Shown piece after piece: positions 1 through 32,736 of a stretch of DNA of 32,736 bases; the first letter of the stretch is position 1; the number at the start of each line of letters is the position of its first letter. A program made the position numbers and the translations under genes. Origin of the DNA: Candidatus Poribacteria bacterium (lineage in GTDB: Bacteria > Poribacteria > WGA-4E > WGA-3G); the NCBI GenBank assembly GCA_022822085.1, contig JAJECK010000087.1, positions 1 to 32,736 of the forward strand, in the 5' to 3' direction. A model generated the notes under the pieces. The model ran no database searches, was not told the origin of the DNA, and saw nothing but the letters and a program-made list of their open reading frames with translations.

Positions 1-359
1 ATAAAAGAGAAATTATATATTAGAATTAGAAATGGCCTATTATCAATCAACACCGAATGGGTTTGGATGGAATGTACGAATTGCATTTTGTCTGATTGGT
101 GTTGAGTGCCCTATTGTGCCCTATTTTTCGGCTTTTTGGAATTACTCGATCCTTGTACCGTCTATGTTTAGAGGGTTTTTTCGGTTGCTTGTGCCTTAGA
201 TTCGGGCACTGGTCTGGTGCTTCCCCTTCGAGCCGTTTTATGAATATATCCATCATCTTCATAAGTCTTTGCGTTACGCCATCGTCTTTGTTGAGTGTGT
301 GCCTTCTCTCTGATATGAACCTAATTAGCAGGATTGAAAACTACTCAATGATATCAATA
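1..359. other. Intergenic or window-edge stretch, no supported gene
   Basis: No convincing gene is seen here. A 71-codon frame at 262-47 on the minus strand has basic, low-information composition and no ribosome-binding site in front of its ATG. A plus-strand frame at 96-389 runs into the end of the AAA+ gene. At 26-35 the sequence TTAGAAATGG matches the terminal inverted repeat of the MITE at 6219-6465, so a related element may extend beyond the left edge. Confidence 0.5.
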
Positions 360-2210
360 TCACGCGCTCAATCCAAGTTCCTTACTTAGTTCCATCAAGC
401 GATCATTTATCTTTGTTTTGTCAATTTTATTGTCTTCAACATATTCTTGGTAGGGGGGTGGAAGTCTATCAGGTATCATAGCACGAGAATTTGCTTCTTG
501 TAATGCAAGTAAGGACATAAACATCTGCATCTCAGCTGAGTGATCAGGCATATAATCTGCAACTATCTCACGTAAATCCTCTTCTATAAAGGAATTCCGA
601 TTCTTGCGTCTGGCTAAGTTATGGCTACGGTTCGCTATCTGTGCCAGATCACCGACACTCACGCCACGAAGTTTTTGATCTCTTGCTATCTCTTGGAAAT
701 TCATCTCCTCACGGGTGTGGAGTCTACAAAAGAACTGGAGAATACCGGCCCGACTATCACGCATAGGTGGCAGTAGTACCAATTTATGGTTAAATATCTC
801 AGGTTTACGAAATATCGGTGGCATCAAATCGGGACGACTGGAGGTGCCAACCCAAATTACCTTTCCTTGTAAGGATGCATCACTGATTGCATTTGTCAAC
901 AGAACAGGGAAACCGTGATCCCTATTTCCTTGTTGAATCCCTGTATGTGGTGATGCCCGTTCAACTTCATCCATAAATACGACAACCGGAGCGAGTCCGC
1001 GTATAAAACTGAGGGCAGAATTCAAATTTCTTTCGTAACTATTGCCATTCTCATTAATACTCAGCGTCACCTCACTTACCTGACTGGCATATCGTAGTTG
1101 CACAAACGCCATGTTTGTCTGTCCAGCAAGCATACGTGCTGCAAATATGTTACCGTTTCCTGTTGGTCCAAGCATCAGGATTCCACGCGGTACACGTTTC
1201 ATATCGTTCTCTTTTAATCCTTCGGCAATGTCTTCAATTACCCGTGTAACATGACTTGACCAATGTTGTCTCGGTTCAGTGAGTGGTTCGTTTACCTCAA
1301 TAATTCCATGACTAAATGTTTTAACACTCTGTCTTCGATAGTTAACCAATAAAGGTCCTTCTACTTTCTGTTTTATGGATGCTGCATGTCGAACCAAATC
1401 ATGTATGCCAAAGAGATTCAAACCGGCCGTATCTCGTGCTAATGTTTGCCTTTCACGATCATTGCCCAGATTTAGATTCACCTGTACTTTTTGGTCAGGA
1501 TTATCTTGGTGTGATATTTCCTGAGGTATTCGAGTCAAGTGATTTATAAACTTCAATCGCTCATCATAGTCTGGGAAAGGCACTTCTACGATAGGTATTT
1601 CCTGATTCACGAGAAAATGTGGGTGAATGTCGTAGGTATTTTGAGTGAGAAGTATAATGATGTGTTTTTTCCTACGGATTTCCAAGTCTGCTGCCCAATT
1701 TTGTAATTGAAAAAGGAAGTATTGCTGATTATCTTTTGCTGCCCCTTCAAATACAGGATCGCTCGGTGCAATCTGTTCAAGGTGATTGATAACTAAACCT
1801 ACCCTAACCCTATCCTGTTTCAGGAGTTCATGCATCTTATTTGCCAAATCTTTCGTTGGAATTGGATCACTTTTGAAAAAAGGATCTTCATGGAGTTTAT
1901 TGAGGGCAAGCGTGCTGTTTATTCTCTTTCTATGCTCTGTTTCTTCAGGTACTGCCTGTTCTTTAGGAATAAGTCCTAATACTTTCTGTGTATCTACCCA
2001 TCGTCCAGTCCCAGGCCACATAAAACCTTGTGTTGCATTATATCCCAAAACCAAACGACATCCGAGCACATTCAACTGTTCCATCAAATAGTCCAGCGCG
2101 GGCAGATAACCAAAATGTTCGTCAAATTGCAGATCACCAACATTAAAATGTAATAAATATTGATGCGCTGCAGCTACTTTATATTGTGATTCTATATTTT
2201 CCCAAAACAT
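360..2210 (-). CDS. Tandem AAA+ family protein, Ycf46-like, with degenerate Walker A
   Basis: A 616-residue protein with two AAA+-like modules. The first (about 130-225) keeps a Walker-B-like stretch VGLVINHLE and a sensor-1-like strand ending in LLTQN, but no P-loop. The second (about 340-500) has the order of a full AAA+ domain: RGILMLG, Walker-A-like GPTGNGN (348-354), Walker B VVVFMDEVE (409-417) and sensor 1 VGTSSRP (454-460). The catalytic Walker A lysine is Asn (codon AAC). The usual arginine-finger GRF segment reads PEIF after FRK. This order, an ATPase-dead first module followed by a second module, resembles Ycf46-type AAA proteins. The ATG at 2210 is preceded by GGAGAGA. Function is unknown. 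The protein may bind nucleotide without hydrolysing it, or act as a scaffold. The AAA+ assignment is firm; any cellular role is not. Confidence 0.85.
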   Translation of the reverse strand: MFWENIESQYKVAAAHQYLLHFNVGDLQFDEHFGYLPALDYLMEQLNVLGCRLVLGYNATQGFMWPGTGRWVDTQKVLGLIPKEQAVPEETEHRKRINSTLALNKLHEDPFFKSDPIPTKDLANKMHELLKQDRVRVGLVINHLEQIAPSDPVFEGAAKDNQQYFLFQLQNWAADLEIRRKKHIIILLTQNTYDIHPHFLVNQEIPIVEVPFPDYDERLKFINHLTRIPQEISHQDNPDQKVQVNLNLGNDRERQTLARDTAGLNLFGIHDLVRHAASIKQKVEGPLLVNYRRQSVKTFSHGIIEVNEPLTEPRQHWSSHVTRVIEDIAEGLKENDMKRVPRGILMLGPTGNGNIFAARMLAGQTNMAFVQLRYASQVSEVTLSINENGNSYERNLNSALSFIRGLAPVVVFMDEVERASPHTGIQQGNRDHGFPVLLTNAISDASLQGKVIWVGTSSRPDLMPPIFRKPEIFNHKLVLLPPMRDSRAGILQFFCRLHTREEMNFQEIARDQKLRGVSVGDLAQIANRSHNLARRKNRNSFIEEDLREIVADYMPDHSAEMQMFMSLLALQEANSRAMIPDRLPPPYQEYVEDNKIDKTKINDRLMELSKELGLSA

Positions 2211-2228
2211 GCTATCTCTCCAATAAAC

Positions 2229-2241
2229 CGATTGACAATCG
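2229..2241. promoter_or_regulatory. 13-bp palindrome in the AAA+ gene leader
   Basis: CGATTG-A-CAATCG is a perfect palindrome lying between the inferred promoter (2267-2295) and the start codon (2210) of the AAA+ gene. It could be an operator. No regulator is identified. Confidence 0.3.
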
Positions 2242-2266
2242 TATGTAAGATCTATCGTCTTCCTAA

Positions 2267-2295
2267 CATATAGAATACCACATTAACTATGTCAA
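2267..2295 (-). promoter_or_regulatory. Sigma-70-like promoter for the AAA+ gene
   Basis: On the minus strand TTGACA (2295-2290), a 17-bp spacer and TATATG (2272-2267) form a good -35 box and a 4/6 -10 box, placing transcription initiation about 50 nt upstream of the ATG at 2210. Confidence 0.5.
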
Positions 2296-2392
2296 AGTCA
2301 AACCAGGGTTATTTAGTTTTATGAATATTCATTGAATTAGTGTAAAAAGGAGTTTATATTATATAAAGGAATTTCAATTTTGGACACCCTCT

Positions 2393-2527
2393 TTAGTCCC
2401 TAATGAAGATTAAGAAAATATTTCGGTCCTGTGGCGAGGTTGTGAAACCTCGCCAGCGATGGAGTACACCTGCCTCGTACGGATGGAAAAGTAACGAATT
2501 AATAAATTAATCTCCGGACGGGACTAA
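2393..2527. repeat. Candidate miniature element with 8-bp inverted ends and internal hairpin
   Basis: TTAGTCCC at 2393-2400 is the exact reverse complement of GGGACTAA at 2520-2527. Inside lies a perfect 9-bp hairpin, GGCGAGGTT (2433-2441), loop GTGA, AACCTCGCC (2446-2454). The composition is richer in G+C than the surrounding AT-rich DNA, as expected of an inserted repeat. There is only one copy in the window, so mobility is inferred. Confidence 0.4.
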
Positions 2528-2624
2528 TGACACGGACAATATACCGAATATAACATTAACGGAATAGCAAAATATTATCAAAAATATTGAAAATTAAATA
2601 ACTCTGGAAGTCAAACGATTCAGA

Positions 2625-2653
2625 TTGACAATAACACCGAAAAATGATATCCT
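2625..2653 (+). promoter_or_regulatory. Sigma-70-like promoter for uridine kinase
   Basis: TTGACA (2625-2630), a 17-bp spacer and TATCCT (2648-2653) sit 45 bp upstream of the uridine kinase ATG. The -35 box is perfect and the -10 box is 4/6. Confidence 0.55.
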
Positions 2654-2698
2654 ATATCTGCTTTACGATATTCTTAAAACTGGATAACACATAGAATA

Positions 2699-3343
2699 AT
2701 GACAAAAGAGGAAACGATTAAACCGATTATCATAGGAATTATGGGTGGGTCAGCATCTGGTAAAACAACCTTCGCCACTGCATTGACAGAAGAACTTGCT
2801 GATTATTCACCGATAACATTACACCAAGACTTATATTTTAGAGACTGGGCAGAATACACCCCCGAGGAACGAGAAAAGGTTGTCACAGCCAATCATCCCG
2901 ATGCTGTTCGTTGGGATGTTTTGATTACGGACGTAGAAAAACTGCGTGCATCCCAACCTATTGAGACACCCACACCCGGCACACGTGCTGCAAGTCGTGG
3001 TGATGAAAACAAAACAACACAACCGAGTCGAGTAGTTATAGTAGAAGGACATCTAATCTATTGGAATGAACAACTAAGAGACCTGATCGATATCAAACTA
3101 TTTTTGGATGTTGACGCACATGAACGTGTGCTCAGACGTTTGCTACGCGATGTCGGTACACGCAGCGGAAGCCTTGAAAGTGCAATCAGTTGGTACCGAC
3201 GAGATGTCCTCCCTAATTTCCCTATCTATACTGAACCTTGTAAGCAATACGCTGACCTAATTATCCCCTTCCTAAATGATAATCCCATAGCACTACATAC
3301 AGTTGTAGCAGGTATACGCGCACATCTTTCAAGTGATAACTGA
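2699..3343 (+). CDS. udk: Uridine kinase (Udk / phosphoribulokinase family)
   Basis: A 214-residue P-loop kinase. GGSASGKT (16-23) is the Walker A of uridine kinases. It is followed by a strand ending in HQDLYFRDW that matches the substrate-binding DxYY/F region, then VVIVEGHLIYW (Walker B region), and RRLLRDVGTRSGS, which corresponds to the RRxxRD lid region. The length is normal for Udk. The enzyme phosphorylates uridine and cytidine to UMP and CMP in pyrimidine salvage in the cytosol. The ATG at 2699 has only a weak ribosome-binding site but sits immediately before the first conserved strand. It stands alone, divergent from the AAA+ gene, and has its own promoter. A distant paralogue with another nucleoside-type substrate cannot be excluded. 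Confidence 0.85.
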   Translation: MTKEETIKPIIIGIMGGSASGKTTFATALTEELADYSPITLHQDLYFRDWAEYTPEEREKVVTANHPDAVRWDVLITDVEKLRASQPIETPTPGTRAASRGDENKTTQPSRVVIVEGHLIYWNEQLRDLIDIKLFLDVDAHERVLRRLLRDVGTRSGSLESAISWYRRDVLPNFPIYTEPCKQYADLIIPFLNDNPIALHTVVAGIRAHLSSDN

Positions 3344-3585
3344 TACGTCCCACATTAGCAGATCCTACAAATCACCCAACATGTCTTTTTGACACGGACA
3401 CCAATTCATAATGACATAGATATGTCAAGACGGCATATTTACCCTACGAATATTTCCTACCAATTTATTTCAATCACTATAGAATAATTTCAATGATTCC
3501 GCTTAATACCGAATTATTACGGTGTCAGTCCACATCTTGCTTACAGTGGTCATCAAAGATGGTATTAATGTAGCAAAATATAGTT

Positions 3586-3602
3586 TTGGCATCATATTTG
3601 CT
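3586..3602 (+). promoter_or_regulatory. Sigma-54-type -24/-12 element, distal
   Basis: TTGGCATCATATTTGCT matches the consensus YTGGCAYRNNNNTTGCW, with GG (3588-3589) and GC (3600-3601) separated by exactly 10 bp. Confidence 0.5.
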
Positions 3603-3637
3603 TATATGTATGATAGTTTGAACATAGTGAGTAAATT

Positions 3638-3654
3638 TTGGCATAGTAATTGCT
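3638..3654 (+). promoter_or_regulatory. Sigma-54-type -24/-12 element, proximal
   Basis: TTGGCATAGTAATTGCT matches the -24/-12 consensus with GG (3640-3641) and GC (3652-3653) at the required 10-bp separation. It predicts a start near 3665, leaving a leader of about 28 nt that contains the AAGGAGA ribosome-binding site at 3681-3687. It lies 52 bp downstream of the distal element, about five helical turns. Confidence 0.6.
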
Positions 3655-3693
3655 AATTATAACTGAAAGAACAATTAAATAAGGAGAAGAAAA

Positions 3694-4146
3694 ATGACAT
3701 ATTTGACGACACGCAGACCGATTGGAAATCTTTTCAACCTTCACAACGAGATGGGAAGACTATTTGGTGGCCTACTTTCCTCTCAAGACAGTGATGTGAA
3801 TGCAGAGAATGCTTCCTGGATGCCTACGGTTGACATATCCGAATCGGAAAACGGTTTTGAAATACATGCTGAACTTCCAGGTGTTAAAGAGAGCGATGTC
3901 AACATCTCTGTGTCCGACAACCTACTGACAATCAAGGGTGAGAAACAGGCAGAAGAGAAGACTGATGAGAAGAATTTCCATCGTGTTGAAAGACGGTATG
4001 GTAGTTTCCAAAGAAGTTTCACACTACCTCGCCAAGTGGATACCACACAAATCAAGGCAGGATATAAGGATGGCATTTTGACTCTAACCATTCCAATGTC
4101 AGAAGAGGCAAAACCCACTGAAATCCCGATTTCAACTGACGCTTAA
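3694..4146 (+). CDS. Small heat-shock protein, Hsp20/alpha-crystallin family (copy 1)
   Basis: A 150-residue sHSP. A short N-terminal arm (MTYLTTRRP, then LFNLHNEMGRLFGG) precedes an alpha-crystallin domain from about residue 45. The domain has FEIHAELPGV, the conserved DGILTLTIP strand near the end, and a C-terminal IPI motif of the I-x-I type used for oligomer assembly. These proteins are ATP-independent holdases that bind unfolding proteins in the cytosol. AAGGAGA followed by a short A-rich spacer leads to the ATG at 3694. Two sigma-54-type promoter elements lie just upstream. The next gene shares the same ribosome-binding site and first residues, so the pair probably arose by tandem duplication. 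Family assignment is secure. Confidence 0.95.
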   Translation: MTYLTTRRPIGNLFNLHNEMGRLFGGLLSSQDSDVNAENASWMPTVDISESENGFEIHAELPGVKESDVNISVSDNLLTIKGEKQAEEKTDEKNFHRVERRYGSFQRSFTLPRQVDTTQIKAGYKDGILTLTIPMSEEAKPTEIPISTDA

Positions 4147-4155
4147 TACGCTACG

Positions 4156-4197
4156 TTTGGCATACCTCGTTGACTAAGGTCTTTGGGGTATGTCAAA
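4156..4197 (+). terminator. Inverted repeat after sHSP copy 1
   Basis: TTTGGCATACC (4156-4166) pairs with GGTATGTCAAA (4187-4197) with one G-U wobble around a 20-nt loop. There is no U-tract, so it may be an attenuator or RNA-stabilising hairpin between sHSP genes rather than a full terminator. Confidence 0.4.
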
Positions 4198-4236
4198 TAA
4201 AACTATCAAAACACTTACAAATTAAGGAGAAGAAAA

Positions 4237-4692
4237 ATGACTTATTTGACCTTACGCAGACCGGTAGCAACCCCGTTCAGATTATTCAACACACCTTTCA
4301 CCTTTCATCGTCCACTTACAGTGACCGGTGCTTATAAATGGAAACCCTCGGCAGATATTACTGAAACCGATGATAGTTACGAAATTCGCGCTGAACTGCC
4401 AGGTGTGTCCAAGGACGATGTCCATATCTCTGTCAAAGATAACCTTTTATTTATCAAGGGTGAAAAGCGGCAGGAAAATGAGGATGAGTCTAAAAAGTAC
4501 AAACGCATTGAAAGGCGTTACGGCACTTTTGAACGGAACTTCACACTGCCTCCCAATGTTGATGCAGACAATATCAATGCAAAATTCAACGATGGCGTGT
4601 TGACCTTGTCTATCCCAAAACCAGAAGAGGTTAAACCGAAAGAAATTCCGATCACCACTGAAACGGTTGTGGATGTAGCTGAAGAAAAGTAA
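4237..4692 (+). CDS. Small heat-shock protein, Hsp20/alpha-crystallin family (copy 2)
   Basis: A 151-residue sHSP paralogue of the preceding gene. It starts MTYLTLRRPV and has an alpha-crystallin domain from about residue 35 (YEIRAELPGV, then DGVLTLSIP) and a C-terminal IPI motif followed by a short acidic tail. The leader AAGGAGAAGAAAA directly before the ATG at 4237 is the same as in copy 1. The gene follows copy 1 by 90 bp with no clear promoter of its own, so co-transcription is likely. Different sHSPs encoded together often form mixed oligomers; whether these do is inference. Confidence 0.95.
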   Translation: MTYLTLRRPVATPFRLFNTPFTFHRPLTVTGAYKWKPSADITETDDSYEIRAELPGVSKDDVHISVKDNLLFIKGEKRQENEDESKKYKRIERRYGTFERNFTLPPNVDADNINAKFNDGVLTLSIPKPEEVKPKEIPITTETVVDVAEEK

Positions 4693-4709
4693 CCATTACA
4701 ATGACTACA

Positions 4710-4745
4710 AAACAGGTTGGCATATTCAGTTATGTCAACCTGTTT
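4710..4745 (+). terminator. Long hairpin after sHSP copy 2
   Basis: AAACAGGTTGGCATA (4710-4724) pairs with TATGTCAACCTGTTT (4731-4745), a 15-bp stem with one G-U wobble and a 6-nt loop. The following bases contain only a short U-rich stretch. It shares the TTGGCATA/TATGTCAA core with the hairpin at 4156-4197. Confidence 0.55.
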
Positions 4746-4837
4746 CTGTTACAACACTACAACACATTTAACGAACAAATTCCAAGTTCAGTGGTCTTAT
4801 TATGTAAAAGAATAAAATAAAATCGAGGAGAATTATT

Positions 4838-5476
4838 TTGAGAAGATCACAACAGAACAGACCAGGAGAATTTCAAGCTCAACGTCCTAACAATCACAGA
4901 AAAGGACGCGGTAGAAGACAGGACAGACACCCTGAAGGGATGCACCTAGGTCCTCCGCATCAGAGAAAACGGAGCCGTAGAAGGGGTCCACAAGAAGGTC
5001 TAAGAAACCAAGAAAATCGTCCTTCGAGAAGAGGCAACCGACAACGTTCACCACAACACCCTATAAGAGGTCGCTTTGCACATCATAATCAGATGAGACA
5101 AGGATTTGGCAGAGGATCACAATTCCGACAGAGAAGAAGAGGCGGATTTAGACCTGCAGCTGGTTTCACTGGATATGATGATAGGTTTGAAATTGAAGTT
5201 GAACTCCCCGGTGTTGACGAGAAAGATATTAGTGTTACTGTTGCAGGCAAGATGCTGTTGGTCCAAGGCAAGAAGCAACGAAAGCAATCTGACGAAAAGC
5301 ATAATATTCGCAGATCAGGTCTTCAATATGGTAAATTTCATCGCGCTTTTCCTCTGCTACCGATGGCAAAAACTGACGATATTAAGGCTAATTCCAACAA
5401 TGGTGTTCTAACGATAGTGATACCGAAGAAGGAAGAGGCAAAACCGAAAGAAATACCTATCAATGCCGATGAGTAA
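4838..5476 (+). CDS. Small heat-shock protein with Arg-rich N-terminal extension (copy 3)
   Basis: A 212-residue protein starting at TTG 4838, which lies 7 nt after AGGAG (4826-4830). Residues 1-106 are low-complexity and predicted disordered: 29 Arg, only 5 acidic residues, and many Gln, Gly, Pro and His, with RG-type clusters such as GFGRGSQFRQRRRGG. Residues about 110-212 are an alpha-crystallin domain (FEIEVELPGV, then NNGVLTIVIP) ending in the IPI motif. It is the third gene of the sHSP run, 145 bp after copy 2. The extension replaces the usual 30-40-residue hydrophobic arm that captures clients. A basic RG-rich tail commonly binds RNA or DNA, or drives condensate formation, so it may direct the chaperone to nucleic acid; that is inference. 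The continuous frame, clear ribosome-binding site and intact downstream domain argue against a chance fusion. Confidence 0.88.
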   Translation: MRRSQQNRPGEFQAQRPNNHRKGRGRRQDRHPEGMHLGPPHQRKRSRRRGPQEGLRNQENRPSRRGNRQRSPQHPIRGRFAHHNQMRQGFGRGSQFRQRRRGGFRPAAGFTGYDDRFEIEVELPGVDEKDISVTVAGKMLLVQGKKQRKQSDEKHNIRRSGLQYGKFHRAFPLLPMAKTDDIKANSNNGVLTIVIPKKEEAKPKEIPINADE

Positions 5477-5510
5477 ATCATAGATGGTCTCTACCAATCA
5501 TAAGGAAAGG

Positions 5511-5545
5511 ACAGGCTGATGCTTTTGCAGCGCGAGCCTGTTTTT
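5511..5545 (+). terminator. Rho-independent terminator of the sHSP cluster
   Basis: ACAGGCT (5511-5517) pairs with AGCCTGT (5535-5541), followed by a T-run. It lies 34 bp after the third sHSP stop and just before the convergent aquaporin gene. Confidence 0.65.
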
Positions 5546-5548
5546 CAT

Positions 5549-6193
5549 TTAACTATCCTTGTCTTCTGCCATCCCAAGATAGAGCAATGCAGCAAGTACT
5601 GCGCCAACACACGGACCAACAAAGTACAGCCATAAGTCAGCATAATTACCTGCAGCGATTGCAGGTCCCAACGTCCGTGCAGGATTGAGTGAAGCACGTG
5701 TCAAAGGGCCACCCATCAAGATGCAAAACACTAAAGTTAACCCGATGGCGAGTCCAGCAAAGTTCCCTGCTTTTCCACTTACAACAGTATTGAAAATCGT
5801 ATTGACGAGAAAGAATGTTAGGACGATTTCTACGAAGAGACCTTGTGTTACCGATACATTCTCCGCCAATATAGTAACCCCTAAATCTCCATCTATAGGC
5901 AGCACTGCCTTTAACATCAATGCCCCAGCAATACCACCAGCAAACTGAACAATCCAGTATCCAATGGCTACACCAAATCGAATTTCACCTGCTATCAAGA
6001 GCCCGAACGTCACAGCAGGGTTAATATGTGTGCCTGAGATATGTCCGTAGGCATACGCAAACGCCACAATGACCAACCCGTGGGCAAGTGCCACGCCTAC
6101 TAATCCTCCTTGATCGATTGCTAACGCACCTGCACCGATAAAGATTAGCGCGAAGGTGCCGACAAATTCTGCGACGAAATTCTGTGTTTTCAT
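5549..6193 (-). CDS. Aquaporin / MIP-family channel with TIP-like filter
   Basis: A 214-residue six-helix channel with both NPA boxes: HINPAVTFG (NPA at 58-60) and SLNPARTLGP (NPA at 170-172). Aligned by fixed distance to the NPA boxes of E. coli AqpZ (F43, H174, T183, R189), the aromatic/arginine filter is H38, I158, A167 and R173. This differs from AqpZ (F-H-T-R) and GlpF (W-G-F-R) and equals the pattern of plant tonoplast intrinsic proteins (H-I-A/G-R). Several TIPs pass ammonia, urea or peroxide as well as water. The protein lies in the inner membrane. ATG 6193 follows AAGGAGA (6209-6203). It is convergent with the sHSP cluster. MIP-family membership is certain; substrate is inferred from the filter. 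Confidence 0.92.
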   Translation of the reverse strand: MKTQNFVAEFVGTFALIFIGAGALAIDQGGLVGVALAHGLVIVAFAYAYGHISGTHINPAVTFGLLIAGEIRFGVAIGYWIVQFAGGIAGALMLKAVLPIDGDLGVTILAENVSVTQGLFVEIVLTFFLVNTIFNTVVSGKAGNFAGLAIGLTLVFCILMGGPLTRASLNPARTLGPAIAAGNYADLWLYFVGPCVGAVLAALLYLGMAEDKDS

Positions 6194-6214
6194 AAGATTC
6201 TATCTCCTTACTAT

Positions 6215-6223
6215 GTTATACCA
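6215..6223 (-). promoter_or_regulatory. Possible extended -10 for aquaporin at the MITE junction
   Basis: On the minus strand TGGTATAAC fits the extended -10 pattern TGnTATAAT. The TGG and first TA come from the terminal repeat of the MITE and the rest from flanking DNA. No clear -35 box is seen. Confidence 0.35.
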
Positions 6224-6252
6224 TTTCTAAATGACATATTGCCATAATCAAC

Positions 6253-6326
6253 TGTAGGTCGGGTAGAGGAACGAAACCCGACAAGAACAAAGACGTGTCG
6301 GGTTTCGTTCCTCTACCCGACCTACA
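6253..6326. repeat. GGGTAGAG/CCCGAC hairpin repeat, copy 1
   Basis: A perfect 31-bp inverted repeat (arms 6253-6283 and 6296-6326) with a 12-nt loop. The core reads GGTCGGGTAGAGGAACGAAA. Related copies occur at 14048-14124 and 22221-22292, all in intergenic DNA. Confidence 0.85.
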
Positions 6327-6362
6327 AATAATGCTATTGTCTGCTGAAGGGGCATTTCTTCC

Positions 6363-6425
6363 TGTCCGAACGAGCTTTTGCTCACGACATTGGGTGGACG
6401 GTCGCGAGCGAAGCTCGCTCGGACA
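6363..6425. repeat. TGTCCGA/TCGGACA imperfect palindrome
   Basis: TGTCCGAACGAGC at the left and GCTCGCTCGGACA at the right are near-perfect inverted copies. Each arm carries its own small GAGC/GCTC hairpin. This is the second palindromic module inside the MITE-like element. Confidence 0.6.
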
Positions 6426-6501
6426 AATATTCCGGCAAATGACACATTATATATTAGAAATGGTACTACATTAGAGATGTGTTTTTATGTCAAGAAATCA
6501 G

Positions 6502-7860
6502 TCAAATAGGCCATCTATTCTGAAATTGTTCAACCATCGCGTCAGGACCACCGTGTTGACCCAAGAAATCCAAAAATGCTTGGTAAAGCCTTCGTGCTTC
6601 GTCGTTGTCAGACTCAAACCGATTATGCATCTGGTCAGGATCAGACGGAAGATGGAACAGGCTTTTCGGTGCACCTTGATTTTCTAACAACAACGACCAG
6701 GTCCCATCTGTGACACTACCGTGTGGACTTCCACCATCAGGACTCCAGCCACCACCCCACGCTCCGTGTGTGATAGCATAATCTCTACCTATCTCTGTAT
6801 CCTCCAGAACAATCGGCAGTAAGCTACTACCTTCAACCTGTTTCCCGCGTTCAGCACCAAATACATCAATTACGGTTGCTGGAATGTCAATAATACTTGC
6901 AAGTGCATCTGTCCGTCGTGGTTTAACTTCAGGATGATAGATGAGCAGCGGAATATGCACTATCTCCTCAAACATACTGAGATTCTTAGCAATGAGCCCG
7001 TGTTCTCCCAACAAAAATCCATGATCTGCCATAAAGATAATCATTGTGTTTTCCATCAAACCCATATAGTCAATCTTACTCAGCAACTGTCCTATCCAAT
7101 TGTCCACGAGGCACGCTTCAGCACGGTATAAGGCATTGAGGCGTTGGGTTGTGCGTTCATCCATCTTATTGACACCATAAGTTGGATAGATAGGTTCTGG
7201 ACCGTCGTAATCATCCGGATCAAACCTTCTGATATACCAGTCAGGTACATCCCACGGTTCGTGTGGATCAAAGGTATCAACCATCAGATAGAAGTTCTCG
7301 TGTTGATAGTTGCGTTCCAACCAATCGCATGCAGTCTGCACTGTTTGTGCTACAAAGGTATCGCCTTCGTTCCTACGATAAGCAGAATTTTTAAGATGAT
7401 TTCTGATACCTGGAGGCAAGTTCTCCGGATGTGGGCGGGTGTGTTCACGGTATCTTAAGGCAATTTCTGTTCCAAAGTCATAAGGTTGGGTTTCTAATAG
7501 ATCGGATTCCTGTCCACGTATCCATTTCCATCCTGTAAAGCCTCTGTTGTAAAAAAAGCCGTTGTTGAGATGGTGTGGTGTATCAGCAATCATCATACTG
7601 ACAACACCTGCTTTTGTTAGATCGTTTGCTATAACAGGCACGTTGCGTTGAAGCGGTTCCCATCCACGACGACATATACCTAACTCCCCAGTGAGCAAAT
7701 CACCACGAATCGGTACAGTCGGATAACTGCTAACATAGGCTTTGTCAAAAACAACACACTTTTCTGCAAATGCGTTCAGAGCGGGACTGTACCCTTTCCC
7801 ACCGTAAACTTCTAAATTATCTCGTCTAAATGTATCTGAAATGATATGTATTATATTCAT
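6502..7860 (-). CDS. Sulfatase-fold (alkaline phosphatase superfamily) hydrolase with Thr nucleophile position
   Basis: A 452-residue cytosolic-type protein without a signal peptide. The metal-site order of the sulfatase fold is clear: SDTFR (D9), a nucleophile loop at 48-52, DPHEPW (H200), MADHG (D279, H280) and K292 in the loop after GEHG. The loop ends RGDLLTGE, as in sulfatases, but the position normally occupied by the Cys converted to formylglycine (C-x-P-x-R) is Thr48 in T-V-P-I-R (codon ACT). Without Cys or Ser it cannot form formylglycine. Thr is the nucleophile in phosphoryl-transfer relatives such as nucleotide pyrophosphatases and phosphonoacetate hydrolase. A phosphodiesterase or phosphonate hydrolase is therefore more likely than a sulfatase; substrate is unknown. 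ATG 7860 follows AGAGGG. It comes last in a run of minus-strand envelope genes. Confidence 0.85.
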   Translation of the reverse strand: MNIIHIISDTFRRDNLEVYGGKGYSPALNAFAEKCVVFDKAYVSSYPTVPIRGDLLTGELGICRRGWEPLQRNVPVIANDLTKAGVVSMMIADTPHHLNNGFFYNRGFTGWKWIRGQESDLLETQPYDFGTEIALRYREHTRPHPENLPPGIRNHLKNSAYRRNEGDTFVAQTVQTACDWLERNYQHENFYLMVDTFDPHEPWDVPDWYIRRFDPDDYDGPEPIYPTYGVNKMDERTTQRLNALYRAEACLVDNWIGQLLSKIDYMGLMENTMIIFMADHGFLLGEHGLIAKNLSMFEEIVHIPLLIYHPEVKPRRTDALASIIDIPATVIDVFGAERGKQVEGSSLLPIVLEDTEIGRDYAITHGAWGGGWSPDGGSPHGSVTDGTWSLLLENQGAPKSLFHLPSDPDQMHNRFESDNDEARRLYQAFLDFLGQHGGPDAMVEQFQNRWPI

Positions 7861-7954
7861 AATACCCTCTATGATATGAAAGATAGTTCTATAATTTGAT
7901 TCAATTCAACTAAATTATAGATTTAAAATTATACATGAATTTCACTTTCTTGTG

Positions 7955-9328
7955 TCATTTTTGCTTTTCGCGTTCCGCAATCTGCACCACAGCAGGCAAT
8001 AAACCGAAGATACCCCAGAACGGCACTCCGATAGCGTCTCCGTTCAATAAGTTATTGACAATGAAATGCACCATCAATGATATTTCTGCAGCCATCAATC
8101 CCACGATTATTGCCCGAAAGAATCCATCTTCTATTCGTTTAAATGCCCGTAATCCGTAGCGTAAAAAAGCGAAGTTAAGCCAAATCCACACCATCAATCC
8201 AATTATACCAAGTTCTGCCATCACTTGTAGATATTCGCTATGTGCCCCCAACTGATACTGAGCAACGTAACTGCCTACAAGTGAAACATCCTCCTCGTAA
8301 AGCATGGCAAATGCACCATAACCTTTACCTAATATAGGGCTATCCAGAAACATTGTGATAGCTTGTGTCCAACGCATAATTCGCGCTTGGTTAGAAGCAT
8401 AGTTCAAATCAACAGTTGTTGAAATTCGCTCTACAACTGAACCATAAACACCCGGCAAACTCAAACACACCAATAAAACAATACACACAGCACCGATAAA
8501 CAATAACTTTTTATGTGTAACGCCTCTCCCCAATTGTAATAGCATAAATCCAACAGCAACGATTACTGATAGCCATACACCACGTGAAAAACACATGATG
8601 AGACCGCTACCAAAACAGATAGTCCACCCTACCCACATCACACGGTCATATTGCTGGTTATCAAATAGCAAACGGCTTAGACAGATCAAAAAGAAAATTG
8701 CTGTAAATGCGCCATAGACAGAGTAATTCGTGAATGGAGAACTCCAAAATGCACTTGTCCACTGCCACTCGTCAATATTGATTATCAGCACAATAATTGT
8801 CCAGATAACAGCAATCGCTGCACTTGGAAAAGAAGAAATAAATAATCGCTTCAAATCTTGATGGGTCCAAACTAAATCATATACAACTAAACTGAACATA
8901 ATATAGGTTGTATATCTGATTGCTCCCTTCAACGTGCCAAAAAGATCTGGTGTACTTATAGCCGAAAGAAATGTGACGAAAATAAACAGACAGAGCGGTA
9001 ATAGGAACGGAAAAATCGGTCTATTTTGCTGCTTACCGAGTACATAATCCCATGTTTTCTTTAGTAAATAAACAGCGCACAGCATGCCTAATAAAGGTTC
9101 TGTAGGAGTTTGAATTTCAAGGAGTTGAGGGATTATATACCGAAAAGAAAATGGCAAACAGATTAGGAGGAGAAATATTGCCATCTCCATGCCGAGGAAA
9201 ACAAACAGTCCTGTCGCGACCAATAAACAAAGAACAGCAAGCGGTGTTTCTGAAAAAAGTCCAAGAATTGCTCCAAATACGATGCAAACGATAAAAGGTA
9301 GGGGACGGTATGCTTGCTTCAAGGACAT
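7955..9328 (-). CDS. O-antigen ligase / polymerase family membrane protein (Wzy_C/WaaL-like)
   Basis: A 457-residue polytopic protein with about ten to twelve hydrophobic segments. Family signs are SRGVWLS after a central helix, a large hydrophilic loop with NQARIMRWTQAITMFLDSP and LGKGYGAF, and HSEYLQVMAELGIIGL, the typical His-containing segment before the last helices. Members join lipid-linked glycans at the periplasmic face: O-antigen to lipid A core, polymerisation of repeat units, or protein glycosylation. The acceptor cannot be told from sequence. ATG 9328 begins 13 bp after the stop of the upstream beta-barrel gene, so the two are probably one transcript. There is no strong ribosome-binding site, suggesting translational coupling. 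Confidence 0.85.
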   Translation of the reverse strand: MSLKQAYRPLPFIVCIVFGAILGLFSETPLAVLCLLVATGLFVFLGMEMAIFLLLICLPFSFRYIIPQLLEIQTPTEPLLGMLCAVYLLKKTWDYVLGKQQNRPIFPFLLPLCLFIFVTFLSAISTPDLFGTLKGAIRYTTYIMFSLVVYDLVWTHQDLKRLFISSFPSAAIAVIWTIIVLIINIDEWQWTSAFWSSPFTNYSVYGAFTAIFFLICLSRLLFDNQQYDRVMWVGWTICFGSGLIMCFSRGVWLSVIVAVGFMLLQLGRGVTHKKLLFIGAVCIVLLVCLSLPGVYGSVVERISTTVDLNYASNQARIMRWTQAITMFLDSPILGKGYGAFAMLYEEDVSLVGSYVAQYQLGAHSEYLQVMAELGIIGLMVWIWLNFAFLRYGLRAFKRIEDGFFRAIIVGLMAAEISLMVHFIVNNLLNGDAIGVPFWGIFGLLPAVVQIAEREKQK

Positions 9329-9341
9329 ACTTTAATGAACA

Positions 9342-10058
9342 TCAAAACTGCGACCTGACTCCAAGTCCAATTGCAGTTCCATCTAATATAATTTTTAGTG
9401 GGGGAGTTCCAGTGGTTTCTACAGTTTTCAGGATCCGTTTAAATTCAAGATTGAAAGAAAGGTTATTGGCAATAGATGAACGAGTGTTATGCTGTGATTG
9501 CCACGCGAACAACTCTAATCCGACAATAACATAACCTGTAGTACTTGCCCCACTATCTGAAATCATAATTCCTTGTTCTTCCAACAAATCTACCATATTG
9601 CCTTCAAAATTTGCTCTTAAGAGTCCAACGCCTGCACCGAAATATATCGGTAGATATTGATAAAGCAACACTGGACGATATATCAGTTGGTAGGAGATTG
9701 GTGTTAGAGTTGTTGTGATAGAAAGTGATGTAGGTGCTGGTGTTTGAAGTTCTGTGCGCCAATATCCAATTTCAAAACGAGAATCAAGTTCTGGTCTGTG
9801 CTGGAGAACAATAGATAATGTTGGCATGAGTGCCACAGGTGTTTTGGATATACCCACATTCTGTAGGACACTGTTCAAATCACCTAATTTCGGTTTGTAT
9901 GAATAGATTGCAAATTGAAGTGATGAAGAGTTGATATTTTGATTAAACAATCTATGCAAGAACGGAGCGGGGTATGACTCTTGCTCCTCAGCTGAATACA
10001 CCGATGATGATGCGGTAAGAACACATAGGAGAAAAAGAAATACAAACAGATTGCGCAT
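9342..10058 (-). CDS. Secreted outer-membrane beta-barrel protein, family unrecognised
   Basis: A 238-residue protein with a clear signal peptide (MRNLFVFLFLLCVLTASSS, cleavage near VYS-A). It has alternating hydrophobic strands through its length and a C-terminal Phe (VRSQF), the usual signal for BAM-mediated insertion. ATG 10058 is preferred because the signal peptide begins there. The frame also allows a TTG at 10076, adding six residues that make a poor signal N-terminus. The pattern YRPVLLYQYLPIYFGAGVGLL looks like strands of an eight-stranded, OmpW- or opacity-type barrel. No specific family or ligand is recognised. It sits upstream of and close to the O-antigen ligase-like gene. Confidence 0.7.
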   Translation of the reverse strand: MRNLFVFLFLLCVLTASSSVYSAEEQESYPAPFLHRLFNQNINSSSLQFAIYSYKPKLGDLNSVLQNVGISKTPVALMPTLSIVLQHRPELDSRFEIGYWRTELQTPAPTSLSITTTLTPISYQLIYRPVLLYQYLPIYFGAGVGLLRANFEGNMVDLLEEQGIMISDSGASTTGYVIVGLELFAWQSQHNTRSSIANNLSFNLEFKRILKTVETTGTPPLKIILDGTAIGLGVRSQF

Positions 10059-10105
10059 AAGAAAAATATCACCCAAGAATGATTTTTCAAAACAGCAGAT
10101 TAATG

Positions 10106-10144
10106 TGATAAAAAGTTAGGATGTCCGAATTGGGACATCCTAAC
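10106..10144 (-). terminator. Rho-independent terminator of the OmpA lipoprotein gene
   Basis: A perfect 12-bp stem, GTTAGGATGTCC (10115-10126) with GGACATCCTAAC (10133-10144) and a 6-nt loop, followed on the minus strand by TTTTTA. It lies 41 bp beyond the OmpA stop and separates it from the beta-barrel gene. Confidence 0.85.
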
Positions 10145-10185
10145 GATACTGGACAGAAAATCGTGGTACGAACACAAGGATCATT

Positions 10186-11061
10186 TTACATCATGGAACC
10201 GGCTGGCGTGAGAATAACTTCTACACGACGATTCATCGCTCTACCTGCAGAAGTGTTCTGTGGGGCAACTGGATCTGTGTGTGCTTTACCAACAGCCTTG
10301 ACTCTTGCCGCGTCAATCCCTTTACTTTTAAGATACTTTGCTGCCGCATTTGCACGTGCTTGTGACAGATCCCAATTGCTTTGATATCCACCACGTAGGA
10401 CAGGTGTGCCATCGGCATGACCAACGACAAGTATCTCTGCCTCTGGATTTTCCATTATCTGACCGACTACACCGTCAAGCATCTCTTTTGATTTTGCAGA
10501 CAAACTTGTCTGTCCACTGGAAAAGTTGACTGTAACCAAGAGTGTCGGTTTAGATGCTACATCATCTTTAAGTATAGACAGTTGTTCTAAGATAGAAGCA
10601 ATCTGTGCCGTAACTTTCTGCAAGTCCATTCCCTGTGCCTTCTGACTATTGGCAAGGTCAGAAACCATTTTCTGGAGCTTGGCATCTTCGGCTTTGGCAA
10701 AATCATTCGCTTTTTTACCTGCCATATCAAGGTCTTTAGAATGTTCGGCGCGAAGTTTTGCAATTTCTTCTTTAGTGTTTTGCTTTGCGGCTGCGATTGT
10801 GTCAGCATCTCCTTGCTGCGAGGCAGCTATTGCCTCATCTTTTGCTTCAGAGATCGCCTCCATATTCGCCTTGTTGTTCTGATCAACCTTTCCTTCAAGT
10901 TTTGTAATATTTGCTTTAATTTCTGTCGTGGATTGGTCGATCTGAGCAACATGCTCATTCTTCCACATTTCAAACTCTTTTTGGTCTAATTTGCCGCACC
11001 CAATGACGGCAACACTCATTACCAATAGAGCTGCAACAAAAAGTGTTCCTCTGGTTTTCAT
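10186..11061 (-). CDS. OmpA-family peptidoglycan-binding lipoprotein
   Basis: A 291-residue protein in three parts. Residues 1-21 are a lipoprotein signal (VAVIGC lipobox, acylated Cys22). Residues about 25-165 form a long Ala/Lys/Glu-rich coiled coil resembling Lpp-like rods. Residues about 175-285 form an OmpA C-terminal domain (VNFSSGQTSLS, VVGHADGTPV, NWDLSQARA, MNRRVEV) with the Asp and Arg that bind diaminopimelate of peptidoglycan. It should tether the outer membrane to the cell wall with a coiled-coil spacer, as Pal does with a shorter linker. GGAGGAATTCC directly before ATG 11061 predicts strong expression. It is monocistronic with its own terminator. The coiled-coil length makes it longer than Pal (about 170 residues). 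Confidence 0.92.
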   Translation of the reverse strand: MKTRGTLFVAALLVMSVAVIGCGKLDQKEFEMWKNEHVAQIDQSTTEIKANITKLEGKVDQNNKANMEAISEAKDEAIAASQQGDADTIAAAKQNTKEEIAKLRAEHSKDLDMAGKKANDFAKAEDAKLQKMVSDLANSQKAQGMDLQKVTAQIASILEQLSILKDDVASKPTLLVTVNFSSGQTSLSAKSKEMLDGVVGQIMENPEAEILVVGHADGTPVLRGGYQSNWDLSQARANAAAKYLKSKGIDAARVKAVGKAHTDPVAPQNTSAGRAMNRRVEVILTPAGSMM

Positions 11062-11117
11062 GGAATTCCTCCAAAATATGATACGTAAACTGAGTAATTT
11101 ATTTAGTCCACATGTTA

Positions 11118-11139
11118 TGTGTTATAATAGTTTAACACA
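11118..11139 (+). promoter_or_regulatory. Extended -10 promoter overlapped by a palindromic operator
   Basis: TG-T-TATAAT (11120-11128) is a perfect extended -10 facing the M48 protease gene. It lies inside the inverted repeat TGTGTTA-N8-TAACACA (11118-11139). The site is in the divergent gap between the OmpA lipoprotein and protease genes, so a bound repressor could control one or both directions. Confidence 0.5.
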
Positions 11140-11239
11140 ATTCAGCATTTAATTCAAAAAAAATTGTATGTATCCCTATTTCTGTCTAAATTGAGTGTGA
11201 TTCCTTGAAATTTCAGGAAATATACTGTAAACTAAAGAT

Positions 11240-12613
11240 ATGGGTCAATTGAGTATTATTTTCATTGTAGGGTTTATCTGTCTTTTTGCTTATGAGTTAC
11301 CAGAGTTACCAGAAAGCGTTGAGACATTTCATTTAGTACATTCTCTGTTTTGGAACAGTCTACTCACCCTCATTCCAATCTTACTTGCTCTTGTTATAAC
11401 TCACATCGTTCCCCATTTCATAAAATCCGATAGACCTTTCGCAAGATATGTAATTGACAGAATAGGATCACTACGTTTTGTATTTGAAATACTATGTTTA
11501 ACTACATATCTATGCAATTTATATATATTCGACCTACCGATATATATTCACATTCAGTTTAGTTTCTTTCCCTTTGTTGAACTCCGTCAAAGTTTCGCAT
11601 TATTTCCATTGTTAGTAAGTTTAATCGGTGTTAGATTGGTATTTCACTATATAAACCGTAGTGATGATGTGCGTTATAGCGAATTATTGTCATTTCACAT
11701 AAAATTTCTGCTCATTCCACTGATACCATTATTGATCTATTTAACAACGTTGGATATTCTGGTGCGTCTACCTGAAGGGATACTGGAGTTTTTGGAAGAA
11801 CATCCATATCTACTAATTGGATTACTCTTACCAGTACTTGCCGGTGCATATATTTTTGCACCGTTACTAATGCGTTTTATGTGGAAAACAATGCCACTTA
11901 CGGATGTTGTCTTACAGAATAGATTGGAAGAAATGACAAGAAAGAGTGGGACAAAATATAAGGATATCGTTGTTTGGCAAACAGGGTCATTACTAATTGC
12001 AAATGCTGCTGTGGCAGGAACACTTCATTGGAATAGACGGATCTTTTTGACGGATACACTCCTAAAATATTTTACTGATGATCAAATTGAAACTATTGTC
12101 GCGCATGAACTCGGTCATATAAGGTATAAACATATTCCTACTTATGTATTATTTTCAATTCTCTATCTTCTGAGTTATCCACTGTTCTTAATATTCATTG
12201 AACAACCGATTCTCAACTTATTATCTACCTCTTTTTTGGAGAATTATTCATTTATCTCTTCGGCAGGTTCAATACTGTTTTTTATTTTATATTTTATATT
12301 TGGTTTCAGATATGTTTCACGTCGATTTGAATACCAAGCTGATCTATATGCTGTCTCATTGACAAATAAGCCTGAGGCATTTATATCAGCATTAGAACGT
12401 TTAGCACTGTTCAACAACATTCCAAGATCCGTTAGACGTATTGTTGAATTTTTCAATACACATCCATCCATTCACCGTCGTATTGAATTTGTGAATCAGT
12501 TCATTAAGGGTGATGCAGGAATTAGTAGATATTACAACTATCTACTTGAAACTAAAATATTACTGATATTGTTACCGATTTTTTGTGCAGTTATACTGTT
12601 ATTGATTTTGTAG
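11240..12613 (+). CDS. M48-family membrane metallopeptidase (Ste24/HtpX-like)
   Basis: A 457-residue integral membrane protease. The zinc site is complete: HELGH (289-293) and the third ligand Glu364 in FEYQADLYA. NTHPSIHRRIEF near the end is typical of Ste24/HtpX peptidases. Seven or more hydrophobic segments surround the catalytic region, five of them before it, so it is longer than HtpX (about 290 residues) and closer to the Ste24/CAAX-protease layout. Such enzymes degrade or trim misfolded membrane proteins. There is no clear ribosome-binding site before ATG 11240, and the leader from the inferred promoter is about 100 nt. It is convergent with the ZapA-like gene, with only 11 bp between stops. 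Confidence 0.9.
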   Translation: MGQLSIIFIVGFICLFAYELPELPESVETFHLVHSLFWNSLLTLIPILLALVITHIVPHFIKSDRPFARYVIDRIGSLRFVFEILCLTTYLCNLYIFDLPIYIHIQFSFFPFVELRQSFALFPLLVSLIGVRLVFHYINRSDDVRYSELLSFHIKFLLIPLIPLLIYLTTLDILVRLPEGILEFLEEHPYLLIGLLLPVLAGAYIFAPLLMRFMWKTMPLTDVVLQNRLEEMTRKSGTKYKDIVVWQTGSLLIANAAVAGTLHWNRRIFLTDTLLKYFTDDQIETIVAHELGHIRYKHIPTYVLFSILYLLSYPLFLIFIEQPILNLLSTSFLENYSFISSAGSILFFILYFIFGFRYVSRRFEYQADLYAVSLTNKPEAFISALERLALFNNIPRSVRRIVEFFNTHPSIHRRIEFVNQFIKGDAGISRYYNYLLETKILLILLPIFCAVILLLIL

Positions 12614-12624
12614 CTGTGATGTAT

Positions 12625-12957
12625 TTACTCCGGTTCAAGAACAAACTTCAATTTGTCTATAGCGCGATTGATAGGTAATTCATAGAATTTTTGTAACTCT
12701 CGTAATTCGTTAGCAATATCAAACGCTACAAGCATTGGGATCCGTGTTTCATCATATCCTTTTTGTGAATAACTATCTACACGGTTTTTCACATAAGTAA
12801 TAAGAACATCTATATCTTCAACAGTTAATTCTTCAGAAGGTCTTATGGAATACGGGATTCCCAATATGACAAATCGGATTGCTTGTGCGTCTTGCGGACT
12901 ATCTTTTTCCTCTTGCGGCTGCTCTTCCATGTTTTCTTCCAGCTGTTCTTCTTGCAT
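12625..12957 (-). CDS. ZapA-like cell division protein
   Basis: A 110-residue protein. Residues about 26-85 match the ZapA pattern: a strand FVILGIPYSIRP, then a helix with DVLITYVKNRVDSY, then RIPMLVAFDIANELRELQKF, which corresponds to the long helix that builds the ZapA dimer. ZapA crosslinks FtsZ protofilaments at the division ring. The first 25 residues are an acidic Glu/Gln-rich tail absent from standard ZapA. ATG 12957 has AAAGGAAC upstream, so the tail is probably real. The next Met at residue 10 is an alternative start. It follows aroE by 82 bp in the same direction. Confidence 0.75.
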   Translation of the reverse strand: MQEEQLEENMEEQPQEEKDSPQDAQAIRFVILGIPYSIRPSEELTVEDIDVLITYVKNRVDSYSQKGYDETRIPMLVAFDIANELRELQKFYELPINRAIDKLKFVLEPE

Positions 12958-13039
12958 ATTTGTTCCTTTCAGATCAAATTCAATTTAGGTAGATGCGTCT
13001 GTATTGGAGAGAAAATATAGAATATATATCTATTCTCTC

Positions 13040-13963
13040 TTAATTAAGTGCATTTCGCATCGTCTCAACACACGGTTTAACTCCTGTCCATCGTTCAAAA
13101 GAAATTGCACCTTGATGGACAAGCATGCCGATCCCACCAACAATTCTACATTTCCTTTCGGATGCTGCTATTAATAACGTTGTCATGGGTGGAGTGTATA
13201 CAATATCACAAACAGTTGTTTTCTGTTGAAGCCAATCTTTATTTATAAGAAGTGGGAGAGAGGTGTCCATACTTGAAGAAGAAGTATTGACAAGTAAGGC
13301 ACTCTCATTAACGGCATCAGGCAAACGAGAATCTTGTAATCCCATACCTACCAATTTAGTATTTTGTTTAGATACGGTGTCCGCATCTGTCAATGTATCT
13401 GTTGCGTTCCTATCTTTACTATCCTGCCTATAAATCTTTTCTGTTAGTTCTTCTGCTAAAGAAACTGCCTTTGACATGGTCCTGTTTGCGATGACAACAG
13501 AACGGACACCAGCAAGTGCTAAAGCCACTACAATTGCCCGTGCCGAACCTCCTGCACCTAGTACGACAACATCTTCGCCAGATGGAACACATGCACCTGC
13601 TTCTTCAAGTGATCTTAAAAATCCTGGTGCATCCGTATTTTCTCCGTGAATCTCTCCATCAATAAATGTAAGCGTATTCACAGCACCGATCAGTTCTGCC
13701 TCGCGTGAGATTGTTGTAAGAAATGGAATGACAGATTGTTTATGTGGAAGTGTAACATTCATTCCAACAACGTTGAGTGCTAAAAATCCGTTTAATGCAT
13801 CGGATACCGCGTCAGCAGCGACATGGTACGGAACATAAACATAGTCAAGTCCAGCTTTAGCAAGGGCTGCGTTATGCATTTGGGGAGAACGACTATGCGA
13901 AACCGGCTCCCCTATAACACCTACTATCTGGGTATTACCAGTAATTTTATGCGGTTTGTCCAT
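13040..13963 (-). CDS. aroE: Shikimate dehydrogenase
   Basis: A 307-residue NADPH-dependent enzyme converting 3-dehydroshikimate to shikimate in aromatic amino acid synthesis. Visible are GEPVSHSRSP (shikimate binding), NVTLPHK with the catalytic Lys75, GAVNTL, ENTDAPGF (Asp111), the nucleotide-binding loop GAGGSARA (136-143) and NRT at the cofactor phosphate site. Oddities are a polar insertion of about 30 residues around 178-218, where most AroE have a short loop, and VNTSSSS in place of the usual NTTPxGM. The catalytic Lys/Asp pair is intact, so activity is expected. The ATG at 13963 has no strong ribosome-binding site. It lies downstream of the IOR gene, separated by a hairpin repeat. Confidence 0.93.
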   Translation of the reverse strand: MDKPHKITGNTQIVGVIGEPVSHSRSPQMHNAALAKAGLDYVYVPYHVAADAVSDALNGFLALNVVGMNVTLPHKQSVIPFLTTISREAELIGAVNTLTFIDGEIHGENTDAPGFLRSLEEAGACVPSGEDVVVLGAGGSARAIVVALALAGVRSVVIANRTMSKAVSLAEELTEKIYRQDSKDRNATDTLTDADTVSKQNTKLVGMGLQDSRLPDAVNESALLVNTSSSSMDTSLPLLINKDWLQQKTTVCDIVYTPPMTTLLIAASERKCRIVGGIGMLVHQGAISFERWTGVKPCVETMRNALN

Positions 13964-14047
13964 CGGCTTATCGGTTACTTTATACTAATGTTGCCAACAA
14001 TCCAAATATGTTATCAATACTACTGCTTCGTCAAGTGCAATATTGTA

Positions 14048-14124
14048 GTTCGGGTAGAGCGAAGCAAAACCCGAAATGTTAGACATAATCAATACGTGTC
14101 GGGTTTCGCACCGCTCTACCCGAC
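14048..14124. repeat. GGGTAGAG/CCCGAC hairpin repeat, copy 2
   Basis: An imperfect inverted repeat, arms about 14048-14074 and 14098-14124, of the same family as 6253-6326. The core is CGGGTAGAGCGAAGCAAAAC. Its loop contains ATAATCAATAC, shared in part with copy 3. It sits between the IOR stop and the aroE start and may attenuate read-through. Confidence 0.75.
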
Positions 14125-14134
14125 GGACAGAACA

Positions 14135-17100
14135 CTACTCAGATTTCTCAATTTCGTCTTTCTGTGAAGTAAGTAGACTTGCTACTAATTGTTTAGCTTC
14201 TTCCATTGTCGGATACCGTATTTCTCGATATCCACGAACAGATTCAACACATTCTATGGCTTGAACATGTCTATCATAGTCTTCATCACTGCTTGGTGTA
14301 AATGTATCAATAACTTCACGGATATACCACTCTCGGAATTCACGTTCTTTTATGTGCCATTTGGACAACCATCTACGCAAAAACTTCATCCGTTTCATAA
14401 TATGTAACATCCAATTACGCGTATCAATATCAGTCTCAATGTCAATACCCATCATAGTGAAATGTGGACGATTGAGGTGGAGATACTTAATCTTATCACC
14501 GTTTTTCTCATCAACATTATATCTGATCTTATCACGAGCATATTTTTCTTTACTTGTCAGCAGGTGAGAAACATAGACTTCATCCTTAATCAACATTACT
14601 TTATGTAGATATTTGATGGCTGCTATTGTAGCACGATAATCACCGGTGTCTTTATCATGGATTTGTTCAATTTTTTCTATGTATTGCTGGGCATAATTTA
14701 TGTTCTCAAACTGAATCAGATCGTATATATAAATCGCAAGTGATCTGTTTATGCTATCATCAAGGTTGAGTTTCTTGACAATATCCTCAACTAAACGGAG
14801 ATATGATTCAGAAAGACGTTTCCCTTGCATCTTCTCTGAGAGTATATTTCTTTTCGCTTCTAAGGTAACTTCATAAGTGTCAGTTGTACCTTGAGATACA
14901 CTGTTCTGAGTATTCTCATTTACAGCGAGGTATCTACCAATCTCAAAAGCATTCAGGTTCTGTTGTAAATCGGATTTGCGTACCATCTGTTTTAATGCAA
15001 GTCTGATGGGTTCAAGCTCAAGCGGCATCACACCACGTTGGAACGTTACACCTAATAGCATAATATTAGCATATAACTTTGTACCAAATAATTGTTCAGA
15101 TACATCAAAGAGGTTTACTCCGAAATATGTGTTTGTATTTTTCTGAATAGCGGATTCCAAATCTTCAGTCTCAAAACTGTCTTCACCGATAAGTGATCTG
15201 ATTGTTTCTGTTTTAGCAGTATTAACAACTGCATCTGTGTGCTGAGATGAGGCAACACGGAAAACCGATTCAGCAGAAATACCACGAACCGCTTCCAAAA
15301 TGTCAAGCCCCATCACAAGGTCAGCTTTTCCATAAGGAATAATAGGGGAAATCTTTATATCTGCATTCGTGTAGGTGACGTGTGTGTAGACACCACCATT
15401 TCGGATTGCTAATCCTTTTCTATCACAGAAATGGACATCATAACCTTGAATATACCCAGCGACAACAAGGATTTTGGAAATCGTCCCGATACCCATTCCC
15501 CCAACACCTGCAGCATAAGCACTCCAAACACGTTCAAATGATTTTGGTTGCGGTGGAGGTAAGGGATATCCTGCATCTATTCCCAATTGTGATAGTAAAT
15601 CAGATATACCTGATTCCTCCCACATAATTTCAGATTCACCACTCTTTTCATTCGGTTTTTCAATCTGCTGTAGCTGCTGTTTTCGAGGTGGCCGTTTTCG
15701 TGTAATGATGACCTCTTCAAATGAAGGACATGCCCACTTTATTCGTGCGCAAGCTCCATCTGTTACACAGTTAGAACGATCAATTGCAATTTTGTCACCA
15801 TAATCAGTATCAACGATTTTTAGTGCGGGACATCCAGTGGATTTCGTACATTCCAAACAGAATTCACATACTTCTGACGTAATGTTGATATGTTTTTCGA
15901 CTTTTAAGAACCCTTTTTTCTCTTTTACAGCCTGTTGTTCACGTCGAAGTCGTCTGTGTAATGTAATCGCACACTCTTTATCTGCGATGATTATTTTGAC
16001 ACCTGATCTTAGGAATGCTTTCTCAAGATATTTTTTATAGTTCAAGCGGTCTTCTGGATTCACGCGCACGATAGTGATCTCAGATTCTCCTGCTAAACCC
16101 TGAGCTACTTTCTCAATATCTTGAGCGAATGTAGGATTACCGAGTATATCCAGTTCGTCCGCAGGTGTCGGTTGGTGTCCTGTCATCGCTGTTGTCTGAT
16201 TATCTAATATGATATAGGCTAAATCTTGGTTATTCTTGATAGAATCAGATATTGCAGACATACCACCGTGAAAAAAGGTTGAATCTCCCATGAACACAAC
16301 CTGTTTGTTGATAATAAATGGATCGATACCTGCGCCTGTTCCACCTCCGAGTGTCATAGCAGAGAGATTATGCATCAAACGTGGAAACGGTTCATATTTC
16401 AGCATTGAATAACACCCAATATCCCCATGAAAGACAAGATCAATCGGTGGAGAGTTATGGTGTTTTTTCATGTAATCGGGATCCATGAATTGTTTAGAAA
16501 TATCAAGTAAAACGCTTGATGAATCTCTGTGTGGACATCCTGGACAGAATGTAGGTGTGCGTTTCGGTAGGTCAACTTTGATTTCTGAGACTTGTTGCTG
16601 TAATTCTTCAACTGACTCAAAATGATCAGTATCAACAGGTATCTGTGAAGCATGTTCCCTGATGTTTCCATTGTCTGAGAAGAGTGAAATTAATCGTTGA
16701 ATAAGGATAGATGCGTCTAATCCCGCTGCAACAGGTATACCGGGTAATCCATCAGGAAACTGTTTTCCCCAAACTTTTATATATCTCTCAAGTTTTCCTT
16801 CCTGATATATCTGTGTCAAATACGCCTTAATTTCATTTTCTAAGATGGGTCGTTTTTCTTCTATGACAACTATTTCATCTACACCCTGAGCGAATTCATA
16901 AATTATTTCTGTATCAATCGGATGGGTCATACCGAGTTTCAGAATCGGGATGGTATCACTAATATTCAGTTCAGTTAAAGCATGCTCTAAATAGCAGTAA
17001 CTAAAACCTGCAGTAATGAAACCTATTTTATGACGCGATTGAGACGACTCGGATAGTTCGTTTTGATTTGAGGGGTAGAGTATTCGGTTGAGACCTAAAC

Positions 17101-17818
17101 GTTTTGCTGTTTCAAGGGCAGCAGGGAACCGCTCTTCAAGTAATTCAACTTCAACCCGGACAGTATCAGGAGGCAATAAGACCCTATTGTCTGTAGATAT
17201 CAACGATGTTTCTAATTCAGTCTGTGCTATTTTGCTTATAGTTGGAAAATTATTTGGATGCAGTTCAACGTTTCCACCACCATCTGCTTGATTCTGTGTT
17301 GTTAAATAGCATGTATATAGGTTGGAGGCAGCAGATATTTCAAATGCACATTTTACCCAATCTTTCAATTCCTGCCAAGTTGAAGGTTCAACAAGTGGCA
17401 TATAGAGGTGTCGTGCTAATACACGAGAATCCGCGGGTACTTGTGTGCTATAGGACCACGTGTCATCCCCTATCACGACTACTGCCCCACCACTTGTGCC
17501 TGCAAGATTGCTTATTGCAAGACTATCAGATGCAACATGCATACCGACACTTTTCATAAAAGCAATTGCCCGTATTTCAGTCATTTGTGAACCATTTAAC
17601 CGCGCAATACTTAACGCTTCATTATTGGCTATCTGTGCAACGATACCGTTTGTTTTCAGCAGATCAGAATTGCGTTGCAGGACATCAAATACCTCTGAAA
17701 GAGGTGATCCTGGATAACCTGTCAACAAACTTACACCGCTTTCTAAAGAACCCTTTACAAGCAATTCACAGCCAGTATAAACGTTAGTACCGATTGATTG
17801 TGAAAACCTTTCATCCAT
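14135..17818 (-). CDS. Fused indolepyruvate:ferredoxin oxidoreductase (IorA-IorB-like)
   Basis: A 1227-residue single-chain member of the 2-oxoacid:ferredoxin oxidoreductases, with domains in order. An N-terminal pyrimidine/transketolase-like domain has GYPGSPLSE and MKSVGMHVA. A thiamine-diphosphate domain has CPGCPHR, GDIGCYSM and DNQTTAMTGHQ. A ferredoxin-like segment has CEFCLECTKSTGCP and a second set of three Cys. The gamma domain has GVGGMGIGTISKILVVAGY and AIRNGGVYTHV. A C-terminal region of about 290 residues matches the extra domain of long fused IORs. The family oxidatively decarboxylates arylpyruvates to aryl-acetyl-CoA with ferredoxin, in aromatic amino acid breakdown; exact substrate is inferred. 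ATG 17818 has AAAGGAT upstream. It begins 25 bp after recN, so the two are likely co-transcribed. Confidence 0.92.
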   Translation of the reverse strand: MDERFSQSIGTNVYTGCELLVKGSLESGVSLLTGYPGSPLSEVFDVLQRNSDLLKTNGIVAQIANNEALSIARLNGSQMTEIRAIAFMKSVGMHVASDSLAISNLAGTSGGAVVVIGDDTWSYSTQVPADSRVLARHLYMPLVEPSTWQELKDWVKCAFEISAASNLYTCYLTTQNQADGGGNVELHPNNFPTISKIAQTELETSLISTDNRVLLPPDTVRVEVELLEERFPAALETAKRLGLNRILYPSNQNELSESSQSRHKIGFITAGFSYCYLEHALTELNISDTIPILKLGMTHPIDTEIIYEFAQGVDEIVVIEEKRPILENEIKAYLTQIYQEGKLERYIKVWGKQFPDGLPGIPVAAGLDASILIQRLISLFSDNGNIREHASQIPVDTDHFESVEELQQQVSEIKVDLPKRTPTFCPGCPHRDSSSVLLDISKQFMDPDYMKKHHNSPPIDLVFHGDIGCYSMLKYEPFPRLMHNLSAMTLGGGTGAGIDPFIINKQVVFMGDSTFFHGGMSAISDSIKNNQDLAYIILDNQTTAMTGHQPTPADELDILGNPTFAQDIEKVAQGLAGESEITIVRVNPEDRLNYKKYLEKAFLRSGVKIIIADKECAITLHRRLRREQQAVKEKKGFLKVEKHINITSEVCEFCLECTKSTGCPALKIVDTDYGDKIAIDRSNCVTDGACARIKWACPSFEEVIITRKRPPRKQQLQQIEKPNEKSGESEIMWEESGISDLLSQLGIDAGYPLPPPQPKSFERVWSAYAAGVGGMGIGTISKILVVAGYIQGYDVHFCDRKGLAIRNGGVYTHVTYTNADIKISPIIPYGKADLVMGLDILEAVRGISAESVFRVASSQHTDAVVNTAKTETIRSLIGEDSFETEDLESAIQKNTNTYFGVNLFDVSEQLFGTKLYANIMLLGVTFQRGVMPLELEPIRLALKQMVRKSDLQQNLNAFEIGRYLAVNENTQNSVSQGTTDTYEVTLEAKRNILSEKMQGKRLSESYLRLVEDIVKKLNLDDSINRSLAIYIYDLIQFENINYAQQYIEKIEQIHDKDTGDYRATIAAIKYLHKVMLIKDEVYVSHLLTSKEKYARDKIRYNVDEKNGDKIKYLHLNRPHFTMMGIDIETDIDTRNWMLHIMKRMKFLRRWLSKWHIKEREFREWYIREVIDTFTPSSDEDYDRHVQAIECVESVRGYREIRYPTMEEAKQLVASLLTSQKDEIEKSE

Positions 17819-17843
17819 AGTTTAAATGATCCTTTGAATGGTC

Positions 17844-19535
17844 TTATGCATTCAATAACTCACGTGCATGGGCGAGACCGACTTCAGTCTCTTTCCCGCC
17901 GTGCATACGGGCGATTTCAGTCACTCGCTCAGCATCAGTAAGCGGTTTGGCTGTAATCAAAGTTCGTTCACCTATCACATCTTTTTCAACAAGAAAATGT
18001 CTGTCAGCAAAACGCGCAATCTGTGGTAAATGTGTAATACAGATAACTTGTGCAGACTGCGACAGTTCCTTTAGTTTCTTACCGACTACATCCGCAATTT
18101 TGCCACCTATACCACTATCTATTTCATCAAAAAGTACTGTCGGAATACTGTCAACTTGAACCAATACGGTTTTCAGAGCAAGCATAACGCGTGAAATTTC
18201 TCCACCAGAAGCGATCCTCGCCAATGGGCGCAACTCTGATCCGACATTCGGGGCAATTAAGAATTCAACTTTATCCATGCCGTGTTCACGGTATGCATAG
18301 CGCTTATCGTCAATCAGAAGTATACCATTTTCATCTTCATGCGGCTCAACAGAGGTGTGAAATTCCGCCTTTTCCATTCCCAATTCTCGGAGTTCTTTTT
18401 CTACTAAAGCTGATAATCTTTCTGCAACCTGTTTACGTTTTCCAGACAATACAATGCATAAGTCTCTTGCTTTCAGTTTCATTTCACGGATTCGTTCTTG
18501 AAGTTCATCAATCTTTTCAGAGCCAAGTTCTAAGTTCTCTAACTTATGTTCTGCTTCGTCTTGATATTTTATCATCTCCGAAATGGTATCACCATAGCGA
18601 CGTTTGAATTTTGTTATGAGATCCAGACGGTCTGTAACCTCTGAAAGACGCGCGGGATTGAACTCGATCGTTTCAGCATATTGATGGACTTGTGTTGCAA
18701 TATCCTCAAGTTCATACAAAGATGAATCTATACGTTCACTCAATTCTAACAAACTTCCATCCAATTCGGACAATCTTGCAAAGGTTTTAGCGGAATCTCT
18801 CAAGTTTTGGACAACTGATAAACTGCTATTAAGTCCACCTTGTCCATCACCATCAAGCTGCTCATATACATTGTTGGCAGATTCAAATAATTCCTCAGCA
18901 TTGTTGAGTATACTTAACTCTTCGGTAAGTTTTTCCTCTTCTCCTTCTTGTAAATTTGCAGATGTCAGTTCCTTCACCTCAAATTGAAGTAGTTCCTTTT
19001 CCCGTTCTGATGTCTTCAATGTATGTAAAAGCGAATCCAATTCTCTCTGTAAATCGAGTAAATTATGATAATTTTCACTAACTTGATGTCGTTCCGTGTC
19101 TGTTTCACCGAAATCGTCCAATAATTCGAGATGTGTCTCTATTCTAAACAAAGATTGATGTTCATGTTGTCCATGAATATCAACCAAATCCGCTCCGAGT
19201 TCTTCAAGTTGTTTTAAATTTGCTAACTCTCCATTAATACGACACCGACTTCTACCGCTTGAACTAATCTGTCGAGAGAGAACCAATGTATCATCCGTTT
19301 CACCAATCGGTGATAGTTGAGAATTAGGACTAACTCCAATTTCTACAGACGCAGCATCAGTGCCTTCACGCACTATATCAGAAGATGTTCGTTCTCCCAA
19401 TACCAAGCCAATGGATTTGAGGATAACTGATTTTCCGGCACCTGTTTCACCTGTAAAGATATTCAAACCAGGTGATAATTCCAGATCAAGTTCGTCAATG
19501 AGGGCAATATTGCGGATAGAGATCGCTTCTATCAC
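17844..19535 (-). CDS. recN: DNA repair protein RecN
   Basis: An SMC-like ATPase of 563 residues acting early in double-strand break repair. GETGAGKS (29-36) is the Walker A, followed by a long coiled-coil middle, the signature ASGGEISRVMLALK, Walker B TVLFDEIDSGIGG and ICITHLPQIA. GTG at 19535 is chosen as start. AAGGA lies 7 nt upstream, and the protein then begins MIEAISIRNIALIDELDLE, as RecN proteins do. An in-frame TTG at 19562 would add nine residues but has no ribosome-binding site. It is 92 bp downstream of nadK on the same strand. No SOS-type box was recognised upstream. Confidence 0.95.
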   Translation of the reverse strand: MIEAISIRNIALIDELDLELSPGLNIFTGETGAGKSVILKSIGLVLGERTSSDIVREGTDAASVEIGVSPNSQLSPIGETDDTLVLSRQISSSGRSRCRINGELANLKQLEELGADLVDIHGQHEHQSLFRIETHLELLDDFGETDTERHQVSENYHNLLDLQRELDSLLHTLKTSEREKELLQFEVKELTSANLQEGEEEKLTEELSILNNAEELFESANNVYEQLDGDGQGGLNSSLSVVQNLRDSAKTFARLSELDGSLLELSERIDSSLYELEDIATQVHQYAETIEFNPARLSEVTDRLDLITKFKRRYGDTISEMIKYQDEAEHKLENLELGSEKIDELQERIREMKLKARDLCIVLSGKRKQVAERLSALVEKELRELGMEKAEFHTSVEPHEDENGILLIDDKRYAYREHGMDKVEFLIAPNVGSELRPLARIASGGEISRVMLALKTVLVQVDSIPTVLFDEIDSGIGGKIADVVGKKLKELSQSAQVICITHLPQIARFADRHFLVEKDVIGERTLITAKPLTDAERVTEIARMHGGKETEVGLAHARELLNA

Positions 19536-19627
19536 AGTTTTTTCCTTGATGTTCTGCTGCAAAATCCAACTTACAAGGTGTAACTATTCCAATGACCGTC
19601 GGACTGTCTAAAAAACACAACCTAATA

Positions 19628-20491
19628 TTATTTAAACTTTTCTCCCAACATCAACTTCTCACGCAACGCTTTGTAATAACTATGGTTCTGTGAACGGATA
19701 AGTTGTATAGTTCGCTTTGCCTTCCGCACCTTGATTTGTGCTTCTCTGGTGAGTGTGTGCGTTTCACGTTGTCCATCAATAAACAGGTCCAGACTTTCAT
19801 ACGTAGAATGCATTTCAACCTTAATCTCAGCATCACCGTGTGCGATAAACGGCCGTACTGTAAGACTATGCGGTGCTATAGGCGTAAGTAAAATCGCTTC
19901 CAATTGTGGGGCAACAATTGTACCGCCACATGCAAGTGAATAGCCTGTAGAACCGCTCGGAGTGGCGATTATCAACCCATCTGCATTATATGGTATAAAT
20001 AGTTCACCGTCAACATACGCATCTAACTCTATCAGTCTTGTGTAATGGCGTATGACTACATCGTTTAAAGCAAAAGCATGGAATGGATGTGGCCCCTGGC
20101 TGTTCACAAATACTTCCAACATCATCCGATGTTCTATACGATAATCTCCTCGTAACGTAGCTTGTAAGGTTGGTTTTAATTCATCTAATGATGCATCTGT
20201 CAGAAAACCTAAGTTCCCAATATTGATAGCAAGGATCGGAACATTCTCAATCTTCGGTGTATGTGCCGCACTCAGTAACGTTCCATCTCCACCAAGAACA
20301 AGCACCAGATCAACAATTTCTACCATCTCATTTATGTTGATCCCAGATGTCGGGAGTCTAAGTGCTTCAGCTTGTTCATCAGGGACAATCGGCTCAACAC
20401 ATGCTTTCTTTAGCAATTCTGAAACATCAGAAACAACTTGTCGGGCATGTTCCTTACCGGTATGGACAAAAAAACCGACCTTTTTCGTCAT
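19628..20491 (-). CDS. nadK: NAD kinase
   Basis: A 287-residue NAD kinase that makes NADP from NAD and ATP. Seen are VGFFVHTGK at the N-terminus, GGDGT (67-71) of the active site, INIGNLGFL, NDVVIRH and PSGSTGYSLACGG. ATG 20491 is chosen because AAGGAGACGGG lies directly before it and the protein then starts at the conserved first strand. The open frame extends 21 codons upstream into the preceding gene but without family similarity. The start overlaps the DUF368 stop as ATGA, so translation is coupled. It was probably transcribed from the promoter at 21542-21570. Confidence 0.95.
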   Translation of the reverse strand: MTKKVGFFVHTGKEHARQVVSDVSELLKKACVEPIVPDEQAEALRLPTSGININEMVEIVDLVLVLGGDGTLLSAAHTPKIENVPILAINIGNLGFLTDASLDELKPTLQATLRGDYRIEHRMMLEVFVNSQGPHPFHAFALNDVVIRHYTRLIELDAYVDGELFIPYNADGLIIATPSGSTGYSLACGGTIVAPQLEAILLTPIAPHSLTVRPFIAHGDAEIKVEMHSTYESLDLFIDGQRETHTLTREAQIKVRKAKRTIQLIRSQNHSYYKALREKLMLGEKFK

Positions 20492-21507
20492 CCCGTCTCC
20501 TTCTCTAATCGGGAAAAACCGAAGATAACAGCACACCCAACCAGAAAAACGCACACCGTGATAACTAAATTCATATCAACTTGAGGAAGTAAGTGTGCAG
20601 TATCATAACGTTCATCACCGACCATTAGATAATCGCGAAACGGCCACAATCCATATAATGAACCGAACATTAGTCCCATAAGGAAAGATATTGTAAGATT
20701 ACGATAACGATCCAAAAGAAACTCTAGCAGCCTTGTAAATACCAATAATCCGAATAGACAACCGAGAGCAAAGATACCGAGGATCAATAGATCACTCAGA
20801 AATGGTTGGATAACTTCACCAGCCAATGATGTCGGTATACCCTCCATAAAATTTTTAATCACAGTCAGTAGTGGAAAATAGACACCGAATGCCAGTAGTA
20901 GGAACGATCCACTGACACCAGGAAGTATCATCGCCGAGATTCCTATAACTCCACATGCAAAAAATGTAATAAATGTTCCTATTGAGAGAGGGACATCATT
21001 TCCAGATGCTGATGCCGTAACCGCAGCGTCTTTCTTCAACTCTTCTATGAATACAATTAGTGCCGCAGAAACCAACAAAACCACCAATTCACGCCAGCTA
21101 AAACCTCGTAACATACGCATTGGAATGATTATTGATGTCAGCACCAGTCCACAAAAGAATCCATAAGTCGCATCATGTTGTGATTCCAATAGATGGACAA
21201 TCAACTTCGTTGACACCAATACTGCGGCTACAGCCCCCACACCTAATATCATCAGAAAACCAAAATCAATGCGACGTAGTTCGGTTTTCAGATCATCTAC
21301 TGCACTTTTACGAAATGTCAATACCCTAAAAACTCGCTTGACAGTTTGAAGTCCTATGTTGCGTAGAGCAGTGATTAAGCGTTCATATATACCTAAAACA
21401 AGAGCAAGCGTCCCTCCACTCATACCTGGAATGATATTAGCAATGCCGATTAGGAAGCCATTCACCAATAAACGGATTGTATTCATATTGTAGGTTGCAA
21501 TATCCAA
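20488..21507 (-). CDS. DUF368 undecaprenyl-phosphate translocase (PopT family)
   Basis: A polytopic inner-membrane protein of 332-339 residues with the DUF368 signature GFLIGIANIIPGMSGGTLAL near the N-terminus and a related internal half, GVIGISAMILPGVSGSFLLL. DUF368 proteins (PopT) and DedA proteins (UptA) have been shown to return undecaprenyl phosphate to the cytoplasmic face for reuse in peptidoglycan and glycan synthesis. The start is uncertain: TTG at 21507, or ATG at 21486, which gives the typical short family N-terminus. Neither has a good ribosome-binding site. The stop overlaps the nadK start. A consensus promoter lies just upstream. Confidence 0.9.
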   Translation of the reverse strand: MDIATYNMNTIRLLVNGFLIGIANIIPGMSGGTLALVLGIYERLITALRNIGLQTVKRVFRVLTFRKSAVDDLKTELRRIDFGFLMILGVGAVAAVLVSTKLIVHLLESQHDATYGFFCGLVLTSIIIPMRMLRGFSWRELVVLLVSAALIVFIEELKKDAAVTASASGNDVPLSIGTFITFFACGVIGISAMILPGVSGSFLLLAFGVYFPLLTVIKNFMEGIPTSLAGEVIQPFLSDLLILGIFALGCLFGLLVFTRLLEFLLDRYRNLTISFLMGLMFGSLYGLWPFRDYLMVGDERYDTAHLLPQVDMNLVITVCVFLVGCAVIFGFSRLEKETG

Positions 21508-21541
21508 AATCTCGTATATTTTTTACTGTATACTGTCAAAA

Positions 21542-21570
21542 ATTATACTATAAAACCGTCTGTATGTCAA
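21542..21570 (-). promoter_or_regulatory. Consensus sigma-70 promoter for the DUF368-nadK genes
   Basis: On the minus strand TTGACA (21570-21565), exactly 17 bp, then TATAAT (21547-21542): a perfect consensus. The predicted start is near 21535. The inverted repeat GTCTGTA (21558-21564) / TACAGAC (21582-21588) flanks the -35 box and may be an operator. Confidence 0.8.
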
Positions 21571-21829
21571 CCGTTATATTGTACAGACCTCGATAATGTA
21601 GCACAATGACTGAAGTTATATGCCAATACAATCAAAACAAAGGCAAAATCAAAGGAGATAAAATTTGCGAATCAAATTCAAATGCTCCATTTTAAATCCA
21701 ATCTATATGAGGTAAATTGCAAAATATTTATCAAAATGTTATACAATTCCCGAAATTTATCTGTTAAAACAATTCTGTTTTAACAAATGCAATAAATATA
21801 GTATTGGTAATATATTGAATTACATGATA

Positions 21830-21936
21830 ATGAGACTTAACATCATTATAATATAATAATAATGAGTCTCAATATCATATAATCTAATTGATAATGAGAC
21901 TCATAAACTATAAACAAATACTATAATGAGTCTCAT
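21830..21936. promoter_or_regulatory. Array of four ATGAG-N-CTCAT palindromes at exact 32-bp spacing
   Basis: Sites at 21830-21840 (ATGAGACTTAA, degenerate half), 21862-21872 (ATGAGTCTCAA), 21894-21904 (ATGAGACTCAT) and 21926-21936 (ATGAGTCTCAT). Their centres lie at 21835, 21867, 21899 and 21931, exactly 32 bp apart. The central base alternates A, T, A, T. The last site extends to a perfect 15-bp 7-1-7 palindrome, TAATGAG-T-CTCATTA. Spacing close to three helical turns puts all sites on one face of the DNA, as expected for cooperative protein binding. Confidence 0.7.
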
Positions 21937-22220
21937 TACTATAAAATCACGAATGTAATATTTATATATTCTATTTGAAACATATTATCATATCGTTAAA
22001 ATATAGAGTAGTCATCACTGTTTGCAATACAATTTAGCCATTAAACTGCTATTTTTCAATAAATTCACAAAAGAACATAAAACAACTAACATTTTTCTTC
22101 ATATTCACGAATACATACGATATGGACTCAAAATCAAAATTCCTTAAGTTGACGCATAAGGGTTTCGTCCCTCAATACAACTTATACTATTTCTACTTTA
22201 TAATGGCCTCTTTTTCGTCA

Positions 22221-22292
22221 GTTGGGTAGAGGCACGAAACCCGACATGATAACCACAATCAATACAGGTCGGGTTTCGTGCCTCTACCCGAC
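22221..22292. repeat. GGGTAGAG/CCCGAC hairpin repeat, copy 3
   Basis: Arms 22221-22245 and 22268-22292 (25 bp) are inverted copies with one mismatch. The core is GGGTAGAGGCACGAAACCCG, of the same family as 6253-6326 and 14048-14124. It lies about 160 bp upstream of the first sigma-factor gene. Confidence 0.8.
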
Positions 22293-22393
22293 CTACGGAA
22301 GAATGGTCCATCGGAATTATTTATTCACATCCCTCATCTATAATTGAAGATTTCTACCTCGATTTTACAATTTTTCTCAAGTTATGCACCCTT

Positions 22394-22421
22394 TTCACCT
22401 TCAAATTGTATCATGTATAAT
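22394..22421 (+). promoter_or_regulatory. Promoter of the first sigma-factor gene
   Basis: TTCACC (22394-22399), a 16-bp spacer and TATAAT (22416-22421). The block TTGTATCATGTATA and the upstream TATGCA/TTTTCACCT are conserved before the second sigma gene (30448-30475), which supports a real, shared promoter. Confidence 0.6.
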
Positions 22422-22450
22422 CGTAATCCTATCTATTGTGGAGGACTCTA

Positions 22451-24004
22451 ATGAAAAATGACGATGTTGAATTAGTTCACAACATTTTGTCCGGCGACGG
22501 TACAGCATTTAGTACCTTAGTCGAAAAATACCAAAAGAATGTTCACGCGATGGCGTGGCAGAGAATTGGGGACTTTCATATTGCCGAAGAAATTACCCAA
22601 GATGTCTTCCTACAGGCTTATGATAAACTCGCTACGCTAAAAGACCCGAATAAGTTTTCAAGATGGCTTTATGTAATTGCCAAACGGCGTTGTACACGCT
22701 GGCTCCAAAGAGAAAAGCCTACAATGCTATTATCTTTAGACGACACCGATGAAGCAACCTTAGATAAATCCGCTTTTGCACATTATGATGCAGAGCAGCG
22801 TGAGGAGAAAGCAGCAGAGCAGTACCGCGAAATTGTTGAAAATCTTTTGGAAAAACTACCTGAGAACCAACGTACAGTGGTGGTGCTCTATTACCTTCGC
22901 GAAATGACATCCGAAGCAATTAGCAAATTTCTGGGTGTCCCTATCAACACGATTAAGAGTAGACTCAGACGTGCACGACAACGTTTGAAGGAGGAAGAAT
23001 TGATGGTTTGTGAAACTCTTGGTAGCATCCAGCCGCCTATTGACTTAACCGATCAGATATTTTGTGATAGTATGGAATTCAAAGCGGACACACCATATTT
23101 TCAAGACGAGTGTCCAGAATATACAGGACCGCAAACCGTGAAAGCATTGATGCATGCCTTTGACACCGAGTTTGACCGTAGTATTGTAAAAATCACCGTG
23201 GGTATAAATGGAGGCAAATCAAGCAGTCTCACCATTAATGAGATAGATAAACGGTATCCACGGACAAAGTGGCTTCAACTGATTTTGGATAATGGACTTA
23301 CTATAGAAAACTTTATGCATTATGCATCATGTTTGTCTAAGCGGCATATTTTGGCTTTTTTAGAAGACAATCCAGACTTCCAAAAAGTAAATTTTTTCGG
23401 TATACCCGCTCAAGATGACTGGCACAAGTATAAAAAGACTTTTCTCAGTAGGATTATTGCTAATGAGAAAATAGTTAGAGAACAAGATAAACAGAGGCAA
23501 ATATTTTGTGATAGCATGGAATTCAATGCGGACACACCATATTTTCAAGACGAGTGTCCAGAGTATACAGGACCGCAAACCGTGAAAGCATTGATGCATG
23601 CCTTTGACACTGAGTTTGACCATAGTATTGCAAAAATCACCGTGGGTATAGTTGGAGGTAGATCAAGCAGTCTTGCACTTAATGAAATAGATAAACGGTA
23701 TCCACGGACAGAGTGGCTTCAACTGATTTTGGATAATGGACTTACCATAGAAAACTTTATGCATTATGCATCTTGTCTGTCTAAGCGGCATATTTTGGCT
23801 TTTTTAGAAGACAATCCAGACTTTCAAAAAGTAGATTTTTTCGGTATACCCGCTCAAGATGACTGGAACAAGTATAAAAAGACTTTTCTCAGTAAGATTA
23901 TAGCCAATGAGAAAATGGTTAGAAAACAAGATAAACAGAAGCATAAAGATGAGGTAACTGCAGACTCGGGCAACAGAATGACTGAGACAATACAATTAAC
24001 GTGA
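22451..24004 (+). CDS. ECF-type sigma factor with two tandem copies of an unknown C-terminal domain
   Basis: A 517-residue protein. Residues about 1-90 are sigma-70 region 2 (HIAEEITQDVFLQAYDKL, FSRWLYVIAKRR). Residues about 128-180 are region 4 (LPENQRTVVVLYYLREM, then the helix-turn-helix with INTIKSRLRRARQRL). From 203 it carries a 148-residue unit twice (203-350, 351-498), nearly identical, ending in a short polar tail. Conserved pieces are FCDSMEF, YTGPQTVKALM, KITVGI, RYPRT, WLQLILDNGLTIE and CLSKRHILAFLEDNPDF. The unit has no signal or membrane segment and is neither the SnoaL-like nor the TPR extension known from some ECF groups; I do not recognise it. ATG 22451 follows GGAGG. The frame opens upstream at a TTG (22436) that overlaps the ribosome-binding site. 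No anti-sigma gene adjoins; permease genes follow. Confidence 0.88.
   Translation: MKNDDVELVHNILSGDGTAFSTLVEKYQKNVHAMAWQRIGDFHIAEEITQDVFLQAYDKLATLKDPNKFSRWLYVIAKRRCTRWLQREKPTMLLSLDDTDEATLDKSAFAHYDAEQREEKAAEQYREIVENLLEKLPENQRTVVVLYYLREMTSEAISKFLGVPINTIKSRLRRARQRLKEEELMVCETLGSIQPPIDLTDQIFCDSMEFKADTPYFQDECPEYTGPQTVKALMHAFDTEFDRSIVKITVGINGGKSSSLTINEIDKRYPRTKWLQLILDNGLTIENFMHYASCLSKRHILAFLEDNPDFQKVNFFGIPAQDDWHKYKKTFLSRIIANEKIVREQDKQRQIFCDSMEFNADTPYFQDECPEYTGPQTVKALMHAFDTEFDHSIAKITVGIVGGRSSSLALNEIDKRYPRTEWLQLILDNGLTIENFMHYASCLSKRHILAFLEDNPDFQKVDFFGIPAQDDWNKYKKTFLSKIIANEKMVRKQDKQKHKDEVTADSGNRMTETIQLT
23057..23500 (+). repeat. Intragenic tandem repeat, unit 1 (444 bp)
   Basis: First unit of a 444-bp (148-codon) in-frame tandem duplication in the sigma-factor gene, beginning at the codon for Ile203. 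The equivalent single block in the second sigma gene begins near 31108. Confidence 0.9.
23501..23944 (+). repeat. Intragenic tandem repeat, unit 2 (444 bp)
   Basis: Second unit, aligned to the first without gaps. It differs by scattered substitutions, many of them silent, which indicates a recent duplication under selection to keep the protein. Confidence 0.9.
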
Positions 24005-24156
24005 GCTCGATAAAAGCAATTTTGGAAACTGTGCGGTTTCCTGCCCAAATGCCTTATGCGTATTCGTCGTTGATTCCCTAAGCATTTGTGCTACTGGCAG
24101 AACCCGTGTGATATTCTGCATTGGTTAGAAACTGCATTATCATTATCGCTGCAATC

Positions 24157-24165
24157 TGTTACAAT
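24157..24165 (+). promoter_or_regulatory. Possible extended -10 before the first permease
   Basis: TG-T-TACAAT in the gap between the sigma gene and the first permease. The DNA just after it (AATAGCA, then AAATACAGGTTTT) is conserved before the fifth permease at 31634-31660, though the -10 itself is weaker there. No -35 box is clear. Confidence 0.35.
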
Positions 24166-24230
24166 AGCATTCGAAAATACAGGTTTTATAAATCATGAGG
24201 CAGTTTTACTTGATATATGGAGAATGTTAA

Positions 24231-25640
24231 ATGTTACGAACACTAATTCGAAAAGAGATGATGCATCATATCCTGAGCGTTAGATTCATTGTCCTGCTGC
24301 TGATGTGTCTGTTACTTGTTCCACTTACCCTTTCTATCAATTATCAAAATTACCGTCAGAACCTCTTTGACTATCAAGAAGCGGTTAAACTGGCAAACAT
24401 TGAAGAAACCAAGGTAAACCCGACTGCGCCTCTGGAACCAGAGGTTGAGGTTTCCAAACTCTTCCTCAAACCGGCCCCGCTGAGTGTCTTTGTAAATGGA
24501 TTAGGGGACATACTCCCGAGCTACCTTGGCATGACTCGCAATGGTGTCACACAAGGCCCACCCGCACTGGCTTCCGCTTCACTCTCCTATTTGCTGGGAC
24601 ACCTTGACTTTCTTTTTCTTGTCGGCACTGTTTTTAGTCTGCTCGCGCTCTTGTTTACTTTTGATGCAGTTGCTGGGGAAAGAGAAGCAGGCACACTCCG
24701 GATAACTTTGGCGAACGCCCTCCCACGAGACCTATTTCTTTGGAGCAAATTGATCGGTGGTTACATCGTGTTTATCGTTCCATTTATTGTCTCATTCTTA
24801 TTTGGTTTGCTGTTGTTAGTCTCGCAAGGATTCCCGTTGGGCGAGTCGGAGATTTTTCCACGAGTCCTTAGTCTAACACTTGTTTCGTTGATCTACATCG
24901 CAGTCTTTTTCGCGATAGGTACAGTGATTACCACCTATTTAGACAATTCCAAAACAGCACTAATCGTTGCCTTTACCGTGTGGGTGTTTGCTGTTCTGAT
25001 TACGCCACGCGTTGGGTTTCTCGCAGCCAAACTTATCGCTCCAACACGAACTTCACAAAGCGTCTATATGGAAAAAACTGCAATGCGAGGGGATTTTGAG
25101 GCAGAAGTCGAAAAACAGCAAGGAAAGTTCATAGACGAGATAGCCTCTGTGGATGAAGATGGCATAATCAGAATAGATGGGGAAAGTGCGAAGAGAATTG
25201 ATGAGCGTATGAAACTTGTTGAGGAGGAATATCGACTGAGATTCCATAACCGATCGAATAAGCTTGACCGAGATTATAAACGTGAAACAGAGCAACAAGA
25301 ACAGGTAGCTCAGATGCTTTCCCGAATCACACCCACATCTTCCCTTATCTACCTCGCTACGAACTTAACGCAGACTGGGAAAGCAAAAAGAAGCAACTAT
25401 TTTCAAATGGGGGACCGCTATTATGATATGCTCCATACAGATTTGTTCAGCAAAATATCGAATCACGTTTTCAACAGAGCTATCTACCCAGGCGTGGTAG
25501 TAACACAACCGCCAGATTTAGAAACTTCAACCTTAGGCGACACATTCCGTGAATCCTTAGCGGATGTGCTGCTGCTCTGCTTCTTCGCAGTCGTGTTGAC
25601 AACAGTGGCATTCCTGAAATTTTTCCGCTCCGATATCTGA
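24231..25640 (+). CDS. ABC-2-like membrane permease, paralogue 1
   Basis: A 469-residue protein with six predicted helices: about 18-36, 126-146, 173-197, 211-235, 240-259 and 445-465. A short cytoplasmic start (LIRKEMMHHILSVRF) precedes helix 1. The motif FDAVAGEREAGTLRITL (144-160), after helix 2, is the cytoplasmic coupling segment typical of ABC-2 export permeases such as NosY and GldF. Two large soluble loops (37-125 and 260-444, the latter with coiled-coil-like charged helices) should lie outside the membrane. TGGAGA precedes ATG 24231. It follows the sigma gene by 226 bp. An ATPase subunit is expected for this family but is absent from the window. Substrate is unknown. Confidence 0.85.
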   Translation: MLRTLIRKEMMHHILSVRFIVLLLMCLLLVPLTLSINYQNYRQNLFDYQEAVKLANIEETKVNPTAPLEPEVEVSKLFLKPAPLSVFVNGLGDILPSYLGMTRNGVTQGPPALASASLSYLLGHLDFLFLVGTVFSLLALLFTFDAVAGEREAGTLRITLANALPRDLFLWSKLIGGYIVFIVPFIVSFLFGLLLLVSQGFPLGESEIFPRVLSLTLVSLIYIAVFFAIGTVITTYLDNSKTALIVAFTVWVFAVLITPRVGFLAAKLIAPTRTSQSVYMEKTAMRGDFEAEVEKQQGKFIDEIASVDEDGIIRIDGESAKRIDERMKLVEEEYRLRFHNRSNKLDRDYKRETEQQEQVAQMLSRITPTSSLIYLATNLTQTGKAKRSNYFQMGDRYYDMLHTDLFSKISNHVFNRAIYPGVVVTQPPDLETSTLGDTFRESLADVLLLCFFAVVLTTVAFLKFFRSDI

Positions 25641-25720
25641 CACAGCAAATTGTAATAAAACATAGCAATTTCAAAGTACATAATGCGCAATAGATGCAAC
25701 TTTTTTCGAATTCATTTGTA
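25641..25720 (+). repeat. Conserved 80-bp block after permease 1
   Basis: Directly after the permease 1 stop, this block matches 27216-27295 after permease 2 at 78 of 80 positions. It includes CAAATTG/CAATTTC inverted pieces and ends in a T-run before TTCATTTGTA. It is non-coding and precedes the next permease gene in both places. Confidence 0.85.
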
Positions 25721-25790
25721 ATAACTGTTGAAAACAACCATCGCATGAGATCACACAAATTAAACAAATGCAAAATAAAGGAAATTCAAC

Positions 25791-27215
25791 ATGTTAATGA
25801 CACTGATTCAAAAAGAGATGATGCATCATATCCTAAGCGTTCGGTTTGTCGCATTGCTTTTGATGTGTCTGCTGCTTGTTCCGCTTACCCTGCACATTAA
25901 TTATCGCAATTACCTCCAAAACCAGATAAATTACCAGGAATCAGTCAAACTTTCTGGATCAGAAGATGAGGAAAAGCCACCGGATGCCCCAGCTCCGGAC
26001 CTGGAAGTTTCTAAACTCTTTCTTGAACCGACGCCTTTAAGCGTGTTTGCGAAAGGTTTAGAGGAATCCCTTCCGAGTTATCTTGGCATGACACGCAATG
26101 GCGTAAAACAAGGTTCAACTTCAACCGCAGATGCCCCGCTCTCCTCCGCTTTGGGAAACCTTGATTTCCTGTTTGTCGTCAGTACTGTCTTTAGTTTGCT
26201 GGCATTATTGTTTACGTTTGATGCCGTTGCAGGCGAAAGAGAGGCAGGCACACTTCGGATTACCTTGGCAAACGCACTCTCCCGCGATCTGTTTTTGTGG
26301 AGCAAACTAATCGGCGGATACATTGTTTTCGTTGTTCCGTTCCTTGTATCTTTCCTCTTAGGTTTGCTCCTACTTGTATCACAAGGATACCCTTTAGGTG
26401 AGTCTGACATTTTCCTACGCGTGCTCAGTTTGACAATTGTTTCGTTGCTCTACATAGGTGTATTTTTTGCAATAGGAACAGTAATTTCTACCTATTTAGA
26501 AAATTCCAAAACAGCACTCATTGTCGCCTTTACAGTCTGGGTACTTGCAGTATTAATTACGCCACGCGTTGGATTTCTAACCGCTAAACTCATTGCACCG
26601 ACGCGTGCTGTGCAAAGTGTCTATATGGAAAAAACTGCAATCCACAATAATCTCAATGCAGAAAAGGATGCAATAGTCGTAAAAAAAATTATTGAAAGTT
26701 CTTTAGGTACTTCAATTGACTTTAATAAGGATGCTGCTAAAATCGCTGAAATCAGAGAACCGATTGATGCTGAATATAGACAGAAATTTCAGGAACAGGT
26801 TAAAAAAGTGGACCGTGAATATCAGCGTGAAAAAAAGCGGCAAGAATCGGTAGGAGAATCCATTTCACGAATCACACCGACATCTTCGCTCACATATCTT
26901 ATCATGAATTTAGCAGAGACCGGAAAAATAAAAAGAAACGCCTATTTTCAAACGGGCACTCGTTATTATACCCAGCTTGAAGAGGAATATTTTAGAGGAA
27001 TTTCAGACGATCAGTTTGCGACAATAATGCGATCCATACAATCCTTAGCAGATCGATCTTCAGAATCAAAGAAAATCGCTCCGCCGCCAGACATCACAAA
27101 AACCACTTTACCAGAAACTCTTCGTCACTCTGTCACAGATATACTCTTGCTCTGCTTCTTTGCAGTGGCGTTGACAACAGTGGCGTTCTTGAAATTCTTC
27201 CGTTCCGATATCTGA
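25791..27215 (+). CDS. ABC-2-like membrane permease, paralogue 2
   Basis: A 474-residue paralogue of the preceding gene with the same six-helix plan. It has LIQKEMMHHILSVRF before helix 1, FDAVAGEREAGTLRITL after helix 2, and the FLKFFRSDI end shared with paralogue 1. The transmembrane parts are strongly alike. The second outer loop (about 275-440) is the most divergent part, as expected if it contacts different ligands or partners. AAAGGA precedes ATG 25791. It lies 150 bp after paralogue 1 and is followed by the near-identical 80-bp non-coding block. It probably arose by tandem duplication, and the two may form a heterodimer; that is inference. Confidence 0.85.
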   Translation: MLMTLIQKEMMHHILSVRFVALLLMCLLLVPLTLHINYRNYLQNQINYQESVKLSGSEDEEKPPDAPAPDLEVSKLFLEPTPLSVFAKGLEESLPSYLGMTRNGVKQGSTSTADAPLSSALGNLDFLFVVSTVFSLLALLFTFDAVAGEREAGTLRITLANALSRDLFLWSKLIGGYIVFVVPFLVSFLLGLLLLVSQGYPLGESDIFLRVLSLTIVSLLYIGVFFAIGTVISTYLENSKTALIVAFTVWVLAVLITPRVGFLTAKLIAPTRAVQSVYMEKTAIHNNLNAEKDAIVVKKIIESSLGTSIDFNKDAAKIAEIREPIDAEYRQKFQEQVKKVDREYQREKKRQESVGESISRITPTSSLTYLIMNLAETGKIKRNAYFQTGTRYYTQLEEEYFRGISDDQFATIMRSIQSLADRSSESKKIAPPPDITKTTLPETLRHSVTDILLLCFFAVALTTVAFLKFFRSDI

Positions 27216-27295
27216 CACAGCAAATTGTAATAAAACATAACAATTTCAAAGTACATAATGCGCAATAGATGCAACTTTTTTCGGATTCATTTGTA
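27216..27295 (+). repeat. Conserved 80-bp block after permease 2
   Basis: Second copy of the block at 25641-25720, with two mismatches. It directly follows the permease 2 stop and precedes permease 3. Confidence 0.85.
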
Positions 27296-27379
27296 GTAGG
27301 TATTAAAACCTTCTATTCTAAGAAATCACACAAGTTAATCAGATGGAAAGAATAATGGTAAACTTGTTGAGAGGAAAAC

Positions 27380-28888
27380 ATGATGTTAACAACCCTCATT
27401 CGCCGAGAACTACTTGACAACCTAATGACATTCCGATTTGTAGTGGTGTTTATCATTATGTTGTTGCTTGTTGTTGTAAATACATCTGTGTTGATTAAGG
27501 ATTATGATCGCCGGTTAGCAAGTTATAATTCTGCTGTTAAATCGAATCACGATCAATTGCTAGGAACAAGAACCTATTCTAGTGGTAGTTTTGCTGTTGT
27601 CCGTCCACCTAATTTATTGAGTATATTCAATGCTGGCTTGGATAAACGGTTGAGTAACGAAATTTTTGTATCTTACAGTTTTGTGCCCACATTGTGGGAT
27701 GGTCAGGTGCATGGATCAACGAATCCACTTCTGAATCTCTTCTCATCGATTGATATTGTCTTTATCTTTGAAGTAGTTCTGAGCCTAATGTCACTTATTT
27801 TTGCTTACGATGCACTTGCGGGAGAACGTGAGCGCGGTACATTACGTCTTGTCCTAACACATCCGGTGAGTCGTGGTAAAATCTTATTGGCGAAATACAT
27901 TAGTGCAATGATATGTTTGCTGGTACCACTTTTGATAAGTCTTCTCTTGGTTGTGATTTTACTTACCACATCGACTATTGTATCACTAAAGGTTGATGAT
28001 TTTCTTCGTATTGGTGGCATTGTATTGAGTTCAATTGCGTATCTGTCGGCATTTTACTTCATAGGTATGTTGATTTCCGTAATAACTCGAAGAACAAGCA
28101 CTGCGTTAATGCTTGCGATGTTTGTCTGGGGGTTTTTGGTGTTGGTATATCCGAATGTGATTCTTGTTAGGATTACTCCTGCGCAGCCTTCCCAAGAGCG
28201 TCTGGCATCCGCTTTTAATCAAATTGAACAGATATGGGATGAATTCGAGAGAGAACGTAAGGACTTTCTTGCCAATGATCCTATCCCGGGAGAAGAGTCG
28301 CATTTCGGCATGCAAGGCGGCTCAGGTTTATTCGAGACATGGTATAAAGATAAGTCATCACTTCTATTCTCCTATGTTGCAGCTTCATACATAAATAAAC
28401 TTGATGATGAATTTGAACCTCAGGTGCCGCATGTTCAGAACTATTACCGTTTCATCATACCGAGGAAGATTGACGCTGCAGAACGAACATGGCTCGTGCG
28501 AAAACAGGCACTGGAATCTGTTTACTTTCGACCAGCGATAGTTGATCGTATCTTTTTGAGGCTTTCGCCAGTCGGGATGTATGATGCTGCGACGCAAGCG
28601 TGGGCAGGTACAGACTTGATCGGACTCAGAGATTTTTACGAAGCTACGCGAAAGTATCGAAGGACTGTGATTGACTATTTTTACGATAAAAACGCTTTTG
28701 AGGATCGCAAATGGTTTTCTCCTGACAAAGGGTCAGTGGATTGGAATAGTTTACCTCAGTTTTCTTTTCAGAGAAGTAGTGTGCATATAAATGCGATGCG
28801 AGCATTACCGGATTTACTCCTGCTGCTAATGATAAACGTTATTCTCTTTTTGGTAATATTTTCGGTTTTCCAAAAAAGTGAAGTATAG
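27380..28888 (+). CDS. ABC-2-like membrane permease, paralogue 3
   Basis: A 502-residue, more distant member of the same family: LIRRELLDNLMTFRF before helix 1, then YDALAGERERGTLRLVL after helix 2, four further central and C-terminal helices, and a large second outer loop (about 265-475) with EFERERKDF-type charged helices. The outer-loop sequences are unlike those of paralogues 1 and 2, but the coupling motif, helix order and loop sizes agree. GAGAGGA precedes ATG 27380; Met2 is an equivalent start. It lies 164 bp after paralogue 2 on the same strand. No nucleotide-binding domain is encoded. Substrate is unknown. Confidence 0.82.
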   Translation: MMLTTLIRRELLDNLMTFRFVVVFIIMLLLVVVNTSVLIKDYDRRLASYNSAVKSNHDQLLGTRTYSSGSFAVVRPPNLLSIFNAGLDKRLSNEIFVSYSFVPTLWDGQVHGSTNPLLNLFSSIDIVFIFEVVLSLMSLIFAYDALAGERERGTLRLVLTHPVSRGKILLAKYISAMICLLVPLLISLLLVVILLTTSTIVSLKVDDFLRIGGIVLSSIAYLSAFYFIGMLISVITRRTSTALMLAMFVWGFLVLVYPNVILVRITPAQPSQERLASAFNQIEQIWDEFERERKDFLANDPIPGEESHFGMQGGSGLFETWYKDKSSLLFSYVAASYINKLDDEFEPQVPHVQNYYRFIIPRKIDAAERTWLVRKQALESVYFRPAIVDRIFLRLSPVGMYDAATQAWAGTDLIGLRDFYEATRKYRRTVIDYFYDKNAFEDRKWFSPDKGSVDWNSLPQFSFQRSSVHINAMRALPDLLLLLMINVILFLVIFSVFQKSEV

Positions 28889-28892
28889 GGTA

Positions 28893-28971
28893 GCTGTCGG
28901 CTGTCAGCAGTCTATTGTTGACAAGAATAGGCTGTAACAAACAACTGAAAACTTATAACTGAGGACTGAGA
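28893..28971. repeat. GCTGTCGGCTGTCAGC spacer sequence
   Basis: The gap between permeases 3 and 4 begins with a short direct repeat of GCTGTC and ends with AACTGA/ACTGAGGACTGA-like repeats. Similar low-complexity spacers are, from memory, common in poribacterial and cyanobacterial genomes. There is one copy here. Confidence 0.4.
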
Positions 28972-28972
28972 T

Positions 28973-30379
28973 ATGATTTGGCATATTACAAAACGCGAAC
29001 TGTATGACAACCTTAATAGCCTACGATTTGCCCTTGCGACTGTGTTAATACTCGTGTTGATGTTGATTAATGCCGTTATCCATGTCCAGGAACATCCTGT
29101 GCGTATGCAGAAATATCATGATGCTACCACAAAATCTCTGAATACTTTAAAATCTCGGACAGATTTATTTAGCATTGCCCAAGAAGGACCAGGAAATCTT
29201 TACAAAAAGCCGTCTCCACTCTATTTTTGTGCAGAAGGAGGGGACATCTTTTTGTCAGATTATGCCTACGGCATACATAGGGTTCAGATCGCCAATAATT
29301 TAAGGGCTTTCTGGTCGTTGTATTATCCCGGCGCGTTTCCTAATATATTCAATATACGTCCGGATACTGTCAAAGTAGACTGGGGATTTGTAATCGGGTA
29401 TGTTCTGAGTCTGATAGCAATTCTGTTTACCTTTGATTCCATTTCCAGTGAACGTGAACGCGGTACGCTCCGATTGATGTTGTCTAATTCAGTGCCACGA
29501 CACACTGTATTGATTGGCAAATTTTTAGGGGCATTAGTAAGTATTAGCATTCCGTTTACTCTTGCGATATTGATGAATCTATTGGTAATTTCTACGTCCA
29601 GAGACATTGATCTTGGTGCAGATGTGTGGATACGTTTATGTATTATTTTCATTATTGCGATTTTGTACCTATGTCTGTTTATTGCGTTAGGATTGTTAGT
29701 TTCGTCATCTGTGCAGAACAGTGTTGCAAGCCTTGTGATACTCCTATTGACGTGGTGTGTTTTTGTCGTATTTGTACCGAGTACTCTCGCTTCCATTGCA
29801 AGTGGTTTCTCAAACCCAATGACTTATGATGAATACTTCAAACGCCGAAACCAAAACATAAAAACCCTCAAGGAAGAATACGTTGCTCTTTTGCAAGAGA
29901 CGCGTGGGTTGCCAGATAAAAAGATACAGATAGATAGTGAGTATGTCGCCAAAGGCACTGAACAAGAGGAACGTTTATCTCAAGAACAGCTAACACAACA
30001 GATTGCCCAAATTGAATTGGCACGTTCCGTCACCCGTATCTCACCAGTTACGCTTATCCAGCATCTTCTTGAGGTTTTTGCCGGAACAGGGTTTGAACGG
30101 CATCAACAATTTTTGGAGAATGTGCAACGTTACGCTCGTGAATACCGAGAATTCGTCACGGATATGGATAGAGCAGATCCCGATAGTCTCCATATTATTG
30201 GGGTTCGTGAGGGAATGTCGAAGAAGCCTATCAGCCCAGAATCAATTCCGGCTTTTGAAGACGAATTTAGTCTCAATCATGATTTCAACGATGCAGCTAT
30301 TGATTTGTATTTGTTGATTCTGTTTTTTGTTGTTCTTATGTCAGGAACTTATCTAAGGTTTATATCCATTGAGATTTAA
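28973..30379 (+). CDS. ABC-2-like membrane permease, paralogue 4
   Basis: A 468-residue member of the permease series. ITKRELYDNLNSLRF precedes helix 1, FDSISSERERGTLRLML follows helix 2, and the last helix ends YLRFISIEI. The first outer loop is about 90 residues, the second about 170 with a Gln/Glu-rich helical stretch. It is closest in its N-terminal motif to paralogue 3. GAGGA lies 9 nt before ATG 28973. It is followed by a small hairpin and then the promoter of the second sigma gene, so the first transcription block probably ends here. Confidence 0.82.
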   Translation: MIWHITKRELYDNLNSLRFALATVLILVLMLINAVIHVQEHPVRMQKYHDATTKSLNTLKSRTDLFSIAQEGPGNLYKKPSPLYFCAEGGDIFLSDYAYGIHRVQIANNLRAFWSLYYPGAFPNIFNIRPDTVKVDWGFVIGYVLSLIAILFTFDSISSERERGTLRLMLSNSVPRHTVLIGKFLGALVSISIPFTLAILMNLLVISTSRDIDLGADVWIRLCIIFIIAILYLCLFIALGLLVSSSVQNSVASLVILLLTWCVFVVFVPSTLASIASGFSNPMTYDEYFKRRNQNIKTLKEEYVALLQETRGLPDKKIQIDSEYVAKGTEQEERLSQEQLTQQIAQIELARSVTRISPVTLIQHLLEVFAGTGFERHQQFLENVQRYAREYREFVTDMDRADPDSLHIIGVREGMSKKPISPESIPAFEDEFSLNHDFNDAAIDLYLLILFFVVLMSGTYLRFISIEI

Positions 30380-30393
30380 TCATGATAGACAAT

Positions 30394-30409
30394 GAAAACT
30401 GAAGTTTTC
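30394..30409 (+). terminator. Small hairpin after permease 4
   Basis: GAAAAC-TGAA-GTTTTC, a perfect 6-bp stem with a four-base loop, 15 bp after the stop. It has only a weak T-rich tail, so termination is uncertain. Confidence 0.35.
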
Positions 30410-30447
30410 TTCTATGATTCTACATTTTTTTCAAGCTATGCAACATT

Positions 30448-30475
30448 TTCACCTGAATATTGTATCATGTATAGT
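30448..30475 (+). promoter_or_regulatory. Promoter of the second sigma-factor gene
   Basis: TTCACC (30448-30453), a 16-bp spacer and TATAGT (30470-30475), matching the first sigma gene's promoter in both boxes, spacing and the spacer core TTGTATCATG. The agreement extends upstream through TATGCA. Confidence 0.6.
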
Positions 30476-30504
30476 CAAAAGTACATTTGTTGTGGAGAAC
30501 TATG

Positions 30505-31617
30505 ATGATTAAAAACGATGCTGAACTTGTTAACAGTACTTTGTCCGGAGACGAAACAGCCTTCACTCTCTTAGTTCAGAAATACGAAAAGAGTATTCAC
30601 GCTATCGTGTGGCGGAGGATCAAGGATTATCACATCGCCGAAGAAATTACACAAGATGTCTTCCTACAGGCTTACAATAAACTGTCTACGCTAAAAGATC
30701 CGAATAAGTTTGGCAGATGGCTATATGTAATTACGAAGCAGTTTTGTACAAAATGGCTCCAGAAGCAAAAACCTACAATGCTATCCTTAGATGCCGTTGA
30801 TACAGCAACCTTAGAGAAATCCGATTTTGCACATTATACCGCAGAACAACATGAGAAGAAGGCGACAGAGCAGTACAAAGAAATTGTTAATGATCTTTTG
30901 GAGAAATTACCTGATAACCAACGTACAGTAGTGGTACTCTATTACCTACATGAAATGAAATACAAAGCAATCAGCAAATTGCTGGAAGTACCTATCAACA
31001 CGATTAAGAGTAGAATCAGTCGTGCACGACAACGATTGCAGGAGGAAGAACTGATGATTTGCGAAACTCTTGGTAGCATTGAACCCCCTATTGACTTAAC
31101 CAATCATGTGTTCTGTGACAGCATGGAATTCAAAGCCGGCACACCATATTTTGACGACGAGCATACAGTATATACCGGTCCGCAAACCGTGAAAGCTTTG
31201 ATGAGTACCTTTGACACGGACTTTGACAGTAGTATTATAAAAATCACGGTCGGTATAGTTGAAGGTAAATCAAGTAGTCTCCCAATTGGTGAGATAGATA
31301 AACGGTTTCCTCGGACACAGTGGCTTCAACTGATTTTGGATAATGGACTTACCATAGAAGACTTTATGCATTATGCATCTTGTTTGTCTAAGCGGCATAT
31401 TTTGGCTTTTTTAGAAGACAATCCAGACTTCCAAAAAGTAAATTTTTTCGGTATACCACCCATTCAAGATGACTGGGAAAAGTATAAAACGGCTTTTGTC
31501 AGGGACATTATTGCCACTGAGAAAGAGGTTAGAGAACAAGATAAACAGGGCCATAAAGATGAGGTTGCAGACTCCGCATTAAAAACGGCGTTGGCACATT
31601 TAAAATCTTGTCCGTAG
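30505..31617 (+). CDS. ECF-type sigma factor with one copy of the unknown C-terminal domain
   Basis: A 370-residue paralogue of the sigma factor at 22451. Region 2 (HIAEEITQDVFLQAYNKL) and region 4 (LPDNQRTVVVLYYLHEM, INTIKSRISRARQRL) are intact. They are followed by a single copy of the unknown domain (about 202-350) with YTGPQTVKALM, KITVGI, LQLILDNGLTIE and CLSKRHILAFLEDNPDF, then a different short tail. Compared with the first gene it has one extra residue in the IPPIQDDW segment. ATG 30505 aligns with the first gene's start; ATG 30502 is possible. The frame opens upstream at a TTG that overlaps the GGAGA ribosome-binding site. The fifth permease follows by 85 bp. No anti-sigma factor is adjacent. 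Confidence 0.87.
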   Translation: MIKNDAELVNSTLSGDETAFTLLVQKYEKSIHAIVWRRIKDYHIAEEITQDVFLQAYNKLSTLKDPNKFGRWLYVITKQFCTKWLQKQKPTMLSLDAVDTATLEKSDFAHYTAEQHEKKATEQYKEIVNDLLEKLPDNQRTVVVLYYLHEMKYKAISKLLEVPINTIKSRISRARQRLQEEELMICETLGSIEPPIDLTNHVFCDSMEFKAGTPYFDDEHTVYTGPQTVKALMSTFDTDFDSSIIKITVGIVEGKSSSLPIGEIDKRFPRTQWLQLILDNGLTIEDFMHYASCLSKRHILAFLEDNPDFQKVNFFGIPPIQDDWEKYKTAFVRDIIATEKEVREQDKQGHKDEVADSALKTALAHLKSCP

Positions 31618-31702
31618 CAACTTGAGTTATTTCAATAGCACCCGCAAATACAGGTTTTGTAAACCATGAGAGATGGTAATCCCGATATATGGAGATTGCG
31701 AA

Positions 31703-32736
31703 ATGTTACGAACACTAATTCGAAAAGAGATGATGCATCATATCCTGAGCGTTCGATTTATTGTACTGCTGCTGATGTGTCTGTTACTTGTTCCACTTAC
31801 CCTTTCTATCAACTATCGAAACTATCGCCAAAACTTAGTAGACTATCAAGAAGCCGTTAAACTGGCAAATATTGAAGAAAAGACAGTAAACCCGAAGATG
31901 CCGCTGGAACCGGAGATTGAGGTTTCTAAACTCTTTCTCAAACCAACGCCTTTGAGTGTGTTTGCAAACGGATTAGGAGACGCGCTGCCAAGTTACCTTG
32001 GTATGACCCGTAATGGGATTATTCAAGGAGTTCCATCTTTGGTTTCGGATTCCCTTTCCTATCTTTTCGGACATCTTGACTTTCTTTTTCTCGTAGGCAC
32101 TGTTTTCAGCTTGCTCGCACTGCTATTTACCTTTGATGCAGTTGCCGGAGAGCGAGAAGCGGGTACCCTTCGGGTTACCTTAGCGAATTCTCTGCCGCGT
32201 GACCTCTTTCTGTGGAGTAAATTAATTGGCGGATATATTGTGTTCGTAGTGCCGTTTTTGGTATCCTTTCTATTCGGCTTATTGGTACTTGTTTGGCAAG
32301 GTTTTCCCCTCGGTGAACCCGAAATGTTTCCTCGGGTGTTCAGTCTAACTCTCGTCTCGCTGCTCTATATTGCGGTCTTCTTTGCGATAGGGACAGTCAT
32401 TTCAACCTACTTAGATAATTCCAAGACTGCACTCATCGTCGCCTTTACGGTTTGGGTGTTTGCCGTGCTGATTACGCCGCGCGTCGGATTTATCACGGCG
32501 AAATTCATCGCGCCAACGCGCACATCACAGAGTGTCTATCTGGAAAAGACGGCTCTCCGTGAGAATTTCAATGCAGAACTTGAAGAGAAAAAAAGGGAAA
32601 TACACAAAGAACTCTGGAAGGATCGTCGGCAACCTCCCTACGAAGAAGTGGATGAACGGATGAAACCTCTTGAAGAGGAATTTCGGCAGAAATTCAAAGA
32701 GCACACTGATGAAATAGATCGAAACTATCAGCGTGA
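31703..32736 (+). CDS. ABC-2-like membrane permease, paralogue 5 (cut by window end)
   Basis: The open frame from ATG 31703 (GGAGA upstream) runs 344 codons to the window edge without a stop. It begins MLRTLIRKEMMHHILSVRFI, identical at the start to paralogue 1, and contains FDAVAGEREAGTLRVTL, the central helices, and the start of the second outer loop (ending near EIDRNYQR). It is clearly the closest relative of paralogue 1, and both directly follow a sigma gene. Upstream DNA (AAATACAGGTTTT and GATATATGGAGA) is also conserved between the two. About 125 residues and the last helix are missing to the right. Confidence 0.85.
   Translation, partial: MLRTLIRKEMMHHILSVRFIVLLLMCLLLVPLTLSINYRNYRQNLVDYQEAVKLANIEEKTVNPKMPLEPEIEVSKLFLKPTPLSVFANGLGDALPSYLGMTRNGIIQGVPSLVSDSLSYLFGHLDFLFLVGTVFSLLALLFTFDAVAGEREAGTLRVTLANSLPRDLFLWSKLIGGYIVFVVPFLVSFLFGLLVLVWQGFPLGEPEMFPRVFSLTLVSLLYIAVFFAIGTVISTYLDNSKTALIVAFTVWVFAVLITPRVGFITAKFIAPTRTSQSVYLEKTALRENFNAELEEKKREIHKELWKDRRQPPYEEVDERMKPLEEEFRQKFKEHTDEIDRNYQR

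Follow-up and report, generated by a model that had tools for sequence, protein, structure and literature searches.

Two ECF sigma genes with a common C-terminal domain lie among five ABC-2 permease ORFs at the right end of a Candidatus Poribacteria contig. The locus raises the question of how such sigma factors are controlled when no anti-sigma gene lies beside them, and what ties them to the neighboring permeases. The window analyzed here, 32,736 bp in length, is the complete contig C108 of a 5.6 Mb genome that is 96% complete and whose closest relatives are named Candidatus Poribacteria MAGs; these relatives are sponge-associated. The left two thirds of the window contain ordinary genes, including those for a sulfatase, an O-antigen ligase, OmpA, a peptidase, an oxidoreductase, and RecN-like, NAD kinase and VCA0040-like proteins. 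The two sigma genes and five permease ORFs are all on the + strand, and their presence, described in a first-pass annotation, is borne out by Pfam matches to sigma regions 2 and 4 and to PF12679. The features, with promoters as predicted, are as follows.

22383..22419, + strand: ECF-type promoter of sigma1, TATGCACCC-N17-TATCATGTATA, 25.1 bits against the family model
22451..24004, + strand: sigma1, ECF sigma factor fused to two tandem domain copies (PF04542, PF08281, PF04545); fusion kept in relatives
23057..23494, + strand: sigma1 C-terminal domain copy A, from the domain profile and alignment
23501..23938, + strand: sigma1 C-terminal domain copy B, an in-frame tandem duplicate, 90-91% identical to copy A in protein
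24231..25640, + strand: ABC-2 permease 1 (PF12679, E=1e-29)
25791..27215, + strand: ABC-2 permease 2, paralogue of permease 1 (65%; E=1.2e-33)
27380..28888, + strand: ABC-2 permease 3, distant paralogue (Pfam: PF12679, DUF3526)
28973..30379, + strand: ABC-2 permease 4, distant paralogue (Pfam: PF12679, DUF3526)
30437..30473, + strand: ECF-type promoter of sigma2, TATGCAACA-N17-TATCATGTATA, 23.1 bits; also matched by the strict genome search
30505..31617, + strand: sigma2, ECF sigma factor fused to one domain copy (Pfam; AlphaFold model confident for the sigma part)
31108..31548, + strand: sigma2 C-terminal domain, modelled alone (pLDDT 86.1, pTM 0.83)
31703..32736, + strand: ABC-2 permease 5, incomplete at the contig end, 77% to permease 1

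The likely start codons are the ATG at 22451 for sigma1 and 30505 (or 30502) for sigma2, each preceded by a GGAG(G) ribosome-binding site. Pfam places region 2 of sigma1 at 22517-22717, and region 4 is also present. The contig end at 32736 falls inside permease 5. Contig C142, which carries in order a permease C-terminus (matching residues 356-469 of permease 1), a sixth permease, an ABC ATPase, a NEW3 protein and OEP, is a plausible continuation of C108, and no overlap was found on comparing the contig ends. Upstream DNA is shared by sigma1 and sigma2 (about 110 bp), by permeases 2 and 3 (214 bp, 86%), and by permeases 1 and 5 (85% over 134 bp across the start), a pair whose similarity had been recognized from the outset. 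Terminators between the window genes are as numerous as chance predicts. A palindromic repeat with arms TGTCGGGTTTCGTGCCTCTACCC is present at 22224-22289 and 6261-6318 in the window, with a matching arm in locus L008.

Both sigma genes are predicted to encode ECF sigma factors: regions 2 and 4 are recognized above cut-off by PF04542, PF08281 and PF04545 and a region 3 domain is absent, in keeping with the ECF definition, the TIGR02937 superfamily model also scores above its cut-off, and SigW in the PDB matches at E=1e-22. No transmembrane helix is found in either protein, which would place the fused domain in the cytoplasm; a membrane-bound, protease-released sigma factor is ruled out for both on the same ground, and any envelope sensing, as first proposed, would have to be indirect. 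The two proteins do share one type of C-terminal domain, but sigma2 carries a single copy and sigma1 two in tandem, a correction to the first-pass annotation. The sigma1 copies are 93% identical in DNA over 444 bp, with a dN/dS of 0.24 between them, and a tandem of this kind would fit a gain in affinity or avidity.

At about 130 residues, the C-terminal domain defines a genuine family. Of 85 genomes from the Poribacteria phylum, 62 contain it, and it has neither a Pfam match nor a sequence match in the PDB. The model of the domain alone, built from 90 aligned relatives, is confident and mainly helical with a few strands. One Tyr and one Arg of the domain (Y89 and R96 of alignment A5) are invariant. 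The PDB contains no clear structural relative of this model; the best Foldseek match has E=0.84 and the best VIA-align match, to a designed protein, has Z=3.8. These values are too weak to assign a known fold, and novelty of the fold is not proven. In the full-length AlphaFold model of sigma2 the sigma part is confident, most of the fused domain is of low confidence, and no confident interface joins them, such that structure prediction was informative for the isolated domain but not for its contact with the sigma regions. Outside the sigma clade the domain usually belongs to proteins that begin with a hydrophobic signal or signal peptide, in many cases followed by a coiled coil; a few family members have no signal.

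The genomic context of these unfused proteins points to an exporter. All five window permeases match PF12679, with about six membrane helices (permease 5 being incomplete), and are predicted to be ABC-2 permeases. Three further paralogues do lie between permeases 1 and 5, although they are not all equally related, with permeases 1, 2 and 5 being close (65-77%) and permeases 3 and 4 distant (23-33%). The unfused, signal-peptide form of the domain protein adjoins permease-1-type genes in genomes G001, G003, G005 and G017, and G018 and G021, which belong to a different genus, show the same adjacency. In three other genera the domain protein is located just before genes for an ABC ATPase, a NEW3 protein and a TolC-like protein (OEP); this order is seen in G020 and G021 and, with a few genes' distance, in G019 and G022. 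The neighborhood search thus places the domain next to permeases of these types outside the window genome as well, even in a genus that lacks the sigma fusion.

The fullest array, in locus L071, lies on one strand and begins with a domain protein, four permeases and two small proteins, and continues with a sigma-domain gene, three permeases, ABC, NEW3 and OEP. In both L071 and L081 of the relatives the ABC ATPase, NEW3 and TolC-like genes belong to the same array, and since in our genome these genes lie beyond the window, the earlier description of a self-contained system is not quite right. We read this stretch of genes as the regulatory and permease portion of an ABC export island in Poribacteria. 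The array resembles Gld-type (GldA/GldF) and DrrA-like ABC-2 exporters in that its ATPase matches the drrA and GldA models and GldF gives weak matches to permeases 3 and 4, but the ATPase scores fall far below the curated cut-offs, the permeases reach 31-35 bits against a cut-off of 288.5 for the GldF equivalog TIGR03518, and the array differs in having a TolC-like gene and many permease paralogues. In L081 (G016) a permease-5-type gene downstream of the sigma-domain gene (9750-10357, + strand) is split into two frames, and a relic of a sigma start is retained before a permease-3-type gene.

The sigma-domain fusion is represented by ten non-identical genes in eight genomes of one genus, sigma1 and sigma2 included, and these loci are related by descent rather than being independent cases. 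In the sigma tree they form a single clade (97/80) whose sister group is made up of sigma factors that carry beta/gamma-crystallin-like domains (joint clade 100/99). Sigma1 and sigma2 fall in two separate branches of the sigma-domain clade, and their duplication therefore predates the divergence of these species. Within the domain phylogeny the fused copies sit on a long stem nested in the exporter-linked clade (96/94); the island proteins L049/L073 are placed close to them, with weak support (81/80). Given this nesting, the simplest history would be that a sigma factor took up the domain of an adjacent exporter gene. The sister group includes ECF sigma genes with one or two crystallin-like domains at L033:5047-6396, L075:13725-14579 and L116:1552-2913 (all + strand), which have the same promoter variant (for L116 from sequence only).

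A domain acquired in this manner could be a passenger of fusion with the neighboring exporter gene, the sigma factor being regulated only through transcription and autoregulation. In L090 a sigma-domain gene occupies the usual domain-gene position, after YjeF and SP136, as local fusion would give, and in G005 a crystallin-type sigma gene fills the array slot held elsewhere by a sigma-domain gene, such that closely related paralogues in one slot have different C-terminal domains and the exporter domain is not indispensable. However, dN/dS between orthologues is 0.10-0.25 for the sigma part and 0.20-0.51 for the domain, indicating purifying selection on both, the fusion is maintained across the eight genomes, and the tandem copy has been retained in frame. 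We regard a passenger role as improbable.

No anti-sigma gene lies adjacent, as initially noted: a genome-wide search for the zf-HC2 type finds none on C108 and none beside the fused sigma genes, and none is recognized in the syntenic loci of relatives. The genome does have six zf-HC2 anti-sigma genes, every one of them beside an unfused sigma gene of about 180-225 residues. The window sigmas thus have the features of ECF factors with a C-terminal extension, the extension being conserved and no anti-sigma gene adjacent (zf-HC2 type in the genome-wide search). The restriction of zf-HC2 genes to unfused partners supports, although it does not prove, the proposal that the anti-sigma function has passed to the fused domains. 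The first-pass annotation had offered either the fused domain or the permease loops as the substitute; the domain is the natural candidate, whereas no evidence was found for the loops and they were dropped.

Of the 52 sigma-family upstream regions, 46 contain a two-box motif with the consensus TATGCAACC, 16-17 bases, CGTCATTATA, in most cases 66-81 bases ahead of the start; the motif is read as predicted autoregulation of an ECF family. A shuffled window is expected to yield 0.2 sites of at least 18 bits; the sigma1 promoter has 25.1 bits. At this threshold the motif is found in 42 of 74 sigma upstream regions versus 2 of 410 for other genes. Because the model was trained on the same sigma upstream regions, fixed patterns were used as a check. 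The strict pattern TGCAMC-N17/18-CGTCAYTA has ten matches in the genome, nine of them before sigma-family genes, and the reversed-pattern control has none. The predicted ECF-type variant of sigma1 and sigma2, TATGCAMC-N17-TATCATGTATA, matches three times in 5.6 Mb, each time before this sigma clade. Across 24 genomes it has 14 matches, with 12 before sigma genes (one a decayed copy) and two before permease-3-type genes; a further permease-3-type promoter, in L081 (G016), came from the model scan, and promoters of this type may be remnants left by a sigma gene that has disappeared, as in L081. The L024 sigma gene has no motif of its own, and the gene upstream of it has one at 24.6 bits.

The case for direct sigma control of the export genes is weaker than that for autoregulation. 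Outside the sigma genes the motif is only modestly enriched, standing before 4 of 40 domain genes (Fisher p=0.0007), 2 of 61 permeases (p=0.08) and 1 of 7 ABC genes (p=0.05). Neither the model scan nor the pattern search places a strict promoter before a window permease, so their expression would require read-through or other promoters, for which the intergenic gaps, reaching 227 bp, offer enough space. The scarcity of strict copies before permeases, together with the composition of the arrays from duplicated units, could mean that the export genes are outside sigma control, with the adjacency reflecting repeat-driven clustering and the regulon lying elsewhere. We think this improbable too, since the domain family is linked to exporters in genera that do not have the fusion, and related sites do occur before a permease in L079, an ABC gene in L071 and three domain genes in L076.

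The reading we favor, tentatively and at somewhat less than even probability, is that these are autoregulated ECF factors in which an exporter-derived fused domain replaces the anti-sigma factor and senses the state of the exporter or its cargo. Each sigma factor would transcribe its own gene, generating positive feedback, and the downstream permeases would be transcribed by read-through or from related promoters. The cytoplasmic domain would restrain or license the sigma factor by binding either cargo that accumulates in the cell or the cytoplasmic face of the exporter, with the outcome that export capacity is tuned to need. Because the sigma factors carry an exporter-linked domain and sit in an exporter array, such a switch probably reads the exporter or cargo directly. 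Exported homologues act outside the cytoplasm, however, and their function may therefore not carry over to the fused copy.

The domain could instead be a docking module that holds the sigma factor against the cytoplasmic face of an exporter subunit, or against another protein with the same domain, until exporter activity releases it, with neither a small ligand nor cargo being sensed. Protein interaction has been proposed as the mechanism of ECF42 and ECF57 (PMC8999054), the domain and permease-1-type genes remain neighbors in two genera, and the two tandem copies of sigma1 would suit avidity. Against this, the unfused homologues carry signal peptides, which should place their partner faces outside the cytoplasm, and we consider docking possible but unlikely.

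Like ECF41, ECF42 and ECF57 (PMC8999054), the window sigmas combine regions 2 and 4 with a soluble C-terminal domain and no adjacent anti-sigma, but they differ in domain content, the extension being not SnoaL, TPR or WD40 but an exporter-linked domain common in the phylum and doubled in sigma1. The sole SnoaL match in the window sigmas is 17.7 bits against a cut-off of 28.4 and is located in the sigma part, and Pfam finds neither TPR nor WD40 in them. In ECF52 (SCO4117) and ECF243 (IutY) the extension is membrane-anchored (PMC8999054), unlike in the window sigmas, which have no transmembrane helix. For ECF257 the neighbors are ABC transporters and AAA ATPases and the mechanism is given as unknown (PMC8999054); going by that group description, the window sigmas are similar in having a sigma gene beside ABC transporter genes, although PMC8999054 mentions no fused exporter domain for ECF257.

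The wider sigma family has about 42 full-length members in this genome. About 30 of these paralogues share the one-protein design of ECF52 and ECF243, with a transmembrane helix near residue 220-250 after the sigma part and, in many, a long beta-propeller-like region following; these long genes (L002, L003, L004, L008, L009 and others) frequently form tandem arrays and lie at contig ends. Other members carry WD40, TPR-like, crystallin, sliding-clamp or peptidase domains. At L019:4332-7163 (+ strand) an ECF sigma is joined to a WD40-like propeller and an S9 prolyl oligopeptidase domain, and at L013:4632-5639 (+ strand) one carries the N-terminal domain from a DNA sliding clamp as a fusion, with the rest of the clamp in an overlapping ORF in another frame (5545-6372); the genome has two more clamp genes. 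Among the members of a second ECF family are sigma-FtsZ fusions, which relatives have conserved. Of the two ECF-FtsZ fusions at L031:6340-8100 (+ strand) and L007:1814-3055 (- strand), one has both FtsZ domains and the other the GTPase domain only. Matches that cover both the sigma and FtsZ parts in one frame extend to most genomes of this genus and to further genera within the family, where a separate FtsZ is also present.

It is conceivable, albeit rather doubtful, that these fusions reflect a general Poribacterial design in which an ECF factor carries, by fusion, a copy of some component of the cell machine it monitors. The exporter-linked domain, FtsZ and the DNA sliding clamp would be such parts, transcription would follow the state of the machine, and many of these sigma factors would be under one self-activating promoter type.

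What is new relative to known fused ECF factors is a domain shared with the neighboring exporter, together with its tandem form. We found no description of Poribacterial sigma fusions in the literature searched, and the locus reveals how extensively fused ECF sigma factors that share a self-promoter have radiated in this uncultured, sponge-associated phylum. Within it, a regulator and its probable machine are joined by one shared domain, which provides a testable case of export control without an anti-sigma factor.
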